Below are positions 1-64,000 of a stretch of 64,000 bases of DNA, piece by piece; the stretch's first letter is position 1, and each line of letters starts with the position of its first letter. The notes under the pieces were generated by a model. That model was not told the origin of the DNA. It made no database searches and saw only the letters and a list, made by a program, of their open reading frames with translations. The stretch is from NCBI RefSeq assembly GCF_008040165.1, contig NZ_VRUR01000001.1:442458-506457 (forward strand). The letters run 5' to 3'. The position numbers were made by a program, and so were the translations under genes. Source of the DNA: Flagellimonas hymeniacidonis (GTDB lineage: Bacteria > Bacteroidota > Bacteroidia > Flavobacteriales > Flavobacteriaceae).

Positions 1-1029
1 AACAAACTCGGTTACTTTAATGATTTTGCTTTCCAACTCCTGTTGTTCAAGATCTTTCTCCGTTTGTTGACGGTGCTGATCTCTTTTCTCTCTACGGTAT
101 TTGGCTCCTTTACCCTTGCTGGATTTACCCTGAAGTTTTTCAAGGGTCTCCCTAACTTGTTTTTGTACTTCTTCTTCGGTAGGCTCAACCTTTGGTGCAG
201 AAGAACGTTGGCTCCCTCTTCTTCCGGGTCCAGATCCACTGTTAGCACCTCTGTTACCAGGACGATTGCCCCCTTGTTGCGAAGGATTTTTGCTGATAAT
301 GCGCTTTCTACGTTTCCTTCTATCAGCACTGCTTTCGGAAGTAGCCCCTTCTGTCTTTTTAGGCTCTTCTTTCTTTTTCTTGGGTTTATTGAATTTGGTA
401 AGGTCTATTTTATCCCCAGTAATCTTAGGCCCACTAAGTTTTTTGTATTGTGTTTGAATAGCTTCTGGCTCTCTAACCTCTTCAGTTTCTTCTTCTTTTT
501 TGGTCTCAACCGGTTGTGGTTTTTCTGCTGGCTTGTCTTCTTTTTTAACCTCGACTTTTGGCTCGGCAACCACTGGTTTTTTCTCCTCCTTTGCTTTCTC
601 CTCAACCTTAGGTTCCTCTACAATGGTTTCCTTTGGTTCTTCTTTTGCTTTTGGCGGTTCTGGCTTTTTATCCAAATCTATTTTACCAACAGTTTTAGGA
701 CCTGAAAGCTCCGCCTTGGCCTTAATCACTTGCTCAGCATTTCTTCGCTCCCTAGCAAGTCTTCGTTCTTCCTGTTCTTGTTCAATTTGAATTCTGAGCG
801 CCTCCTTCTCTTTTCGCTTTTCCTCTCCAACTTCTTTGGAAGCTACTTTTTTGCTCTTATCCGTTTGAAACTCATCCAACAGCACTTGATACACTTCACC
901 GGTAATTTTTGTGGTAGGTCTAGCCTCCACCTCATGCCCTACGGAAGAGAGGTGGTCTATAGCCCTATCCAGTGAAATGTTCAATTCTCTGAGAACTTTA
1001 TTAAGTCTTATCGTTGGGTCTCCTGCCAT
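1..1029 (-). CDS. infB: Translation initiation factor IF-2, N-terminal part (cut by the window edge)
   Basis: The 343 codons present are the N-terminal portion of IF-2, the GTPase that places initiator tRNA on the 30S subunit. Residues 1-52 (starting MAGDPTIRLNKVLRELNIS) form the IF2_N-type helical domain. Residues from about 60 to 280 are a long, low-complexity K/E/P-rich linker typical of Bacteroidota IF-2, ending in a Gly/Arg/Ser-rich stretch (GGNRPGNRG, GPGRRGSQRS). The GTP-binding domain lies beyond base 1 and cannot be seen. The ATG at 1027-1029 is the only plausible start. The gene is last in the rimP-nusA-infB order, 44 bases after nusA, so it is probably cotranscribed with both. Several apparent ORFs on the other strand here are only shadows of the lysine-rich linker. 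Confidence 0.95.
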   Translation of the reverse strand, partial: MAGDPTIRLNKVLRELNISLDRAIDHLSSVGHEVEARPTTKITGEVYQVLLDEFQTDKSKKVASKEVGEEKRKEKEALRIQIEQEQEERRLARERRNAEQVIKAKAELSGPKTVGKIDLDKKPEPPKAKEEPKETIVEEPKVEEKAKEEKKPVVAEPKVEVKKEDKPAEKPQPVETKKEEETEEVREPEAIQTQYKKLSGPKITGDKIDLTKFNKPKKKKEEPKKTEGATSESSADRRKRRKRIISKNPSQQGGNRPGNRGANSGSGPGRRGSQRSSAPKVEPTEEEVQKQVRETLEKLQGKSSKGKGAKYRREKRDQHRQQTEKDLEQQELESKIIKVTEFV

Positions 1030-1073
1030 AAATTGTATTTCCTAGCCCTAAAATTCGCTGCTAATATAATAGT

Positions 1074-2306
1074 TTAATCTTCAAACTCCTCTTTAAGGAT
1101 ACGTACCACATCTTTAACGGTTTCCTCTTCTAAATCCGTACGTTTAATTAGATCATTGACATCTTGCTCCAGAACACTTCTTGCAGTATCCAGACCAATC
1201 TTTTTAAACTCTTCAATGACCCATGCTTCTATTTCATCTGAGAATTCGGTCAATTCTACATCCTCCTCAACACCTTCTCTAAATACATCAATCTCATAAC
1301 CAGTTAATTGGCCCGCCAAACGAATGTTATGGCCGCCTCTACCAATAGCCTTGGAAACTTCCTCTGGCTTTAGATATACTTGAGCCGTTTTCTTCTCGTC
1401 ATTCAGCTTTACGGATGATACCCTTGCCGGACTCAAAGCACGTGTTACCATCAATTGGGAATTGTTGGTCCAATTGATCACGTCAATATTTTCATTGCCC
1501 AATTCTCTAACGATGCCATGAATACGGGATCCTTTCATCCCCACACAAGCTCCTACCGGATCAATTCTATCATCATATGAGTCTACTGCAACCTTTGCTT
1601 TTTCACCTGGAATACGAACTGCTTTTTTAATCGTAATCAATCCATCGAAAACTTCTGGAATTTCTTGGAAGAACAATTGCTCCAAGAAAGTTGGAGAAGT
1701 CCTGGACATGATAATCGCAGGCTTGTTTCCTTTCAATTCCACACTTTCAATTACACCTCTTACATTATCCCCTTTTCTAAAAAAGTCAGATGGAATCTGC
1801 TTCTCTTTTGGCAATATGATCTCATTTCCTTCATCATCCAACAAAATAATCGCTTTATGACGAATATGATGCACCTCAGCCGTATAAATTTCCCCTTCTA
1901 GGTCTTTAAACTGCTTATATATTGTAGTGTTATCGTGCTCATGAATTTTTGAAATAAGGTTTTGACGTAATGCCAAAATAGCCCTACGACCCAAATCCAT
2001 TAATTTTACTTCTTCAGATACATCCTCACCTACTTCAAAATCTGGTTCAATCTTTCTAGCTTCCGAAAGTGAGATTTCCTCATTGGGTTCTTCCACTTCT
2101 CCATCTTCAACCACTATACGGTTTCTCCAAATCTCTAAATCCCCCTTATCTGGGTTGATAATGATGTCAAAATTTTCATCAGAACCAAATTTCTTTTTTA
2201 GCGCATTTCGGAACACATCTTCCAAAATTGCCATAAGGGTTACCCTATCTATAAACTTATCGTCCTTAAATTCCGAAAAGGATTCGATGAGCGCTAGGTT
2301 TTCCAT
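1074..2306 (-). CDS. nusA: Transcription termination/antitermination factor NusA
   Basis: The 410-residue product matches NusA, the RNA polymerase-bound factor that modulates pausing, termination and antitermination. The N-terminal polymerase-binding domain spans about residues 1-125, followed by an S1 domain (about 135-200) and two KH domains (about 205-345; note GACVGMKGSRIHGIVREL and the later AIGRGGHNIRLAG loop). The C-terminus is a short acidic tail (VRILKEEFED) without the full acidic repeats of E. coli NusA, as is usual in this phylum. It lies 13 bases downstream of rimP, and the rimP-nusA-infB order is the widely conserved one. The hairpin in the leader of this operon (2799-2819) raises the question of autoregulation through NusA-sensitive termination. 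Confidence 0.96.
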   Translation of the reverse strand: MENLALIESFSEFKDDKFIDRVTLMAILEDVFRNALKKKFGSDENFDIIINPDKGDLEIWRNRIVVEDGEVEEPNEEISLSEARKIEPDFEVGEDVSEEVKLMDLGRRAILALRQNLISKIHEHDNTTIYKQFKDLEGEIYTAEVHHIRHKAIILLDDEGNEIILPKEKQIPSDFFRKGDNVRGVIESVELKGNKPAIIMSRTSPTFLEQLFFQEIPEVFDGLITIKKAVRIPGEKAKVAVDSYDDRIDPVGACVGMKGSRIHGIVRELGNENIDVINWTNNSQLMVTRALSPARVSSVKLNDEKKTAQVYLKPEEVSKAIGRGGHNIRLAGQLTGYEIDVFREGVEEDVELTEFSDEIEAWVIEEFKKIGLDTARSVLEQDVNDLIKRTDLEEETVKDVVRILKEEFED

Positions 2307-2319
2307 TTTTGAACTACAA

Positions 2320-2781
2320 TTAAAATTTTAAAATAACTTTTGCTTCCTGAATTTCAGAAAAAGGAATGTCCTGTTTTTTCTGAACCGTAATTTTTCCTTT
2401 ACCAACGGGCTTGGGCTCTCGCGCCTTCCACTCTAAGGTAATATTATCTTCCGTGGCTTCAACCAGGTTTCCTTCCAATTCTCCTTCTCCCGTTCTAACC
2501 TTTAGTTTTCTACCTACGTTTTTTTTGTACTGACGTGGCAATTGCAAAGGAGATGCAGCTCCAGCTGAAGTCACTTCCAAGGCAAAATCTTCTTCCTCAC
2601 GATCTAAATTATGCTCAATGGCCCGGCTTATGTTCATGCAATCCTGAAGATCAACACCTTCATCACCGTCCAAAACCACACGAATGGCATTATCTCCACC
2701 TACCATAAAGTCAATCAAAAACAGGGATGGATACTCTTCCAAAGCCTTGTTTAATAATGATGATACTTTCTCCTTAAACAT
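2320..2781 (-). CDS. rimP: Ribosome maturation factor RimP
   Basis: The 153-residue protein has the usual length and two-domain form of RimP, which binds pre-30S particles and helps late 30S assembly. The N-terminal alpha/beta domain contains the conserved stretch [18 protein letters not shown] followed by [13 protein letters not shown], the family's best signature (usually EVSSPG). The C-terminal small barrel covers about residues 85-153. It is the first gene of the rimP-nusA-infB operon. The ATG at 2779-2781 lies only 11-14 bases after a terminator-like hairpin and T-run, and a good promoter (2849-2879) sits upstream of that hairpin, so its expression may depend on read-through. Confidence 0.93.
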
Positions 2782-2798
2782 AAAACCAAGTAATAAAA

Positions 2799-2819
2799 GA
2801 GGGGACTAGAAGTCCCCTC
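2799..2819 (-). terminator. Terminator-like hairpin in the rimP leader (possible attenuator)
   Basis: A perfect 9-bp stem (GAGGGGACT / AGTCCCCTC) with a 3-base loop is followed on the minus strand by TTTTATT, the form of an intrinsic terminator. It lies 18 bases before the rimP ATG and about 25 bases after the expected start point of the promoter at 2849-2879. It could terminate the upstream gene at 2912-3586, act as an attenuator for rimP-nusA-infB, or do both. Confidence 0.75.
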
Positions 2820-2848
2820 ATGAATAACCTTTTATCCGTTCAGTGGTG

Positions 2849-2879
2849 CAAATATATAATATTTCATTTGTTTTAGCAA
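2849..2879 (-). promoter_or_regulatory. Promoter of the rimP-nusA-infB operon (Bacteroidota type)
   Basis: On the minus strand TTG (2879-2877) and TATATTTG (2856-2849) are separated by 20 bases, a complete match to the Flavobacteria consensus TTG-N17-23-TAnnTTTG. The expected transcription start is near 2843, giving a leader of about 60 bases that includes the hairpin at 2799-2819. Confidence 0.7.
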
Positions 2880-2911
2880 TGGATTACCACAATGAAATCT
2901 TCAGAAAACCA

Positions 2912-3586
2912 TTAGGATTTAGTGCAGGTATCATTATAGTACATGACCGCCTCCTTAATATTTGCTTTTTTGTATTTATGTTTTTTAAATTTTTCCACCA
3001 ATTCTGGGCAATCCCGAAAGTAGTATATAGCAGCTTCCTTGAAGCTATTGGAAAAAGTAGGGTTTTTTGAAAGTAATGTTGCCATTTCTTCATTTTCTCT
3101 TTTAACACAAAGATATTTAGACTTGCTTCTGCCAAGAGGAAGATTTTCTGGAGCAGCGGGATCCATTCTCCTAGATGGGTCTGAAACAAATGGCCTTGGG
3201 CCAGATATTCCTTTTGTCTCATACTCGTAAAGGCTCATATTCCCTTTTTCCAAAAGTTTTAACACCTTGATCTCGCCTTCTCCAATGACTTTGAAGAATT
3301 CATATGTCGCCACTCTATGTTTTTCAATGATTCTTAATTTCTTCAACTTTTCAAGGCGGTAAAAAGTTGGACGCGCTTTCTTACTTTTTCTAAACTTAAT
3401 GGCACCTACACTTGAAATTTTACCACCCGATGAGTTAGATTCCACTTCTATTGTTGCATACCCTTTTAAAATGGCTCCATTATTAAGATATAACTCAGCC
3501 TTGGAGTTTTGAGCCTCGCAGATTACAAATGAAAATATACATGCAACTAGAGTGAAGTATACCGGTTTTATCAAATTTCTCTTCAT
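2912..3586 (-). CDS. Secreted protein of unknown function
   Basis: I do not recognise this 224-residue protein. Residues 1-25 form a signal peptide (MKRNLIKPVYFTLVACIFSF, ending ...CEAQ). The mature part begins with a short beta-rich segment (ELYLNNGAILKGYATIE) that resembles the start of many Bacteroidota periplasmic proteins in which a 'stored' value is read from a structured sheet. A basic middle follows, then a proline-rich segment with GPRPFVSDPSRRMDPAAPENLP. The C-terminal third is helical with two spaced cysteines (FRDCPEL and the final TCTKS), which could form a disulfide outside the cytoplasm. It stands alone between the rimP operon and tRNA-Gln, with a terminator on each side. Its role is unknown. 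Confidence 0.75.
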   Translation of the reverse strand: MKRNLIKPVYFTLVACIFSFVICEAQNSKAELYLNNGAILKGYATIEVESNSSGGKISSVGAIKFRKSKKARPTFYRLEKLKKLRIIEKHRVATYEFFKVIGEGEIKVLKLLEKGNMSLYEYETKGISGPRPFVSDPSRRMDPAAPENLPLGRSKSKYLCVKRENEEMATLLSKNPTFSNSFKEAAIYYFRDCPELVEKFKKHKYKKANIKEAVMYYNDTCTKS

Positions 3587-3676
3587 TTAGTTGTTAAATC
3601 AAACAATTGTTCATCGAATATATTCCTTTCAATATTGAAAAAGAAAGGTTTGGAAAAAAATGGAATTCCTAAATGA

Positions 3677-3709
3677 AAAATCCCAACCCTGAAAAGGAGT
3701 TGGGATTTT
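3677..3709 (-). terminator. Terminator downstream of tRNA-Gln
   Basis: An 11-bp stem (AAAATCCCAAC / GTTGGGATTTT) with an 11-base loop lies 12 bases downstream of tRNA-Gln on the minus strand and is followed by a run of T on that strand. Confidence 0.8.
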
Positions 3710-3720
3710 ATCAAATTTTG

Positions 3721-3792
3721 TTGGCCTACAAGGACTCGAACCTTGAACGACTGGACCAAAACCAGCTGTGTTACCAATTACACCATAGGCCA
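3721..3792 (-). tRNA. tRNA-Gln (anticodon TTG)
   Basis: The minus-strand sequence folds as a 72-base cloverleaf. The acceptor stem pairs TGGCCTA with TAGGCCA, the anticodon loop is TTTTGGT with anticodon TTG, and the T arm contains GGTTCGAGTCC. The U1-A72 acceptor pair is typical of bacterial tRNA-Gln. The 3' CCA is not encoded (A is followed by CAAA). It has its own promoter (3811-3840) and terminator (3677-3709), so it is a single-gene unit. Confidence 0.95.
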
Positions 3793-3810
3793 GTACCACA
3801 ATTGAGGGTG

Positions 3811-3840
3811 CAAATTTATAACAAACTTTTGTTTCGGCAA
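3811..3840 (-). promoter_or_regulatory. Promoter of tRNA-Gln
   Basis: On the minus strand TTG (3840-3838) and TAAATTTG (3818-3811) are 19 bases apart, a full match to the Flavobacteria promoter consensus. It lies about 20 bases upstream of the tRNA 5' end. Confidence 0.7.
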
Positions 3841-3962
3841 ACAATTTCAAAAGATTCGCATCTATTTTTTCCTTTATACTACCTGTTAAAGCTTTTCCAA
3901 AATTCAATAGTCGTCTCTACTATATTTACTAAATTCGCCCCAACTTGGTAAACGCCATCTTT

Positions 3963-6900
3963 ATGTTTGCAAAAGACTTCAAAAAATGGGATACCATCTT
4001 AGGATGGATTTCCTTTGCCATTGCATTTATTGTCTATGCTCTAACTGTAGAACCTACAGGGAGTTTTTGGGATGCAGGTGAATATATTACCACTTCAGCA
4101 AAACTGCAGGTAGGTCATCCTCCAGGAGCACCGCTCCTACAAATGATTGGTGCATTCTTTTCGTTGTTTGCCTTTGGGGACACTTCAAAAATTGCTCTAA
4201 TGGTCAATGCGGTATCCGTAGTATCAAGTGCTTTTGCAGTGCTCTTTACATTTTGGACCATTACCAATTTAACCCGTAAAATGGTTCAAAAAAAGAAGCC
4301 TATCACCAATAGTAAGGCCATTGCCATTTTTGGAAGCGGTATGGTTGGCGCATTGGCTTTTACCTTTTCAGACAGTTTTTGGTTTAACGCAGTTGAAACA
4401 GAGGTATATGCCATGGCAAGTTTTATGATGGCACTTTTGCTTTGGTTAGGCCTAAAATGGACGGATAACCTAGAGGATCCTAGGGGTAATAGATGGCTAA
4501 TACTAATCTGTTTCTTAATAGGACTGACCTTTGGAATTCAGTTTATGGGTTTCTTGGCTATCCCATCAATAGGGTTATTGTATTATTTTAAAAAGTATAA
4601 AGAGACCAACATAAAAAACTTCTTGCTGGCCAACATTATAGTAGTCGCAATCTTAATGTTAGTATATAAATTCTCGTTGACCTATGTGCTAAAATTATTT
4701 GGTTGGAGTGAAGTATTCTTTATTAACAATATCGGCTTACCATTCAATTCGGGTACCATTATCATGGGACTCCTTTTTATTGCTGCTTTCTATTTTACCT
4801 TGCGATATACCAGAAAAAATAATTTTTATAGCGGAAACCTCATTGTGTTATGTTTGATGTTTTTAATCTTAGGATTCTCATCATGGCTCATGCTTCCTAT
4901 TCGTGCCAATGCAAAAACGGTAGTGAATGAAAACGACCCTTCAGATGCACGTTCCTTGTTGGCCTATTATAACAGAGAGCAATATCCTGGGGTAGAAAGC
5001 CCATTTTATGGCGCCTATTATTCAGACAGATTTGCACCTGCCGGCGATGATAAGGATGATCGACCCAAATATGAAAAAGACACAAAACTGTGCAAATACA
5101 TTATTGTAAATAATTACAAAAATGCCATACAAGGACCCAATGAAAAACATGTTGGTGTGCTACCTAGGTTATGGAGTGATCAACATGCAGAAAACTATAT
5201 GCGCTATTTTGGCGTATTGGAGTTTCGCATTAAATCGGAATACATCTCCAACAATGACCTTAGAGAGGCAGTTGGCCAATTTAAAAGTGCTTATGCTCAA
5301 GGAGAATTGGATTCTGAGCAGTACATGCGGTTTTTAAGTGAGTTTGGGGAATATATTGAAGTAGAACCCCCGACCTTGGGACAAAACATTCGCTATCTAG
5401 TTGAATTCCAATTTGGCTATATGTACATGCGCTATTTTATGTGGAATTTTGTTGGAAGACAAAATGATCTTCAAGGCAGATATGATGAGAATGGAAATTG
5501 GCTAAGCGGAATAGGGTTTATCGATAGTCTTCGCTTGGGCAGTCAAGATAATCTCCCTAGCGATTGGGAAAACAACAAAGGCCGCAATACCTATTTCTTT
5601 TTACCTCTATTGCTGGGTATTATTGGTTTGGTGTTTCAAATTTCAAAAAATCCAAAACACTTTTGGGTGCTCTTTGTCTTTTTTATGTTTACAGGCTTGG
5701 CCATTCAATTCTATACCAATCCTTATATTTTTCAACCCCGGGAACGAGATTATTCATTGGTCGGCTCCTTCTATATTTTTTGTATCTGGATTGGCATTGG
5801 AGTATATGGTCTTTTTGACGAATTCAGAAAATTTCTCTCTCCTAAAATTGCGGCACCACTAATTACAACTCTATGCCTTTTAGCAGTTCCTTTGTTGATG
5901 GCCTTCCAAAACTGGGATGACCATGATCGTTCCAATAGATATACAGCAAACTCCACGGCAAAAGCTTATTTGGATTCCTGTAAGGAAGACGCTGGGGCCA
6001 TATTATTCACTATTGGAGATAACGACACCTTCCCATTGTGGTATGCACAAGAGATTGAAGGCTACAGAACAGATGTACGGATTGTAAATACCAGTCTTTT
6101 TGCTACAGATTGGTACATTGATCAAATGAAACGTCAAGCGTACGAAAGTGAACCCATTCCTTCGCAATTAACACATGATAAATACCGCTATGGCTCTAGA
6201 GATGCGGTTTATTTTCAAGGCATAACAGAAAGCCGTTGGAACATTAAAGATTTTGTAAATTGGGTAGGTAGTGACAAACCTCAAACCAAGTACAAATACC
6301 TACTAGAAAAACAAGGTGGCGATATAAGTGACGTTCCTCAAAGCACTTTGGATATTGTATACTATCCCACCAACAAAATTAGAATCCCCGTAAACAAACA
6401 GAATGTTCTGGAAAGTGGATTGGTAAAAGAAGAAGATGCCGATTTGATTGAGGACTACATTGATATTGACCTGCCACAGAGTGCTTTACCTAAAAATAGG
6501 ATTTTAATGTTGGATTTAATCGCCAACAATGATTGGAAAAGACCGATCTATTTTTCAGGTGGAAGTTTTGATAGTGCCGAATACATTTGGATGAAAGATT
6601 ACCTTCAACTGGATGGTCTCATCTATAAATTGGTTCCCATTAAAACCAAAAATCAAAGTTCTTTTGAAATGGGCCGTATAGACAGTGACTTAATGTACGA
6701 CATTGTAAAAAAATGGGATTGGGGAAATTCTGGAAGTGATGATATTTATCACGATCCACAAACTCGCTCTCAGGGACTGTCTTTTAGAAGCAATTTAGCT
6801 CGTCTTACGGAAACCTTGGTAGCAGAAAATAAAATTGAAAAGGCCAAGGAAATCATTAATATAGCAATGACGAATGTTCCATTTGAACATTTTGGTTTTT

Positions 6901-7301
6901 ATGCCTTTGTTGAGCCTTTTTTAGATGGATACTACAAGGTGGGCGAAACCGAAAAAGCAAGAGCGTTATTCGAAAAGTTGAAAAAAGTATATCAAGAGCG
7001 ATTGGAGTATTATGCCGCAGTTCCTTTAGATGAACAATATGAAAAGATTGATGATATTTTGGCAGACATGCAAGCTTATCGTAGAAATATTGACATTCTA
7101 ATAGAGAATGAGGACAGGGAACTGGCAGAATCCGAAACAATAATCTTCAACGAATACATAGATAAGTTTTCTCAATTTGTGGGAGAGGAAGAGGAAATTT
7201 TTGAAGAGCCCTCACCAAATCCAGATGTAGAGGATTCTATTCCATTAGATACTATTGAAGCAGTGCTGGATTCTGCACTACTAGAGCAGGAAGAACAATA
7301 A
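3963..7301 (+). CDS. DUF2723 family integral membrane protein (GT117-like)
   Basis: A large protein of 1112 residues that belongs to the DUF2723 family, common in Bacteroidota and regarded as a GT-C-type glycosyltransferase group (GT117). The family hallmark near the N-terminus is clear: W-D-x-G-E at about 36-40 and GHPPG at about 51-55, just after the first membrane helix. About ten further hydrophobic segments follow up to about residue 630. A long soluble C-terminal part then contains FTIGDNDTFPLWYAQ and helical, TPR-like stretches near residues 960-1060, and an acidic tail. In GT-C enzymes the first acidic loop is catalytic, so I infer transfer from a lipid-linked sugar on the periplasmic side; the substrate is unknown. 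I chose the ATG at 3963 over an in-frame TTG at 3945 because MFAKDFKKWD fits the family start. It is a single-gene unit ending in a hairpin. Confidence 0.88.
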   Translation: MFAKDFKKWDTILGWISFAIAFIVYALTVEPTGSFWDAGEYITTSAKLQVGHPPGAPLLQMIGAFFSLFAFGDTSKIALMVNAVSVVSSAFAVLFTFWTITNLTRKMVQKKKPITNSKAIAIFGSGMVGALAFTFSDSFWFNAVETEVYAMASFMMALLLWLGLKWTDNLEDPRGNRWLILICFLIGLTFGIQFMGFLAIPSIGLLYYFKKYKETNIKNFLLANIIVVAILMLVYKFSLTYVLKLFGWSEVFFINNIGLPFNSGTIIMGLLFIAAFYFTLRYTRKNNFYSGNLIVLCLMFLILGFSSWLMLPIRANAKTVVNENDPSDARSLLAYYNREQYPGVESPFYGAYYSDRFAPAGDDKDDRPKYEKDTKLCKYIIVNNYKNAIQGPNEKHVGVLPRLWSDQHAENYMRYFGVLEFRIKSEYISNNDLREAVGQFKSAYAQGELDSEQYMRFLSEFGEYIEVEPPTLGQNIRYLVEFQFGYMYMRYFMWNFVGRQNDLQGRYDENGNWLSGIGFIDSLRLGSQDNLPSDWENNKGRNTYFFLPLLLGIIGLVFQISKNPKHFWVLFVFFMFTGLAIQFYTNPYIFQPRERDYSLVGSFYIFCIWIGIGVYGLFDEFRKFLSPKIAAPLITTLCLLAVPLLMAFQNWDDHDRSNRYTANSTAKAYLDSCKEDAGAILFTIGDNDTFPLWYAQEIEGYRTDVRIVNTSLFATDWYIDQMKRQAYESEPIPSQLTHDKYRYGSRDAVYFQGITESRWNIKDFVNWVGSDKPQTKYKYLLEKQGGDISDVPQSTLDIVYYPTNKIRIPVNKQNVLESGLVKEEDADLIEDYIDIDLPQSALPKNRILMLDLIANNDWKRPIYFSGGSFDSAEYIWMKDYLQLDGLIYKLVPIKTKNQSSFEMGRIDSDLMYDIVKKWDWGNSGSDDIYHDPQTRSQGLSFRSNLARLTETLVAENKIEKAKEIINIAMTNVPFEHFGFYAFVEPFLDGYYKVGETEKARALFEKLKKVYQERLEYYAAVPLDEQYEKIDDILADMQAYRRNIDILIENEDRELAESETIIFNEYIDKFSQFVGEEEEIFEEPSPNPDVEDSIPLDTIEAVLDSALLEQEEQ

Positions 7302-7306
7302 AAAAA

Positions 7307-7321
7307 CGAGGGGAACCCTCG
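7307..7321. terminator. Bidirectional terminator between convergent genes
   Basis: CGAGGG and CCCTCG form a 6-bp stem with a 3-base loop between the stop codons at 7301 and 7324. A run of A precedes it and CTTT follows, so it can serve both strands. Confidence 0.65.
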
Positions 7322-7323
7322 CT

Positions 7324-7620
7324 TTAAATATATTCGTTAAGAATACCAATAAGTGTATTGGCATCCTGTTCTCCACTCTGTCGCCAGACCATTTCACCTT
7401 TTTTGTAAATCATCAAGGTTGGCAATCCTTTAATACGAAGGGCCTGAGACAACTCTTTATTTTTATCTACGTCAATCTTAATGACCTTGCCTTTATCACC
7501 AAGTGCCGCGGCAACATCGCGCAATACAGGGTGCATAGAGGTTGATTGATCATTCCATTCTGCATAAAAGTCCAGCAACACTGGTACTTTTAAATCGATA
7601 AGCTCACCAAATTTAGACAT
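7324..7620 (-). CDS. Thioredoxin-fold protein lacking the CXXC active site
   Basis: The 98-residue protein has the complete thioredoxin fold: VPVLLDFYAEW (beta strand and active-site entry), VIKIDVDKN, the cis-proline loop GLPTLMIYKKGE and a C-terminal helix. However, the place of WCGPC is taken by WNDQST, with no cysteine anywhere in the protein. It therefore cannot do dithiol exchange and more likely acts as a binding or chaperone-like module. Two starts are possible, the ATG at 7618-7620 (MSKF, used here) or one two codons upstream (7624-7626). It is a single gene on the minus strand, converging with the DUF2723 gene and following the metallophosphoesterase gene by about 90 bases. Confidence 0.88.
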   Translation of the reverse strand: MSKFGELIDLKVPVLLDFYAEWNDQSTSMHPVLRDVAAALGDKGKVIKIDVDKNKELSQALRIKGLPTLMIYKKGEMVWRQSGEQDANTLIGILNEYI

Positions 7621-7710
7621 GGGCATTCACTGGTTTACTAGCCAAAAGTAAGAAAATTTGTTAAAATTTTAATCTGACAGTAATTTAGCGAGTAGCGAAT
7701 TGCGTTAAAT

Positions 7711-8946
7711 TCACGTTAAACCTTTCTTTTTAAGGGTAATCACAGAGATTTCTGGCCAAATACCTACGCGGCCTGGATAGCCTATAAAACCAAATCCGCG
7801 GTTTACATTTATAAACTGCCCTAGCTCTTCATAAATACCGGCCCAATATTTATAGCGCCATTTCACCGGACTCCATTTTACCCATCCAGGTATTTCAACC
7901 CCGAACTGCATGCCATGTGTATGGCCACTCAAAGTCAAATGAAAGTGGTAGTCATCGTTAATGACCACATCTTCCCAATGGGAAGGATCATGGCTCATCA
8001 AAATTTTAAAATCTTCTTTGTCAATCCCGGTTTTAGCCTTTTCCAGATCACCAGCTTTTTTAAATCCGCCCCGACCCCAATTTTCTACACCAATAAGTGC
8101 AATCTTCTGACCATCCTTTTTCAAATAACGATGTGTGTCCAACAGCAAGTCGAAACCCATTTCTTTTTGAAGATTTTTTAAATCCACTAGATTTTGTGCC
8201 TTGGCTTCTTCAGATTCCCATTGGGTATAATCCCCATAATCGTGATTTCCCAAAATGGAAAATTTACCATCCTTTGCTTCAAGGCTGGCGAACAAATCTG
8301 ACCAAGGTTCCATTTCTTTGGTCTTGTCATTGACCATATCACCAGTGAACAGAATGACATCGCTTTTTTGTTCATTGATCAAATCAATTCCGTAAGCAAC
8401 CTTTTTCCTATTATCAAAACTGCCGCTGTGCACATCTGAAATCTGTGTGATTTGGTATCCATCAAAAGCATCTGGAAGATCAGCAAACTCCAGTTGATAT
8501 TTCAACACCTTATAATTGTATTTTCCTTTGTACATACCGTACAATAAAGCTCCAAACGGCAAAGCGGCAATACCCATGGCAATACCACTAATAAATTTAC
8601 GACGAGAGGGGAAAAATTTGTTCTGTGTCTCAGAAAGGCCCGCAATTTTATTGTAACCAAACACAAACAATCGTACAATATCCTCAAGCAGCATAAAGAT
8701 TCCGAACACCAATCCCAATAGCAAGAAAGCAAAGAAAATACCCCCAGCATTTGCAATCTGCCCCCTAACACCATCTCCTGGGGTATAATTTAGCACTCGA
8801 ATGATAAAATTAGCCAATGCGGCCAAAAACATTAATCCATACACCAAGTGCACCCAAGAACTCTTAAAAAGAGTTTTGAAACCTTGAAAACCATAAATGG
8901 CCGAAATAATATAAATGATGGATAAAATGATTAAAAATCGGGTCAT
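7711..8946 (-). CDS. Membrane-anchored calcineurin-like metallophosphoesterase
   Basis: This 411-residue protein has four hydrophobic segments in its first 140 residues followed by a calcineurin-type phosphoesterase domain. All metal-binding motifs are present: DVH at 171-173, GD at 202-203, GNHD at 233-236, SHDPSHW near 318-324 and GHTH at 341-344. The arrangement resembles the YkuE/YaeI group of membrane phosphoesterases, some of which act on UDP-diacylglucosamine or other phospholipid heads; the substrate here cannot be read from sequence. A twin-arginine-like stretch (RRKF at 115-118) precedes the last hydrophobic segment. Spacing suggests it is not tightly coupled to cutC upstream (54 bases). 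Confidence 0.9.
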   Translation of the reverse strand: MTRFLIILSIIYIISAIYGFQGFKTLFKSSWVHLVYGLMFLAALANFIIRVLNYTPGDGVRGQIANAGGIFFAFLLLGLVFGIFMLLEDIVRLFVFGYNKIAGLSETQNKFFPSRRKFISGIAMGIAALPFGALLYGMYKGKYNYKVLKYQLEFADLPDAFDGYQITQISDVHSGSFDNRKKVAYGIDLINEQKSDVILFTGDMVNDKTKEMEPWSDLFASLEAKDGKFSILGNHDYGDYTQWESEEAKAQNLVDLKNLQKEMGFDLLLDTHRYLKKDGQKIALIGVENWGRGGFKKAGDLEKAKTGIDKEDFKILMSHDPSHWEDVVINDDYHFHLTLSGHTHGMQFGVEIPGWVKWSPVKWRYKYWAGIYEELGQFINVNRGFGFIGYPGRVGIWPEISVITLKKKGLT

Positions 8947-9000
8947 GCAAAAATTTTTGTAAAGATATTTCTTTAGTTCTGGAACTGAATTATTTAGCGA

Positions 9001-9723
9001 TTATTTAACGCTCTGTACGATTTGACGAATGGTCTCTGCGTTTGTTACAGCCACTTGATTCTCCCTTAAATGTTTTTCGGAATTCATTGAAATTTTATGC
9101 GCTACGGATATTTGATTTTTAAAGGAAGTTCCTGATAAATGAATCGCTTTAAAACCTGCATCCCTGAATTTCTCAATATTTTTTGTTTCAACTCCTCCCC
9201 CGGGCATAATAATACAAGTTTTGGAAGTGGAATTCAACTCTAAAAGAAGATCTAATCCGTTCTCCGCAGTTGTTTGCTGACCTGAGGTCAAAATACAATC
9301 AACCTCAAGCTCCTGGAGCTGGGACTGAGCTTTTTCTGGATTCGGAATCCAATCAAAAGCACGATGGAAAGTGAACTTCATAGGTCTTGAAATCTCAACC
9401 AACTGTTTCGTCCGTTTAAAATCTAAGGTGAAATCAGATTGCAACAGTCCAGACACGATTCCATCAACTCCAGCCTCGTTGCATAAGGCAATATCATTTT
9501 TCATCACCTCAAATTCCAATTCAGAGTAGGTAAAGTGACCACTTCTAGGCCTGATGAGCACATGAACCGGAATATTCAATTGTTCTTTCACCATTTTAAT
9601 CAAACCATATGAAGGGGTAATCCCCCCTACTCCAAGCTCTGAACAGAGTTCAATTCTATCCGCCCCAGCGAGTTGGGCATTTAAGGCAGATTCCAAAGAA
9701 TTCGCACAAACTTCTATAAGCAT
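9001..9723 (-). CDS. cutC: CutC family protein
   Basis: The 240-residue product is a CutC TIM-barrel protein. Conserved motifs include MLIEVCANSLESAL at the start, AGADRIELCSELGVGGITPS, the HVLIRPRSGHF strand and the PGGGVETKN loop near residues 180-190. CutC was linked to copper tolerance in E. coli, but later work questioned a direct role, so the function is best left as a conserved barrel protein. I used the ATG at 9721-9723. A longer frame starting at 9759 adds 12 residues that do not fit the family and would leave only 3 bases to the divergent asparaginase gene at 9763. Confidence 0.92.
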   Translation of the reverse strand: MLIEVCANSLESALNAQLAGADRIELCSELGVGGITPSYGLIKMVKEQLNIPVHVLIRPRSGHFTYSELEFEVMKNDIALCNEAGVDGIVSGLLQSDFTLDFKRTKQLVEISRPMKFTFHRAFDWIPNPEKAQSQLQELEVDCILTSGQQTTAENGLDLLLELNSTSKTCIIMPGGGVETKNIEKFRDAGFKAIHLSGTSFKNQISVAHKISMNSEKHLRENQVAVTNAETIRQIVQSVK

Positions 9724-9762
9724 ATTGCTATATTTAACGGGACTAAAAATAACATCCAAATC

Positions 9763-10761
9763 ATGAAAAGACGTAAGTTTCTTAAAAAATCAGGTCTTAC
9801 CACTGCGGGATTACTTTCAGCCCCTGCTGTTGTTGCTTCCTGTAAAACCGAAACCAAACAAGAAATTGCTTCGCCCCCTGTTTCAGTTAGAAAACCTATA
9901 GCTATTTGCACGTGGAACTTTATGAACGCTACCGCAAAAGCATGGGAAGTTCTTGAAAAAGGAGGAAATGCTTTGGATGCAGTGGAGCAAGGGGTTATGA
10001 TAGAAGAGGCTGATGTAACCAATGAGACCGTAGGTGTGGGAGGTAGACCAGATAGAGATGGTAATGTAACACTCGATGCCTGTATTATGGATAAGGATGG
10101 TAATTGTGGTTCGGTTGTCTACTTGCAGAATATCGCTCATCCAGTATCTGTGGCACGTAAGGTTATGGAAGAAACCCCACACATTATTTTAGCTGGAAAA
10201 GGTGCAGAACAATTTGCATACGAACAAGGATTTAAAAAAGAAGATTTGCTGACAGAAAGCACACGAAAGCAATATGAAGAGTGGAAAAAAGAATCCAAAT
10301 ACGAAACGGTCATTAACATAGAGAACCATGACACCATTGGCATGCTTGCCATAGATAAAAATGGTGATATTGCCGGTGCATGTACCACAAGCGGAATGGC
10401 GTACAAGGTGGCTGGGCGTGTTGGCGATTCTCCAATTATTGGAGCAGGACTTTATGTGGATAACGAAGTGGGGGGCGCTACTGCCACCGGCGTTGGCGAA
10501 GAAGTGATTAGAACTGTGGGCAGCTTTTTAATTGTTGAATTGATGCGCCAAGGAAAAAGTCCCCAAGAGGCCTGCGAGGAAGGTGTAAAACGTATTATGA
10601 AAAAAAATGAAGGCCGTAAGGACTTTCAAATTGGCTTTTTGGCCATAAACAAACAAGGTGAAACTGGCGGTTACTGCGTGCATCCAGGGTTTACCTATAG
10701 GGAATACACAGAAGAAGGGCATGAGAATAGACATGTGAGCAGTTTTTATCAAAATGAATAA
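9763..10761 (+). CDS. Exported N4-(beta-N-acetylglucosaminyl)-L-asparaginase (Ntn hydrolase)
   Basis: The 332-residue protein is a glycosylasparaginase (peptidase family T2), which cleaves the bond between asparagine and GlcNAc in N-glycan remnants. It is made as a precursor that cuts itself before a catalytic threonine; HDTIGM places this at Thr191, and the substrate-binding stretch GRVGDSPIIGAGLYVDN follows. The N-terminus is a twin-arginine signal (RRKFLKK), with a possible lipobox ending in Cys27 (VVASC), so the enzyme is exported folded and perhaps lipid-anchored in the periplasm. It is transcribed divergently from cutC with 39 bases between the start codons. The closest well-studied relatives are the Flavobacterium (Elizabethkingia) enzymes. 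Confidence 0.93.
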   Translation: MKRRKFLKKSGLTTAGLLSAPAVVASCKTETKQEIASPPVSVRKPIAICTWNFMNATAKAWEVLEKGGNALDAVEQGVMIEEADVTNETVGVGGRPDRDGNVTLDACIMDKDGNCGSVVYLQNIAHPVSVARKVMEETPHIILAGKGAEQFAYEQGFKKEDLLTESTRKQYEEWKKESKYETVINIENHDTIGMLAIDKNGDIAGACTTSGMAYKVAGRVGDSPIIGAGLYVDNEVGGATATGVGEEVIRTVGSFLIVELMRQGKSPQEACEEGVKRIMKKNEGRKDFQIGFLAINKQGETGGYCVHPGFTYREYTEEGHENRHVSSFYQNE

Positions 10762-10767
10762 GCTTCT

Positions 10768-10800
10768 TTGCTCATTTCTTAGCGCTTTTTTCTACTTTTA
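10768..10800 (+). promoter_or_regulatory. Probable polA promoter
   Basis: TTG (10768-10770) and TACTTTTA (10793-10800) are 22 bases apart, matching the Flavobacteria consensus except for the last base of the -7 box. The polA start is 45 bases downstream. Confidence 0.4.
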
Positions 10801-10844
10801 AAATTCGTCGATCAATCATTGCTAACTGACAATCATTTTTACTC

Positions 10845-13679
10845 ATGTCCGACCAAAAACGTCTTTTTCTCCTTGATGCCTACGCCCTAATATTTAGGGG
10901 ATATTACGCTTTGATCAAAAATCCAAGAATCAATTCCAAAGGGATGGACACTTCAGCCATCATGGGCTTTGTAAATTCTCTTTTCGATGTAATCAAGCGT
11001 GAAAAGCCGGACCATCTTGCCGTATGCTTTGATAAAGGAGGTAGTGTAGAACGCACAGAGCTTTTTGAAGATTATAAAGCCAATCGCGATGAAACCCCCG
11101 ATGCCATCCGTATTGCAGTTCCATACATCCAGGATATTTTAAAAGCAATGCAGATTCCAGTAGTGGAATTGGAGGGCTTTGAAGCAGATGACATTATAGG
11201 AACTTTGGCCAAGCAGGCCGAAAAAGAAGAGTATAAAGTCTTTATGGTGACTCCAGATAAGGATTTTGGGCAATTGGTTTCCGAAAACATATTCATGTAC
11301 CGTCCAGCTCGAATGGGTAATGGCATCGAGATTTGGGGCATTCCAGAAGTACAAAAACGCTTTGGTGTGGAACGGCCAGAACAGGTCATAGATTATTTAG
11401 GGATGATGGGAGATGCCAGCGACAATATTCCTGGTCTACCTGGTGTTGGCGACAAAACCGCTAAAAAGTTTATCGCCGATTTTGGAGACATGGAAGGACT
11501 TTTAGCAAATACAGACCAGCTAAAGGGTAAAATGAAGGAGAAGGTTGAAGACAATGCCGAATTGGGTAGATTATCTCGGAAATTGGCAGAAATAAATATC
11601 AATTGTGATGTCACCTTCAATGCAGATGATTATGAAATGTCTGAACCGGATAGCGTTAAAGTACAGCAGATTTTTGAAGAGCTGGAATTTAGAAGATTGA
11701 AAGAGCAGTTCATCAAAATTTTCTCAGAAGAAGCTGTTGAAGCTAAAAAAACTCCTAGCACGCCAAAGGTTGCAGAACAGCCTCAGGTTGCTGGAAGTGG
11801 TCAGTTTAGTTTGTTCGGAGGAAATCCAACAGATGCTCCGGCTACCATCAAAGATGAAAGTAGTAGAAATACAGTATCCGATGTTTCCCACTTGTATCAG
11901 AGCATTGCTCCAGGTTTGGGATTACAACTGTTTGTGGAAAAATTAATGAAGCAAACCTCGGTTTGTTTCGATACCGAAACGACCTCTATCAACCCATTGG
12001 AGGCGGAACTGGTTGGCATAGCTTTTAGCTGGGAGGCAAAAAAAGGCTTTTATGTTCCTATTCCTGAAGAAAAAGAAGCGTGTATGGAAATTTTGGAGCA
12101 GCTTCGGCCATTCTTTGAATCCGAATCCATTGAAAAAATAGGACAAAACCTCAAATACGACATCAAAGTGATGAAAAACTATGGTGTTGAAGTAAAAGGA
12201 AAGTTGTTCGATACCATGTTGGCACATTACCTCATCAATCCAGATATGCGCCATAATATGGACGTATTGGCTGAAACCTATTTGAACTACACTCCTGTTT
12301 CCATTACGGAACTTATCGGGAAAAAAGGGAAAAACCAATTGAGCATGCGGCAAGTTCCTGTTGAAAAACAAACGGAATATGCTTCTGAAGATGCTGATAT
12401 TACCCTACAATTAGCTCAACATTTTAGGCCAGAGTTGGCTGCTGCGAAAACAGCAGAACTTTTTGAAACTATTGAAGTTCCTCTGCTGCGTGTTTTGGCT
12501 GATATGGAAACAGAAGGTATCAATTTGAACAAGGATTTTTTGAATTCCCTTTCTGAGGATTTGAACAATGACATAAAAAATCTGGAAACCAAAATATATA
12601 AGGAAGCAGGCCAGGAATTCAACATTGCATCACCAAAGCAATTGGGCGAAATTCTGTTTGATAAATTAAAGCTGGTCGACAAACCAAAAAAAACCAAGAC
12701 AGGTCAATATTCCACTGCAGAAGATGTACTTTCCTATTTGGCGAAAGATCATGAAATCATCCAAAACGTATTGGATTTTAGAGGACTTAGCAAGCTAAAA
12801 AGCACCTATGTAGATGCCCTTCCCAACGAAGTACAGGAGCACAGTGGTCGCATACACACCGACTATATGCAGACGGTAGCGGCAACCGGACGTTTGAGCA
12901 GTAACAATCCCAATTTGCAAAATATCCCCATTCGCACAGAGCGTGGTCGACAAGTGCGTAAGGCCTTTATTCCAAGGGATGAAAACTATACGCTCTTAGC
13001 AGCTGATTATTCGCAAATAGAGCTCAGGATTATTGCAGCTTTAAGTGAGGAAGATACTATGATAGAAGCTTTTAAAAACGGGGAGGATATTCATGCTTCT
13101 ACTGCTTCCAGGGTTTTTAATGTCCCTATTGAAGAAGTAACCCGTGAACAAAGAGGTAATGCTAAAACGGTCAACTTTGGAATTATCTATGGGGTTTCTG
13201 CTTTTGGATTGAGCAACCAGACGGATTTGTCCAGAGCAGAATCCAAAGAATTAATCGAAACCTACTATAAAACTTACCCTAAACTGCGCAATTATATGGG
13301 GGAACAGGTAGATTTTGCTCGTGATAATGGTTACGTGCAGACCGTGTTAGGTAGGCGTAGGTATTTAAAGGACATTAACGCTGGTAATGCAGTAGTGAGA
13401 GGTGCTGCAGAACGAAATGCCGTAAATGCCCCAATACAAGGAAGCGCAGCAGATATCATTAAAATTGCCATGATCAATATCCATAAGAAATTAACCGAAG
13501 GCAACTATAAAACCAAAATGTTGCTACAGGTACATGATGAATTGGTTTTTGACGCATACAAACCAGAACTGGAAGAGGTAAAAAGCCTAATTAAAACCGA
13601 AATGGAGAATGCTTACATCCTTTCCGTTCCTTTAGATGTGGAAGTGGGCATTGGTGATAATTGGTTAGAGGCGCATTAA
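10845..13679 (+). CDS. polA: DNA polymerase I
   Basis: The 944-residue protein has all three Pol I modules. The N-terminal 5'-3' exonuclease covers about residues 1-290 (GFEADDIIGTLA, GDASDNIPGLPGVG). The proofreading 3'-5' exonuclease spans about 365-545 and keeps the catalytic D-x-E (FDTETTSI near 375) and the YASEDAD motif, so it should be active, unlike some Gram-positive and thermophile enzymes. The polymerase domain has motif A (ADYSQIELR near 719), motif B (GNAKTVNFGIIYG near 771) and motif C (QVHDELVFD near 895). It acts in Okazaki-fragment processing and repair. It forms its own unit, with a probable promoter at 10768-10800, and the esterase gene follows after 28 bases. Confidence 0.97.
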   Translation: MSDQKRLFLLDAYALIFRGYYALIKNPRINSKGMDTSAIMGFVNSLFDVIKREKPDHLAVCFDKGGSVERTELFEDYKANRDETPDAIRIAVPYIQDILKAMQIPVVELEGFEADDIIGTLAKQAEKEEYKVFMVTPDKDFGQLVSENIFMYRPARMGNGIEIWGIPEVQKRFGVERPEQVIDYLGMMGDASDNIPGLPGVGDKTAKKFIADFGDMEGLLANTDQLKGKMKEKVEDNAELGRLSRKLAEININCDVTFNADDYEMSEPDSVKVQQIFEELEFRRLKEQFIKIFSEEAVEAKKTPSTPKVAEQPQVAGSGQFSLFGGNPTDAPATIKDESSRNTVSDVSHLYQSIAPGLGLQLFVEKLMKQTSVCFDTETTSINPLEAELVGIAFSWEAKKGFYVPIPEEKEACMEILEQLRPFFESESIEKIGQNLKYDIKVMKNYGVEVKGKLFDTMLAHYLINPDMRHNMDVLAETYLNYTPVSITELIGKKGKNQLSMRQVPVEKQTEYASEDADITLQLAQHFRPELAAAKTAELFETIEVPLLRVLADMETEGINLNKDFLNSLSEDLNNDIKNLETKIYKEAGQEFNIASPKQLGEILFDKLKLVDKPKKTKTGQYSTAEDVLSYLAKDHEIIQNVLDFRGLSKLKSTYVDALPNEVQEHSGRIHTDYMQTVAATGRLSSNNPNLQNIPIRTERGRQVRKAFIPRDENYTLLAADYSQIELRIIAALSEEDTMIEAFKNGEDIHASTASRVFNVPIEEVTREQRGNAKTVNFGIIYGVSAFGLSNQTDLSRAESKELIETYYKTYPKLRNYMGEQVDFARDNGYVQTVLGRRRYLKDINAGNAVVRGAAERNAVNAPIQGSAADIIKIAMINIHKKLTEGNYKTKMLLQVHDELVFDAYKPELEEVKSLIKTEMENAYILSVPLDVEVGIGDNWLEAH

Positions 13680-13707
13680 TACTTTCATAGCGAACACGAA
13701 TACAGAC

Positions 13708-14529
13708 ATGTCAAAATTCAACTATTTCATAGCATTTTTATTAGTTAATTGCTTTAGTATAAACCTTATTGTATCACAAGTAGATACAATAATGGTTTTT
13801 AGCGAATCCATGAATAAAACTATTCCTAACATAGTTATTACTCCAAATAATCATACAAATCAAAATAAGAAATTTCCAGTTTTGTATTTATTGCATGGCG
13901 CAGGAGGGGATTATGCAGGTTGGGCGTCTTATGTGCCAGAAGTAAAAGCATACGCGGATAAATTTAATATGATCATTGTATGCCCGGATGGAGGCAGTAC
14001 AAGTTGGTATTTTGACAGCCCAATTGATTCTAAAATGAAATACGAGACTTATGTTTCTAAGGAATTAGTATCAGCCATCGATAAAAAATACCCCACTATC
14101 CCTGAAAACAAAGGTCGAGCCATAACGGGGCTAAGCATGGGCGGGCATGGTGCGCTGTATCTTGCTTTTAAACACCAAAATGTCTGGGGGGCTGCAGGCA
14201 GTATGAGCGGAGGAGTTGACATCAGGCCATTCCCAAATGGTTGGGACATATCCCAACGATTGGGAACATATGCTGAAAACAAACAAAACTGGGAGGACAA
14301 TACCGTGATGAATATGGTTCATCTACTAAATGGAAATTTGGAAATTATAATTGATTGTGGTTATGATGATTTCTTTTTTGAAGTCAACAGAAGATTGCAT
14401 GAAAAACTTGTCCTAAGAAATATACCCCATGATTATATTGAAAGACCTGGCGGGCACAATTATGAGTACTGGGCAAATTCTTTGAAGTATCAGCTGGTTT
14501 TCTTCGACGATTTTTTTAGAAGAAAATAA
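13708..14529 (+). CDS. Secreted alpha/beta-hydrolase esterase (esterase D/feruloyl-esterase-like)
   Basis: The 273-residue protein has an N-terminal signal peptide (about residues 1-23) followed by a PF00756-type esterase domain. The nucleophile elbow is GLSMGG near residue 141, preceded by the oxyanion strand FPVLYLLHGAGGDYAGW. The late acid and histidine lie in IIDCGYDDFF and RPGGHNYEYW. This family includes S-formylglutathione hydrolase, mycolyltransferase-like and polysaccharide-linked esterases; the signal peptide points to an extracytoplasmic role such as removing acyl groups from glycans, but the substrate is not evident. It ends with a strong terminator at 14565-14589. Confidence 0.87.
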   Translation: MSKFNYFIAFLLVNCFSINLIVSQVDTIMVFSESMNKTIPNIVITPNNHTNQNKKFPVLYLLHGAGGDYAGWASYVPEVKAYADKFNMIIVCPDGGSTSWYFDSPIDSKMKYETYVSKELVSAIDKKYPTIPENKGRAITGLSMGGHGALYLAFKHQNVWGAAGSMSGGVDIRPFPNGWDISQRLGTYAENKQNWEDNTVMNMVHLLNGNLEIIIDCGYDDFFFEVNRRLHEKLVLRNIPHDYIERPGGHNYEYWANSLKYQLVFFDDFFRRK

Positions 14530-14564
14530 TCCATAAGAGCTGGTTAGAGACAAACTAAAATCTG

Positions 14565-14589
14565 AAAAGGCACCCATTGGGTGCCTTTT
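14565..14589 (+). terminator. Terminator after the esterase gene
   Basis: A perfect 11-bp stem (AAAAGGCACCC / GGGTGCCTTTT) with loop ATT lies 36 bases after the esterase stop codon. It is flanked by A and T runs, so it could also work for the small minus-strand gene that ends at 14613. Confidence 0.9.
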
Positions 14590-14612
14590 CTTATAATACT
14601 GTTCGTTTTTGA

Positions 14613-14783
14613 TTACCAGCCAAAAGCCAGTTTAAACTTTGATTTACTTTCTTTTTTGACTTTTTGCTGTTCTATTTCTACTTCATGATTCCTAAGACGC
14701 GCGTCCTGCTCAAAATGTGCAAACATCTCCATTGAAAATGGTGAAGCTTGCCAAACATTCGGATAATGCTTTAACTTTTTCAT
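14613..14783 (-). CDS. Small conserved-looking protein of unknown function
   Basis: A 56-residue reading frame (MKKLKHYPNVWQASPFSMEM at the start) with a hydrophilic, helical C-terminal half rich in E and K and a final FKLAFGW. It has no signal peptide or membrane segment. I used the ATG at 14781-14783; an in-frame ATG eight codons upstream is possible. The codon use is like that of its neighbours, and the frame sits between a bidirectional terminator and the marR gene, which supports a real gene, but nothing shows its function. Confidence 0.5.
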   Translation of the reverse strand: MKKLKHYPNVWQASPFSMEMFAHFEQDARLRNHEVEIEQQKVKKESKSKFKLAFGW

Positions 14784-14949
14784 ATTGAAATATTTTTCAA
14801 TTAACAATCAACAAAATTCTGTCAACTGAATGCCTTGTAAAACACCATATTTGTCCATATTATATGCTATTTTAACCTAAATGTTCTTTTTTAAGAAAGG
14901 ATTATGATAATTGCCTTTAGAAAAGCCAAAAGACTTAACAAATCAAAGG

Positions 14950-15399
14950 TTATTGGAACTCTTCATAATTTTCACCAATCCGGTCTAATATCTTTAAAAA
15001 AGTTTCAAACTCAACTGTATCCAAACCCTTTATGGCCTGTTTACGTAAGAGGTTGGCATGAGGTTCCATTTTAGAGATAATATCTTGTCCCTGAGGAGTC
15101 AATTCCAACTTAAAACGTTTTAAATCACCTTTAAAACGGGTCTTGGCAATCCAACCTTTCCTTTCTAGACCCCCAATGACTCTGGATGTGGTGGCTCTGT
15201 TTCTAAAATTGGACTTTACAATATCAGATTGAGATACATCTTCTCCTAACTGATAAATACGATAGAGGATTACCCATTGCTCAATAGTGAGTTCAACACC
15301 CAATTCCTTGAACTTTCTAAGATAGGCATCCTGCACTTTGCGTAATACTAAATCCAAATGCAATCCAATACCTGATATTTCGTCTATTTGATGAAGCAT
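14950..15399 (-). CDS. MarR family transcriptional regulator, divergent from the tyrosine-degradation operon
   Basis: The 149-residue protein has the winged-helix MarR fold: dimerisation helices at both ends, a helix-turn-helix near residues 55-85 (DVSQSDIVKSNFRNRATTSRVIGGLERKGW) and a wing (RFKGDLKRFKLELTPQG). MarR proteins usually repress the neighbouring operon and release DNA on binding a phenolic ligand. It is divergent from hppD, with 152 bases between the start codons holding two related palindromes (15444-15456 and 15502-15516). I infer that it controls homogentisate-pathway genes in response to an aromatic intermediate. Confidence 0.88.
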   Translation of the reverse strand: MLHQIDEISGIGLHLDLVLRKVQDAYLRKFKELGVELTIEQWVILYRIYQLGEDVSQSDIVKSNFRNRATTSRVIGGLERKGWIAKTRFKGDLKRFKLELTPQGQDIISKMEPHANLLRKQAIKGLDTVEFETFLKILDRIGENYEEFQ

Positions 15400-15443
15400 A
15401 TATCACCTTCTTTGTCATTTCCCCACTCCATTCGAAATGATCG

Positions 15444-15456
15444 TTGTTTTTAACAA
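15444..15456. promoter_or_regulatory. Palindrome TTGTT-N3-AACAA (candidate MarR operator 1)
   Basis: An inverted repeat with 5-base arms and a 3-base spacer in the marR-hppD intergenic region. A related, slightly longer palindrome lies 59 bases away (centre to centre). The assignment to MarR is inference from position and symmetry. Confidence 0.4.
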
Positions 15457-15501
15457 TTATTTGACCTGAATAACACTAAAGTAATTTCAAAATTACTATT
15501 T

Positions 15502-15516
15502 TTGTTGCATCAACAA
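15502..15516. promoter_or_regulatory. Palindrome TTGTTG-N3-CAACAA (candidate MarR operator 2)
   Basis: A perfect inverted repeat with 6-base arms around CAT. It overlaps the end of a -7-like box TATTTTTG (15497-15504) that reads toward hppD, so a bound repressor would block that promoter. No TTG -33 element lies at the usual distance from this box. Confidence 0.45.
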
Positions 15517-15551
15517 CAATAATTTCAATTACATCTTAAAATATATTTGTT

Positions 15552-16685
15552 ATGTCCACTTCCACTTTACCAAAATTGCATGATACGGCAAAAGATTTTA
15601 TGCCTATAAATGGCACCGATTATTTAGAACTTTATGTAAGCAATTCAAAGCAGGCGGCGCACTTTTATAAGACTGCTTTTGGGTTTCAATCTTTAGCTTA
15701 TGCAGGATTGGAAACTGGCTTAAAAGATAGGGAGAGTTATGTGGTCGTTCAAGACAAAATAAGACTTGTACTGACCTCTCCATTAAAAAGTGGTACGGAC
15801 ATTGGTCGCCATATTGATCAACATGGTGATGGTGTTAAAGTAGTGGCACTGTGGGTAGATGATGCCACTTATGCATACAACACGGCTATGGAGCGAGGTG
15901 CAAAATCCTACATGGAGCCTAAAGTAGAAGAAGATAAAACAGGAAAAATTGTTCGCTCTGGCATTTATACCTATGGCGAGACCGTACATATTTTTGTAGA
16001 AAGAAAAGATTATAACGGCACTTTTATGCCCGGGTTCAGAAAATGGGAAACTCCAGATTACAATCCATCTCCTGTTGGATTAAAGTTTGTAGATCACATG
16101 GTAGGCAATGTTGGATGGAATAGAATGAATGAATGGGTGAATTTCTATGAAAATGTTATGGGTTTCACACAAATATTATCTTTTGATGATAAAGACATTT
16201 CCACCGATTTCACCGCACTCATGAGCAAAGTGATGAGTAATGGGAATGGGCGCATAAAATTCCCAATCAATGAACCAGCCGAAGGCAAGAAAAAATCCCA
16301 GGTAGAAGAATACCTTGATTTCTATGAAGGTGAAGGTGTGCAACATATAGCAGTTGCTACCGATGATGTAATCGCTACAGTAAGACAACTTAAAAGTAGA
16401 GGTGTTGAGTTTCTAAAAGTACCTGACACTTATTATGATGCCGTCCTGGACCGTGTAGGTGAAATTGATGAAGATATTGCTCCTTTAAAAGAACTGGGTA
16501 TTCTGGTTGATCGTGATGACGAAGGCTATTTATTGCAAATCTTTACCCGTCCTGTAGAGCCAAGACCAACCATGTTTTTTGAAATCATTCAAAGAAAAGG
16601 TGCACAATCATTTGGAAAAGGTAACTTTAAAGCACTGTTTGAAGCTATTGAGAGAGAACAGGAACTTAGAGGAACTTTACATTAA
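15552..16685 (+). CDS. hppD: 4-hydroxyphenylpyruvate dioxygenase
   Basis: The 377-residue enzyme converts 4-hydroxyphenylpyruvate to homogentisate, the committed step of tyrosine breakdown. It has two vicinal-oxygen-chelate domains; the iron ligands are His in FVDHMVGN (near 183), His in GVQHIAVATDD (near 264) and Glu in FFEIIQRKG (near 344). The C-terminal helix that closes the active site is present (GKGNFKALFEAIEREQ). It is the first gene of the operon hppD-hmgA-fahA-flavin reductase-aminotransferase and is divergent from a MarR regulator. The gap to hmgA (169 bases) is unusually long for the operon and is filled by a heptamer tandem repeat. Confidence 0.97.
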   Translation: MSTSTLPKLHDTAKDFMPINGTDYLELYVSNSKQAAHFYKTAFGFQSLAYAGLETGLKDRESYVVVQDKIRLVLTSPLKSGTDIGRHIDQHGDGVKVVALWVDDATYAYNTAMERGAKSYMEPKVEEDKTGKIVRSGIYTYGETVHIFVERKDYNGTFMPGFRKWETPDYNPSPVGLKFVDHMVGNVGWNRMNEWVNFYENVMGFTQILSFDDKDISTDFTALMSKVMSNGNGRIKFPINEPAEGKKKSQVEEYLDFYEGEGVQHIAVATDDVIATVRQLKSRGVEFLKVPDTYYDAVLDRVGEIDEDIAPLKELGILVDRDDEGYLLQIFTRPVEPRPTMFFEIIQRKGAQSFGKGNFKALFEAIEREQELRGTLH

Positions 16686-16735
16686 CTAGTTTTGAGTTAT
16701 AAGTTAAGAGTTATATAGTTATTGGTTATGATATC

Positions 16736-16840
16736 CTGAACTCTGAACTCTGAACTCTGAACTCTGAACTCTGAACTCTGAACTCTGAACTCTGAACTCT
16801 GAACTCTGAACTCTGAACTCTGAACTCTGAACTCTGAATT
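16736..16840. repeat. Tandem repeat of the heptamer CTGAACT, 14 perfect copies plus one degenerate
   Basis: Fourteen perfect copies of CTGAACT run from 16736 to 16833, followed by CTGAATT at 16834-16840. The array ends 14 bases before the hmgA start codon, inside the tyrosine-degradation operon. Such perfect short repeats gain and lose copies by slipped-strand mispairing, so copy number probably varies between strains. The upstream flank is a looser relative (TTGAGTTATAAGTTAAGAG). Confidence 0.98.
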
Positions 16841-16854
16841 TTAAAAACTAAAAA

Positions 16855-18012
16855 ATGCCAATCTATCATAAACTCGGAAAGATTCCGCAGAAAAGACACA
16901 CCCAATTTACGAAACCAGATGGGAGTCTGTACTATGAACAATTATTTGGCACAATCGGTTTTGACGGCATGTCTTCCCTCCTTTATCATGTGCACAGGCC
17001 TACTCAGGTTTCTGCAATTGGCAAAGCAGTTGATCTAAGTCCAAAAATTGCAGTTGAAAAGAACATTGCCTCTCGTAAACTCATAGGTTTTGATGTTGCT
17101 CCCAAAGATGATTTTTTGGAGTCACGCGAACCCATGCTGGTCAATAGCGATGTGCATGTTGGGTTGGCAGCTCCCAAAAAATCAATGACCGAGTACTTTT
17201 ACAAAAACTCGGATGCTGATGAGATGCTTTTTATTCATAAAGGAACTGGCACATTAAAAACTTTTTTGGGTAATATTCCTTTTGAGTATGGTGATTATCT
17301 AATTATTCCGCGAGGTATGATTTATCAAATTGAATTTGATACTGAAGACAATCGCATACTATTTGCAGAATCCTTTCATCCCATCTATACACCAAAACGG
17401 TATAGAAACTGGTTTGGGCAATTGTTAGAACATTCTCCATTCTGCGAACGTGACTACAAATTACCTCAAGATTTGCAAACCCATTATGAGAAAGGCGAGT
17501 TTGTAATGAAAATAAAGAAACAGGGTATGTTACATACCCTTGTGTATGCATCGCACCCGTTTGACGTCGTGGGTTGGGATGGATACAATTTTCCCTACGG
17601 ATTTTCCATTCATAATTTTGAGTCCATTACCGGTCGTGTGCACCAGCCACCACCAGTGCACCAAACCTTTGAGACCAGTGCTTTCGTAATTTGCTCTTTT
17701 TGCCCAAGATTGTACGATTACCATCCAAAGGCAATTCCAGCACCATATAATCACTCCAATATAGATTCTGATGAAGTATTGTACTATGTGGATGGGGATT
17801 TTATGAGCAGAACAGGCATTGCCCCTGGTTACATCTCCTTGCATCCCGCAGGGATTCCACACGGGCCACACCCAGGAACATATGAGGCTAGTATAGGCAA
17901 AACCAAAACTGAAGAATTAGCCGTTATGATCGATACGTTCAAACCACTTCAGGTCACAGAAAATGCGTTGAAGATTGATGACGGTACGTATTACAAATCT
18001 TGGGTGGAATAA
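16855..18012 (+). CDS. hmgA: Homogentisate 1,2-dioxygenase
   Basis: The 385-residue enzyme opens the ring of homogentisate to give maleylacetoacetate. The iron-site region near the C-terminus is clear: NHSNID with the metal His, SDEVLYYVDGDF with the Glu, and LHPAGIPHGPHPG with the second His. It is about 50 residues shorter than proteobacterial and human enzymes, which is usual for the Bacteroidota form. The N-terminus carries the cupin part with MLFIHKGTGTLKTFLG. The start is the ATG at 16855, only 14 bases after the heptamer array, so a change in copy number would alter spacing to any upstream control site but not the reading frame. fahA follows after a large inverted repeat. Confidence 0.95.
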   Translation: MPIYHKLGKIPQKRHTQFTKPDGSLYYEQLFGTIGFDGMSSLLYHVHRPTQVSAIGKAVDLSPKIAVEKNIASRKLIGFDVAPKDDFLESREPMLVNSDVHVGLAAPKKSMTEYFYKNSDADEMLFIHKGTGTLKTFLGNIPFEYGDYLIIPRGMIYQIEFDTEDNRILFAESFHPIYTPKRYRNWFGQLLEHSPFCERDYKLPQDLQTHYEKGEFVMKIKKQGMLHTLVYASHPFDVVGWDGYNFPYGFSIHNFESITGRVHQPPPVHQTFETSAFVICSFCPRLYDYHPKAIPAPYNHSNIDSDEVLYYVDGDFMSRTGIAPGYISLHPAGIPHGPHPGTYEASIGKTKTEELAVMIDTFKPLQVTENALKIDDGTYYKSWVE

Positions 18013-18025
18013 ATAGATGGCCTTA

Positions 18026-18091
18026 TGTCAGTTCGAGCGCAGTCGAGAACACATAAGGCATAAATAATTCTCGACTGCGCTCGAACTGACA
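18026..18091. repeat. Large perfect inverted repeat between hmgA and fahA
   Basis: Two perfect 24-base arms (18026-18049 and 18068-18091; inner core TTCGAGCGCAGTCGAGAA) flank an 18-base loop. The arms are GC-rich compared with the surrounding DNA. It looks like a dispersed palindromic repeat rather than a simple terminator because no T-run follows. In addition CCTTATGT at 18021-18028 can pair with ACATAAGG at 18051-18058, which competes with the main stem. It lies inside the operon, so it may form an mRNA hairpin that affects stability of the upstream or downstream message. Confidence 0.95.
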
Positions 18092-18108
18092 ATTCAATTT
18101 TAATTTTC

Positions 18109-19329
18109 ATGATTATAAATATTCCAGAAAACTCCGATTTCTCAATCCATAACATTCCATTTGGGATTTTTTCAACAGCAGATAGAAGCCCTAGAGCTGG
18201 CGTTGCCATTGGAGAACATATTTTGGATTTAGCCGCTGTTGCAGAATTAGACGTTTTTGATTTTAATACTGCTGTTCTTGAAAAAGATACGCTCAATGAT
18301 TTTATCTCCTTAGGGAAATCAATTACTAAAAGAGTTAGAACCAACATTCAGCATTGGCTGCAAGAGGAAGATTCAGTTTTAGCGGACAAACCAGAACTAT
18401 TTGTTTTACAATCTGAAGCAAGCATGCATATGCCCGTATCCATTGGGGACTATACGGATTTTTATTCCAGTATAGAACACGCCACCAATGTAGGAACTAT
18501 GTTCCGCGACCCAAAAAATGCACTGATGCCCAATTGGAAACATATTCCGGTGGGCTATCACGGTAGGGCCTCATCTATCATTGTAAGTGGAGAGTCCATC
18601 CATAGGCCAAAGGGACAGGTTTTACCAAAAGATGCTACAACTCCTGTCTTTCAAGCTTCAGCACGTTTGGATTTTGAATTGGAAATGGGATTTATCACTG
18701 GAAAAAGCACAGCTGTAGGGGAATCTATTTCAACCCAAGATGCTGAGGATTATATCTTTGGAATGGTCCTGCTCAATGATTGGTCTGCACGTGACATTCA
18801 AAAATGGGAATATGTACCACTTGGCCCATTCTTGGCAAAAAACTTCGCATCCCATATTTCTCCTTGGATTGTCACCTTAGAAGCATTGGAGCCTTTTAGA
18901 GTATCAGGTCCAGAACAGGACCCAAAAGTGCTTCCGTATTTAGAATACGAAGGCATGAAGAATTATGATATTAAACTTGAGGTGGGCATCTCACCAGAGG
19001 GCAGCGAAGAGCAGACCGTTTGCCATTCCAATTTTAAATATATGTATTGGAATATGGCGCAGCAACTAGCGCACCATACCGTTAATGGGTGTAATATTAA
19101 TGTTGGTGATCTGTATGGTTCAGGCACCATTTCTGGGAAGGATGAAAACTCATATGGTTCTATGTTAGAACTTGCATGGATGGGTACAAAACCTTTAAAA
19201 ATGAAAGATGGGTCGGACCGTAAGTTTATAAATGATGGCGATACCGTTATCATGAGAGGGTCCTCAGAAAAAGATGGTATTAGAGTTGGTTTTGGAGAAG
19301 TAGCCGCAAAGGTGCTTCCAGCAAAATAG
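18109..19329 (+). CDS. fahA: Fumarylacetoacetase
   Basis: The 406-residue enzyme hydrolyses fumarylacetoacetate to fumarate and acetoacetate, the last step of tyrosine catabolism. The N-terminal SH3-like domain (about 1-115) is followed by the FAH catalytic domain with DFYSSIEHATNVG, the metal-binding acidic LDFELEMGF, and DWSARDIQKWEYVPLGPF. Its position after hmgA agrees. No maleylacetoacetate isomerase gene is seen in the operon; isomerisation may be handled by a gene elsewhere. The next gene starts 33 bases downstream. Confidence 0.97.
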   Translation: MIINIPENSDFSIHNIPFGIFSTADRSPRAGVAIGEHILDLAAVAELDVFDFNTAVLEKDTLNDFISLGKSITKRVRTNIQHWLQEEDSVLADKPELFVLQSEASMHMPVSIGDYTDFYSSIEHATNVGTMFRDPKNALMPNWKHIPVGYHGRASSIIVSGESIHRPKGQVLPKDATTPVFQASARLDFELEMGFITGKSTAVGESISTQDAEDYIFGMVLLNDWSARDIQKWEYVPLGPFLAKNFASHISPWIVTLEALEPFRVSGPEQDPKVLPYLEYEGMKNYDIKLEVGISPEGSEEQTVCHSNFKYMYWNMAQQLAHHTVNGCNINVGDLYGSGTISGKDENSYGSMLELAWMGTKPLKMKDGSDRKFINDGDTVIMRGSSEKDGIRVGFGEVAAKVLPAK

Positions 19330-19362
19330 ATCGTTATCTTAGCGCAAACAAAAGAAACATCA

Positions 19363-20274
19363 ATGTCCATTATAAAAACTATAGACCCAACCGCTATTCC
19401 ACAACCAGAATTGCATGCTTACCTGCTCTCTGCCGTGGCGCCAAGACCCATTTGCTTTGCAAGTACTATTGATAAGGAAGGGAATGTAAATTTAAGTCCG
19501 TTTAGTTTTTTTAATGTGTTTAGTTCTAATCCTCCGGTGATGATTTTCTCTCCTTCACGAAGTGGAAGGGACAACTCTTTAAAGCATTCACACCAAAACA
19601 TAAAGGAGGTGCCGGAGGTGGTCATTAATATTGTGGACTACCCCATAGTTGAACAGATGTCACTGTCCAGCACAGCTTATGAAAAAGGGGTAAACGAGTT
19701 TATCAAATCCGGACTAACGGAGGTTCCTAGCGAAAAAGTAAAGCCACCTCGCGTTGCTGAGGCTCCAATTTCATTCGAATGTACAGTTGACCAAGTTATT
19801 GAACTTGCTGATACACCTGGTGCAGGAAACTTAATTTTAGCTAAGGTTGAACTCATCCATATCAATGAAAAATATATGGACGAAGAAGGAAAGTTAGATC
19901 CACTAAAATTAGATTTGGTAGGACGAATGGGCGGAAGCTGGTATACAAGAGCTAGTGGGACATCACTTTTTGAAATTCCAAAACCAATCCGAAGCAAAGG
20001 TATCGGTGTAGACCAACTACCCGAGGATATTAGAAACAGTACCGTTTTAACCGGAAATAATTTAGGGCGCTTGGGCAATCTTGAAAAGCTTCCAACTATT
20101 GAAGAGATCGACCAGCTTGCGAATGATGATGAAATACAGATGCTTTCTAAAAAACTAGACGGAAATCCTGGAAAACTTAAGCAAGAGCTGCACTGGTTGG
20201 CACAACAGGTTTTGAAGGACAACAACACAGAAAAAGCATTGGCCATACTCATGTATGCTAAAAACCTAGGTTAA
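19363..20274 (+). CDS. Flavin reductase-like (flavoredoxin family) protein
   Basis: The 303-residue protein has a flavin reductase-like FMN-binding split-barrel domain at about residues 15-210 (SAVAPRPICFAST, NLSPFSFFNVFSSNPP and FSPSRSGRDNSLKH), as in flavoredoxin. About 70-80 extra helical residues follow (from about 225) and have no clear match. The family reduces flavin or serves as a flavoprotein partner of oxygenases. Its stop codon overlaps the start of the next gene by one base (TAATG), so the two are translationally coupled. Its reason for being in the tyrosine operon is unclear; it may supply reduced flavin or process a side product. Confidence 0.88.
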   Translation: MSIIKTIDPTAIPQPELHAYLLSAVAPRPICFASTIDKEGNVNLSPFSFFNVFSSNPPVMIFSPSRSGRDNSLKHSHQNIKEVPEVVINIVDYPIVEQMSLSSTAYEKGVNEFIKSGLTEVPSEKVKPPRVAEAPISFECTVDQVIELADTPGAGNLILAKVELIHINEKYMDEEGKLDPLKLDLVGRMGGSWYTRASGTSLFEIPKPIRSKGIGVDQLPEDIRNSTVLTGNNLGRLGNLEKLPTIEEIDQLANDDEIQMLSKKLDGNPGKLKQELHWLAQQVLKDNNTEKALAILMYAKNLG

Positions 20275-21380
20275 TGAGCAGTGGAATAGAATCTATTTTT
20301 AAATCTTATTTACAGCCCAAAAAAGCCTATGAAGGTGGAAAAGGCATTCCCGTAGATAGCAGTAAAAAAATCTACAAGCTTTCTTCCAATGAAAACCCTT
20401 TAGGGCAGTCGCCAAAGGCAACAAAAGCTTTGTTAGAAGCTGCACATCATGTTCATATTTATCCTGACCAAACGGACATTAGATTGCGAGAGGCTTTGGT
20501 TCAAGATTTTAATAATGAATTGACCAAAGATCAGTTTATTTGTGGCAATAGTGGTTCTGAGCTAATTGACATGATTCTGCGTGCTTTCATAAATGAAGGT
20601 GATGAAGTCATCTATTCCAACCCTTGTTTTTTGCCCTATTCGGTTTTTTCAAGATGGTATGGCGCTAAGCAAATTGATGTGCCATTACTAGACCCTGACT
20701 ATTCTTTAGACATGGAAGGGATTTTAAACGCTATCACAGAAAAAACGAAGGTTATCTTTTTAACCAGCCCCAACAATCCAACGGGAACTTATATCCCAAA
20801 GGCTATTTTAGATAATTTCTTATCCAGAATCCCAAAAAACATTATCATTGTTTTTGATGAGGTCTATAGGCATTTTGCAGATGCCCAAGATTATGTTTCT
20901 GGTTTACCTTATGTAAAAGAAGGACATAACCTTATTGCTATTAATAGTTTTTCCAAAACCTATGGATTGGCAGGACTGAGGATTGGATATTGTTACACCA
21001 CGGAGAAGATTGCCCAATACATTAGGCAAATCCACAAACCCTTTTTATTGCCACATACTTCCACAGAAGCAGCCATTGGGGCATTGAATGATTCAGAATT
21101 TATATCCGCCACAGTAAAAACCGTTCTGGTAGGTCGTAAGTTTCTCTCACAAGCTTTTGAAAGGCTTGGAATAAAGCACTGGCCAACCCAGGCCAACTTC
21201 TTTTTGATAGATCCTCCCCTACCCGAAGTTGAATTTGCAGATTTCTTGATGGGTCATGGGGTTATGGTAAGGCCCGTTTCACAATTTGGAGCTCCTGGAA
21301 AAGTGCGAATTACTATTGGCGACCAAGAATCGAATGAGGCTTTGGTGAACGTCTTGGAAAAAATAAAACCCCGTCTATAA
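20274..21380 (+). CDS. HisC-type aminotransferase, likely the tyrosine/aromatic transaminase of the operon
   Basis: The 368-residue PLP enzyme is of the class I/II aminotransferase fold in the histidinol-phosphate/aromatic branch. Visible features are SSNENPLGQSPKA near residue 39-51, TSPNNPTGTYIP, FDEVYRHFAD, and the PLP lysine in NSFSKTYGLAGLRIGY (near residue 227). By similarity alone it would be called HisC. However, it ends an operon of homogentisate-pathway enzymes and no histidine genes are near, so I infer that it transaminates tyrosine to 4-hydroxyphenylpyruvate, the substrate of HppD. An imperfect terminator hairpin overlaps its stop codon (21365-21392). Confidence 0.88.
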   Translation: MSSGIESIFKSYLQPKKAYEGGKGIPVDSSKKIYKLSSNENPLGQSPKATKALLEAAHHVHIYPDQTDIRLREALVQDFNNELTKDQFICGNSGSELIDMILRAFINEGDEVIYSNPCFLPYSVFSRWYGAKQIDVPLLDPDYSLDMEGILNAITEKTKVIFLTSPNNPTGTYIPKAILDNFLSRIPKNIIIVFDEVYRHFADAQDYVSGLPYVKEGHNLIAINSFSKTYGLAGLRIGYCYTTEKIAQYIRQIHKPFLLPHTSTEAAIGALNDSEFISATVKTVLVGRKFLSQAFERLGIKHWPTQANFFLIDPPLPEVEFADFLMGHGVMVRPVSQFGAPGKVRITIGDQESNEALVNVLEKIKPRL

Positions 21381-21392
21381 GACGAGGTTTTT
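21365..21392 (+). terminator. Terminator at the end of the tyrosine operon, overlapping the stop codon
   Basis: AAACC(C)CGTCT pairs with AGACG(A)GGTTT around the loop ATA, with one mismatch, and a TTTTT run follows. The stop codon TAA (21378-21380) lies in the loop and the descending arm. Confidence 0.7.
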
Positions 21393-21412
21393 GCCATGGT
21401 GTTTTTTGTTTT

Positions 21413-21919
21413 TTACTGTCTGGTGAAAACTGCATCTGCTCCAGCATAATTGTTTTCATCTATATTTTCACCTGGAATTATAAGAGTAGTATTGTTTTCG
21501 ATTATAATAGTGATGGTTTCTTCTTCCATATCACCATTTACAATGGTCAATTGATCTCCATCCAAAGACCAAGTTGAAGATTCCATATCACTTTCTGTAG
21601 GGCATGGTACGTCTAAACCTCCAGCACCTAAGTTGATTGATAAAAAATTTACCTTATTATCAGATGCTAAAGTACCATCTCCATTAAAAGTAAAGGTTAC
21701 CAAATTACAATTTGTTCCTTGTAGAAATGCAATAATCTGCTTGGCAAAATTAAGGTCATCATTATTAACTGTATCATCTGTTCGAAGATCCGTTAGTACC
21801 CAAGTACCTACCAATTCACTTGTTTCACCATCCATTTCATCGTTATCATCGGTATTGTCTGTAGAACAGGAATAAATAAAGACTGTAGCCAAAAAAAGCA
21901 GTAGTATATTCTTCTTCAT
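21413..21919 (-). CDS. Lipocalin-like lipoprotein
   Basis: The 168-residue protein starts with a lipoprotein signal (MKKNILLLFLATVFIYSCST; lipobox Cys about residue 18), then an acidic low-complexity linker (DNTDDNDEMDGE). The body has the lipocalin-like pattern found in many Bacteroidota lipoproteins: LVGTWVLTDL at the start of the barrel, VTFTFNGDGTLA and STWSLDGDQLTIVNGD. Such proteins sit on the outer membrane surface or the periplasmic side; the ligand is unknown. The ATG at 21917-21919 is preferred over an in-frame GTG one codon upstream. It converges with the tyrosine operon. Confidence 0.85.
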   Translation of the reverse strand: MKKNILLLFLATVFIYSCSTDNTDDNDEMDGETSELVGTWVLTDLRTDDTVNNDDLNFAKQIIAFLQGTNCNLVTFTFNGDGTLASDNKVNFLSINLGAGGLDVPCPTESDMESSTWSLDGDQLTIVNGDMEEETITIIIENNTTLIIPGENIDENNYAGADAVFTRQ

Positions 21920-21992
21920 CACGTTGAGTTTGAGGGGTTTTGTTAGGAATAACGAAAAAACCTATCAAATAGTACCATTATCACGCGGTTTC

Positions 21993-24644
21993 CTAAAGAA
22001 CGAATCTATACGTAGCTTTCAATAAGAAAATGTTTTGAGGCTTTTGTCCGAAGATATTGTCCCCTAGACTAGATAATAGCCCAGCTGATGGATCCCCATC
22101 TTGCGAAACATCTTGAGACCATACCAGAAAAATCTCTGACCCGGGAATATACTCCCACCGAATCACCAGATTGGAACGAAACTGCACGAACGAAAAATCA
22201 GGGTCATCAAAGCTAAAATCCTCTGTTCCATTTAAGCTTTCATCTATGGAATAGGTGTCATCTGCCAGAGAAACCTGATTGGCATTATACGTTATAAATC
22301 TATCATCGAAGCGCTCTGCGGTGGCGTCTGTTACATGTTTAAAACTAGAATACCTCCCTCTCGAGATAAAAGGTTGACCCCAATACTGAATGGTAAGGTT
22401 GGGGTTTATTGTATAGTTCAATCTAAATGACATACTTAAGGTGCGCTGCTTGATTTCTCCATTGAGATATCTAGGTGAACCGTTTACATCATCAAAATTA
22501 TCAATGAATTGCAACTTATCATTATTAATCCTTACCGAGGGAAATGCAGAAATACGTATTGCGTTTATGGGTTGGTAAGTTACTCCAGCTTCCACAAAAT
22601 AGGATCTGTACGAATTATCGACCGCCTTTTCTCCCCTGTGAAATACATTAAAACGAACCTTTTTACGGCTATCTGTTCTAATACTGTTCCAAAAACTGAT
22701 TTCTGGTGACTGCCTCAATCTTGGTCCTCCTCTTAGCGCAAAATTGGAATATTGAATGGGTGCGTAGTTAAATCCAAAGTTTGAAAACCAATTGTTTTTC
22801 CAGTTTTGCCAGCTATTGGTGTTAAATCGCAAGCTATTATGGTTGCCATTAAAATCCCACGCACTCCAATGATTATAGTTTATCCCGACTCTTCTAAACG
22901 TACTATCAGGTTTTAAGGTCTGGTATCCAATCCATGTATAGTGGCGAATATCATCTGCTTGTCTTTGAAAACCAAGATCATTCAGTTCCAATTCCGGGGA
23001 TCTCCATGTACCTCCTGATTCAAATTTCCAGTGGCCATTACCCACTTTCCCAATTTGAATGTTCCCTCCACTACCAGTTAAAGACGTTCTTGTAGAATCC
23101 AGTTCTACATGATCGGCATCTACCCTTTGAAATAAGTGGGCAATAGATTCTTGGGTGTTCTTTATGGCCTCTTCACTTCCATTTACACGACTTAAAATGA
23201 GATTTCCTTCAACATACCAATCTCTATTATTCCATTGATGTTTAAAATCAATCCCTCCCGTATAGGCAGATTTATGCAAAAAATCTAACTGTTCAGTTAA
23301 ATTATCTCTATTGGACGCGGTAAAAATGGCTCCCAGATAAGAATTTCTGTCATTAAAGTCTTTTTGAACCCTCCCCACAAAATAATTGGTCAATGGTTCC
23401 ACCATTTCTCTTCGTCTGTCACCATTCTCTCCGCTAATAGTAGCATATCGTTTTGCGGTAACACTTTCCAGTACACCCAGGGCCCAACCATCTTTTGTTT
23501 TACCACTAAATTTGGCCGCACCAATTATAGGTGTATTATCTGGTTGGTTCACAAACTCTTCATCTTCGGTATCTGGAGATCCTTGTGGGCTACGACCAAT
23601 ACGTCTGGAATAGAAAACATTATCAAAACCAAATGTATTTCCAGCTTCGGATTGTGAAACCCTGAAATCGAAAATGTTCTTGTTTTCGACAAAGAATGGT
23701 CGTTGCTCCCTAAAGAAAATCTGAAAACCGTCTAGAGCAATCGCTGATGGATCTGCTTCTACTTGACCAAAATCTGGATTTACGGTTAAATCCAGGGTCA
23801 AATCATTGGTAACCCCAATCTTGGCATCAAGTCCTACTGTGATATCACTTTCGCTGCCATCCCTAAAAGGGTTGCCTTCCTCTGCCTCATAGGTTTCTCC
23901 GCTGGTTACAGTATAGGGTTGAATTTCCAGTTGTTTTTGAGGTTCTATATTCTTAAGTCCGTGAAGTTCCCCAAACTCGCTTACCCACCCTGGTGTATCA
24001 ACAGGTTTTCGCTGCCAAAGTGAACGTTCTTCTGCTCTAAAAAACCTTCGTGTCGATTGCAACCCCCAAACTTGATTCTCCTCACCTCCAAATTTTAATT
24101 GGCTTAATGGAATTTTCAATTCAGCTGTCCAACCTTCTTCGTCTACATTGGTTTTGGTGTACCAAATAGGGTTCCAACTACCATCCCAGTTATTCCCATT
24201 GTTAGAAACGAACTCATCCCCTTTCACACCTGCCACTGTTGCGGTAAAGGAAAATGCCGTTCGTTTGTCGTGGTAGCTGTCTATATTAAATTCGACCCAA
24301 TCCCCTTCAAAGCCATCTCTACGGGATAGTCTTTTTACAATTTTATCAGGTTCAGCATCATAGCATCGTACTCCTATATATAGGTTCTTGCTATCGTAAA
24401 CTATTTTGAATTTGGTCTGATAACTTGGTGGCGTGTTTTCATCTGGTTGGAACTCCACATAATCCCCAGCCCAATCTACAAGATTCCATGCTTCATCATT
24501 CAACAAGCCATCCACCACAGGTGGTGCATCTTGTTCTACGGGTTTGGTAACATAAATCTTTTTTGGAACGACTAAGGTAGAATCCTGGGCTTGTACATAA
24601 ATAGAAATGAAAGGCAGCGTGAAGAGAATGATGAATTTTTTCAC
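21993..24644 (-). CDS. DUF5916 outer-membrane protein with N-terminal CBM9-like domain
   Basis: The 883-residue protein has a signal peptide (residues 1-19, ending YVQAQ), a carbohydrate-binding family 9-like domain at about residues 35-235 (PPVVDGLLNDEAWN, KIVYDSKNLYIGVRCYD), and a long C-terminal part with alternating beta strands and a final ...LLKATYRFVL. The terminal aromatic residue pattern and the DUF5916 region indicate a large outer-membrane barrel. The family is widespread in Bacteroidota and poorly characterised; a role with glycan or hydrophobic substrates is a guess. It starts with GTG (24642-24644); no better in-frame ATG is seen. It stands alone, divergent from rplM. Confidence 0.85.
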   Translation of the reverse strand: MKKFIILFTLPFISIYVQAQDSTLVVPKKIYVTKPVEQDAPPVVDGLLNDEAWNLVDWAGDYVEFQPDENTPPSYQTKFKIVYDSKNLYIGVRCYDAEPDKIVKRLSRRDGFEGDWVEFNIDSYHDKRTAFSFTATVAGVKGDEFVSNNGNNWDGSWNPIWYTKTNVDEEGWTAELKIPLSQLKFGGEENQVWGLQSTRRFFRAEERSLWQRKPVDTPGWVSEFGELHGLKNIEPQKQLEIQPYTVTSGETYEAEEGNPFRDGSESDITVGLDAKIGVTNDLTLDLTVNPDFGQVEADPSAIALDGFQIFFREQRPFFVENKNIFDFRVSQSEAGNTFGFDNVFYSRRIGRSPQGSPDTEDEEFVNQPDNTPIIGAAKFSGKTKDGWALGVLESVTAKRYATISGENGDRRREMVEPLTNYFVGRVQKDFNDRNSYLGAIFTASNRDNLTEQLDFLHKSAYTGGIDFKHQWNNRDWYVEGNLILSRVNGSEEAIKNTQESIAHLFQRVDADHVELDSTRTSLTGSGGNIQIGKVGNGHWKFESGGTWRSPELELNDLGFQRQADDIRHYTWIGYQTLKPDSTFRRVGINYNHWSAWDFNGNHNSLRFNTNSWQNWKNNWFSNFGFNYAPIQYSNFALRGGPRLRQSPEISFWNSIRTDSRKKVRFNVFHRGEKAVDNSYRSYFVEAGVTYQPINAIRISAFPSVRINNDKLQFIDNFDDVNGSPRYLNGEIKQRTLSMSFRLNYTINPNLTIQYWGQPFISRGRYSSFKHVTDATAERFDDRFITYNANQVSLADDTYSIDESLNGTEDFSFDDPDFSFVQFRSNLVIRWEYIPGSEIFLVWSQDVSQDGDPSAGLLSSLGDNIFGQKPQNIFLLKATYRFVL

Positions 24645-24816
24645 TTGATTGGTTTTTTGATTAGATGGGTTGTACTAAAGACCTAAGAAAAGTATAACAG
24701 TTACAGTCTTGCAGCGTTTTATACCTTTTTTAACATAAAAATGGCGTTAAAAAGGGTGCTTTCTTTTGGTAAATACTTATTGATGGAAAAACTAAAAAAT
24801 ATTCCCAACCAACCAT

Positions 24817-24846
24817 TTGTTATTCAATCTAATAATTGTACATTTG
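24817..24846 (+). promoter_or_regulatory. Promoter of rplM-rpsI
   Basis: TTG (24817-24819) and TACATTTG (24839-24846) are separated by 19 bases, a full match to the Flavobacteria consensus. The leader would be about 40 bases long. Confidence 0.75.
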
Positions 24847-24892
24847 CAGCCCGTTTATCGGGATAGGTTTTTAAATCAATAATATTCTAGAA

Positions 24893-25348
24893 GTGGATAC
24901 ATTAAGTTATAAGACTATTTCTGCCAATAAAGCAACCGTTGACAAACAATGGTTATTGGTTGATGCTGAAGGAGAAACATTAGGTAGATTGGCGTCAAAA
25001 GTAGCCAAATTGCTTAGAGGAAAACATAAGACCAATTTTACCCCTCATGTAGATTGTGGTGATAACGTAATCGTTATTAACGCAGAGAAAATTACCCTGA
25101 GCGGGAACAAATGGGATGACAAAACATATTTAAGATATACGGGTTATCCGGGTGGACAGCGTTCTACCACTGCTAAGGAATTATTGGACAAACACCCTGA
25201 GCGAATCATTGAAAAATCCGTAAAAGGAATGCTTCCTAAGAATAAATTAGGAGCTGAATTGTTCAGAAACCTGAAAGTATATGTTGGCGCAGAGCATGGT
25301 CAAGAAGCTCAAAAACCAAAAGCAATAAACTTAAACGACTACAAATAA
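24893..25348 (+). CDS. rplM: 50S ribosomal protein L13
   Basis: The 151-residue product is L13, an early-assembling 23S rRNA-binding protein. Conserved stretches are [48 protein letters not shown] and the [11 protein letters not shown] loop. The start codon is GTG at 24893-24895; the sequence [20 protein letters not shown] fits other flavobacterial L13 proteins. It is followed by rpsI with overlapping stop and start codons, the usual L13-S9 pair. The promoter at 24817-24846 serves both. Confidence 0.98.
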
Positions 25349-25734
25349 TGGAAGTGGTTCATAAGATTGGTAGAAGAAAAACTGCCGTAGCAAGAGTTTA
25401 TGTTTCTGAAGGAAAAGGAAACATTACTGTAAACAAAAAAGACTTAAAGGATTATTTTACAACTGCTACATTACAATACAAGGTAAAGCAACCTTTTGCA
25501 TTAACCAATACAGAAGATACATATGATGTAAAGGTGAATGTATATGGAGGTGGAATTACAGGTCAGGCAGAAGCTGTTCGTTTGGCATTGTCAAGGGTAA
25601 TGTGCGAAATTGATGAAGAGAACAGACTAGCGCTTAAACCTGAAGGATTGTTGACCAGAGACCCAAGAATGGTGGAGCGTAAGAAATTTGGTCAGAAAAA
25701 AGCCCGTAAGAAATTCCAGTTCTCTAAACGTTAA
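25348..25734 (+). CDS. rpsI: 30S ribosomal protein S9
   Basis: The 128-residue protein is S9, with HKIGRRKTAVARVY at the N-terminus, the GGGITGQAEAVRLALSR motif and the conserved basic C-terminal tail ending KKFQFSKR, which reaches the P-site tRNA. Its ATG overlaps the rplM stop (TAATG), so the two are translationally coupled. Two hairpins follow, the second being a good terminator (25777-25798), so rpsB is probably transcribed separately. Confidence 0.98.
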   Translation: MEVVHKIGRRKTAVARVYVSEGKGNITVNKKDLKDYFTTATLQYKVKQPFALTNTEDTYDVKVNVYGGGITGQAEAVRLALSRVMCEIDEENRLALKPEGLLTRDPRMVERKKFGQKKARKKFQFSKR

Positions 25735-25776
25735 TTATTTAAGTGCTTTTGCACTAGATTATATAAGTTCATTGAA

Positions 25777-25798
25777 AACCCTGAAGCATTTCAGGGTT
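25777..25798 (+). terminator. Terminator after rpsI
   Basis: A perfect 9-bp stem (AACCCTGAA / TTCAGGGTT) with loop GCAT is followed by ATATTTTT. A smaller hairpin (AGTGC-TTTT-GCACT, 25742-25755) precedes it just after the rpsI stop codon. Confidence 0.8.
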
Positions 25799-25945
25799 AT
25801 ATTTTTAACCAAGTTGTCGTTGTTCCAAAGAGCAAAAAATCGACTTTTTGGAATTTAGTTTAGCATCTAAATGGATAGGGCGAACATTTTTTGTGACCAC
25901 CAATTCATTGCTAATACAACGGAACGTAAACTAATTACAAAAAAA

Positions 25946-27088
25946 ATGGCAAGTAAAATTGAAGTCAAAGACTTACTAGAAGCAGGTGTGCATTTTGGAC
26001 ACCTAACAAGAAAGTGGAACCCAAACATGTCTCCTTATATCTACATGGAGCGTAACGGAATCCACGTTATCAATCTCTACAAAACTGTAGCAAAAATTGA
26101 GGAAGCCAATGAGGCCCTTAAAAAAATTGCTGCATCCGGTAGAAAAATTCTTTTTGTAGCTACAAAAAAACAAGCAAAGGATATTGTTGCAGAAAAAGTA
26201 TCCAATGTAAACATGCCCTATATCACAGAAAGATGGCCAGGTGGTATGTTGACCAACTTTGTTACCATTCGTAAGGCAGTTAAGAAAATGGCTGCTATTG
26301 ACAGAATGAAAAAAGACGGTACATTCAACACCCTTTCTAAAAAAGAAAGACTACAGGTTGACCGTTTAAGAGCAAAATTGGAAAAGAACTTGGGTTCTAT
26401 CTCTGAGATGACTCGTTTACCAGGTGCAATCTTTATAGTTGACACCATGCGTGAGCACATCGCGGTAAAAGAAGCTCAAAAATTGAACATTCCAATTTTT
26501 GCAATGGTCGATACCAATTCTGATCCAAGACCAATAGATTTTGTGATTCCTGCAAACGATGATGCTGGAAAATCTATTGAAGCTATTATGACTGAGGTTA
26601 CCAAAGCGGTTGCTGAAGGTTTAGCAGAACGCAAAAACGATAAGCAGCAGGATGAAAAACCAGCTGCAACAAAGGAAAAAACTGTAGCTGAAGAAAAAGC
26701 TCCAGTAGAAGCGAAGAAAGAAGAAGTTAAGGAAGAAAAAGCACCTGTGGCAAAAGAAAAAGCCGAACCAGTTGCTGAGAAAAAAGCTGAAGCCAAAGAG
26801 GAGTCTAAAGCTAAGAAAACCGCTGCTAAAGCAAAAGCTGATGACCTTACCAAAATTGAAGGTGCTGGACCAAAAGCCGCAGAAGCTTTAGTGAATAGTG
26901 GTATAGATACCTTTGCAAAACTTGCAAAAGCTGACCCGGAGAAAATCAAGGAAATTTTGACCGAAGCTAGTTCAAGAATGGCTCATTTAGACCCAGCAAC
27001 TTGGCCAAAACAGGCAAAAATGGCCGCTGATGGTAAATGGGATGAGTTAAAAGAATGGCAAGACAACGCCAAAGGTGGCGTTGAATAG
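25946..27088 (+). CDS. rpsB: 30S ribosomal protein S2 with a C-terminal helix-hairpin-helix extension
   Basis: Of the 380 residues, about 1-235 are an ordinary S2 (VKDLLEAGVHFGHLTRKWNP, RWPGGMLTNF, DTNSDPRPIDFVIPANDD). A K/E/A/P-rich linker follows (about 235-300), then a small folded domain from about 300 (DDLTKIEGAGPKAAEALV) that has the helix-hairpin-helix form, ending with WPKQAKMAADGKWDELKEWQ. This extension is known in Bacteroidota ribosomal proteins but is absent from most bacterial S2. The true start is the ATG at 25946 (MASKIEVKDLL); a longer frame from 25871 adds 25 residues that do not fit. It precedes tsf, as in nearly all bacteria. Confidence 0.96.
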   Translation: MASKIEVKDLLEAGVHFGHLTRKWNPNMSPYIYMERNGIHVINLYKTVAKIEEANEALKKIAASGRKILFVATKKQAKDIVAEKVSNVNMPYITERWPGGMLTNFVTIRKAVKKMAAIDRMKKDGTFNTLSKKERLQVDRLRAKLEKNLGSISEMTRLPGAIFIVDTMREHIAVKEAQKLNIPIFAMVDTNSDPRPIDFVIPANDDAGKSIEAIMTEVTKAVAEGLAERKNDKQQDEKPAATKEKTVAEEKAPVEAKKEEVKEEKAPVAKEKAEPVAEKKAEAKEESKAKKTAAKAKADDLTKIEGAGPKAAEALVNSGIDTFAKLAKADPEKIKEILTEASSRMAHLDPATWPKQAKMAADGKWDELKEWQDNAKGGVE

Positions 27089-27116
27089 GCAAACCTAATT
27101 TAACATTGACTAAAAC

Positions 27117-27137
27117 AAAACACCTAAGTAGTGTTTT
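27117..27137 (+). other. Small hairpin between rpsB and tsf
   Basis: AAAACAC and GTGTTTT form a 7-bp stem around a 7-base loop (CTAAGTA) in the 78-base gap. It is weak and AT-rich and may be chance, or it may modulate the S2:EF-Ts ratio. Confidence 0.3.
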
Positions 27138-27166
27138 ACTTTACATAATTTTTAAATAGAGAAAAA

Positions 27167-27991
27167 ATGGCAAAGATTACCGCCGCAGAAGTAAATAAAT
27201 TAAGAAAGACCACCGGAGCTGGAATGATGGATTGCAAAAATGCTTTGGTTGAAGCTGATGGTGATTTTGAAAAAGCGATAGAAATCCTTAGAAAAAAAGG
27301 ACAGAAAGTAGCTGCAAAAAGAGCTGATAGGGATTCTTCTGAAGGTGCTGCTATTGCAAAAGTAAATACAGCCAATTCAAGCGGAGTGATTATTTCTTTA
27401 AATTGCGAAACTGATTTTGTTGCTAAAAACGAGACCTTTGTAACACTTGCCAATGATTTGGCCGACCTTGCTTTAGGTTTTGACAATAAAGACGCTTTCA
27501 TGGACGCATCGTTCAATGGAATGACTGTTGCCGAAAAGCTGACAGAGCAAACTGGTGTAATTGGTGAGAAAATAGAAATAGGAAGTTTTGAGAAATTGAA
27601 CGCTCCTTTTGTAGGCTCTTACATCCATGCAGGTAACAAAATAGCAACTTTGGTTGGTTTATCCGCAGCTGTTGATGGCGCTGCAGGCGCTGCCAAAGAT
27701 GTCGCTATGCAAGCCGCTGCCATGAATCCGGTTGCATTGAATGAGGAAGGTGTAGATCAATCCATAATAGATAAGGAAATTGAAATTGCCAAAGATCAAT
27801 TGCGTCAAGAAGGAAAGCCAGAAGCAATGTTGGAAAATATTGCAAAAGGGAAATTGAAAAGATTCTTCAAGGACAATACTCTGGTAAATCAAACCTTTAT
27901 AAAAGATAACAAACAAAGTGTTGCTCAATATGTAAAATCTGTAGACTCCAGCTTGGAAGTAACTGGATTTTCAAGAGTAGCATTAGGATAG
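27167..27991 (+). CDS. tsf: Translation elongation factor Ts
   Basis: The 274-residue product is EF-Ts, the GDP-GTP exchange factor for EF-Tu. The N-terminal UBA-like domain includes VNKLRKTTGAGMMDCKNALVEADGDFEKAIEILRKKG, and the core contains the TDFVAKNETF exchange motif. It lies 78 bases downstream of rpsB with a weak hairpin between them (27117-27137), and a strong terminator ends the unit (28014-28047). In many bacteria pyrH and frr follow directly; here a minus-strand sigma-factor operon lies between. Confidence 0.98.
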   Translation: MAKITAAEVNKLRKTTGAGMMDCKNALVEADGDFEKAIEILRKKGQKVAAKRADRDSSEGAAIAKVNTANSSGVIISLNCETDFVAKNETFVTLANDLADLALGFDNKDAFMDASFNGMTVAEKLTEQTGVIGEKIEIGSFEKLNAPFVGSYIHAGNKIATLVGLSAAVDGAAGAAKDVAMQAAAMNPVALNEEGVDQSIIDKEIEIAKDQLRQEGKPEAMLENIAKGKLKRFFKDNTLVNQTFIKDNKQSVAQYVKSVDSSLEVTGFSRVALG

Positions 27992-28013
27992 TTACCTTAA
28001 TATATTATCAAAC

Positions 28014-28047
28014 AAAAAGCCCGCTTCTTTAAAGAAGCGGGCTTTTT
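28014..28047. terminator. Strong bidirectional terminator after tsf
   Basis: A perfect 34-base palindrome (5' half: AAAAAGCCCGCTTCTTT) with A and T runs at its ends lies between the convergent stops of tsf (27991) and the DUF4097 gene (28066). Confidence 0.95.
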
Positions 28048-28065
28048 GTTTATAGGCTATTTTTG

Positions 28066-28881
28066 CTATTTAGATTTTATAAGAATATCTCCATTAAACG
28101 TTTTGAAAAGCATTTCCGGACCTCCTCCATTAATAGTGCCCCTTACCCACTGCTCTATCTTTACTTTATAAGTTCCAGAGCCATTATTCTTATTCACTTC
28201 AGGCTTATTACTGGAAACTTGCATATCAAAATCCGTAAAAATATCCCCCATGTCCGATTTTGCCTTAATATTGGCTTTAAGAGAGCTAGGGAAAGTAATA
28301 TCCACATTTCCATTTAAACTGCTAAAAGCCATATTTGCATCTTTTGTAATACTGTCAAAGTAAACCTTGATATCTCCATTTACCGTATCCGTGGATGCCG
28401 AACCACTTACAGATTCCAAAGTAATTTTACCATTGACATTACTTATCTCCATTTCTCCATTAACACCTTTTACAGAGATGTTACCATCATTTACGGTAGA
28501 CAATTTGAGCGAAAAATTCTTGGGAACCTTCACATCAAGATTGGTTACTTTGTTCCATTGTTCATTTATTACATGGACTACATTGTTTTTTTCCTCTGCC
28601 CCAATATTCAATGAAGAACTTTTAACTCTCTTAAGGCCATCTCTTTGATCATCATCCTTAAAATGAACTTTATTACTTCCAAAAGAAGCTTTAATCACTA
28701 CTTCAGCGCCTTCGTAGCCCTCAACATGTATTGATCCAGAAATTTGGTCAATCACCAATTTTCCAGGATTTCCAGGATTACTTAATGGCACCGAAAATAA
28801 ATTGATACTCTTCTCTTGCCCTGTTAAGCTTACTGTAACAAAGGCAATAATTGCCATACTGATTAGTCTAATATTCTTCAT
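28066..28881 (-). CDS. DUF4097 beta-strand repeat exported protein (distal)
   Basis: The 271-residue protein has a signal peptide (MKNIRLISMAIIAFVTVSLT) and a repetitive beta-strand body of the DUF4097 (adhesin-like beta-helix) type. Repeats of the form NGxIxxxxVxGxIxxxxVNGxIxVxF are visible, for example NGEMEISNVNGKITLESVSG and TVNGDIKVYF. The repeats build a right-handed parallel helix outside the cytoplasm. It is the last gene of an operon with an ECF sigma factor, a HEAT-repeat membrane protein and a second DUF4097 protein, an arrangement common in Bacteroidota. I used the internal ATG (28879-28881); nine extra residues upstream would spoil the signal peptide. Confidence 0.8.
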   Translation of the reverse strand: MKNIRLISMAIIAFVTVSLTGQEKSINLFSVPLSNPGNPGKLVIDQISGSIHVEGYEGAEVVIKASFGSNKVHFKDDDQRDGLKRVKSSSLNIGAEEKNNVVHVINEQWNKVTNLDVKVPKNFSLKLSTVNDGNISVKGVNGEMEISNVNGKITLESVSGSASTDTVNGDIKVYFDSITKDANMAFSSLNGNVDITFPSSLKANIKAKSDMGDIFTDFDMQVSSNKPEVNKNNGSGTYKVKIEQWVRGTINGGGPEMLFKTFNGDILIKSK

Positions 28882-28885
28882 GACT

Positions 28886-29749
28886 TTATATTTTTTTGAT
28901 GAATACATTCCCGTTTAGCGTCTCAAAATCAAAATCCACTTGGCCATTTCCTATTTGGACCACCGGCTTAGCTTCGTATCTATATTTTGTCTGATTCTCA
29001 TCTGTCGTTTTTTTGTTGGTCTTCATATACTGCTTGTTGATATCAAAATCTGTAAATAGTTCCCCATTCATACTTTTAAAAGAAATATTTGCAGATAATG
29101 CCTTTTGATATGAAATATTGATGTCTCCATTTAAAGAGTAATATTCAGATGCACTGGTGGGGTTATTGGCATAGGTGATCGTTACAGGTCCATTTATACA
29201 ATTCACATTCGTTTTTCCTGTAATATTGGAAAGTGTAATTCCTCCGTTTATGTTTTCTGCTTTTACTGAATTACCCGAAGTATTCTCAACAAGAATCTCC
29301 CCGTCGTTCACCGTACCAACCACAATTTGAAAAGTATTGGGAACTTTTACCTTAATATTTAATTTATGACCATAGGATGGTTCATCGTAATTATTACACC
29401 AATTGTATCTCAAATTCGTTTTATCAAATTGAATATAAGGTGCATCTGGATGTATAATCACCCTGTTTCCCTCTTGAAAAATCTTAACCTTAAGTTCTTC
29501 TTTACCCAACTCCAAGTTCTCATTGGTATCTGCAGTTATGGTCTTTTCCACTTCTATAAACACCTTATCTCCATTGTACCCCTGCACAGATACAGAACCG
29601 AAAACATTTTTTACAACCAAACCGTTTTCCGCTGTATTAGAAAGTTGGATTTCTTTTTTAATCTGTTCGGTAAATTTCTTTTGCTGTGCTTTTGTCGTTT
29701 GTATCCCTATGATCAAGGAAAGACATGCTACTAAAACTAATTGCTTCAT
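28886..29749 (-). CDS. DUF4097 beta-strand repeat exported protein (proximal)
   Basis: This 287-residue protein is a paralogue of the next gene: signal peptide (MKQLVLVACLSLIIGIQTTKAQ), then the repeats VNDGEILVENTSGNSVKAEN, INGGITLSNITGKTNVNCINGP, SLNGDINISY and SMNGELFTDFD, ending with LNGNVFIKK. The shared SMNGELFTDFDIN/SDMGDIFTDFDMQ segments show a duplication. Its stop codon is 4 bases before the start of the distal copy. A role in sensing or stabilising the cell envelope is only inferred from operon membership with the sigma factor. Confidence 0.82.
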   Translation of the reverse strand: MKQLVLVACLSLIIGIQTTKAQQKKFTEQIKKEIQLSNTAENGLVVKNVFGSVSVQGYNGDKVFIEVEKTITADTNENLELGKEELKVKIFQEGNRVIIHPDAPYIQFDKTNLRYNWCNNYDEPSYGHKLNIKVKVPNTFQIVVGTVNDGEILVENTSGNSVKAENINGGITLSNITGKTNVNCINGPVTITYANNPTSASEYYSLNGDINISYQKALSANISFKSMNGELFTDFDINKQYMKTNKKTTDENQTKYRYEAKPVVQIGNGQVDFDFETLNGNVFIKKI

Positions 29750-29808
29750 TGTTTTAAATTTAACTGTTCGTGATTTGATTTATCCTTAAAGGATGATTGA
29801 TAAATAAA

Positions 29809-30603
29809 CTAGATTATTGATTCTATAGAGTTTTTAATCTTCTTCTGCACCGTGGTATCCAATTCTTTTTCCTTTAGCAATTGCTTGAAGGGTTCAATCG
29901 ATGCTTTTTCTTGTAATGCTACCATTAAATTGGCCAGGGTTACCTGTAAAATTGGAGACTCTTGATTTGGAATGGACTGAACCAAACCTTGCCTTACAAG
30001 AGGGTCATTTACATAATTGGTCAAAGACTCAATAGCGGCTAGGCGTACATTCACATTAGAATCATTATTCAATGTTTGCAACAACGCCTTAATGACCATT
30101 TCGTCCACATTTTCAAATTTATTCGCCTCGCTTACACCTTGTAATCGCTGATTTGCAGATGGTTGCTCTAAAAGTGTCAGCACTAATCTTTGTCTCACCT
30201 CTGCCGTAGCTTCGTTAGAGACCACAACACCTTCTCCATCTATAGAGGTGTCAGAATTTACATAATATCCTATGGCCAGCCCTATTCCCAATAATAAAAT
30301 TCCATAGGCAAACTGGGGCTTAAAAAGTCTGGTGAGCTTTTCCAAAAAAGTACCTTCAACCGTTTCTTTATTTGTTTTATCGATTTCATTGGAAAGCATC
30401 TCAAAAAAAGCCTCATCCATTTTTGATGAAGGCTCTGGAGAATTCATAGCGCCTATCTTTTTCCAAGTATCCCCCAATTCGTTATATTTCTTTTGGTATT
30501 CATCGTTCTCTTCAAGAAACTTCTTAAAACCGCTCTGTTCATCCTCAGACATACCTCCTGACATAAAATCCATTGCCTGTGACTCAAACATCTCTTTATC
30601 CAT
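29809..30603 (-). CDS. Membrane protein with HEAT-like repeats, probable anti-sigma factor
   Basis: The 264-residue protein has a cytoplasmic N-terminal part (about 1-95) of the type seen in Bacteroidota anti-sigma proteins (MDKEMFESQAMDFMSGGMSEDEQSGF-like), one membrane helix at about residues 96-112 (FAYGILLLGIGLAIGYYV), and a periplasmic C-terminal part with two or three HEAT-like helical repeats (VIKALLQTLNNDSNVNVRLAAIESL; then VQSIPNQESPILQVTLANLM). It starts 4 bases after the sigma-factor stop codon. By position and topology it should hold the sigma factor until an envelope signal arrives. No zinc-binding HxxxCxxC motif is seen, so it is not the classical anti-sigma type. Confidence 0.75.
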   Translation of the reverse strand: MDKEMFESQAMDFMSGGMSEDEQSGFKKFLEENDEYQKKYNELGDTWKKIGAMNSPEPSSKMDEAFFEMLSNEIDKTNKETVEGTFLEKLTRLFKPQFAYGILLLGIGLAIGYYVNSDTSIDGEGVVVSNEATAEVRQRLVLTLLEQPSANQRLQGVSEANKFENVDEMVIKALLQTLNNDSNVNVRLAAIESLTNYVNDPLVRQGLVQSIPNQESPILQVTLANLMVALQEKASIEPFKQLLKEKELDTTVQKKIKNSIESII

Positions 30604-30607
30604 CCTG

Positions 30608-31162
30608 CTATCTAATTTCTAATTGTGAAAAAATTGTCCTTAACTCCTTTATCGCTCGGTGTACCCTCACCTTAGCTGCTCCCTCGGTGCATCCAAAAAT
30701 TTCGGCAATTTCCGCAAACTTCATCTCTCTGTACTTGCTCAGCACCAATAGTTCTCTTTTCTCGTCTGATAGCATCGCAAGTGCCTTTTTCAACAAATCC
30801 CTATTGCCTTCCATTTCCTCATCTTCGTTTAACAGATCCTCGGTTTCAGACTTTACATCTTCAGGTGAAACACCATGGGAAATCTGTTGTTTCGCAACCT
30901 TTTTGTGGTAATCGTAATTTACATTTCTTGCCATTCTATACATCCATGCGGCAAACAAACCATCACCCACATATGATTGTCTATACTTTAAAATCCGAAC
31001 GAACACATTTTGAACCAAATCTTCACTCACCGATGGGTTATTTCCCAAATTATAAAAGAACCCAAACAATCTTTTCTTATGTCGCTCATACAGCAATCCC
31101 AACTTATCCAAGTCTCCATTTTTTACTTTGAGCATTAGGCTATTATCGGTTAGGTCTTGCAA
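30608..31162 (-). CDS. ECF-type RNA polymerase sigma factor
   Basis: The 184-residue protein has the sigma-70 region 2 (about 25-95: LLYERHKKRLFGFFYNLG, ...DLVQNVFVRILKY..., FAAWMYRMARNVNYDYHKK) and region 4 (about 125-175, LSDEKRELLVLSKYREMKFAEIAEIFGCTEGAAKVRVHRAIKEL), with no region 1 or 3. It begins with TTG (31160-31162), the only start that keeps the full N-terminus. It is first of a four-gene operon (sigma, HEAT/anti-sigma, DUF4097, DUF4097) placed between tsf and pyrH on the opposite strand. Confidence 0.92.
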   Translation of the reverse strand: MQDLTDNSLMLKVKNGDLDKLGLLYERHKKRLFGFFYNLGNNPSVSEDLVQNVFVRILKYRQSYVGDGLFAAWMYRMARNVNYDYHKKVAKQQISHGVSPEDVKSETEDLLNEDEEMEGNRDLLKKALAMLSDEKRELLVLSKYREMKFAEIAEIFGCTEGAAKVRVHRAIKELRTIFSQLEIR

Positions 31163-31326
31163 TCTGGATTCGTTTTTATGGCTTGTTGAAGGGTATACTT
31201 TGGTTTTTTAAAAAGGTTACAGAATGTATAACTTTTTTGTTCATTTTATTGTTGAATGATCTATTTTTCCTGTGGTAAGTCATAAATAATTTTGATTATT
31301 TTTGTCCGGACTTCAACATATCCTAA

Positions 31327-32034
31327 ATGCAATACAAAAGAATTCTTTTAAAATTAAGTGGTGAAGCCTTAATGGGCGAACAACAGTATGGTATAGACCC
31401 TCAGCGTTTATCAGAATATGCCGAGGATATAAAAGCGGTAATTGCCAAAGGAGTTGAAGTTGCCATTGTTATTGGAGGTGGTAATATTTTTAGAGGGCTT
31501 TCTGGTGCTAGCCAAGGAATGGATCGTGTTCAAGGAGACCATATGGGAATGCTTGCAACGGTGATTAATGGTCTTGCGCTACAAAGCGCTTTGGAACTTC
31601 AAGGTGTGGAAACACGACTTCAATCTGCCATCAAAATTAATGAGGTAGCCGAACCTTTTATTAGAAGACGAGCTATACGCCATTTAGAAAAAGGCAGGGT
31701 GGTCATTTTTGGCGGGGGTACCGGAAATCCATATTTTACCACAGATTCAGCTGCTGTTTTAAGAGCAATTGAAATAAAAGCGGATGTTATTCTAAAAGGC
31801 ACTAGAGTAGACGGTATATATACTTCAGACCCTGAAAAAGATAAAACCGCTACCAAATTTGATAGTATCTCTTTTAACGATGTACTTTCAAAAGGATTAA
31901 AAGTGATGGATACCACCGCTTTTACCCTTAGTCAAGAAAACGAATTGCCTATTGTGGTTTTTGATATGAACACACGAGGTAATCTAATGAAATTAGTTTG
32001 TGGTGAAAATATTGGAACAGTGGTCAACATTTAA
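31327..32034 (+). CDS. pyrH: UMP kinase
   Basis: The 235-residue protein is bacterial UMP kinase of the amino-acid-kinase fold, which makes UDP for RNA and lipid/cell-wall precursors. Motifs include [12 protein letters not shown], the glycine-rich [30 protein letters not shown] and [16 protein letters not shown]. It pairs with frr downstream (41 bases), the usual pyrH-frr gene order. A TATTTTTG box (31297-31304) lies 22 bases upstream, but no TTG is at the right distance. Confidence 0.98.
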
Positions 32035-32075
32035 ATTGGCATGCACTTTGATTCCAAGTATTAAAATTTAATCTT

Positions 32076-32630
32076 ATGAACGAAGAAGTAACATTTATTC
32101 TGGATAGTACAAAAGAAAGTATGGATGGCAGCATTTCCCATTTGGAAAAAGCTTTGGTCAAAATTCGTGCTGGAAAAGCAAGTCCTGTAATGTTATCAAC
32201 GGTTATGGTAGAGTATTACGGCTCGGTTACTCCGCTATCACAGGTATCCAATATAAACACTCCAGATGCCAGAACCATTTCCGTTCAACCTTGGGAAAAA
32301 AGCATTCTTCCAGATATAGAAACTGCTATTACAAATTCCAATTTAGGTTTTAATCCTATGAATAATGGGGAAATGATTATCATTAACGTTCCACCATTAA
32401 CAGAAGAAAGAAGGATACAACTGGTTAAACAAGCAAAATCTGAAGCTGAAGATGCGAAGGTGAGCATAAGAAGTGCCAGACAAGAGGCCAATAAGGAACT
32501 AAAAGCACTGGACATTTCCGAAGATCTACAAAAGAATGCTGAACTAGATGTGCAGGAACTTACTGATACTTACAGTAAGAAAGTAGATGCGATTCTTGAC
32601 GTTAAGGAAACTGAAATAATGAAGGTTTAA
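32076..32630 (+). CDS. frr: Ribosome recycling factor
   Basis: The 184-residue protein is RRF, which with EF-G splits post-termination ribosomes. The conserved stretches are IRAGKASPVMLSTVMVEYYGS, the INTPDARTISVQPW hinge region, and NVPPLTEERRIQLVKQAK. Long helices predominate, as expected for the three-helix bundle. It is the second gene of pyrH-frr; the next gene starts 76 bases on and has its own -7 box. Confidence 0.98.
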   Translation: MNEEVTFILDSTKESMDGSISHLEKALVKIRAGKASPVMLSTVMVEYYGSVTPLSQVSNINTPDARTISVQPWEKSILPDIETAITNSNLGFNPMNNGEMIIINVPPLTEERRIQLVKQAKSEAEDAKVSIRSARQEANKELKALDISEDLQKNAELDVQELTDTYSKKVDAILDVKETEIMKV

Positions 32631-32691
32631 TTCTTATCGATTTACCCTTTGCATTCTTTAGGAACACAACCAATCATTTTCTACCTTTGCG

Positions 32692-32699
32692 CCCAATAA
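32692..32699 (+). promoter_or_regulatory. -7 box TACCTTTG immediately before the MMPL gene
   Basis: TACCTTTG matches TAnnTTTG exactly, but no TTG lies 17-23 bases upstream. The ATG at 32707 is only 7 bases away, so a transcript from here would be leaderless or nearly so. Confidence 0.35.
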
Positions 32700-32706
32700 A
32701 ACCCAT

Positions 32707-35103
32707 ATGGTAGCTAAGCTTACTAAAGGATTTTGGCCAAAAACAGCTCGTATAATCCTTAGAAACAGGATTCTTATTCTTATTGGAGTTGCGGCCTTCA
32801 CCGTATTTTTGGCTCTTCAGTGGAAAAACATGCAGTTTTCCAATACCGAAGCGAACATTCTCCCAGACGATCACCCCGCTACCGTTCAATACAATGCCTT
32901 TAAAAACATTTTTGGAGAAGAAGGAAACGCGATAGTATTTGCTATCCGGGATTCTTCGCTTTTTACTCCTAGCAAGTTCAACAGATGGAACAAATTAAGC
33001 AAGCAACTTGAAGCTTTTCCAGAGATTGACTTTGTAGTATCTACAGACAACCTAAAAGTTTTGGTCAAGGATAATGACAAACAAGAGTTTGTTATGGAAA
33101 CCTTTATCAAAAGTCCTGCAAAAACAAAGGCAGAAGTGGATGAGCTCAAAAATCATCTGTTTGAAAAATTACCGTTTTACGATAATTTGATTTACAATTC
33201 GGAAAGTGGGACCATCCAAACCATAGCGTATTTGGACAAGGATATTATGAACACTGCGGTTCGTAACGAATTTATCCTTAATGACCTTGCAGATCTTATT
33301 AAGAACTTCGAAGAAGAGACCAATCTAGATGTTCGGGTGTCGGGCATGCCATACATTCGTACGTGGAATACAAAGTCCATTGTAGATGAAATCGGAATCT
33401 TTATTGCAGCTGCTTTATTGGTGACTTCCATCATTTTCTTTTTCTTCTTTAGAAGCTTTAGGGCTACCCTTATTTCAATGTGCGTGGTAATCATTGGAGT
33501 AATGTGGGCTTTTGGAATTTTAGGCCTTTTCAAATATGAAATTACCATCCTAACAGCCCTCATTCCCCCGTTGATTATTGTAATTGGGATTCCCAACTGT
33601 ATTTTCTTGATCAACAAATATCAACAAGAAGTCAAAAAGCACGGAAATCAGGCTTTATCCTTACAACGTGTTATTTCCAAAATTGGAAATGCCACCCTAA
33701 TGACCAATATTACCACAGCTTCGGGGTTTGCTACTTTCATTATTCTCGATAGTGATTTGCTTAAGGAATTTGGCATCGTGGCTTCCATCAATATCATTGG
33801 GATTTTTATTCTATCACTGTTGATAATCCCTATCCTTTACAGTTTTATGCCGCTTCCCAAAGACAAACATCTAAAACATCTTAATAAGAAGTGGATAGAC
33901 TTTTTTGTTGATTGGATGGAACGGATGGTAAGGCACCATAGAATAGGCGTGTATATCACTTCAGTAATTGTCCTAATTTTAAGTATCATAGGTATTTATC
34001 AAATACAAATCACTGGTAGTAGAATTGAAGATTTACCCAAAAACACACACTATTTTAAGGACATTCGGTTTTTTGAAGAGGAATTCGATGGGATTATGCC
34101 CATGGAAATTGTAGTAGACACCAAACGCAAAAATGGAGCCATAAAACCAGCTACTTTAAAGCGAATGGACCAGCTAGGAACCGTGATAGAAGAGACTTCA
34201 GAACTCTCAAAGCCAGTCTCATTAGTAAATTTGATAAAGTATTCCAAACAGGCCTTTTATAATGGGATACCAAAATATTATCAACTGCCTACATCCCAAG
34301 AAAACACCTTTATCATGGATGTGGCAAGAAAATCATCCAGCGATGGAAATCTTTTAGAGAGCTTTGTTGACAGCACAGGACAGACAGCGCGCATAACAAC
34401 CTTTATGCGTGATGTAAAAATTGACCGAATGGAGGAAATTGAGCAAGATATGCTACAATCCATATCTAAATTCTTCCCTTCTGAACGATACAATGTCTTC
34501 ATGACAGGAAAAGCATTGCTATTTCTAAAAGGTACCAAATATTTGGTCAAAAACCTTTTGCTATCCCTAGCATTGGCTATCGGTTTGATTTCCTTGTTTA
34601 TGGCTTATTTGTTCCGGTCTTTTAGGATGATTATCATTTCTCTGGTACCAAACTTGTTACCCTTGGTCATTACCGCAGGGTTAATGGGATACCTCGGTGT
34701 TCCCATAAAACCATCTACAATTCTTGTTTTTAGTATTGCTTTTGGAATATCAGTGGACGATACCATCCACTTTTTGGCAAAATACCGGCAGGAACTAGCA
34801 GCCAATCGTTGGCAAATAAAGAAATCCGTTTATGCGGCACTACGTGAAACTGGCGTAAGCATGTTCTACACTTCCATAGTGCTCTTCTTTGGTTTTTCCG
34901 TTTTTATCATTTCAAGTTTTGGCGGTACTAAAGCTTTGGGAGGATTGGTCTCCGCTACCTTACTATTTGCTATGCTGGCAAATCTGATTTTATTACCCTC
35001 ACTACTTTTATCTTTAGAAAGAAGTATTGCCAACAAAGAAGTACTTAAAAAGCCACAAATCGATATTTTACCCAAAGACGAGGTTAATCTCAATGATAAA
35101 TAA
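32707..35103 (+). CDS. RND/MMPL family exporter
   Basis: The 798-residue protein has the twelve-helix RND layout: one helix at about 20-38, a large periplasmic domain, five helices at about 225-385 (FIAAALLVTSIIFFFFF, LTALIPPLIIVIGIPN), then the repeat with a helix near 417-437, a second periplasmic loop and the last five helices (about 620-770). The MMPL-type motif GISVDDTIHFLAKYRQE near residues 680-696 carries the conserved acidic pair of the proton relay. This branch resembles sterol-sensing-domain and hopanoid/lipid exporters (HpnN-like). The substrate is unknown; export of lipids or other hydrophobic molecules is a reasonable inference. The short upstream gap holds a -7 box. Confidence 0.88.
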   Translation: MVAKLTKGFWPKTARIILRNRILILIGVAAFTVFLALQWKNMQFSNTEANILPDDHPATVQYNAFKNIFGEEGNAIVFAIRDSSLFTPSKFNRWNKLSKQLEAFPEIDFVVSTDNLKVLVKDNDKQEFVMETFIKSPAKTKAEVDELKNHLFEKLPFYDNLIYNSESGTIQTIAYLDKDIMNTAVRNEFILNDLADLIKNFEEETNLDVRVSGMPYIRTWNTKSIVDEIGIFIAAALLVTSIIFFFFFRSFRATLISMCVVIIGVMWAFGILGLFKYEITILTALIPPLIIVIGIPNCIFLINKYQQEVKKHGNQALSLQRVISKIGNATLMTNITTASGFATFIILDSDLLKEFGIVASINIIGIFILSLLIIPILYSFMPLPKDKHLKHLNKKWIDFFVDWMERMVRHHRIGVYITSVIVLILSIIGIYQIQITGSRIEDLPKNTHYFKDIRFFEEEFDGIMPMEIVVDTKRKNGAIKPATLKRMDQLGTVIEETSELSKPVSLVNLIKYSKQAFYNGIPKYYQLPTSQENTFIMDVARKSSSDGNLLESFVDSTGQTARITTFMRDVKIDRMEEIEQDMLQSISKFFPSERYNVFMTGKALLFLKGTKYLVKNLLLSLALAIGLISLFMAYLFRSFRMIIISLVPNLLPLVITAGLMGYLGVPIKPSTILVFSIAFGISVDDTIHFLAKYRQELAANRWQIKKSVYAALRETGVSMFYTSIVLFFGFSVFIISSFGGTKALGGLVSATLLFAMLANLILLPSLLLSLERSIANKEVLKKPQIDILPKDEVNLNDK

Positions 35104-35193
35104 GGGGTTGAAATCCCTATAAATATACCCGTTCCATTGCTATCGTTTTTGACCAAAAACCTATCTTTACCGCTTAATTTACGATAGCCTGAA

Positions 35194-36627
35194 ATGAATT
35201 CTTATTCTATTAAAGAACTGCTCAGTACGCAGCCGATTGGAGATGCCGTTGAAATAAACGGATGGGTAAAAACATTTAGAAGCAACAGATTTATCGCTTT
35301 AAATGATGGGTCAACCATTCATAACCTGCAATGCGTTGTCGATTTTGAAAATTTTGACGAAACCTTACTCAAACAAATTTCTACTGGAGCAGCATTAAAA
35401 ATCTCAGGAACTCTTGTTGAAAGCCAAGGAAGGGGACAAAGTGTAGAGATTCAGGCAAATGCTGTTTTTGTGCATGGAACAGCAGATCCAGAAACCTATC
35501 CCATCCAACCCAAAAAACATTCTTTGGAGTTTTTACGGGAGAAGGCGCATCTTAGGGTGCGTACAAATACTTTTTCAGCAGTAATGAGAGTTCGTTCTGC
35601 GCTTTCATTTGCAATCCATAGTTATTTTCAGCAGAATGGCTTCTACTATATGCATGCTCCCATTGTTACTGGTTCCGATGCCGAAGGAGCGGGTGAAATG
35701 TTTCGGGTAAGTACTTTAGACCCAAAAAATCCTCCACTAAATGAGCAGGGAGAAGTAGATTACACACAAGATTTTTTTGGTAAAGAGACCAATCTTACCG
35801 TATCTGGTCAGTTAGAAGCAGAAACTTATGCCATGGGCTTGGGCAAGGTATACACTTTTGGCCCAACTTTTAGAGCTGAAAACTCCAATACTTCCAGACA
35901 TTTGGCAGAATTTTGGATGATTGAGCCCGAAATGGCTTTTTATGACTTGGATGCCAATATGGATCTATCCGAAGACTTTATCAAATGGATTTTGAAGTAT
36001 GTATTGGACAACTGCCAGGATGATCTGGAGTTTTTAGAAAAACGCCTTTTGGATGAAGAAAAATCCAAACCTCAAAATGAACGCTCAGAAATGCCGTTGA
36101 TTGAAAAACTCAAGTTTGTAGTAGAAAACAATTTTAAAAGAGTATCCTATACCGAAGCAATCGATATTTTAAAAAATAGTAAGCCCAATAAAAAGAAAAA
36201 GTTTCAATTCCCAATAGATGAATGGGGTGCAGATTTGCAAAGTGAGCATGAACGCTTCTTGGTAGAAAAACATTTTAAATGCCCAGTTATTCTTTTTGAT
36301 TACCCAGCAAATATCAAAGCATTTTATATGCGATTGAACGAGGACGAAAAGACCGTTCGTGCCATGGACGTTTTATTCCCCGGAATTGGAGAAATTGTTG
36401 GAGGTTCCCAACGTGAAGAGCGTTTAGATGTGCTTCAGCAAAAAATAAAAGAACTAAATATTGACGAAAAAGAACTTTGGTGGTATTTAGACTTAAGAAG
36501 ATTTGGTACCGCAGTGCACAGTGGATTTGGGCTTGGTTTTGAGCGTATGGTACAGTTTGCAACGGGAATGGGCAATATCAGAGATGTAATTCCTTATCCA
36601 CGCACACCTCAGAATGCAGAGTTTTAA
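35194..36627 (+). CDS. asnS: Asparagine-tRNA ligase
   Basis: The 477-residue enzyme charges tRNA-Asn directly. The N-terminal OB fold (about 15-115, [20 protein letters not shown]) binds the anticodon; the class II core has motif 2 ([25 protein letters not shown]) and motif 3 ([27 protein letters not shown]). An internal insertion with a basic run (PNKKKKFQF) is present, as in other bacterial AsnS. Its presence means asparagine need not be made on tRNA by GatCAB. rpoN follows after 43 bases. Confidence 0.98.
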
Positions 36628-36670
36628 TTTGAATTCTTAAATTTATAAAGCAGGTCGATTATAAATCCTT

Positions 36671-38125
36671 ATGCTAAAACAACATTTACAGTTTAAGCTT
36701 TCCCAGAAACTGTCTCCGCAGCAGATACAGCTCATGAAGCTAATTCAATTGCCCACCCAGGCTTTTGAACAACGCTTAAAACAAGAACTTGAGGAAAATC
36801 CTGCATTGGAAAGTGGCAAAGAAGAAAGCAATACGCTAGATGATGCCTATGAGGATTCATATGAGGATACGGATAGTGAAACCATTACTGCGGATGAAAT
36901 CAATATTGATGATTACCTAAGTGATGATGAAGTTCCCGATTATAGAACACAGACCAGCAACTATAGTGTTGATGATGATGAAAAAAGTGTTCCATATGCT
37001 TCAGGAACCTCTTTTAACCAACATCTGATCAATCAACTCAATACCGCTTATTTGGATGATGAAGAATGGGCAATAGCCGAATTTTTGGTAGGCAGTGTGG
37101 ATGAGAGTGGCTATATCCGTAGACCTTTGCCAGACATTATGGATGATTTGGCCTTTACGCAAAACATTTATGTAGAAGAGGACAAAATTGAAAGCGTTCT
37201 TAAAACCGTTCAGGAACTGGACCCCCCAGGTGTTGGCGCAAGATCTTTAAGCGAGTGCCTAACGTTGCAATTAAAACGAAAGGAGAAAACTCCTTCGATA
37301 GATTTAGCTATTTCAATATTGGATAAATCATTTGATCAGTTTTCTAAAAAACACTATTCCAAGTTGCTCCAAAAACATCACATTAGTGAAGATGAGCTTA
37401 AAAGTGCAATTTCGGAGATAGAAAAACTAAATCCTAAACCGGGTGGGTCATATGCGGGCAATACTAGGATTATTGAACACATTGTTCCTGATTTCTCCAT
37501 CAAAATTGTTGAAGGACAACTGGAACTTACCTTGAATGGGAGAAATGCACCCGAACTCCACGTTTCCCGTGATTACAGCAATATGCTTGAGGGGTATAAA
37601 AACGCCAAAGAAAAATCAAAATCCCAAAAAGACACTGTGCTCTTTATCAAACAAAAACTTGATGCTGCTAAATGGTTTATTGATGCTATAAAACAACGTC
37701 AACAAACCTTGTATGTTACCATGAGCACCATAATGAATTACCAACGGGATTATTTTTTAAGTGGGGATGAAAGAAAGCTCCGCCCCATGATCTTAAAAGA
37801 TATTGCTGACCAAATTAACATGGATGTATCAACCGTTTCAAGGGTTGCAAACAGCAAATATGTAGATACACCCTATGGCACCAAACTGATTAAGGAATAT
37901 TTTTCCGAATCCATGAAAAATGAGCAAGGAGAAGATGTTTCTACTAAGGAAATAAAAAAGATACTGGAAACTGTAATTGGCGAAGAGGAAAAGAAAAAGC
38001 CATTGACAGATGATAAGTTGGCGAAAATCCTGAAAGAACGCGGATACCCCATAGCAAGAAGAACTGTTGCTAAATACAGAGAGCAGTTGGGCATTCCCGT
38101 AGCTAGGTTAAGAAAGCAAATTTAA
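36671..38125 (+). CDS. rpoN: RNA polymerase sigma-54 factor
   Basis: The 484-residue protein is sigma-54. Region I has the Gln/Leu-rich QFKLSQKLSPQQIQLMKLIQLP, region II is a short acidic stretch (about 55-110, DDAYEDSYEDTDSETI), and the C-terminal region III contains the core-binding part and the RpoN box ARRTVAKYRE near residues 465-475, which contacts the -24 element. Sigma-54 promoters need an AAA+ activator; no activator gene is in this window. Its stop codon overlaps the start of the next gene by one base. Confidence 0.97.
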   Translation: MLKQHLQFKLSQKLSPQQIQLMKLIQLPTQAFEQRLKQELEENPALESGKEESNTLDDAYEDSYEDTDSETITADEINIDDYLSDDEVPDYRTQTSNYSVDDDEKSVPYASGTSFNQHLINQLNTAYLDDEEWAIAEFLVGSVDESGYIRRPLPDIMDDLAFTQNIYVEEDKIESVLKTVQELDPPGVGARSLSECLTLQLKRKEKTPSIDLAISILDKSFDQFSKKHYSKLLQKHHISEDELKSAISEIEKLNPKPGGSYAGNTRIIEHIVPDFSIKIVEGQLELTLNGRNAPELHVSRDYSNMLEGYKNAKEKSKSQKDTVLFIKQKLDAAKWFIDAIKQRQQTLYVTMSTIMNYQRDYFLSGDERKLRPMILKDIADQINMDVSTVSRVANSKYVDTPYGTKLIKEYFSESMKNEQGEDVSTKEIKKILETVIGEEEKKKPLTDDKLAKILKERGYPIARRTVAKYREQLGIPVARLRKQI

Positions 38126-38730
38126 TGTGCCATCTCCTTAATATTGTCTCCTATATTTTTCATCCACTATTTGTGCCCATTGGAGGCACTGTTATTTATT
38201 TTTTGGTAACTCCAAAATATAGCTCACTTGAGGTGCAAAGCGGAAACATTCTGCCAATTTTCATTCTTACCGTAATCATCCCGATTATCTTCTTCCTGAT
38301 TCTTAAAAACCTTGGTGTCATCAATTCAATTTTTCTACCAACGGTTAAGGAGCGCAAATATCCACTGTACATTAGCTGTATTTTGCTGTTGATGATTCTG
38401 TACAAAGTAATTCCCAACAACTATATACATGAGTTGTTTTATTTTTTCACGGGCCTTTTAACGGCAACGGGAGCCGCATTGATTCTCCTTTTCTTAAGAT
38501 TTAAAACCAGTATTCATTTATTGGGTATGGGTAGCCTTTTAATGTTCATGATAGGATTGAGCATCCATTTTGAGACAAACATTACCTTGGCCATTAGTGT
38601 TTTCACTTTGTTGACAGGACTTGTTGCTACATCTAGATTATATCTTAAAGCGCATAGCAAATCGGAACTATTAATTGGGTTTCTTATTGGGTTATGCTCC
38701 CAATTAATAATTTTAAAATATTGGTTATAG
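38125..38730 (+). CDS. Integral membrane protein of unknown function, coupled to rpoN
   Basis: The 201-residue protein has about six hydrophobic segments (for example HPLFVPIGGTVIYFLV, ILPIFILTVIIPIIFFLIL, ELLIGFLIGLCSQLIIL). It resembles the membrane part of PAP2-like phosphatase proteins, including the C-terminal HSKSELLIGFLIG stretch, but the catalytic PAP2 motifs (KxxxxxxRP, PSGH) are absent, so I do not assign that activity. It overlaps the rpoN stop codon by one base, so it is cotranslated with sigma-54. It converges with and overlaps the end of the PorT-like gene by 6 bases. Confidence 0.75.
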   Translation: MCHLLNIVSYIFHPLFVPIGGTVIYFLVTPKYSSLEVQSGNILPIFILTVIIPIIFFLILKNLGVINSIFLPTVKERKYPLYISCILLLMILYKVIPNNYIHELFYFFTGLLTATGAALILLFLRFKTSIHLLGMGSLLMFMIGLSIHFETNITLAISVFTLLTGLVATSRLYLKAHSKSELLIGFLIGLCSQLIILKYWL

Positions 38731-39429
38731 AATATAAAAGATAACTCCAATTCGAAGCACACGAATATCAATAGGAGTCCCGTTTTCTAAAGTAAGTCGG
38801 TCTTCCAGCAAAGGGTTTAAACTATAATACGCGTGAATATTCCAGGTATTGTAACCAAAATTTAAGAGTAGGCCATATTGGAATTTTTGGATATCACCGT
38901 TTGAAAATCCTGTTGTTTCTGAATCAGTTACCAATTTTGACCTTCCTGAAAACACATATCCCAGTTTAGCACCCGCATAAATTCGCCAAAATTTATACTC
39001 TTCAAGTGTAGAAGTTCGCCACCTTAGCTCAATGGGCATTTCTATGGCGTGTGTTTCAAACTTGCTTCTTTTAAACTCATCAGAGGTTGAAATTTCATAA
39101 ATAACATTATCTCCAACTTCACTTGCTTCAATGTTGTGATAATAAGAATTTGTAGCATATCCCAAACCTATTCCTAAACCAAAATTTCTCCTCTTATTAA
39201 ATGGAATATCCTTAATAAAACCGCCCTGCAGATTATAAGACAGACTCCTTTGACTTACATCCATGGGTCTATCCACTAAAAAATTAAATCCTAAGCCAAT
39301 GTAGAATTGATCTTCCAAATATTTTGAAGTGACGCCAACATTATCCTCTACTTGGGCGTTTACAAGGTATGAGGAGACTAAAAACGTAAAAACACTTAAC
39401 CCTTTAATTAGAAAACGTGTTACTTTCAT
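38725..39429 (-). CDS. Outer-membrane beta-barrel protein (PorT-like)
   Basis: The 234-residue protein has a signal peptide (MKVTRFLIKGLSVFTFLVSSYLVNAQ-like, about 26 residues) and alternating hydrophobic/hydrophilic strands typical of an 8-stranded barrel: QFYIGLGFNFLVDRP, FGLGIGLGYATNSYY, AGAKLGYVFSGRSK and the C-terminal RVLRIGVIFYIL ending in a hydrophobic strand. It belongs to the PorT family of outer-membrane proteins in Bacteroidota (T9SS PorT is one member), but it is not clearly T9SS PorT. It is preceded by a strong terminator that separates it from the ExbD genes. I used the ATG at 39427-39429. Confidence 0.78.
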   Translation of the reverse strand: MKVTRFLIKGLSVFTFLVSSYLVNAQVEDNVGVTSKYLEDQFYIGLGFNFLVDRPMDVSQRSLSYNLQGGFIKDIPFNKRRNFGLGIGLGYATNSYYHNIEASEVGDNVIYEISTSDEFKRSKFETHAIEMPIELRWRTSTLEEYKFWRIYAGAKLGYVFSGRSKLVTDSETTGFSNGDIQKFQYGLLLNFGYNTWNIHAYYSLNPLLEDRLTLENGTPIDIRVLRIGVIFYIL

Positions 39430-39446
39430 ACTAAGCATTACTAAAC

Positions 39447-39483
39447 AAAAAACGCTCCAAATTATAAATTTGGAGCGTTTTTT
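39447..39483. terminator. Strong terminator after the ExbD genes
   Basis: A perfect 17-bp stem (5' arm AAAAAACGCTCCAAATT) with loop ATA and A/T runs at both ends. It ends the ExbB-ExbD-ExbD operon on the minus strand, and the PorT-like gene begins just after it. Confidence 0.95.
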
Positions 39484-39502
39484 ACTAAATCTAAGTTATC
39501 GG

Positions 39503-39985
39503 TTACTGCAGGTTATTAAAAGCATTTCCTTCATAAGTCGTATAGTTGACCTTTAAGGCATTTACTTCTCTTAACTGTTGCTTAATATCGGCAATAAGAC
39601 CCATATTAGCATTTTTATCAACCTTTAAGGCAGTAGTCAATACATTTTGTAGTTCTTGAGGCTTTTTAGCACGTTCTGCAAGAATATAAGAACCTACTTC
39701 TTCCACACTCGCAAATTTATCGTTCAATTGAATTTTTGGCTCAGTACCAAAGACCTTTGCATATTCCTGTGTAGGCTTCCCTACATAAATATAGATTACT
39801 CGATCTTTCTTCTCTAACTTCTTTATCTCAGTTGCGTTAGGAAGGGTATTCTCAACTAACAAAGAACTATCTTTCATAGTGGTCACTGTCATAAAGAAAA
39901 ACAGTAACATAAAAACAATATCCGGTAACGATGCAGTTGAAACTGCAGGCAAATCACCATCTTTCTTTTTTGCAAATTTTGCCAT
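39503..39985 (-). CDS. ExbD/TolR family protein (second)
   Basis: The 160-residue protein has one N-terminal membrane helix (about residues 20-40, PDIVFMLLFFFMTVTTM) with the conserved Asp at its start (LPDIVFMLL; the proton-path Asp), then a periplasmic ExbD domain with VIYIYVGKPTQEY and an Asn-rich C-terminal end. It works with ExbB-type channel proteins to energise outer-membrane transport or envelope processes through the proton gradient. It is the last gene of ExbB (41079)-membrane protein-ExbD-ExbD, 11 bases after the other ExbD. Confidence 0.93.
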   Translation of the reverse strand: MAKFAKKKDGDLPAVSTASLPDIVFMLLFFFMTVTTMKDSSLLVENTLPNATEIKKLEKKDRVIYIYVGKPTQEYAKVFGTEPKIQLNDKFASVEEVGSYILAERAKKPQELQNVLTTALKVDKNANMGLIADIKQQLREVNALKVNYTTYEGNAFNNLQ

Positions 39986-39996
39986 ACTATTTTTAT

Positions 39997-40602
39997 TTAA
40001 TTAGTTGATGTTTCAGCCTCTGAAAGTTTCTGTGGAAACATTTCTTGAACTCTTTTCACTTTATCCTTCAAATCATCTCTTACGCTAGATGGTGTTTCAG
40101 GGTTTAAGTACTCGGCCTCCATTTTGGTGAACTTTTGACCATACAGACGTTCTGCTTCTCTATCCCGTAAATCATTGTACGCTCCAACCAATTCATTTTG
40201 TACTGTTATATAGGTACTGTATTTGGTTTCGCGATCATTTTTTAAAGAGATAATTGCTTTGTCCGGATTGTCTGATGAATTTAAGTCACCTCGTCCTTTA
40301 CAATAAGTACAAGATCCATCTGCACCATTTTCTAAAAACGCTTTTGCCGCTTCTCGTAAATCTTGCAAATTCATCAACTCATCTTCGACCAATAACTGGC
40401 CATTTTTGTTGATGTTCACCGTAAAAATGTTCTTCTGCTTAATAATAACATTATCTTCTGGCGGCTCCATAGGTGGCAACATACGATCCAATCCCGCATC
40501 CGTCTCAATGGTTGTGGTAACCAAGAAAAAGATAAGTAACAAGAAAGCTATGTCAGCCATAGAACCGGCATTCACTTCTGGTGCTCCATTTCTTCTAGCC
40601 AT
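39997..40602 (-). CDS. ExbD/TolR family protein with a CxxCxGxG insert (first)
   Basis: The 201-residue protein has the ExbD membrane helix with the conserved Asp (NAGSMADIAFLLLIFFLVTTTIETD) near residues 12-36 and a periplasmic domain. Near residue 98 it contains CTYCKGRGD, which matches the CxxCxGxG repeat of DnaJ zinc modules, followed by a long helical C-terminal extension. One such repeat cannot bind zinc alone in DnaJ fashion, but in a dimer or with the partner it may. The first ExbD is commonly the longer one in Bacteroidota. It stands between the membrane protein (40615) and the second ExbD. Confidence 0.93.
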   Translation of the reverse strand: MARRNGAPEVNAGSMADIAFLLLIFFLVTTTIETDAGLDRMLPPMEPPEDNVIIKQKNIFTVNINKNGQLLVEDELMNLQDLREAAKAFLENGADGSCTYCKGRGDLNSSDNPDKAIISLKNDRETKYSTYITVQNELVGAYNDLRDREAERLYGQKFTKMEAEYLNPETPSSVRDDLKDKVKRVQEMFPQKLSEAETSTN

Positions 40603-40614
40603 AACTTTTATTTT

Positions 40615-41052
40615 TTACTTAACGAACATTTTTTTCAACCCTGGAAAAACCATAAGTACAACGGCAACAGCGGTAAGGATAAAGAAAACATTCAATCCCA
40701 TACCAATATTCTTAACTGTACCTTCTGTAGCTCCTAAATTAGCCATAGAATCTGCAACTGCCTTTGCCTCAGCACTTGAAGAAAGACCATAGGAAATGGC
40801 TACAATAATTGCTAATCCTCCAATGGCAAACAATGCCTTTTTAAGGCTTCCAGGCGTGGATAACAATTTTTTAAGTCCAAAAAACACTGTTGAAACCACC
40901 GCAATGGCCAACAGAATATACATGATGATGAACATGAAGTTCATAGAACCACTGTTTATAGCATCTGGATCATCACTAGATGGCATACCGAACCATAGTG
41001 CTGTAGCTACCAGCCCTATAACGATAAGCGCTATTTTTATTATTTTATTCAT
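40615..41052 (-). CDS. Small integral membrane protein between ExbB and ExbD genes
   Basis: The 145-residue protein has four hydrophobic helices: about 5-22, 36-60, 75-92 and 116-138. Small loops carry a few charged residues (MPSSDDPDAINSG and KKLLSTPGSLKKAL). It lies between the ExbB and the ExbD genes with 12-26-base gaps on the same strand, so it is probably part of the same energy-coupling complex or operon. No domain is recognised; no enzymatic motif is seen. Confidence 0.75.
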   Translation of the reverse strand: MNKIIKIALIVIGLVATALWFGMPSSDDPDAINSGSMNFMFIIMYILLAIAVVSTVFFGLKKLLSTPGSLKKALFAIGGLAIIVAISYGLSSSAEAKAVADSMANLGATEGTVKNIGMGLNVFFILTAVAVVLMVFPGLKKMFVK

Positions 41053-41078
41053 GATTCTCGATAGTTTTAATTTCGTAA

Positions 41079-41813
41079 TTACTTTTTATGTGCTGCCAAC
41101 ATATCTATTAAAGATATAGAGGAGTCTTCCATGTCATTTACGATACTATCGATTTTTGCAATAATATAGTTATAGAAAATTTGAAGAATAATCGCAGTGA
41201 TCAAACCAAATACTGTGGTTAATAATGCCACCTGAATATCTCCTGCAATAAGAGAAGCACTCAAGTTACCAACCGCAGCAATTTTCTGGAAGGCCGCAAT
41301 CATACCTATTACTGTACCCATGAACCCAAGCATTGGTGCAATAGCGATAAATAAGGATAACCAAGAAACATTCTTTTCTAATTGTCCCATTTGAACACCA
41401 CCATAAGCAACAACAGCTTTTTCAGCAGACTCTAGTCCTTCTCCAGCTCTATCCAATCCTTGGTAGAAAATAGAGGCAACAGGGCCTTTTGTGTTTCTGC
41501 ACACTTCTTTTGCGGCTTCAACGCCACCAGAAGCTAATGCATCTTCAACTTGTTGCTTGAGCTTAGCAGAGTTGGTGCTCGCCAAATTCAAATAAATAAT
41601 TCTTTCGATCGCAACTGCCAATCCCAAAATCAAACATAAAAGCACAATTCCCATGAAAGCAGGACCTCCCTGAATAAATTGTTCTTTTAATACTTGAGTG
41701 AAACCTTTGCTGGCTTCAGCCGCAGCTTCTTCTTGTAACATCGCCGCGGATGCAGTTGTAGTTCCCAAAACAAACATTCCGGCAGCAGCCAGAGTAAAGG
41801 ATATTTTTTTCAT
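41079..41813 (-). CDS. ExbB/TolQ/MotA-type proton channel protein
   Basis: The 244-residue protein has the ExbB/TolQ pattern: an N-terminal signal-anchor region, then a helix at about 50-72 (FMGIVLLCLILGLAVAIERII), a large cytoplasmic loop, and two C-terminal helices (LSLFIAIAPMLGFMGTVIGMI and QVALLTTVFGLITAIILQIF) with conserved Gly/Pro/Thr in the channel. It supplies proton motive force to TonB/Tol-like systems. The start is the ATG at 41811-41813; an upstream TTG in frame is less likely. It is first in the minus-strand cluster, with the membrane protein and two ExbD genes behind it. Confidence 0.95.
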   Translation of the reverse strand: MKKISFTLAAAGMFVLGTTTASAAMLQEEAAAEASKGFTQVLKEQFIQGGPAFMGIVLLCLILGLAVAIERIIYLNLASTNSAKLKQQVEDALASGGVEAAKEVCRNTKGPVASIFYQGLDRAGEGLESAEKAVVAYGGVQMGQLEKNVSWLSLFIAIAPMLGFMGTVIGMIAAFQKIAAVGNLSASLIAGDIQVALLTTVFGLITAIILQIFYNYIIAKIDSIVNDMEDSSISLIDMLAAHKK

Positions 41814-41891
41814 TTCTTTCAAACTTAAATTTAGTTAGTTAATAATGTTAAAGATATAAAAATTTTATAATTGTAAAATTAAAATACCTAG

Positions 41892-41979
41892 CAGAGAGGA
41901 AGGGATTCGAACCCTCGATACACTTTTGGTGTATACACACTTTCCAGGCGTGCGCCTTCGACCACTCGGCCACCTCTCT
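41892..41979 (-). tRNA. tRNA-Ser (anticodon GGA)
   Basis: The minus-strand sequence folds as an 88-base class II tRNA with a long variable arm. The acceptor stem pairs AGAGAGG with CCTCTCT, the anticodon loop is CTGGAAA (anticodon GGA), and the T arm holds GGTTCGAATCC. The discriminator is G at 41892. The first pair is A-U, which is acceptable. It stands alone, with no CCA encoded. Confidence 0.93.
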
Positions 41980-42046
41980 CTGTAATAGAGTTAGGCCGAC
42001 CAATAAACAAAAAAATAATTAGTTAATGAAATTTAAGCCGTTAATT

Positions 42047-43078
42047 TTAGAGCATCTCACCACGGAGGGGTGTTTCAAAAATTGTCTTAAAGAGTTTCCC
42101 AGATATCTCAGTCCCCAACAAGTACATTGCTTTGGTTATAGCAGCTTCCGTCGTAATGTCCTTTCCGTTAATCAATTGCATCTCCATAAGCTTTTCACTT
42201 GTCTCGTAATGGCCCATGGAAACTCCCCCGCCAGAACACTGCGTTACATTTATGATATGCAAGCCATTTTTGATACCGGTATCAATAGCATTTAAAAACC
42301 ATTCATCCAATGGAGCATTGCCCGCCCCATAGGTTTCTAAAATAAGTGCTTTAAGGCCTGGTGCGCTTAATATCGATTTTAATACGGATTCATTAAGCCC
42401 GGGAAATAGCTTGAGCACTGCAATGTTATCGTCCATTTTTTTGTGCGCCTTAAAGGCTCTAGATTTGCTTGACGCTTTCAGGAGGTTAGGATAATGAACA
42501 TTTAAATGGACTCCTGATTCAACCAGCGGCGGATGGTTTAAGGATGCAAAAGCCTCGAAATGTTCTGCATTGATTTTAGTAGTTCTATTGGCTCGATACA
42601 ATTTATATTCAAAATACAGGCCCACTTCTTGTATGACTGGCTTCCCCTTTTTTGTAAGTGCCGCTATTTGTATTGATGTGATTAAATTCTCTTTTGCATC
42701 GGTTCGAAGATCACCAATAGGCAATTGAGAACCCGTAAAAATGACCGGTTTTGAAAGATTCTCCAATATAAAACTTAAAGCCGAGGCGGAGTAACTCATG
42801 GTATCACTCCCGTGAAGTACCACAAAACCATCATAGGTTTTGTAATTATCTTCAATTATTGATGCGATTGTGGCCCAATGACCGGGATTCATATTGGAAG
42901 AGTCAATAGGCTCCTCAAACGATATACCTCTAATATTACAGTCCAATTGATTCAACTCTGGGATGTTCCCCATCAGCTCGTCAAAATTAAAAGCCTTAAG
43001 CGCCCCAGTTTTGTAATCCTTTATCATACCGATAGTACCTCCGGTATAAATGAGCAGAATGTTTGTTTTGTTTTGCAT
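42047..43078 (-). CDS. L-asparaginase type I
   Basis: The 343-residue enzyme hydrolyses L-asparagine to aspartate and ammonia. The catalytic threonines are visible in LLIYTGGTIGM (residue ~12) and HGSDTMSYSASAL (near residue 90). No signal peptide is present, so it is cytoplasmic (type I). I used the ATG at 43076-43078 because the longer frame from 43096 overlaps tatD by 11 bases. It is downstream of tatD on the same strand. Confidence 0.93.
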   Translation of the reverse strand: MQNKTNILLIYTGGTIGMIKDYKTGALKAFNFDELMGNIPELNQLDCNIRGISFEEPIDSSNMNPGHWATIASIIEDNYKTYDGFVVLHGSDTMSYSASALSFILENLSKPVIFTGSQLPIGDLRTDAKENLITSIQIAALTKKGKPVIQEVGLYFEYKLYRANRTTKINAEHFEAFASLNHPPLVESGVHLNVHYPNLLKASSKSRAFKAHKKMDDNIAVLKLFPGLNESVLKSILSAPGLKALILETYGAGNAPLDEWFLNAIDTGIKNGLHIINVTQCSGGGVSMGHYETSEKLMEMQLINGKDITTEAAITKAMYLLGTEISGKLFKTIFETPLRGEML

Positions 43079-43085
43079 GTGAATT

Positions 43086-43853
43086 CTATATACCAAAAAC
43101 GCTTTTGGAATTGTTGGTTGTTATTGACGCTATCTCTTCGGGGGCCTTATCGTATATCATAGCTAATTTTTCCAATACCTTAATTATATAGGAACTTTCG
43201 TTTCGCTTTCCTCGATATGGAACTGGTGCTAAATAAGGAGAATCCGTTTCAAGTACAATATGTTCCAAATCCACCTCCTTTAAAAAGGTGTCGATTTTTC
43301 CATTTTTGAAAGTGACCACTCCTCCTATACCTAACTTCATATTATACGATATCGCTTTATGGGCCTGCTCCAAAGTTCCTGTAAAACAATGAAAAATTCC
43401 GTAAAGATCTTCTCCTTTTTCCTGTTCCAAAATCTCGAAAATTTCATCAAAAGACTCTCTACAGTGGATTACTATGGGAAGTTGATGTTTTTTTGCCAAT
43501 CGTATCTGATGTACAAAAGCATCTTGCTGTTGTTTTAAAAAAGTCTTGTCCCAATACAAATCAATCCCAATTTCTCCAACAGCGCAAAAATTCCTTTCTG
43601 AAAGTAGGTTCTCCACATGGGCCAACTCCTCCTTATAGTTTTCTTTGACCGAGGTAGGGTGAAGTCCCATCATTAAATGTATATTTTTGGGATAGTTAGC
43701 TTCCAGAGCTAGCATAGCTTGAGTATACGAGGAATCTATAGCAGGAATAAAAAAACGCTCCACGCCTGCCTTAATAGCTGTTTCTATCATTTTATCACGA
43801 TCTTCATCAAAAGCTTCGCTGTACAAATGTGTGTGCGTATCTGTTATAACCAT
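43086..43853 (-). CDS. tatD: TatD family metal-dependent hydrolase
   Basis: The 255-residue TIM-barrel protein has the TatD motifs: DTHTHLYSEAFDEDR near the start, the metal-binding Glu in VGEIGIDLYWD, PIVIHCRESFDE, IFHCFTGTLEQA and the ETDSPYLAP end. Members are DNases/RNases acting in nucleic-acid processing. It is followed on the same strand by L-asparaginase with about 8 bases between the stop and the start used here. Confidence 0.94.
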   Translation of the reverse strand: MVITDTHTHLYSEAFDEDRDKMIETAIKAGVERFFIPAIDSSYTQAMLALEANYPKNIHLMMGLHPTSVKENYKEELAHVENLLSERNFCAVGEIGIDLYWDKTFLKQQQDAFVHQIRLAKKHQLPIVIHCRESFDEIFEILEQEKGEDLYGIFHCFTGTLEQAHKAISYNMKLGIGGVVTFKNGKIDTFLKEVDLEHIVLETDSPYLAPVPYRGKRNESSYIIKVLEKLAMIYDKAPEEIASITTNNSKSVFGI

Positions 43854-43890
43854 AAAGCAAAAATAGGTTTATCTTTAGGAAAAATAGTTG

Positions 43891-44331
43891 ATGAAATCCC
43901 TCAAAAAGTTTCTGTCTTCCAAAAATTACGTGCGTATTCCTTTGGTGCTAACAGAAACCAATCATTTTGAAATAGTGGCTAAAATTAATGGTGTTTCTGG
44001 TCGATTTATTCTTGATACCGGAGCTTCAAACACATGCGTTGGCATGGATAAAATTGATTTTTTTAAAATGGTTTCTGAAGTTTCTGACGTTAAGGCTGCA
44101 GGAGCCGGGGCTACCGAGATGGAAACTTTGGTCTCTTCCAAAAACAAGATTCAAATTGGTGACTGGAAAAAGAAGAAACAAAAAATTGTCTTGTTTGATT
44201 TAGTCCATGTTAATGAAGCACTTACTTCCCATAATGCATTACCTGTTGATGGAATTATAGGTGGCGATGTCCTTAAAAAAGGTAAAGCGGTAATTGATTA
44301 TGATAAAAAGTTCTTATTCTTAAGAATGTGA
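43891..44331 (+). CDS. Retropepsin-like aspartic protease domain protein
   Basis: The 146-residue protein has a single aspartic-protease half: IPLVLTETNHFEIVAKING, then FILDTGASNTCVG, with the catalytic DTGAS near residue 50, and the hydrophobic second signature GIIGGDVLKKGKAVIDY. Such single-domain proteins (retropepsin family) would act as dimers. No signal peptide is present. The start is the ATG at 43891; the codon before it is TTG. It is divergent from tatD by 37 bases. Substrate unknown. Confidence 0.87.
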   Translation: MKSLKKFLSSKNYVRIPLVLTETNHFEIVAKINGVSGRFILDTGASNTCVGMDKIDFFKMVSEVSDVKAAGAGATEMETLVSSKNKIQIGDWKKKKQKIVLFDLVHVNEALTSHNALPVDGIIGGDVLKKGKAVIDYDKKFLFLRM

Positions 44332-44414
44332 TAGAGAAAACTGTCTGTTCTGGTTAGACTGAGAACTAAGTACCATCCATTTAATCTATGAACAGTTTGG
44401 TAGTTTTTTACTTC

Positions 44415-44645
44415 CTATTCTTTTCTTAGAGACAAATATTTTGTTCTTACTTGTTTTTCAAATTCCAGTTTATCCTCTTCGGATGCGCTAAAGTTATCAG
44501 GCCAATCAAACATTTCATATAGCTCTTGTGAGTCCACAATTTTTGCTAATTTTCTAATCATTTCATCGCATTCCGCAGTATAGACATCAAATCCATGTGT
44601 CAATATATCAGATAATGGATGATCACAAGGTCCTCCAGCGGCCAT
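44415..44645 (-). CDS. Small protein in the sucAB operon
   Basis: The 76-residue protein (starting MAAGGPCDHPLSDILTHGFDVY) is acidic and helical, with two cysteines (GPCDHP and AECDEM) and no membrane segment. Its start is 15 bases after the sucB stop, so it is very likely cotranscribed with sucA-sucB. I do not recognise a family. A role as an accessory or regulator of 2-oxoglutarate dehydrogenase is only a guess from position. Confidence 0.7.
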   Translation of the reverse strand: MAAGGPCDHPLSDILTHGFDVYTAECDEMIRKLAKIVDSQELYEMFDWPDNFSASEEDKLEFEKQVRTKYLSLRKE

Positions 44646-44659
44646 GTATTATAATTTGA

Positions 44660-45877
44660 TTATAGTTCCAACGCTTTTTTCACATTGCCTTCCATCAACA
44701 ATTTCTCTGGACTTTCCAAGGCTTCTTTTACTGCAACCAAGAACCCTACGGATTCTTTGCCATCAATGATTCTGTGATCGTAAGAAAGTGCTACATACAT
44801 GATAGGTGCAATGACCACTTGCCCATCCTTAGCAATTGGGCGTTCCACAATATTGTGCATTCCTAAAATAGCACTTTGTGGTGGGTTTATGATAGGTGTG
44901 GACAACATGGAGCCAAAAACACCTCCGTTGGTGATGGTAAACGTACCACCAGTCATTTCATCTACAGTAATCTCCCCTTCTCTAGCTCTAATCGCTAAAC
45001 GTTTCACCTCAGCTTCAACGCCTCTAAAAGTTAAGTTCTCCGCGTTTCGGATAACAGGTACCATAAGCCCTTTTGGGCCTGAAACCGCTATACTGATATC
45101 ACAAAAATCATAGGATAGCATTTCTTTACCATCTATCATAGAATTTACCGCAGGATATAGTTCCAAGGCGCGAACTACCGCTTTTGTAAAGAAGGACATA
45201 AAGCCTAAGCTTACGCCATGTTTTTCCTTAAATGTCTCTTTATATTCTTTACGCAATGCAAAGATGGGCGACATATCAACTTCGTTGAAGGTGGTTAGCA
45301 TGGCGGTCTCATTCTTGGCAGCAACCAATCGTTCAGCAACTTTTCTTCTTAGCATGGAAAGTTTAGAACGGGATTCTCCTCTACTTCCTCCCGTTGGCGA
45401 CCCCATAGATGGAACTGCTTTTACCGCATCTTCCTTGGTAATACGGCCATCTCTTCCTGAGCCGGAAACTACGGCTGAATCAATTCCTTTTTCATCTAGA
45501 ATTTTCTTTGCAGCTGGCGATGGAGTACCTGAAGCATACGTCTCCTTTTTAGCTTCAACTGGTTTTGATGCTTCAGCCTTTGCCGGCTCTTCCTTAGATT
45601 CTTCTTTAGCAACTGGTGCTACATCTCCTGCCGGTTTTGCCGCACTGGTATCTATCAAACAAACTACTTCACCTACCCCCACTGCATCTCCTTCTTCTGC
45701 TTTAAGGGTAATTATTCCGCTTTCCTCCGCTGGAAGTTCCAAGGTTGCTTTATCTGAATCCACCTCGGCTATTGCCTGATCTTTTTCTACATAGTCTCCA
45801 TCTTGCACCAACCATTCTGCAATTTCTACTTCTGTAATGGATTCCCCTGGCGAGGGAACTTTCATTTCTAAAACCAT
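44660..45877 (-). CDS. sucB: Dihydrolipoyllysine-residue succinyltransferase (E2 of 2-oxoglutarate dehydrogenase)
   Basis: The 405-residue enzyme has a single lipoyl domain with the acceptor lysine in DSDKATLEL (near residue 44), a Pro/Ala/Lys-rich linker (about 80-110), a peripheral-subunit-binding domain ([37 protein letters not shown], about 115-150) and the catalytic acyltransferase core ending with [16 protein letters not shown] near residue 375. It transfers the succinyl group to CoA in the TCA cycle. It follows sucA by 27 bases, and no gene for E3 is here. Confidence 0.97.
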
Positions 45878-45904
45878 CTTATTCTAGTTTTACGCTTTTG
45901 TAAA

Positions 45905-48700
45905 TTAACTTCTAACCATGTTGTCTTTGGTCTTATCAAAGACATATTCTATTACTTGGGCATGCCTTCTTTGCGAGCGAACTGCACTACCCGCAGCTGG
46001 AGCTCCGTAAAATCTTCTGGATGCCACCCTAAATTGTTTTGCTTCATCTAAATGCATCAACAGATGTCCCCAAGCTCCCATATTTCTTGGCTCTTCTTGG
46101 GCCCAAACCACATCATCTGCATTTTTATATTTTTTGATGATGCTTCGAATCTCTTTTGCTGGTAGTGGAAATAATTGTTCCAATCTAACCAAAGCCACAT
46201 CATCTCTTTTCAACTCTTCTTTTTTACTCAATAAATCATAGTAGAACTTCCCTGTACAGAAGACCAATGTTTTTGTTTTGGCAGCTGTAGCCTTATCATC
46301 GTCAATAAGTTCCTGGAAACTTCCGTTTGCCATTTCTTCTTTGGTCGATAGCACTTTTGGATGCCTCAATAAACTCTTTGGCGTAAAAACAATAAGCGGT
46401 TTTCTAAAACCGGCTTTCATTTGTCTCCGTAATAAGTGAAACATGTTCGCTGGTGTGGTTACATCTGCCACATACATATTGTCTTTTGCACATAATTGCA
46501 GATATCTTTCCATTCTTGCTGATGAATGTTCCGCTCCTTGCCCTTCATACCCGTGCGGCAATAAAAGTACCAATCCATTTTGCAATTTCCACTTGTCTTC
46601 TGCGGAAGAAAGGTACTGATCTATCACTATTTGGGCACCATTGCTGAAGTCCCCAAATTGTGCTTCCCAAATGGTCAATGTTTTTGGACTTGCCATAGCA
46701 TATCCATAATCAAATCCCATAACGGCATATTCTGAAAGCAGGGAATTGTAGATATGGAATTTTCCATTTTGATTTTTCCCTAGCCTATTCAACAACACCA
46801 CCTCTTCTTCATGCATTTCAGTTTTAATGACTGCATGACGATGCGAAAAAGTTCCCCGCTCCACATCTTGCCCTGTCATACGAACATCATAACCTTCCTC
46901 AATCAAAGAACCGTAAGCCAATAGTTCTCCCATGGCCCAATCCAACTGATTGTCCTCAAAATACATTTTATTCCTGGCTTGAACTAGGCGTTCTAACTTT
47001 CTTAAAAATTTCTTTCCTTCTGGAAGGACAGTTATATTCTCTGCAATTTGATCCAACTTCTTGAGTTCATATGATGTATCAATTGAACCCAACATGGCAT
47101 CTTCTGCCTTTTGACTAAATCCTTCCCATTCATCTTGCATGAAAGGTGTGATTCTTGTTTTTTCAACCTTACGTGAATCCAGCAAGTCCTCTTCTAGACT
47201 TTTCTTATATTCTACCTCAAGATTCTTAACATAGTCTTTATCAATAACGCCTTCAGCAATCAACTTTTCTGCATAGATATCTCTTGGATTGGGATGCTTG
47301 GATATGGATTTATATAATAAGGGCTGGGTAAACTTGGGTTCATCACCTTCGTTGTGCCCGTATTTTCGGTAGCCTAACAAATCTAAAAAAACATCTCTCT
47401 TGTAGCGCATTCTATACTCCAAAGCAAATGTTGCTGCATGCACCACTGCTTCTGCATCATCTGCATTCACGTGTAACACTGGAGATAGGGTCACTTTCCC
47501 AACATCTGTGCAGTATGTGGAAGACCTGGCATCTAAATAATTGGTGGTAAAACCAATTTGGTTGTTCACCACAATATGGATGGTGCCTCCTGTGTGGTAT
47601 CCATCCAATCGAGCCATTTGTATAATTTCATATACAATACCTTGCCCAGCAAAAGCCGCGTCTCCATGTACCAAAATTGGAAGTACCTCAGAAACATTTT
47701 CTTGGTGGTCCCGATCTTGCTTTGCTCTGGTTATTCCTTCAACAATTGAATTGACAGTTTCTAGATGGGAGGGATTTGGGGCAATGTTCATGTTGACCAC
47801 TTTTCCTGAATCTGTTTCTCTTCTAGAAGTCCATCCTAGATGATATTTTACATCTCCATCAAAGATGGTTTCCTCATAATCCTTGCCATCAAACTCGCTA
47901 AAAATATCTTTTGGTGATTTACCAAAAACATTGGTCAAAACACTTAAACGCCCTCGGTGGGCCATACCCATTACAAACTGTTTTACACCAGCATCGGCTG
48001 CTTTTTCAATAATAGCATCCAAGGCAGGAATTAACGACTCCCCTCCTTCTAAAGAAAATCGTTTTTGACCAACATATTTAGTATGCAAAAAGCTTTCAAA
48101 CGAAACTGCTTCATTGAGTTTTCTAAGTATGTTTTTCTTTTCATCAGCAGAAAAAATAGGTCGATTGTCATTTACGTTAAGCCAATCCTGAATCCATTGA
48201 ATCCGCTCTGGTGTTCGAATATACATGTATTCCACACCTATGGCATCACAATAAATACGCTCTAAATGGGCTACAATATTTTTAAGGGAACTTGATCCAA
48301 TACCAATAATTTTACCGGCATCGAAAACAGCATCCATGTCCTCTTCTGATAATCCAAAATTGGATATGTCCAGGGATGGTTCGTACTTTCTTCTTTCTCT
48401 TACCGGATTGGTTTGTGTAAATAAATGTCCACGAGAGCGGTATCCATCAATCAAACGAATGACCTGAAATTCTTTTTGTAAGGATTGGGGAATTTCAACT
48501 GCTTGACCGTTGGCCATTGTTACCGACCCATTTTCGGAAGCAAAATCCAGCTCGTCCAACGAGCTTTCCAATCCAAAATCAAATCCTTGAAAGAAAGCCC
48601 TCCAACTGGGTTCAAGACTATCTGGGCTTGTTAGATATTTATCATACTGCTCCGCAAAAAATGAAGTATGCGCAGCATTTAAAAAAGAATATTTATCCAT
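45905..48700 (-). CDS. sucA: 2-oxoglutarate dehydrogenase E1 component
   Basis: The 931-residue thiamine-diphosphate enzyme starts with the conserved N-terminal segment (YSFLNAAHTSFFAEQYDKYL) that binds E2 and continues with AHRGRLSVLTNVFGKSPKDIF, the ThDP motif region (VHGDAAFAGQGIVYEIIQM) and GHNEGDEPKFTQPL. The C-terminal transketolase-like domains are complete. It is first of sucA-sucB-small protein on the minus strand; a -7-like box TATTTTTG (48746-48739) lies upstream, with TTG 24 bases away, slightly beyond the usual range. Confidence 0.98.
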   Translation of the reverse strand: MDKYSFLNAAHTSFFAEQYDKYLTSPDSLEPSWRAFFQGFDFGLESSLDELDFASENGSVTMANGQAVEIPQSLQKEFQVIRLIDGYRSRGHLFTQTNPVRERRKYEPSLDISNFGLSEEDMDAVFDAGKIIGIGSSSLKNIVAHLERIYCDAIGVEYMYIRTPERIQWIQDWLNVNDNRPIFSADEKKNILRKLNEAVSFESFLHTKYVGQKRFSLEGGESLIPALDAIIEKAADAGVKQFVMGMAHRGRLSVLTNVFGKSPKDIFSEFDGKDYEETIFDGDVKYHLGWTSRRETDSGKVVNMNIAPNPSHLETVNSIVEGITRAKQDRDHQENVSEVLPILVHGDAAFAGQGIVYEIIQMARLDGYHTGGTIHIVVNNQIGFTTNYLDARSSTYCTDVGKVTLSPVLHVNADDAEAVVHAATFALEYRMRYKRDVFLDLLGYRKYGHNEGDEPKFTQPLLYKSISKHPNPRDIYAEKLIAEGVIDKDYVKNLEVEYKKSLEEDLLDSRKVEKTRITPFMQDEWEGFSQKAEDAMLGSIDTSYELKKLDQIAENITVLPEGKKFLRKLERLVQARNKMYFEDNQLDWAMGELLAYGSLIEEGYDVRMTGQDVERGTFSHRHAVIKTEMHEEEVVLLNRLGKNQNGKFHIYNSLLSEYAVMGFDYGYAMASPKTLTIWEAQFGDFSNGAQIVIDQYLSSAEDKWKLQNGLVLLLPHGYEGQGAEHSSARMERYLQLCAKDNMYVADVTTPANMFHLLRRQMKAGFRKPLIVFTPKSLLRHPKVLSTKEEMANGSFQELIDDDKATAAKTKTLVFCTGKFYYDLLSKKEELKRDDVALVRLEQLFPLPAKEIRSIIKKYKNADDVVWAQEEPRNMGAWGHLLMHLDEAKQFRVASRRFYGAPAAGSAVRSQRRHAQVIEYVFDKTKDNMVRS

Positions 48701-48798
48701 AGACAGTTTGTAGCTAAAACCTATCTGAAAAATTTAACCAAAAATACAACAATTACCATAGGTAGGTTAACAAACCAACGCATATTTCACAAAATCAA

Positions 48799-49155
48799 TT
48801 AAGAGGCATATTTATTCTTAAACCAGACTTTTTGCCACTCTCTTTTTAAAAGTAAAAAACATACTTCTGCGGATACGTCCACCACATCCGTAGCCTGTAT
48901 TTCTTTTACAGCACTTTCTGGAATATCCACAACATACAGCAGATTTAGATACTCTTGAAACTTTTCTAGCATCAAAAAATAGATTTTTTCGTGTAGAATG
49001 CTCTTAAGTTTATCTGGCTCTATATCCATGTTGAACTTTAATCCAGCATTAGCCAGTTCAAAATCTTTTTTTATTTGCAAAAGCAATTTTTCATACAGTA
49101 ACTCTTTTTGAGCCACCTCCAATATTTCCTGACTGTTATTGAAATTGGATAGCAT
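48799..49155 (-). CDS. Small helical protein of unknown function
   Basis: A 118-residue, mostly helical protein (LYEKLLLQIKKDFELANAG...). It has no signal peptide, membrane segment or recognised motif. Two regions hold alternating hydrophobic residues suggestive of a small four-helix protein. It sits between the amidohydrolase gene (33 bases upstream on the same strand) and sucA with a 98-base gap. I do not assign a function. Confidence 0.72.
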   Translation of the reverse strand: MLSNFNNSQEILEVAQKELLYEKLLLQIKKDFELANAGLKFNMDIEPDKLKSILHEKIYFLMLEKFQEYLNLLYVVDIPESAVKEIQATDVVDVSAEVCFLLLKREWQKVWFKNKYAS

Positions 49156-49187
49156 ACTGTATTTACGTTCTATTTTGATATAAAGGC

Positions 49188-50465
49188 TTACTCAGATTTA
49201 AATATTTGTCCTTCCTTCATTACGAAAACCACATTTTTTAAGGTCTCTACATTATCCTTGGGGTTTTCGTCCACTGCTACAATATCTGCCAAAAAACCTT
49301 CTTTTAGCTGCCCCAGATTATCGCCCATTCCCAAAAGCGTAGCGTTTGTGATGGTAGCTGATTTTAGAGCTGCCATAATAGGCATTCCTGCTTCCACCAT
49401 ATAGCTGAATTCCCTTGCGTTTTCACCATGTGGAAAAACACCTGCATCGGTGCCAAAAGCAATTGGCACTCCTTTTTTGTACGCTCTCTGGAACATCCCT
49501 TGTATTTTTGGTCCAATATCACTTGCCTTTTTGGCAACTACCGCTGGGAAATACCCAGGAATTTTAGCCTTTTCCGTTACTTGTTTCCCTGCGGTTATTG
49601 TCGGCACCAAGAACGAATTGTATTGAATCATTAAATCCATGGTTTCTTCACTCATCAATGTTCCATGCTCTATGGTTTTGATTCCTCCTTTTACAGCGCG
49701 TTGCATGCCCTCGTCACCATGAGCATGGGCGGCAGTAAGCATATTGTAATCCTTGGCTGTTTCAGTAATTGCTTTTATTTCTTCCATAGTAAACTGAGGA
49801 TTTTGACCACTCTTGGCTACACTTAACACCCCACCAGTTGCTGTAATTTTGATGACATCAGCTCCATCTTTGTAACGTTGTCTCACCGCCTTTTTTCCAT
49901 CTTCGGGTGAATTGACCACCCCTTCTTTTGGGCCTGGATCACCCATTAGGGATTTTTTCATTCCGTTGGTTGGGTCTGCATGTCCGCCTGTAGTTCCAAT
50001 AGCTTTGCCAGCGGTGAAAATTCTAGGTCCAACGACGCTACCTCTGTTAATTGCTTTTCTAAGGGCAATATTTACCCCACTTCCTCCTAAATCGCGCACA
50101 GTGGTAAATCCGGCCATTAAAGTTTTTTTGGCATAAACGGTAGATTGAAGTGCAACATCAGCTTCATTATCTGTAAATCGTTGGATATAGGAACGTGGAC
50201 TTGATTGCCCTTCTATATGCACATGCAAGTCTATAAATCCTGGAAGTACCGTTTTGCTTTTTAAGTCAATTACTTTGTCTTCTGCACCACCTGTTTGATA
50301 TCCATTTTCAATGGATTTAATACTAGTGCCCGATACAATAATGGTCTTTTCGGAAAGAACTTTACCCGATTGCATATCAACTATTTTTCCACATTGAAGA
50401 TAGGTTTCTTGTGCAAAAAGCATTGAAGTGCATAATGAGATTGATACTAGGAGAATGTTTTTCAT
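49188..50465 (-). CDS. Secreted amidohydrolase (imidazolonepropionase-like)
   Basis: The 425-residue protein has a signal peptide (MKNILLVSISLCTSMLFAQ) and a metal-dependent amidohydrolase barrel: HVH of the first strand at residues 81-83 (GFIDLHVHIEG), LTAAHAHGDEG near 245, and FGTDAGVFPHG with the metal Asp. The group includes peptidase-like proteins (Xaa-Pro or aryldialkylphosphatase-like) that cleave dipeptides or lactones outside the cytoplasm. The start is the ATG at 50463-50465; a longer frame from 50522 lacks a signal peptide. Confidence 0.9.
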   Translation of the reverse strand: MKNILLVSISLCTSMLFAQETYLQCGKIVDMQSGKVLSEKTIIVSGTSIKSIENGYQTGGAEDKVIDLKSKTVLPGFIDLHVHIEGQSSPRSYIQRFTDNEADVALQSTVYAKKTLMAGFTTVRDLGGSGVNIALRKAINRGSVVGPRIFTAGKAIGTTGGHADPTNGMKKSLMGDPGPKEGVVNSPEDGKKAVRQRYKDGADVIKITATGGVLSVAKSGQNPQFTMEEIKAITETAKDYNMLTAAHAHGDEGMQRAVKGGIKTIEHGTLMSEETMDLMIQYNSFLVPTITAGKQVTEKAKIPGYFPAVVAKKASDIGPKIQGMFQRAYKKGVPIAFGTDAGVFPHGENAREFSYMVEAGMPIMAALKSATITNATLLGMGDNLGQLKEGFLADIVAVDENPKDNVETLKNVVFVMKEGQIFKSE

Positions 50466-50529
50466 AATATTTGAGTTAGCTAATTTCTGTTTTAAAAGTA
50501 AGCATACATTCCATTTCTGCAATAAAAAA

Positions 50530-50548
50530 GCCCATCTAAAAGATGGGC
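50530..50548 (-). terminator. Terminator after galE
   Basis: GCCCATCT and AGATGGGC form an 8-bp stem with a 3-base loop, followed on the minus strand by TTTTTT (50529-50524). It lies 23 bases after the galE stop codon. Confidence 0.9.
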
Positions 50549-50570
50549 GTATACATATGGTTTGGAATAC

Positions 50571-51587
50571 CTAACTTCTAATCTTTTGCTCCCAATCCCA
50601 AGCAGACTTCATGGAATCATCTAAGGTTGATTCTGCTTTCCAACCAAGCACTTGGTTTGCTTTTTTTGTATCGGCATATGCCTGAATAACATCCCCGGGT
50701 CTTCTATCCACTATTTTATAATTCAATTTCTCTCCTGATACGCGTTCAAAACTATGAATCACCTCTAACACAGAACTACCTTTTCCTGTCCCTAAATTGA
50801 ACACCTCATAATTGCTTTCATTTTTCCCATTTAGCAATCGTTGCAAGGCAACTACATGTGCTTTTGCCACATCAACCACATGAATGTAATCTCGGATACA
50901 AGTACCATCTTGGGTAGGGTAATCATCGCCAAAAACAGAAAGCTGTTCTCTCATTCCTACACCCGTTTGTGTAATAAAAGGAACCAAATTTTGTGGCACT
51001 CCTATTGGCAATTCCCCTATCTCAACCGTTGGATGGGCCCCAACTGGATTAAAATATCTAAGCGCTATTGCCGATAACCCTGGATTGACCTTGCTGGTAT
51101 CTTTAATAATTTCTTCCCCTACTTGTTTTGTATTTCCATATGGAGATTCGGCGGGCTTTACCGGAGCATCTTCTGTAATGGGCAACTTATCTGCCTGCCC
51201 ATACACTGTGCATGAAGAACTGAAAATAAAGTTCGCCTTGTGCATTTTAGTGAGCTCTTGAAGCATATATACCAAAACACCTAGGTTATTTTCATAATAC
51301 AATAATGGATTTTCAACACTTTCACCTACCGCTTTGGAAGCTGCAAAATGAATTACTCCATCAATATTGTTATGTTTTGTAAAGAATTTCTGAACATCTG
51401 ACTTGTTGCGGAGGTCCATTTTTTCAAAAATGGGTTTCTTTCCAGAAATTGCTTCAATCCCTACCAAAACATCTTCTGATGAGTTTGACAGGTTATCAAT
51501 AATTACAACCTCAAAACCTTCGTTTTGAAGCTCAACAACAGTATGGGAACCTATAAATCCCAATCCTCCGGTAACAAGTATTTTCAT
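50571..51587 (-). CDS. galE: UDP-glucose 4-epimerase
   Basis: The 338-residue short-chain dehydrogenase/epimerase has the NAD-binding motif TGGLGFIGSHTVVEL at the start and the catalytic YxxxK in SPYGNTKQVGEE near residue 150. The DRRPGDVIQAYADTKKA end binds the UDP-sugar. It interconverts UDP-glucose and UDP-galactose for surface polysaccharides. The DegT-type aminotransferase starts upstream on the same strand with only 2 bases between, so the two are one transcript. A terminator follows at 50530-50548. Confidence 0.97.
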   Translation of the reverse strand: MKILVTGGLGFIGSHTVVELQNEGFEVVIIDNLSNSSEDVLVGIEAISGKKPIFEKMDLRNKSDVQKFFTKHNNIDGVIHFAASKAVGESVENPLLYYENNLGVLVYMLQELTKMHKANFIFSSSCTVYGQADKLPITEDAPVKPAESPYGNTKQVGEEIIKDTSKVNPGLSAIALRYFNPVGAHPTVEIGELPIGVPQNLVPFITQTGVGMREQLSVFGDDYPTQDGTCIRDYIHVVDVAKAHVVALQRLLNGKNESNYEVFNLGTGKGSSVLEVIHSFERVSGEKLNYKIVDRRPGDVIQAYADTKKANQVLGWKAESTLDDSMKSAWDWEQKIRS

Positions 51588-51589
51588 GC

Positions 51590-52744
51590 TTATTTGTTTA
51601 CAAAGTCAATGACTAAGTTGGTTATAAATTGAATTTGCTCATCATCCAGTTCTGTATGCATTGGCAGTGAAATCACTTCTTTCACCAACTGATTGGTTAT
51701 CGGAAAATCAGCCTCATTGTACCGCTCATCCACGTAAGCTTTTTGATTGTGCAACGGAATTGGATAATACACTCCACAGGGAACGCCATTATCATTTAAA
51801 TGTTGTACCAATTCGTCTCTTTTTTCGTTCAAAATTCGAAGAGTATACTGATGGAAAACATGACAATCACAAGAATCGCATATTCCATCACAACCATTTA
51901 CCGTTTTGGGCACCATGATATGATCTTGCCCTTCAAATGCTTTAGAGTATTTTTTTGCTGCGGCTCTCCGTTTTTCATTATAGGTGTCCAAATTTGGAAG
52001 TTTTGCCATCAAAACAGCAGCTTGAATTGAATCTAAACGAGAATTCACCCCAATAACATCGTGATGGTATCTTTTGTACATACCATGATTTACCATTCCA
52101 CGAATAGTATGCGCCAAATCATCATCATTGGTGAAAATTGCACCACCATCCCCGTAACAGCCCAAGTTTTTAGATGGAAAAAAAGATGTTGATGCTACAT
52201 GTCCAATAGTTCCCGCTTTTTGCTTGGTTCCATTTTCAAAAGTGTAGGTAGCACCAATAGCTTGGGCATTGTCTTCAATTACATACAAATCATGTTCATT
52301 AGCCAATTTCATTATGGCATCCATATTGGCACATTGTCCAAACAAATGTACCGGGACTATGGCTTTCGTTTTTGGCGTTATTGCTTTCTCAATAGCCTTT
52401 ATGTCAATATTAAAAGTATCTGGTTCCACATCGACCAACACCGGAGTAAGGTTTAAAAGGGCAATTACCTCTACCGTTGCAGCAAACGTGAAGTCCGCCG
52501 TAATCACCTCATCACCAGGCTCCAAACCCAATCCCATCATGCAAATCTGCAAAGCATCAGTTCCATTCGCGCAGGGAATCACATGTCTAACCTGTAAGTA
52601 GTCTTCCAGCTCTTTTTGAAAAGCGTGTACTTGCGGCCCATTAATAAATGCCGAAGAATCCAATACCTCATTGATACCAGTATTTACTTCGCTTTTTATA
52701 CCTTCATATTGACCTTTAAGGTCAACCATCTGTATTTTCTTCAT
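51590..52744 (-). CDS. DegT/DnrJ/EryC1/StrS family sugar aminotransferase with a cysteine-rich loop
   Basis: The 384-residue PLP enzyme transfers an amino group to a nucleotide-linked keto-sugar for polysaccharide synthesis. The PLP lysine is in SFFPSKNLGCYGDGGAI (near residue 190), and HVIPCANGTDALQICM is the family hallmark. Near residues 283-294 it has CDGICDSCDCH, four cysteines in 10 residues plus a His, which most DegT enzymes lack; it could bind a metal or an Fe-S cluster. It is followed by galE with a 2-base gap. The substrate cannot be read from sequence. Confidence 0.93.
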   Translation of the reverse strand: MKKIQMVDLKGQYEGIKSEVNTGINEVLDSSAFINGPQVHAFQKELEDYLQVRHVIPCANGTDALQICMMGLGLEPGDEVITADFTFAATVEVIALLNLTPVLVDVEPDTFNIDIKAIEKAITPKTKAIVPVHLFGQCANMDAIMKLANEHDLYVIEDNAQAIGATYTFENGTKQKAGTIGHVASTSFFPSKNLGCYGDGGAIFTNDDDLAHTIRGMVNHGMYKRYHHDVIGVNSRLDSIQAAVLMAKLPNLDTYNEKRRAAAKKYSKAFEGQDHIMVPKTVNGCDGICDSCDCHVFHQYTLRILNEKRDELVQHLNDNGVPCGVYYPIPLHNQKAYVDERYNEADFPITNQLVKEVISLPMHTELDDEQIQFITNLVIDFVNK

Positions 52745-52823
52745 CCAAATAGTTTAAACCGTAAAATTAAGAAATTAAGATACCATATCGCCCTATTGAT
52801 TAAAGAATGTATTTTAGCGAAAT

Positions 52824-54068
52824 ATGGCACTCTTGCAAATATTCTATAACCTCTTTATTGCCCTTACTTGGAATGTTTTAAAAGTTGTAGCACTTTTTAG
52901 TCCCAAGATAAAATTGTTTGTTTCTGGAAGAAAAAACACATTTCAGCATTTAGGTACTGCTATTCAAAAAGAGGATAGATTCATCTGGATGCATGTTGCC
53001 TCATTAGGTGAATATGAGCAAGGCCTTCCCATTCTGGAAAAAATTAGAAATCAATATCCAAACCATAAAATAGCGCTCACTTTTTTCTCTCCATCTGGTT
53101 ATGAGGTAAAAAAAGATTCAGCATTGGCAGATGTGGTAATTTATTTACCCATGGATTTGCATTCCAATGCCAAACGTTTTATTGATTTACTTAATCCCGA
53201 GCTTGCTATTTTTGTGAAGTACGAAATATGGCCTAATTATCTGCGTCAACTTAAACAACGAAGCATTCCTACAATTTTAGTATCTGCCATCTTTTCAAAA
53301 AGGCAAATCTTTTTTAAATCGTATGGTGGTTTTATGCGCAAAAGCTTGACCACTTTCTCCCATTTTTTTGTGCAGGACAAGAATTCCCAACAGCTCTTAA
53401 ATGCTATCGATTTTCAGAATGTAACCATTAGTGGTGACACCCGTTTTGATCGTGTCTCAGAAATAGCCAAAAGGGACAATCATTTGGATTTCATGGAAAA
53501 CTTTAAGGGCAAAGAATTTTGTTTGGTCGCTGGAAGTACCTGGCCAGAGGATGAAGAAGTTCTTGTGGATTTCATAAACACTTCAGAAAAACCAATAAAA
53601 TATGTGATTGCCCCCCACACCATGAAATCTGCACATATTGAAAAAATTGAAAATAGCATTTCTAAAAAGGTGGTGCGTTTTTCACAAATAAGTAATGATA
53701 ACCTTTCACAATTTGATGTCATCATCATAGATACTATAGGCCTCCTGACCAAGATATACAGTTATGCAGATGTTGCCTACGTAGGTGGTGCATTTGCAAC
53801 CGGACTTCATAATACTTTGGAACCTGCTGTTTTTGGTATTCCAGTAATTATTGGTCCCGATTACAACAAGTTTAAGGAGGCGGAAGATTTGGTCAATAAT
53901 AAGGGAATTCATGTTATTACAGATGCATCTGCGTTTGCGAACTTAATGACCAATTTCTTTTTAGATATAGATTTTAGGCAAAAAACAGGGAGCATTAATT
54001 CCCAATACATAGTGCAAAACACAGGTGCAACATCTAAAGTTGTTTCATACATTAATTCGGTTATTTAA
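52824..54068 (+). CDS. waaA: 3-deoxy-D-manno-octulosonic acid (Kdo) transferase
   Basis: The 414-residue protein is WaaA (KdtA), a GT-B/GT30 enzyme that adds Kdo to lipid A. The N-terminal domain has a membrane-anchor helix at residues 5-25 and VASLGEYEQGLPILEKI, the acidic strand ELAIFVKYEIWPNYL, and the C-terminal sugar-nucleotide part ends with YVGGAFATGLHNTLEPAVFGIPVIIGPDYNKF. The first of these holds the conserved Glu of the active site. It is divergent from the aminotransferase gene with a 79-base gap and is followed by a sugar transporter 33 bases on. Confidence 0.95.
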   Translation: MALLQIFYNLFIALTWNVLKVVALFSPKIKLFVSGRKNTFQHLGTAIQKEDRFIWMHVASLGEYEQGLPILEKIRNQYPNHKIALTFFSPSGYEVKKDSALADVVIYLPMDLHSNAKRFIDLLNPELAIFVKYEIWPNYLRQLKQRSIPTILVSAIFSKRQIFFKSYGGFMRKSLTTFSHFFVQDKNSQQLLNAIDFQNVTISGDTRFDRVSEIAKRDNHLDFMENFKGKEFCLVAGSTWPEDEEVLVDFINTSEKPIKYVIAPHTMKSAHIEKIENSISKKVVRFSQISNDNLSQFDVIIIDTIGLLTKIYSYADVAYVGGAFATGLHNTLEPAVFGIPVIIGPDYNKFKEAEDLVNNKGIHVITDASAFANLMTNFFLDIDFRQKTGSINSQYIVQNTGATSKVVSYINSVI

Positions 54069-54101
54069 TTTTTTGCTAGTTTTAGAAAAATCAAACTGGC
54101 C

Positions 54102-55448
54102 ATGAAGAACCGTGTTTTTAGAATTTCTCTTACCGCAGCTTTGGCTGGATTTTTATTTGGTTTTGATACCGTAGTCATATCCGGAGCAAATCTTCCGATA
54201 AAAGAGCTTTGGGATACGTCTCCTCTATTTCATGGTGTTTTTATTATGAGCATGGCCCTGTGGGGAACCGTTTTAGGGTCATTGTTTGGAGGTATTCCCT
54301 GCGATAAGTTGGGAAGAAAAAAAACCTTGATGTGGATTGGAATTCTTTATTTTATTTCCGCATTAGGCTCAGCAGTTGCCCATGACCCTTATCTTTTTTC
54401 ATTTTTTAGATTTATTGGAGGTGTAGGCGTAGGGGCTTCCTCCGTAGCTGCCCCAATTTATATTTCCGAAATAAGTACTCCTGCCAACAGAGGAAAACTC
54501 GGGGCCATGTACCAGTTCAATATTGTTTTTGGGATTTTCATTGCGTTTATTTCCAATTATCTTTTAAAAGGATTTGATGGCGCCAATGACTGGCGTTGGA
54601 TGTTAGGTGTAGAGGCTATACCTGCCATTGCATATACCGTCATGGTGTTTGGTATTCCTAATAGCCCAAGGTGGTTAATGACCAAAAAACAGGATGAGGA
54701 AGGTGCTTTTAAAACCTTGGAATATATTTCTACAGCCGAAATAGCCAAAATTAGACTACAAGAGATAAAAGATGCGCTGGGCAAAACCCTTTCCAAAGAA
54801 AGCTTATTCTCTAGAAAATATAATAAACAACTTCTTTTAGCTTTTTTTATAGCTTTCTTCAACCAACTATCAGGTATAAATTTTGTACTCTATTATGCAC
54901 CAGAAATTTTGGAACGTGCAGGATTGGCTTCAAAAGAATCTTTATTCAGTTCTATATCAATAGGAATCGTTAACCTAATATTTACTCTTATCGGAATTCG
55001 TCTTATAGACCGCTTGGGTAGAAAGCAACTGTTGAAAATTGGCTCTTTAGGATATATCGTAAGCTTAGCGATGGTCGGTTGGTGTTTTTATAGCGATGCC
55101 AGCTCCACGCTGTTGCTCACATTTATTTTGGTTTTTATAGCTTCACATGCCGTTGGGCAAGGAGCTGTAATTTGGGTTTTTATTTCTGAAATATTCCCAA
55201 ATAGTGTTAGGGCGTATGGTCAATCTTGGGGTACAGGAACCCACTGGGTATTTGCAGCTGTTATCACCTTGATTACACCTATCTTTTTGGATGCGGACAA
55301 TGGTATATTTAAGGACAATCCTTGGCCTATTTTCTTGTTTTTTGCCCTTATGATGGTGCTGCAGTTACTTTGGGCTATATTTATAATGCCAGAAACCAAA
55401 GGGGTAAGTCTGGAAGAATTAGGCAGAAAGTTAAGTTCAAAAAAGTAG
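54102..55448 (+). CDS. Sugar porter of the major facilitator superfamily
   Basis: The 448-residue protein has 12 transmembrane helices with the sugar-porter motifs: FDTVVISGA in helix 1, the GRKKTLM loop between helices 2 and 3, PNSPRWL after helix 6, NQLSGINFVLYYAPEI in helix 7, and PETKGVSLEELGRKL after helix 12. It is like XylE/GalP, proton-linked importers of xylose or galactose; substrate not determined. Close spacing to waaA suggests partial cotranscription, but their functions differ. Confidence 0.93.
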   Translation: MKNRVFRISLTAALAGFLFGFDTVVISGANLPIKELWDTSPLFHGVFIMSMALWGTVLGSLFGGIPCDKLGRKKTLMWIGILYFISALGSAVAHDPYLFSFFRFIGGVGVGASSVAAPIYISEISTPANRGKLGAMYQFNIVFGIFIAFISNYLLKGFDGANDWRWMLGVEAIPAIAYTVMVFGIPNSPRWLMTKKQDEEGAFKTLEYISTAEIAKIRLQEIKDALGKTLSKESLFSRKYNKQLLLAFFIAFFNQLSGINFVLYYAPEILERAGLASKESLFSSISIGIVNLIFTLIGIRLIDRLGRKQLLKIGSLGYIVSLAMVGWCFYSDASSTLLLTFILVFIASHAVGQGAVIWVFISEIFPNSVRAYGQSWGTGTHWVFAAVITLITPIFLDADNGIFKDNPWPIFLFFALMMVLQLLWAIFIMPETKGVSLEELGRKLSSKK

Positions 55449-55567
55449 AAGCTCAACGCAAGAACACTTGCAAGATGTACCTGAAAGCCTGCTTTTAGTC
55501 GAATATCTCCATTGAAATTGAGATTTTTAAGTGAATAATTCCTTACATTGAAGGAAATTACACTATT

Positions 55568-55699
55568 ATGAACAACGAAGTTTCCTTTGGTGACAAAATG
55601 CTGGTTGGCTTTTTAAGATTCATGGTATTTGTCCTTGTACTTATTTTAATTGCGATTCCAATTTGTATTTTACTAGACTTTATTGGATTGTTACCATAA
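55568..55699 (+). CDS. Small single-span membrane protein (candidate)
   Basis: A 43-residue frame (starting MNNEVSFGDKMLVGF) with a strongly hydrophobic segment at about residues 17-38 (FMVFVLVLILIAIPICILL). It lies in the otherwise empty 345-base stretch between the sugar transporter and the lipoprotein gene. The reading frame, start ATG and hydrophobic profile look like a true small membrane protein, but there is no similarity or context to prove it. The rest of the gap shows no other signal. Confidence 0.4.
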   Translation: MNNEVSFGDKMLVGFLRFMVFVLVLILIAIPICILLDFIGLLP

Positions 55700-55793
55700 A
55701 AATTGATAGTTTCAAAAAGGTCAAGAACAAACCTTTCCATCCATAATTGAAATCTAAACAGAATAGAGAATAATTCTTTGCAAAGGATATTCT

Positions 55794-56420
55794 TTAAAAA
55801 ATCACATCTTGTTCTCCCATTTTATTAGCGATAAGCTTAATGTAAGCTTCAATGGTTTTTTCCATTTTTACAGGTTCGATCACATCGATATCACTTCTCC
55901 AGATAAGCTCTCTTTCTTTATCAACACAGATACAATACAATGAAGTTTCTACAGTATATATATTAAAAGTTTCATAATATTCCGAATTGTAATAAATGTC
56001 TTGATGTTCGAGATAATCTACGCTGAAACTCGTGTACATATCATTAAGTTTATTCATTCTTTCCCTAAATGTTCTTCTATTTTCAGTACCCACAACTTTA
56101 GTAAAAAGAATGGCATCAAAACCTTTATCCAACAACTGTCCCTCAACCTCCGAAAGCTGTTTCTCTGATTTCTCGGATAATGTAAACTCAACATCAAAAA
56201 GATCCATACTGCGCATTGCCTCAACCCCTTTTTCAGATAACTTTTCTGCAAGTCTGGTTTCAAACACTGTTCTCACATTTTCATCCTGGGTCATTCCCAC
56301 CACCAGCACCTTGTAGGCGTCAAACAAAACAATATCAGGGTTTTTCCACGTACTAACCAGTTTTGTGGAGGAACACCCTAAGAACAGCAACATACTCAGG
56401 CATATTATTTTAGTTTTCAT
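55794..56420 (-). CDS. Lipoprotein of unknown function
   Basis: The 208-residue protein has a lipoprotein signal (MKTKIICLSMLLFLGCSST; Cys about residue 16). The body, beginning VSTWKNPDIVLFDAYKVLVVGMT, resembles the small periplasmic lipoprotein families that begin with a TW-x-NP pattern and a Rossmann-like beta-alpha start, and ends with ELIWRSDIDVIEPVKMEKTIEAYIKLI. It is 49 bases downstream of the RaiA-like gene on the same strand and probably cotranscribed with it from the Crp/Fnr-type promoter. Confidence 0.75.
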   Translation of the reverse strand: MKTKIICLSMLLFLGCSSTKLVSTWKNPDIVLFDAYKVLVVGMTQDENVRTVFETRLAEKLSEKGVEAMRSMDLFDVEFTLSEKSEKQLSEVEGQLLDKGFDAILFTKVVGTENRRTFRERMNKLNDMYTSFSVDYLEHQDIYYNSEYYETFNIYTVETSLYCICVDKERELIWRSDIDVIEPVKMEKTIEAYIKLIANKMGEQDVIF

Positions 56421-56469
56421 AGGAAAGGATTAAAAATGTTCTACTCGAAATTCCATAGTACAGCCATGG

Positions 56470-56769
56470 CTAATGCCTTACAAATATGGCTTGTCGTTTT
56501 TCCAACTGTCTTTTCAGTTCTCCAATGGTTTCTACCATTGCTTTTTCAAAATTATCTGTCCTGGATTTTGCAAAAAGTCTAGGCCCCGGAGCACTTAACT
56601 CTATTTCACAGACTTTGTCCTGTCCAGTTTTATCATTCTCCATCTTAAAAAGCACATTGGCATTGATTACCCAACTATACTTCCATCCTAATTTATCAAG
56701 TTTCTTCATTAGAATCTCGTTCAAAGACTCACTTACTTCCATTTTTTGATATTGAATGTTCACTTCCAT
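56470..56769 (-). CDS. RaiA/HPF-like ribosome-associated factor
   Basis: The 99-residue protein has the short RaiA/HPF fold: MEVNIQYQKMEVSESLNEILMKKL at the start, the middle strands VLFKMENDKTGQDKVCEIELSAPG, and the last helix with FEKAMVETIGELKRQLEKRQ. Such proteins bind the decoding centre and make 100S or inactive 70S ribosomes in starvation or hypoxia. Its promoter has a Crp/Fnr-type palindrome 62 bases upstream of the ATG. It lacks the long C-terminal domain of long HPF, so it is the short form. Confidence 0.85.
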   Translation of the reverse strand: MEVNIQYQKMEVSESLNEILMKKLDKLGWKYSWVINANVLFKMENDKTGQDKVCEIELSAPGPRLFAKSRTDNFEKAMVETIGELKRQLEKRQAIFVRH

Positions 56770-56794
56770 AATGATTTATTTTTTATTTCTATAT

Positions 56795-56837
56795 CAAAAC
56801 TAGATACCTATCCATTGGAATAAAATGACATCTGTCA
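56795..56837 (-). promoter_or_regulatory. Activator-dependent promoter of the raiA-like gene (Crp/Fnr-type site A)
   Basis: On the minus strand TGAC-AGAT-GTCA (56837-56826) is followed by exactly 23 bases and TAGTTTTG (56802-56795). No TTG lies at the -33 position. With the start site 6-7 bases past the -7 box, the palindrome centre is near -41.5, the class II activator position. The flanks match site B: AAACCTGAC-N4-GTCAT, and a CCCATA block (plus strand) 16 bases further. Confidence 0.7.
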
Positions 56838-56924
56838 GGTTTTGATTATATACCCATAGGGCAGTACTTATCCTATGCTAAAAAAATCTAAGGTTTCATT
56901 TCTAAACCTATAAAAACATGAACC

Positions 56925-56967
56925 TGATGCATATCATAAATTAAATCAAAAAGCCCTTATAATTTTG
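56925..56967 (+). promoter_or_regulatory. Activator-dependent promoter of the flavodoxin-like gene (Crp/Fnr-type site C)
   Basis: On the plus strand TGAT-GCAT-ATCA (56925-56936) is followed by exactly 23 bases and TAATTTTG (56960-56967). No TTG lies at the -33 position. The flank AACCTGAT is close to that of sites A and B. The centre would be near -41.5, with the gene start 46 bases after the -7 box. Confidence 0.65.
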
Positions 56968-57013
56968 CTTTGAATTTTAGACTCCTTATAGAGCCATTTT
57001 CAAATTAGAAGAA

Positions 57014-57526
57014 ATGAAGCATTTTAAAGAATTCATGGTTTTAGTTCTATGTGCTATTGGCTTAACTGTACTTTTTTCGGTTTGGCATAGCCAAGAATTT
57101 TCCATTGCCAAAGTGGAATCGCTAACAACTTATAATCCCGAGTTGGAATCCAAACTTCTTATTGCGTGCACCACGGGAAATTTTCCTGAAAAAATTAGTC
57201 ATGGAATACTGAATCATTACAAAAATGATCATAACCTAAACCTAGTGGATATTTCTGATTTATCAGAAATAGCTCCAGAAAATTATGAGGGAATCTTTCT
57301 AATTCATACTTGGGAAAAATGGAACCCTCCTCCTGATATAGTGGATTTCATGAACGTATCCAAAAAATTTAACGACAACATTGTGCTTTTGGCAACCTCT
57401 AGTGGTGGATCATCACAAACAGATGACGTTGATGGAATTTCAGGTGGTAAAGCATCTGAAGGTGTGGCGTTCTACATTGAAGAGGCCATTGCTAAAATGG
57501 ATGTAATTCTTAATGCCCGCAAATAG
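57014..57526 (+). CDS. Membrane-anchored flavodoxin-like protein
   Basis: The 170-residue protein has one N-terminal hydrophobic helix (about 7-24), then an alpha/beta domain of flavodoxin type. The strand-loop LLIACTTGNFPEKI near residues 48-61 resembles the phosphate-binding loop of flavodoxins (TxTGN). GIFLIHTWEKWNPPPDIVDF and NIVLLATSSGGSSQTDDVDGISGG follow in flavodoxin order (third and fourth strands). The positive N-terminus suggests that the domain is in the periplasm, unusual for a flavodoxin, though signal-anchor orientation could be the other way. It is driven by Crp/Fnr-type site C. Function unknown; electron transfer is an inference. Confidence 0.7.
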   Translation: MKHFKEFMVLVLCAIGLTVLFSVWHSQEFSIAKVESLTTYNPELESKLLIACTTGNFPEKISHGILNHYKNDHNLNLVDISDLSEIAPENYEGIFLIHTWEKWNPPPDIVDFMNVSKKFNDNIVLLATSSGGSSQTDDVDGISGGKASEGVAFYIEEAIAKMDVILNARK

Positions 57527-57561
57527 CAGTTCTTATCAATTTCTTTGCGAGATGGTAACCG

Positions 57562-58881
57562 TTACTTAATTGAGAACGGTTGACCGGTACTTTGTAAAAC
57601 GGCAAACCAAAATCCGCTTTCCAAATCAATTTTCTTTCTTTTAGAAACAACGGCCGAGATTGGTAGGTATACAAATTTATCATTGACCTTACCTACAACA
57701 AATTTTGTTTTTCCGCTCATTGCACCATGAACAGCTTGATATGCCAAACTGCTACAAAATACACTATCGCCTGAATTTGCTGCGGCGCTTCTTATGATAT
57801 AACTGGGGTCGATGTACTTAATGGTCACTGGAAAAATATCTGAGAAGTATTCCTTTATTTTTTGTTTTAGAAACAACCCTATGTCATCATGTTGCACATT
57901 GCCGGAAGCATCGGTTACAATATCATCCTTCTCAAAAAGATGTTGCCCTGCACCTTCTGCTACCACAATCACCGCATGGTGTTTAGCTTCTAATCTGCTT
58001 TTTAAAACCTCCAAAAAGCCATTTTCTCCATAAAGGTCAAAATCCATCTCCGGCACCAACACAAAGTTGACTACGGGCATTGCGAGGGAGGCCGAAGCAG
58101 CAATAAAGCCACTATCCCTGCCCATCAATTTAACAATGGAAATACCATTGTAAGCTCCATGCGCCTCATTGTGTGCATCTTTTAAAATTGGACTTGCAAT
58201 ATCAAACGCAGTTTCAAAACCGAAGGACTTATCAATAATATCAACATCGTTATCTATGGTTTTAGGAATACCCACAACGCTAATATCCAAACCTCTTTTT
58301 TTAATTTCCTCTCCAATGGCGTTACACCCTTTTAAAGTACCATCACCACCTATAGTAAAGAGCATTTGAATATTATTGTTAACCAATGTGTCCACCATAA
58401 CAGATACATCTTGTGCTCCTCTTGATGATCCTAAAATGGTACCGCCAAATTGGTGGATATCCTTCACTTTATCTGGAGTAAGTGCTATAAAATCATGTCC
58501 CATTTCTGGGTTTAATCCTTCATATCCATATGGGATTCCCAAAATCTTTTTTACATCATAAAAGTAATGTAGTGCCATTACAATTCCTCGAATCACATTG
58601 TTGATACCAGGACAAAGTCCTCCACAAGTAACAATTGCAGCAGTAAAGTTTTTAGGCTCAAAATGGATGTTTTGTCTTGGACCTGCCTTTTCCAGACACA
58701 AGGGTTCCTTATTGTTGGTAAGACATTGATTATAACTCTCTAAAGAGGTATCGAAAACCAATTTGTCCGTTTCATTAATAAAAGTGAAGATATTATCTCC
58801 CCTAACAGTACTTAACTGCAGGGGAGATTTGAATTTAGGAATTCCTAAGTTTTCTATTTGAAAGTCAATCTTGTCTTTCAC
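57562..58881 (-). CDS. pfkA: 6-phosphofructokinase, plant/trypanosome-like long form
   Basis: The 439-residue protein is a phosphofructokinase with an N-terminal extension of about 85 residues before the first Rossmann strand (AIVTCGGLCPGINNVIRG). GGDGT (about 179-183) is the ATP-type form (PPi enzymes have Asp as the fourth residue), whereas the PKTIDND motif (about 204-210) has the Lys typical of PPi enzymes. The same combination occurs in ATP-dependent trypanosomal and plant-type PFKs, so ATP is the likely donor. It starts with GTG (58879-58881). It is fourth in the operon uspA-SLC13-pckA-pfkA, 12 bases after pckA. A stem AACCGTT/AACGGTT (57557-57581) overlaps its stop codon. Confidence 0.92.
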   Translation of the reverse strand: MKDKIDFQIENLGIPKFKSPLQLSTVRGDNIFTFINETDKLVFDTSLESYNQCLTNNKEPLCLEKAGPRQNIHFEPKNFTAAIVTCGGLCPGINNVIRGIVMALHYFYDVKKILGIPYGYEGLNPEMGHDFIALTPDKVKDIHQFGGTILGSSRGAQDVSVMVDTLVNNNIQMLFTIGGDGTLKGCNAIGEEIKKRGLDISVVGIPKTIDNDVDIIDKSFGFETAFDIASPILKDAHNEAHGAYNGISIVKLMGRDSGFIAASASLAMPVVNFVLVPEMDFDLYGENGFLEVLKSRLEAKHHAVIVVAEGAGQHLFEKDDIVTDASGNVQHDDIGLFLKQKIKEYFSDIFPVTIKYIDPSYIIRSAAANSGDSVFCSSLAYQAVHGAMSGKTKFVVGKVNDKFVYLPISAVVSKRKKIDLESGFWFAVLQSTGQPFSIK

Positions 58882-58893
58882 ACTATTTAAAAA

Positions 58894-60522
58894 TTAAAAA
58901 TGCTCGTTTAAGCTATGGTGCGAATCAATCAACGGGCCACCGTTCATAATTTCTTCGGATGCTTGATTAGCAAACTTATCAAAATTAATATGAAATGAGT
59001 GTGCCAATTGTATTGCTTTACTCACATATGCCCCTTTTTGCAGCCACGTATTCATCGGATCCAATATTTCTGTTGGGACTCCTGGGCAATACTTTGGCAT
59101 ATGCAATCCAAAAATGGGGTGCGCATCAAAATCAACCTTATCCAGTTCTCCTTCCAAGATTGCTGAGATCATGGCTCTGGTATATTTCAATTTAATCCTA
59201 GAACCCACTCCGTAAGGGCCACCGCTCCATCCCGTATTGATCAACCAAACGTTAACTCCTGCCTCGGTCATCTTTTTGCTCAGCATTTCGGCATAAACCG
59301 TTGGATGCAATGGCATAAATGGTTCGCCAAAACAAGCAGAAAAAGATGGTACGGGCTCAGTAATACCAGCTTCAGTACCTGCAACTTTGGCCGTATATCC
59401 CGAAATAAAGTGATAAGCAGCCTGACCAGGTGTTAATTTAGACACTGGAGGCAAAACACCAAAGGCATCACAGGTTAAGAAAAAGATATTTTTTGGATTT
59501 GAAGCATAAGAAGGCACTTGAATATTATCGATATGTTCAATAGGATAACTTACCCTGGTATTCTGGGTAATGGTGCTATCAAAATAATCTACCTCCTTCG
59601 TTCCCTCTTTAAAAATAACATTTTCCAACAAGGCTCCTGGTCGTATCGCCCTATAAATATCAGGTTCCTTTTCCTCGGTTAGATCAATAACCTTGGCATA
59701 ACATCCTCCTTCAAAATTAAAGATGGTATTTTCGGCTGTCCAACCATGTTCATCATCACCAATCAGTTTTCTGTTGGGATCTGCGGACAGGGTTGTTTTT
59801 CCGGTACCAGAAAGTCCAAAGAAAATAGCAGTATCGCCAGCTTCGCCAACATTGGCAGAACAGTGCATAGGCAATACATTTTTTTCAGTTGGCAGAATCA
59901 AATTTAAAGCAGAGAAAATCCCCTTTTTCATTTCACCCGTATACGCTGAACCACCTACCAAAGCAATCTTCTTGGTAAAATTGAGAATGGAAAAGTTACC
60001 ATCTAAAATTCCTACTGCTTTTGGATCTGGTGCCAAATATCCTGGAGCGCATAACACCAACCATTCTTCTTCAAAGTCTTTCAACTCCTCTTCGGAAAGC
60101 CTCAAAAACATATTTTTGATGAAATAGTTAGACCAAGGATATTCGGTAACGGTGCGAACGTTCATTTTATATTTGGGATCAGCACAGACCGCCGCATCCC
60201 TCACAAAAACTTCCTTATCAGAAAGATAATCCACAATACCTTGATGCAGTATGTCAAAATTTTCTGGTGAGATTGGTTTATTAATCCGTCCCCACCAAAC
60301 CGTATCTTTAGTATAGTCATCCTTGACCAAAAAGCGATCTTTAGGTGACCGGCCTGTAAACTTACCTGTGTTTATGGATAATGTGCCATTTTCGGTTTCT
60401 GTGCCCAATCCTTTTTCAACAGTCATTTGTTGTAAAGTTTCAGCATCTAAGTTCCAATGTATGTGCTCCGTTTGGAGACCATACTTTTCTAAAGTTCTTG
60501 ACTTTTCCATAATTCTATCCAT
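58894..60522 (-). CDS. pckA: Phosphoenolpyruvate carboxykinase (ATP)
   Basis: The 542-residue enzyme interconverts oxaloacetate and PEP with ATP/ADP. The P-loop is FGLSGTGKTTLSADP near residues 234-248, followed by GDDEHGW; the CO2/Arg site is near TKFTGRSPKDRF at residues 52-63. It has the length and motifs of the ATP-dependent family. It lies between the SLC13 transporter (16 bases upstream) and pfkA (12 bases downstream). In this operon it may work in the carboxylating direction, as in succinate-fermenting bacteria, to make oxaloacetate and ATP from PEP when oxygen is low. Confidence 0.96.
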   Translation of the reverse strand: MDRIMEKSRTLEKYGLQTEHIHWNLDAETLQQMTVEKGLGTETENGTLSINTGKFTGRSPKDRFLVKDDYTKDTVWWGRINKPISPENFDILHQGIVDYLSDKEVFVRDAAVCADPKYKMNVRTVTEYPWSNYFIKNMFLRLSEEELKDFEEEWLVLCAPGYLAPDPKAVGILDGNFSILNFTKKIALVGGSAYTGEMKKGIFSALNLILPTEKNVLPMHCSANVGEAGDTAIFFGLSGTGKTTLSADPNRKLIGDDEHGWTAENTIFNFEGGCYAKVIDLTEEKEPDIYRAIRPGALLENVIFKEGTKEVDYFDSTITQNTRVSYPIEHIDNIQVPSYASNPKNIFFLTCDAFGVLPPVSKLTPGQAAYHFISGYTAKVAGTEAGITEPVPSFSACFGEPFMPLHPTVYAEMLSKKMTEAGVNVWLINTGWSGGPYGVGSRIKLKYTRAMISAILEGELDKVDFDAHPIFGLHMPKYCPGVPTEILDPMNTWLQKGAYVSKAIQLAHSFHINFDKFANQASEEIMNGGPLIDSHHSLNEHF

Positions 60523-60538
60523 GTTTATTGTTTTAAGG

Positions 60539-62377
60539 TTAAAAGCTCCATATCAATGGAACCAATGCTAGAGTTGTAATAAAAAAAAGCAGTAAGAGTG
60601 GTCCTCCCACTTTTATATAATCTATAAACTTGTATCCGCCGGAAGACATTACCATTGCATTGGTAGTGGTCCCAACGGGGGTTAAAAATGCTGTGGACGC
60701 ACTAACAGCCACAGTTATCAAATAAGGTTTTGGTGAAACACCCAAGGATGTTGCTGCCAATAATGCAATAGGCGCCATTAATACGGCAGTTGCTGAATTG
60801 TTTATGGTTTGACTAAACACTGTCGTCAATAAAAATATGCCTCCTAAAAGCACTGTAGGGTGTATGCTCCCTAACACTTCCACCAGACCATTAGCAGCCA
60901 TCTCGGCGACTCCGGTTTTTTGTAATGCAGTTCCCATGGGTATCATTGCGGCAATCATGACCACACTGGTCCAACTAATGCCCTTATATGCTTTTGATAT
61001 GGGTACGCAACGGGTCAAGAGCATAATGCCAGCACAAATCAATGCTGCAATGGCCCCTGGAAAAACTTTGAACACCAAGAGCAGTATCATTACGATCAAG
61101 GTTGCCATGGCGACGTAGCTTCTTACGCTCAAGGTTGCCACATTTTTTGAAAGTGCTTCAGGACTGCCTGAGATTACTACGTTTTCATACAGTGATTTTA
61201 GGTTTTCAATGCTTTCCCATGGCCCCCTAATTACAAAAGCATCTCCTGCTTCTATTTTAATTTTCCCAGTAAGTGGGCGGTTATTTCTTGAAGCTGCCAA
61301 TAACTGCACCCCCGTACGTTTTAGGTAGTTCCCCAAATTGATTGTTTTTCCAACAAAAATTGAATTTGGCGTAATGAGCATTTCTGCCATACCCACTTCT
61401 TGATTGATCAGCTCATTTTTTAAGGTGTCTTTTTCGGCTTTAGTGGGAATAATTCCTAAGCTATACTTCAGTACCAATTTATCCACATCTTCGGGAGTAC
61501 CTTTTACTGTAATAATATCGTGATATCGCATTTCAGTATCTGGTCCAGGCAGTTCTACAAATTGAGGTATCCGTTGCTGCAATGGACTAGGATGCCTTCG
61601 TTTTAATCGCATCACTGCTATTTGATGTGTTGATTCAAAATTCCAATCTCCAATTTTGGTATTGATCAAAGGAGACATAGAACGAATGCGCAGCCGATAA
61701 AGATTATCCCCAATACTATAACTTGAAATCCATTTGTGCATTTCGGCATCAATATCAGCAGGTCTTTCGTTGGTTTGACGTTTGGGTAGTAAACGATATC
61801 CCAAATACCTGAAATACAGAATGGTAATAATCAATAGTGGTAGGCCTATCAATCCAATTTCAAAGAAAGAGAACCCTTCTAGGTTATTCTCGATCAAGGT
61901 GTTGCTAGCAATGATATTTGGTGGCGTACCTGTTAAAGTCAACAAACCTCCTGTATTAGAGCCAAAAGCTACGGGCATCAATAATTTTGATGGTAATGTA
62001 CCTGCACTCCATGCTGCTGAAACCGTAACTGGGAGCAGTGCCGCCACCGTTCCAGTATTGCTGACAAAACCTGAAAGCACACTAGCTCCCAATGTTACGA
62101 TAACCAATAGTTTTGGAATACTCTTACCTGCCCAACTAACAAAATGCTGCCCTGCAAGAGCTGTCCAACCAGTTCTGGAAAGGCCTTCTCCAATAATGAA
62201 CAGTGCTGCAATCATAATTACCGTAGTATTGCTAAAACCACCAAGGGTTTCCTTAACATCCAATATTCCGGTTAAATACAATGTCAACATGGAGATTAGG
62301 GCCACAACATCGGGTGGAAATTTTCCCCAAACGAACAATGCTATTGTAATACTTAGTATTACTAGTAGTGTGAACAT
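60539..62377 (-). CDS. SLC13 (DASS) family transporter with two TrkA-C domains
   Basis: The 612-residue protein has the divalent-anion/Na+ symporter fold: helices at about 1-185 (LLVILSITIALFVWGKF, VTLGASVLSGFVSNTGTVAALLPVTVS with the SNT substrate loop) and about 420-612 (FSQTINNSATAVLMAPIAL with the second SNS/NNS loop). Two RCK_C (TrkA-C) domains lie between (about 220-390). The family carries succinate, malate, fumarate, sulfate or phosphate. The position between uspA and pckA suggests a C4-dicarboxylate; this is an inference. Gaps of 22 and 16 bases show operon structure. Confidence 0.9.
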   Translation of the reverse strand: MFTLLVILSITIALFVWGKFPPDVVALISMLTLYLTGILDVKETLGGFSNTTVIMIAALFIIGEGLSRTGWTALAGQHFVSWAGKSIPKLLVIVTLGASVLSGFVSNTGTVAALLPVTVSAAWSAGTLPSKLLMPVAFGSNTGGLLTLTGTPPNIIASNTLIENNLEGFSFFEIGLIGLPLLIITILYFRYLGYRLLPKRQTNERPADIDAEMHKWISSYSIGDNLYRLRIRSMSPLINTKIGDWNFESTHQIAVMRLKRRHPSPLQQRIPQFVELPGPDTEMRYHDIITVKGTPEDVDKLVLKYSLGIIPTKAEKDTLKNELINQEVGMAEMLITPNSIFVGKTINLGNYLKRTGVQLLAASRNNRPLTGKIKIEAGDAFVIRGPWESIENLKSLYENVVISGSPEALSKNVATLSVRSYVAMATLIVMILLLVFKVFPGAIAALICAGIMLLTRCVPISKAYKGISWTSVVMIAAMIPMGTALQKTGVAEMAANGLVEVLGSIHPTVLLGGIFLLTTVFSQTINNSATAVLMAPIALLAATSLGVSPKPYLITVAVSASTAFLTPVGTTTNAMVMSSGGYKFIDYIKVGGPLLLLFFITTLALVPLIWSF

Positions 62378-62399
62378 AGCTGTATCCTTGAAATAGTAA

Positions 62400-63191
62400 T
62401 CAATCCAGAGCCAACACCGGAATTTCTGAATGCAGAGTCAACAGCTTTGTCAAACGTCCTTCGGAAGGTGAGCTCAATTTTGTATGATTTCTCGGTAGGA
62501 TGGCCAATAAGTCTATATTTTTCTTGTTGATGTATTCCAAAATCCCTTCTTCCACATCCTGGTTTTTGCTAAAGGCATGCTCTACATAAAAATGCTCCAA
62601 GTAATACTCCAATAAGTTTTCTGTGCTATCAACAACAGATTCCTCCGCATAGACCGATTCTTTGTAAATGGTTAGTACGTGTACTCTAGAATTGAAGGTG
62701 CGTGCAACATCCAAAAGTGTTCGCAAGACTTCTTTATCGTCAATTTTCTCATTCCCCATTACCAAAGCAATGTCCCTAGGTTCTTTAATTGCACATCCGA
62801 AGGGAACAGATATTACTGGGCAATTAGCTTCCAAAACAAGTCTTGAGGTATTGGTTATCGCCTCGTCGGTGCTTTTATCACCCATGGTTCCCATAAGAAT
62901 CAAATCGGCATCGTACTCATCTTGTACACTAAGAATTGTCTCAATCACCTCACCGGTAGTCGTAATAAATTCTGATGGTGTTTTGGTCTTCTCATTATAC
63001 GATTTCGCAATTTTGGTAAAATCAGATTGAAGCACATTCTTTTCAGACTCTGCTATGGGCATAGCAGAGACATATAACGCCAGAATATCCATGCGTCTAT
63101 TTGGACCTACAAAATTAATTGCATATTCCAGCGCATTAATGGAAGCCTCAGAAAAGTCGAACGGAATTAAAATTTTATCAATGTTACCCAT
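62400..63191 (-). CDS. uspA: Universal stress protein with two tandem Usp domains
   Basis: The 263-residue protein has two Usp domains. The first (about 1-140) starts IDKILIPFDFSEASINALEYA and ends DLILMGTMGDKSTDEAI...CPVISVPFG, the ATP-binding G-2X-G-9X-G pattern; the second (about 145-263) is degenerate. The start is the ATG at 63189-63191; an in-frame TTG lies two codons upstream. It leads uspA-SLC13-pckA-pfkA and has the Crp/Fnr-type site B. Usp proteins accumulate in starvation and hypoxia. Confidence 0.93.
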   Translation of the reverse strand: MGNIDKILIPFDFSEASINALEYAINFVGPNRRMDILALYVSAMPIAESEKNVLQSDFTKIAKSYNEKTKTPSEFITTTGEVIETILSVQDEYDADLILMGTMGDKSTDEAITNTSRLVLEANCPVISVPFGCAIKEPRDIALVMGNEKIDDKEVLRTLLDVARTFNSRVHVLTIYKESVYAEESVVDSTENLLEYYLEHFYVEHAFSKNQDVEEGILEYINKKNIDLLAILPRNHTKLSSPSEGRLTKLLTLHSEIPVLALD

Positions 63192-63224
63192 ACCCAAAAA
63201 TTTAAATGATTAAAATCTTCAGTT

Positions 63225-63267
63225 CAAAAGTAGAACCAGCTCATGAGGTAAAATATGACAGAAGTCA
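63225..63267 (-). promoter_or_regulatory. Activator-dependent promoter of the uspA-SLC13-pckA-pfkA operon (Crp/Fnr-type site B)
   Basis: On the minus strand TGAC-TTCT-GTCA (63267-63256) is followed by exactly 23 bases and TACTTTTG (63232-63225). No TTG lies at the -33 position. The flank is AAACCTGAC-N4-GTCATA, as in site A, and CCCATA (plus strand) lies 17 bases beyond. The centre is near -41.5 relative to the expected start at about 63219. Confidence 0.7.
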
Positions 63268-63377
63268 GGTTTCATACTTTTAGCCCATAAAACATGCATT
63301 GCTTTTATTTTTAAACACCCTTTACAAGAATTGCACTCATATTGGCTATCTTTAAATGAAGCTAAAACCTCTAGAAT

Positions 63378-64000
63378 ATGGATATCGTTATAGGAATAGA
63401 CATCGGCGGCACTAAAACTAAAATTGGTTTGGTGGATAACACCGGAAAGTGTCATGCGAAGACATATTTTAGAACTAGGGAATTTCCAGATTTAGAAGAT
63501 TATCTAGACAAAATAAAAGCTGTTTCAGATGAGCTTATTCAAAATTTAGGCGAAAAAGTCATCATTTTAGGGTGTGGTATTGGAGCCCCTAATGCATCTA
63601 GTAAAAAAGGAACCATAGAAAATGCCAGTAACTTAGTTTGGAAAGGTAGCGTACCCTTACTTGAAAAACTCAAAGAAAGGATGCATATGCCCATGCGAAT
63701 TATGAATGATGCAAGTGCAGCAGCTTTGGGTGAAATGCTTTTTGGAAGAGCGCAAACCATTTCAGATTTTATTGTAATAACGTTAGGTACGGGCTTTGGC
63801 GCAGGCATTGTTGCCAATGGGCAGTTGATTGATGGCTACGACGGGTTTGCAGGTGAACTGGGTCATGTAGATATGACTATTGGAGATGGCAGATTAACCG
63901 GGCTTGGTGTACGAGGGGGATTGGAGGCCTACGTATCCGCAACGGGGTTAAAACGCACAATTATGTATATGTTGAGCAAGTACTTGGAGGACAGCAAATT
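63378..64000 (+). CDS. ROK family sugar kinase, partial (cut by the window edge), without zinc-binding cysteines
   Basis: The 207 codons visible are the N-terminal two-thirds of a ROK (repressor/ORF/kinase) protein without a DNA-binding domain. The ATP site is IGIDIGGTKTKIG at the start, ILGCGIGAPNASS and IMNDASAAALGEMLFG hold the sugar-binding and catalytic Asp, and VITLGTGFGAGIV is the second phosphate loop. The zinc motif after the GELGH histidine is changed: the canonical CxCGxxGCxE reads TGLGVRGGLE here, so all three cysteines are lost (residues about 174-183). The ATG is at 63378. It is divergent from uspA by 186 bases; glucokinase is the likeliest role. Confidence 0.9.
   Translation, partial: MDIVIGIDIGGTKTKIGLVDNTGKCHAKTYFRTREFPDLEDYLDKIKAVSDELIQNLGEKVIILGCGIGAPNASSKKGTIENASNLVWKGSVPLLEKLKERMHMPMRIMNDASAAALGEMLFGRAQTISDFIVITLGTGFGAGIVANGQLIDGYDGFAGELGHVDMTIGDGRLTGLGVRGGLEAYVSATGLKRTIMYMLSKYLEDSK

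Follow-up and report, generated by a model that had tools for sequence, protein, structure and literature searches.

The question raised by this locus is whether three promoters in a 64-kb stretch of DNA (the window, meaning the whole stretch analysed) are switched on by one Crp/Fnr-type activator and, if so, by which one. A sequence-only reading had placed three TGAY-N4-RTCA palindromes, sites A, B and C, at the coordinates and on the strands listed in Table 1, each separated by 23 bases from a TAnnTTTG box, and this was exact in all three cases. The composite TGAY-N4-RTCA-N23-TAnnTTTG gave 3 matches in the window vs 0.01 expected per shuffled window, and none of 100 shuffles contained three, which bears out the claim that chance agreement was unlikely. 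The window holds five TGAY-N4-RTCA palindromes, and only those of sites A, B and C had a TAnnTTTG within 60 bases downstream. A weight matrix was built from 105 sites of other genomes (two congeners among them, named Allomuricauda loci left out), and with it site B reached 37.0, site A 31.2 and site C 23.2, the lowest of the three and short of the training set's lower quartile (29.3); the rest of the window stayed at or below 9, and ten Markov sequences of 64 kb, one strand each, peaked at 17.2. The earlier reading had met no further such site in the intergenic regions read and no TTG -33 element at the three promoters; both observations were upheld, as none of the three has TTG just past the palindrome. 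Passages of PMC9723704 place the -7 box TAnnTTTG of F. psychrophilum at -12 to -5, and together with the 23-base spacer this puts the palindrome centre at a predicted -41.5, the class II activator position that had been proposed for it. Start sites predicted by the -12/-5 rule, 56790, 56972 and 63220, lie within one base of the earlier estimates.

Table 1. Features of the three composite promoters and the genes behind them (window coordinates).
Feature	Position	Strand	Remarks
Putative lipoprotein, 208 aa	55794..56420	-	ORF; adjoins HPF in congeners G229 and G384 too
Ribosome hibernation-promoting factor (HPF/RaiA family)	56470..56769	-	PF02482, E 2.2e-15
-7 box TAGTTTTG, HPF promoter	56795..56802	-	Box span -12 to -5 as in F. 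psychrophilum (passages of PMC9723704)
Site A palindrome TGACAGATGTCA	56826..56837	-	Centre at predicted -41.5; composite kept 5' of HPF in G229 and G384
Site C palindrome TGATGCATATCA	56925..56936	+	Weakest of the three
-7 box TAATTTTG, site C promoter	56960..56967	+	Motif match
170-aa protein behind site C	57014..57526	+	ORF; no family match
PfkA, phosphofructokinase	57562..58881	-	ORF, named by eye from sequence; same gene order in G229 and G384
PckA, phosphoenolpyruvate carboxykinase	58894..60522	-	ORF, named by eye from sequence; same gene order in G229 and G384
SLC13/citrate-type anion transporter with TrkA_C domains	60539..62377	-	PF03600, E 3e-88; PF02080
Universal stress protein; heads usp-SLC13-pckA-pfkA	62400..63197	-	PF00582, E 4.7e-21
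-7 box TACTTTTG, usp promoter	63225..63232	-	Motif match
Site B palindrome TGACTTCTGTCA	63256..63267	-	Strongest of the three; conserved in G229 and G384

The expected genome-wide enrichment was found, with 10 composites of spacer 23 in the source genome and none in the reversed control. When spacers of 10-40 were allowed, 21 matches were obtained in this genome, 10 at spacer 23 and 2 at spacer 24, and in six relatives 144 of 236 matches over spacers 8-38 (31 spacers) had spacer 23. Across 397 Flavobacteriaceae genomes 2910 composites were counted vs 65 in the reversed control (45-fold), and the regulon, which had been called small, is large and extends across the family. When the first ten spacer-23 sites on the lists for G304 and for G384 were taken, 20/20 were intergenic and 18/20 had a start codon downstream, vs 9/20 and 8/20 for other-spacer sites of the same two genomes, a sample that left out spacers 22 and 24 and one shared palindrome. 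The targets, among the matches listed, included ccoNO, hemN, the nos operon, ompW, usp genes, the hibernation factor and pckA-pfkA; many of these matches lay upstream of genes for low oxygen or stress, and some stood before unrelated or unknown genes. With up to one mismatch, a composite was present at ccoN in all 74 loci of Allomuricauda and its kin (2 strict) and in 22 of 23 elsewhere (14 strict), and at fnr in 59 of 78 (57 strict); the control at the same stringency gave none in 400 pieces of 230 bp, the ccoN stretch examined being up to 420 bp. In the low-oxygen island of the source genome four of five one-mismatch sites read TTTA, not TTTG, and the strict pattern therefore misses likely sites.

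Class II promoters of FNR, with the operator TTGAT-N4-ATCAA, are known in Escherichia coli and Aliivibrio fischeri, and E. coli CRP gives class II activation from TGTGA-N6-TCACA. The palindrome had been likened in geometry to the FNR operator, but it is not that operator: over 190 sites the consensus was MTGAY-N4-RTCAK, with A/C and T/G at the outer positions in place of the T and A of FNR, T preceding TGA in 5 sites and A following TCA in 1. The pool of 190 includes near-identical Allomuricauda orthologs, and the recount omitting named Allomuricauda loci gave 5 and 1 of 115. A CRP operator was rejected as well; the base before TGA was A or C in 176 of the 190 sites and G in only 9, and the half-site is therefore not TGTGA. 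The inner Y and R were fixed and conservation was symmetric on both arms, TTG occurred near -33 in just 29/190 sites, and a T-rich trend was seen past the palindrome at -33 to -30.

The regulator had been placed outside the window, and a Crp/Fnr-family gene was indeed located 18 kb beyond it, beside fixI-ccoNO and with a composite in its own promoter. Its product, P0001, has the two domains of the family, PF00027 (cNMP_binding, E 6.2e-19) and PF13545 (HTH_Crp_2, E 3.2e-14). FNR was the best of 13 NCBIfam matches (E 5e-31; 107.8 bits, short of the subfamily cut-off of 228) and CRP came fourth; the best solved relative was 2gau, a member of the Crp/Fnr family, ahead of FNR, in an alignment that starts at residue 37 only. 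Solved FNR aligns with P0001 at the N-terminal C-x2-C pair and at the cysteine of VC-x-IP, so that C5, C8 and C107 match three of the four FNR ligands (C20, C23, C29 and C122). Unlike FNR, P0001 has Asn14 at the third N-terminal position and an invariant Cys54 instead, and C5, C8, C54 and C107 were invariant in both sets of orthologs. Cys54 may be the replacement for the missing fourth cluster ligand; the AlphaFold model from 25 close orthologs (mean pLDDT 70.7, pTM 0.47) was poor at the N terminus, with 52 and 50 for the first two ten-residue blocks. Like FNR, P0001 is probably a sensor with an oxygen-labile iron-sulphur cluster, active at low oxygen. At the position of Ser212 in FNR its recognition helix carries Ile, and the helices of FNR-type orthologs vary after Glu (Ser, Ala or Leu).

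Many relatives carry a receiver-Crp response regulator whose recognition helix is similar to that of P0001; a pattern that itself requires Glu and Arg yielded a helix at 13 of 17 receiver-Crp loci. The motif common to both is A-x-E-x-x-I-R; A-x-E-[ST]-x-I-R was discarded, since four FNR-type sequences have Ala or Leu after Glu-192. The receiver-Crp gene often adjoins a FixL/DosP-like PAS kinase, and other receiver-Crp genes have a different neighbour. At these kinase loci H64 was invariant in the 13 kinases aligned (14 loci fetched) and in register with a DosP histidine, the heme ligand; PAS, HisKA and HATPase_c domains were present in 4/4 kinases scanned. In the source genome no long fused receiver-Crp frame was found among all 54 candidates scored.

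Genomes were classed by FNR-type (E <= 1e-45) and receiver-Crp (E <= 1e-50) matches, at cut-offs chosen by us, and absences are less sure than presences because only the best 7 or best 5 first-look candidates per genome were scored; one set of loci comprised the top 80 out of more than 580. The totals of the regulator table, compiled by hand, agree with the search tallies (346, 315 and 186). As raw means that ignore relatedness, composites per genome numbered 0.86 with neither regulator (n=77; 49 with none), 6.02 with the FNR-type only (n=131), 7.92 with receiver-Crp only (n=63) and 12.78 with both (n=116). Strict mutual exclusion of the two regulators is ruled out, 116/397 genomes having both. 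For the ten genomes between FNR-type cut-offs the means were 1.33 (3 without receiver-Crp) and 9.86 (7 with it). Genomes with neither regulator are often small, and the 16 of at least 3.0 Mb, averaging 1.8 sites in a tally by hand, were still low. Six exceptions (G048, G138, G147, G205, G238 and G251) had 4 to 11 sites and neither regulator at the cut-offs. Four of these are 73-85% complete, and contig loss may be the cause; G251 has an HTH_Crp_2 match in a short frame. G138 and G205 are 99% complete with 5 sites each: in G138 the paralogs L252 and L253, with E-x-x-I-R helices, might be substitute regulators, and for the sites of G205 the HTH_Crp_2 search gave no explanation.

The reading that we favour, at a probability of about 0.83 for the whole, is that sites A, B and C mark class II activator promoters in a low-oxygen/stress regulon of the Flavobacteriaceae, run by P0001. 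The motif, its fixed spacing, the targets, the co-occurrence with two regulators and the conservation are taken directly from the genome sequences; for binding, activation, cluster type and signal we infer the following. A P0001 dimer would bind a palindrome that spans about 24 bp (AAAA-n-MTGAYAWWTRTCAK-n-TTTT) and has its centre at -41.5, stand in for the missing -33 TTG element and recruit RNA polymerase, carrying the primary sigma factor, to the TAnnTTTG box at -7; its iron-sulphur cluster would be held by cysteines 5, 8 and 107, and Cys54 is the candidate for the fourth ligand. The source genome lacks receiver-Crp, but in many relatives this regulator, often with the FixL/DosP-like PAS kinase, very likely serves the same kind of promoter. 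We also lean, with much more reserve, towards a wider proposal in which one composite promoter (MTGAY-N4-RTCAK at -41.5, replacing the -33 element) would be served by two oxygen-sensing routes, an FNR variant with rearranged cysteines and a heme-PAS kinase with fused receiver-Crp, either of which alone would sustain the regulon and both of which together would about double it.

It is unlikely that another Crp/Fnr paralog, or a CRP-like regulator of carbon or starvation responses, acts at these sites and that the oxygen link is incidental. The source genome does hold five further HTH_Crp_2 matches, one of them below the cut-off, and the helix of one paralog, L031 (LRVETVIR), keeps E-x-x-I-R and its gene adjoins a spacer-24 composite; the targets include genes of stress and gluconeogenesis (usp, pckA, HPF), and in passages of PMC8510549 the Crp/Fnr homologs of Flavobacteriales were predicted to act as MalR-like carbon sensors. 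However, L031 is without the Ala common to P0001 orthologs and receiver-Crp, the other four paralog helices are clearly different, site number tracks P0001 and receiver-Crp, and composites stand at fnr, ccoN, hemN and the nos operons. We consider it very improbable that the palindrome is a repressor operator, as the spacing is fixed at 23, which an activator touching sigma would need, TTG near -33 is scarce, and oxygen limitation induces cbb3 oxidase and heme biosynthesis genes in F. psychrophilum, which belongs to the family (passages of PMC9723704). Such an operator would suit the fnr gene of G304 (L228), where one palindrome lies 9 bases from the -7 box, so that bound protein would block polymerase; autoregulation there could be negative. 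Next to no weight is left for chance, or for a degenerate -33 element looking palindromic by accident; the T-rich stretch at -33 to -30 is what such an element would offer, and against it stand the window, genome, spacer and family counts, which refute it, the 45-fold excess in 397 genomes, the symmetry of the two arms and the 49 of 77 genomes that have neither regulator and no site.

The P0001 regulon resembles that of FNR in its two-domain Crp/Fnr protein, three aligned cysteines, -41.5 palindrome and low-oxygen genes, and differs in having a Bacteroidota -7 box in place of the -10 hexamer. With E. coli CRP class II promoters it shares the fold family and the -41.5 position, and differs in the half-site and in the NCBIfam ranking of P0001. 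FixL-FixJ-FixK is a rhizobial cascade; here too a PAS kinase related to FixL and DosP lies beside a Crp-module regulator at loci tied to cbb3 oxidase promoters, whereas receiver and Crp module are in one chain, FixJ and FixK being thus collapsed, some receiver-Crp neighbours differ, and no receiver-Crp gene was found in the source genome. The sigma factor and promoter code of Bacteroidota are particular to the phylum, in which activator-dependent promoters are, to our knowledge, little described. The sigma-A promoters of F. psychrophilum in passages of PMC9723704 have an identical TAnnTTTG -7 box, and the words crp and fnr are absent from its main text. The titles and abstracts listed from open-licence PubMed Central, with passages of PMC9723704 and PMC8510549, name neither the motif nor the regulator for flavobacteria. 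If true, our reading would supply a sequence-readable rule for flavobacterial genes switched on as oxygen drops, covering cbb3 oxidase, heme synthesis, nitrous oxide reduction, hibernation and universal stress proteins, and would name likely regulators, among them a relative of FNR whose DNA specificity is altered and in which one cluster ligand may have been relocated. The regulon may bear on N2O consumption and on marine bacterial life at low oxygen.

Conservation in orthologous promoters held in part: sites A and B, and the hemN and fnr sites, were kept in both congeners examined (G229 and G384), whereas both lack, between pfkA and HPF, the gene that follows site C. That gene had been called flavodoxin-like, a label that is unproved because the 170-aa protein matched nothing in Pfam (E 0.001) or in PHROGs (E 0.01). 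The 208-aa putative lipoprotein gave no match in the Pfam scan, and its gene is presumably co-transcribed with HPF. In the usp gene an in-frame ATG lies 6 bases past the listed TTG start.

The three composite elements of the window (TGAY-N4-RTCA-N23-TAnnTTTG; sites A, B and C) were recovered by direct pattern matching at the positions given in the sequence-only reading, against 0.01 expected, and three were reached in none of 100 shuffles. Of five TGAY-N4-RTCA palindromes in the window, only these three have a TAnnTTTG box within 60 bases downstream, all with a spacer of 23. The genome-wide search which that reading had proposed gave 10 strict composites in the 3.89-Mb genome and none for the reversed pattern. 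With the spacer left free from 10 to 40 bases there were 21 matches: ten at 23, two at 24 and nine over the remaining 29 classes. The strict sites precede genes for HPF and a lipoprotein (site A), a 170-aa protein (site C), usp-SLC13-pckA-pfkA (site B), hemN-usp, a Crp/Fnr gene followed by usp, a metal-dependent hydrolase-like protein, a 208-aa protein, an OmpW, a 125-aa protein followed by two ORFs resembling TonB receptor pieces by eye, and a cytochrome c gene heading the nitrous oxide reductase (nosZ) operon. A protein behind a site of the congener G384 (L218) matches Thioredoxin_9 and resembles the 208-aa protein by eye.

Besides the strict ten, 21 one-mismatch matches were found genome-wide versus 11 in the control, so those outside one stretch of contig C1 (see table) are mostly noise. 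The five sites inside it, four with TTTA, lie before a TonB-like gene, the gene divergent from hemN, ccoNO, fixI, and the usp behind the Crp/Fnr gene. Downstream of the spacer-24 composite at L012 are a small membrane protein and a protein resembling a truncated hemoglobin by eye, possibly an NO-related unit. A gene similar to the one divergent from the nos promoter likewise stands at spacer 29 in G304 (L227).

Coordinates of the candidate regulator gene and other features
Feature	Coordinates	Strand	Details
P0001, FNR-type Crp/Fnr protein	C1:524215-524901		229 aa; 18 kb past window end
Stretch with five one-mismatch sites	C1:499252-524966		26 kb
Spacer-24 composite, L012	C1:274569-274612	minus	just past Crp/Fnr paralog gene L031
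TonB receptor gene (by eye) ahead of nos operon	L027:8601-10670 (C2)		read as two ORFs, as if a frameshift or stop interrupts it
nos promoter palindrome	L027:11633-12120; C2:1538082-1538161		also faces a divergent Rrf2-family-like gene, spacer 29
Second FNR-like paralog	L050:8917-9612		28% identical to P0001; adjoins FNR-type gene; composite upstream
Palindrome 9 bases from -7 box, L228	G304:C5:227403-227431		upstream of FNR-type gene

Class II Crp/Fnr activators bind centred at -41.5. The TAnnTTTG box of F. psychrophilum is reported to span -12 to -5 (PMC9723704), and with a 23-base spacer the palindrome centre therefore falls at -41.5. Among six site-rich relatives, 144 of 236 matches with spacers of 8-38 had a spacer of 23. 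For the first ten spacer-23 sites listed in each of G304 and G384, all 20 were intergenic and 18 lay ahead of a start codon, compared with 9/20 and 8/20 for other spacers in the same genomes. The products behind the 18 sites were three Usp, Hsp20 and a ferritin-like protein; a cytochrome c, a 2-oxoacid:ferredoxin-type oxidoreductase and two thioredoxin folds; OmpW, a MlaE permease, a FadL-type porin and TonB; and a glycoside hydrolase, a DUF6799 protein and three without family, a set in which redox and stress genes are abundant but not alone. At L228 the short spacing would suit negative autoregulation.

The sequence-only reading had placed the regulator outside the window, and a Crp/Fnr gene with a composite in its own promoter, encoding the likely regulator P0001, was found beyond its end. 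This gene is divergent from fixI within a ccoNO-ccoP-ccoG-fixH cluster (ccoNO named from model matches, the other cco genes by eye), with usp next downstream. P0001 contains cNMP_binding and HTH_Crp_2 domains; among NCBIfam models it matches FNR best, yet under that model's cut-off. The best solved relative is the Crp/Fnr-family protein 2gau, aligned only from residue 37; FNR structures rank after it (8.2e-30), aligned from residue 5. In this alignment the C-x2-C pair of FNR is matched by C5 and C8 and its VC-x-IP cysteine by C107, whereas the third N-terminal cysteine is replaced by Asn14. All 14 diverse sequences compared (counting P0001) and all 25 closer orthologs carry C5, C8, C54 and C107. 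The L050 paralog keeps the first cysteine of C-x2-C and the Cys54 and Cys107 positions, and has lost the second.

The logo of 190 distinct sites reads AAAA-n-[A/C]TGAY-AWWT-RTCA[T/G]-n-TTTT, with TTG near -33 in 29. Unlike the FNR operator, only 5/190 carry the outer T and 1/190 the outer A. The recognition helix of P0001 (GTATESAIR) has Glu and Arg as in FNR but Ile in place of Ser, a change that would fit the missing outer T. In the five other HTH_Crp_2 proteins of the genome the helix is clearly different in four; L031 (LRVETVIR) retains E-x-x-I-R. The interpretation as a Crp/Fnr class II regulon is supported and extended: the system appears to work like that of FNR, while P0001 does not qualify as FNR proper in its operator, its fourth cysteine or its score in the curated model, and the regulon would be a variant of the FNR class II type. 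Cbb3 oxidase and heme biosynthesis are reported to be induced under oxygen limitation in F. psychrophilum (PMC9723704, whose main text does not contain the words crp or fnr), and MalR-like carbon sensing is predicted for Flavobacteriales Crp/Fnr homologs (PMC8510549). Among the open-licence papers listed in literature searches, no title or abstract describes the composite motif or a receiver-Crp oxygen regulator in this family.

Conservation of the window sites in congeners G229 and G384 held for the HPF and usp-pckA composites (A and B) and not for site C, whose 170-aa gene is absent from this place in both; the hemN and fnr composites are kept in both. Of six relatives with a labelled HPF gene, five had a strict site there. 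Allowing one mismatch at most, the composite was found at ccoN in 74/74 readable loci of close named relatives (Allomuricauda/Flagellimonas/Muricauda; 2 strict) and 22/23 other family loci (14 strict), and at fnr in 59/78 (57 strict), versus 0/400 random 230-bp pieces of reversed loci. G027, without an FNR-type gene at cco, retains strict sites at hemN, ccoNO and the nos operon.

Across the family the composite is present in 346/397 genomes (2910 sites versus 65 reversed), and P0001 has matches at E <= 1e-20 in 315/397, weaker ones being another protein. Fourteen genomes without a strong P0001 ortholog were inspected (13 with 8-19 sites, G098 with 2), and each encodes one or more ~350-aa proteins in which a CheY-type receiver precedes a Crp module (19/21 loci read). 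This receiver-Crp (query P0002, E <= 1e-50) occurs in 186/397 family genomes and was not found in the F. hymeniacidonis assembly. Its helices, read in 13 of 17 scanned loci, were GIATESLIR in seven and fitted A-x-E-x-x-I-R in all 13, a pattern shared with FNR-type orthologs. Kinship-uncorrected mean site numbers were 0.86 with neither regulator (77 genomes, 49 empty), 6.02 with FNR-type only (131, 1 empty), 7.92 with receiver-Crp only (63, 0 empty) and 12.78 with both (116, 0 empty); intermediate cases gave 1.33 (n=3) and 9.86 (n=7). Genomes with neither are often small, but the 16 of at least 3.0 Mb still average only 1.8 sites (hand tally). G138 and G205 each have five composites without either recognised regulator; G138 paralogs L252 and L253 have E-x-x-I-R helices, while those read in G205 do not. 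In a phylum survey 63/158 genomes had a match: family 16/16 (2-20 sites), same order 6 and 10 in its two rows, same class 0-11, and the rest 0-3, mostly 0.

Most receiver-Crp loci adjoin a FixL-like PAS kinase and usp genes (no adjoining kinase at L088; no usp seen at L079 and L080). At L074, L080, L085 and L099 the neighbour is a PAS-like protein of a different type, so that these loci may represent a second subfamily responding to a different signal. Fourteen loci (L184-L197) were read at length, and the 13 kinases in the alignment (that of L187 omitted) all share a histidine in their first PAS domain. Among solved structures, the L190 PAS is closest to the DosP oxygen sensor (E 1.6e-17) and to FixL (E 1.8e-15); 13/16 structure matches are named DosP, FixL or heme-PAS, with 1s66, listed as hypothetical protein yddU, taken by us as DosP, which leaves a multi-sensor kinase together with two blue-light receptors (E 4e-8 or weaker). 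The invariant histidine aligned with a DosP histidine which we take to be the heme ligand. In 11/14 loci the stretch from receiver-Crp to the next usp gene contains a strict composite, and G159 and G121 (L196, L197) hold the kinase, receiver-Crp, usp, FNR-type gene, fixI and ccoNO in a single cluster.
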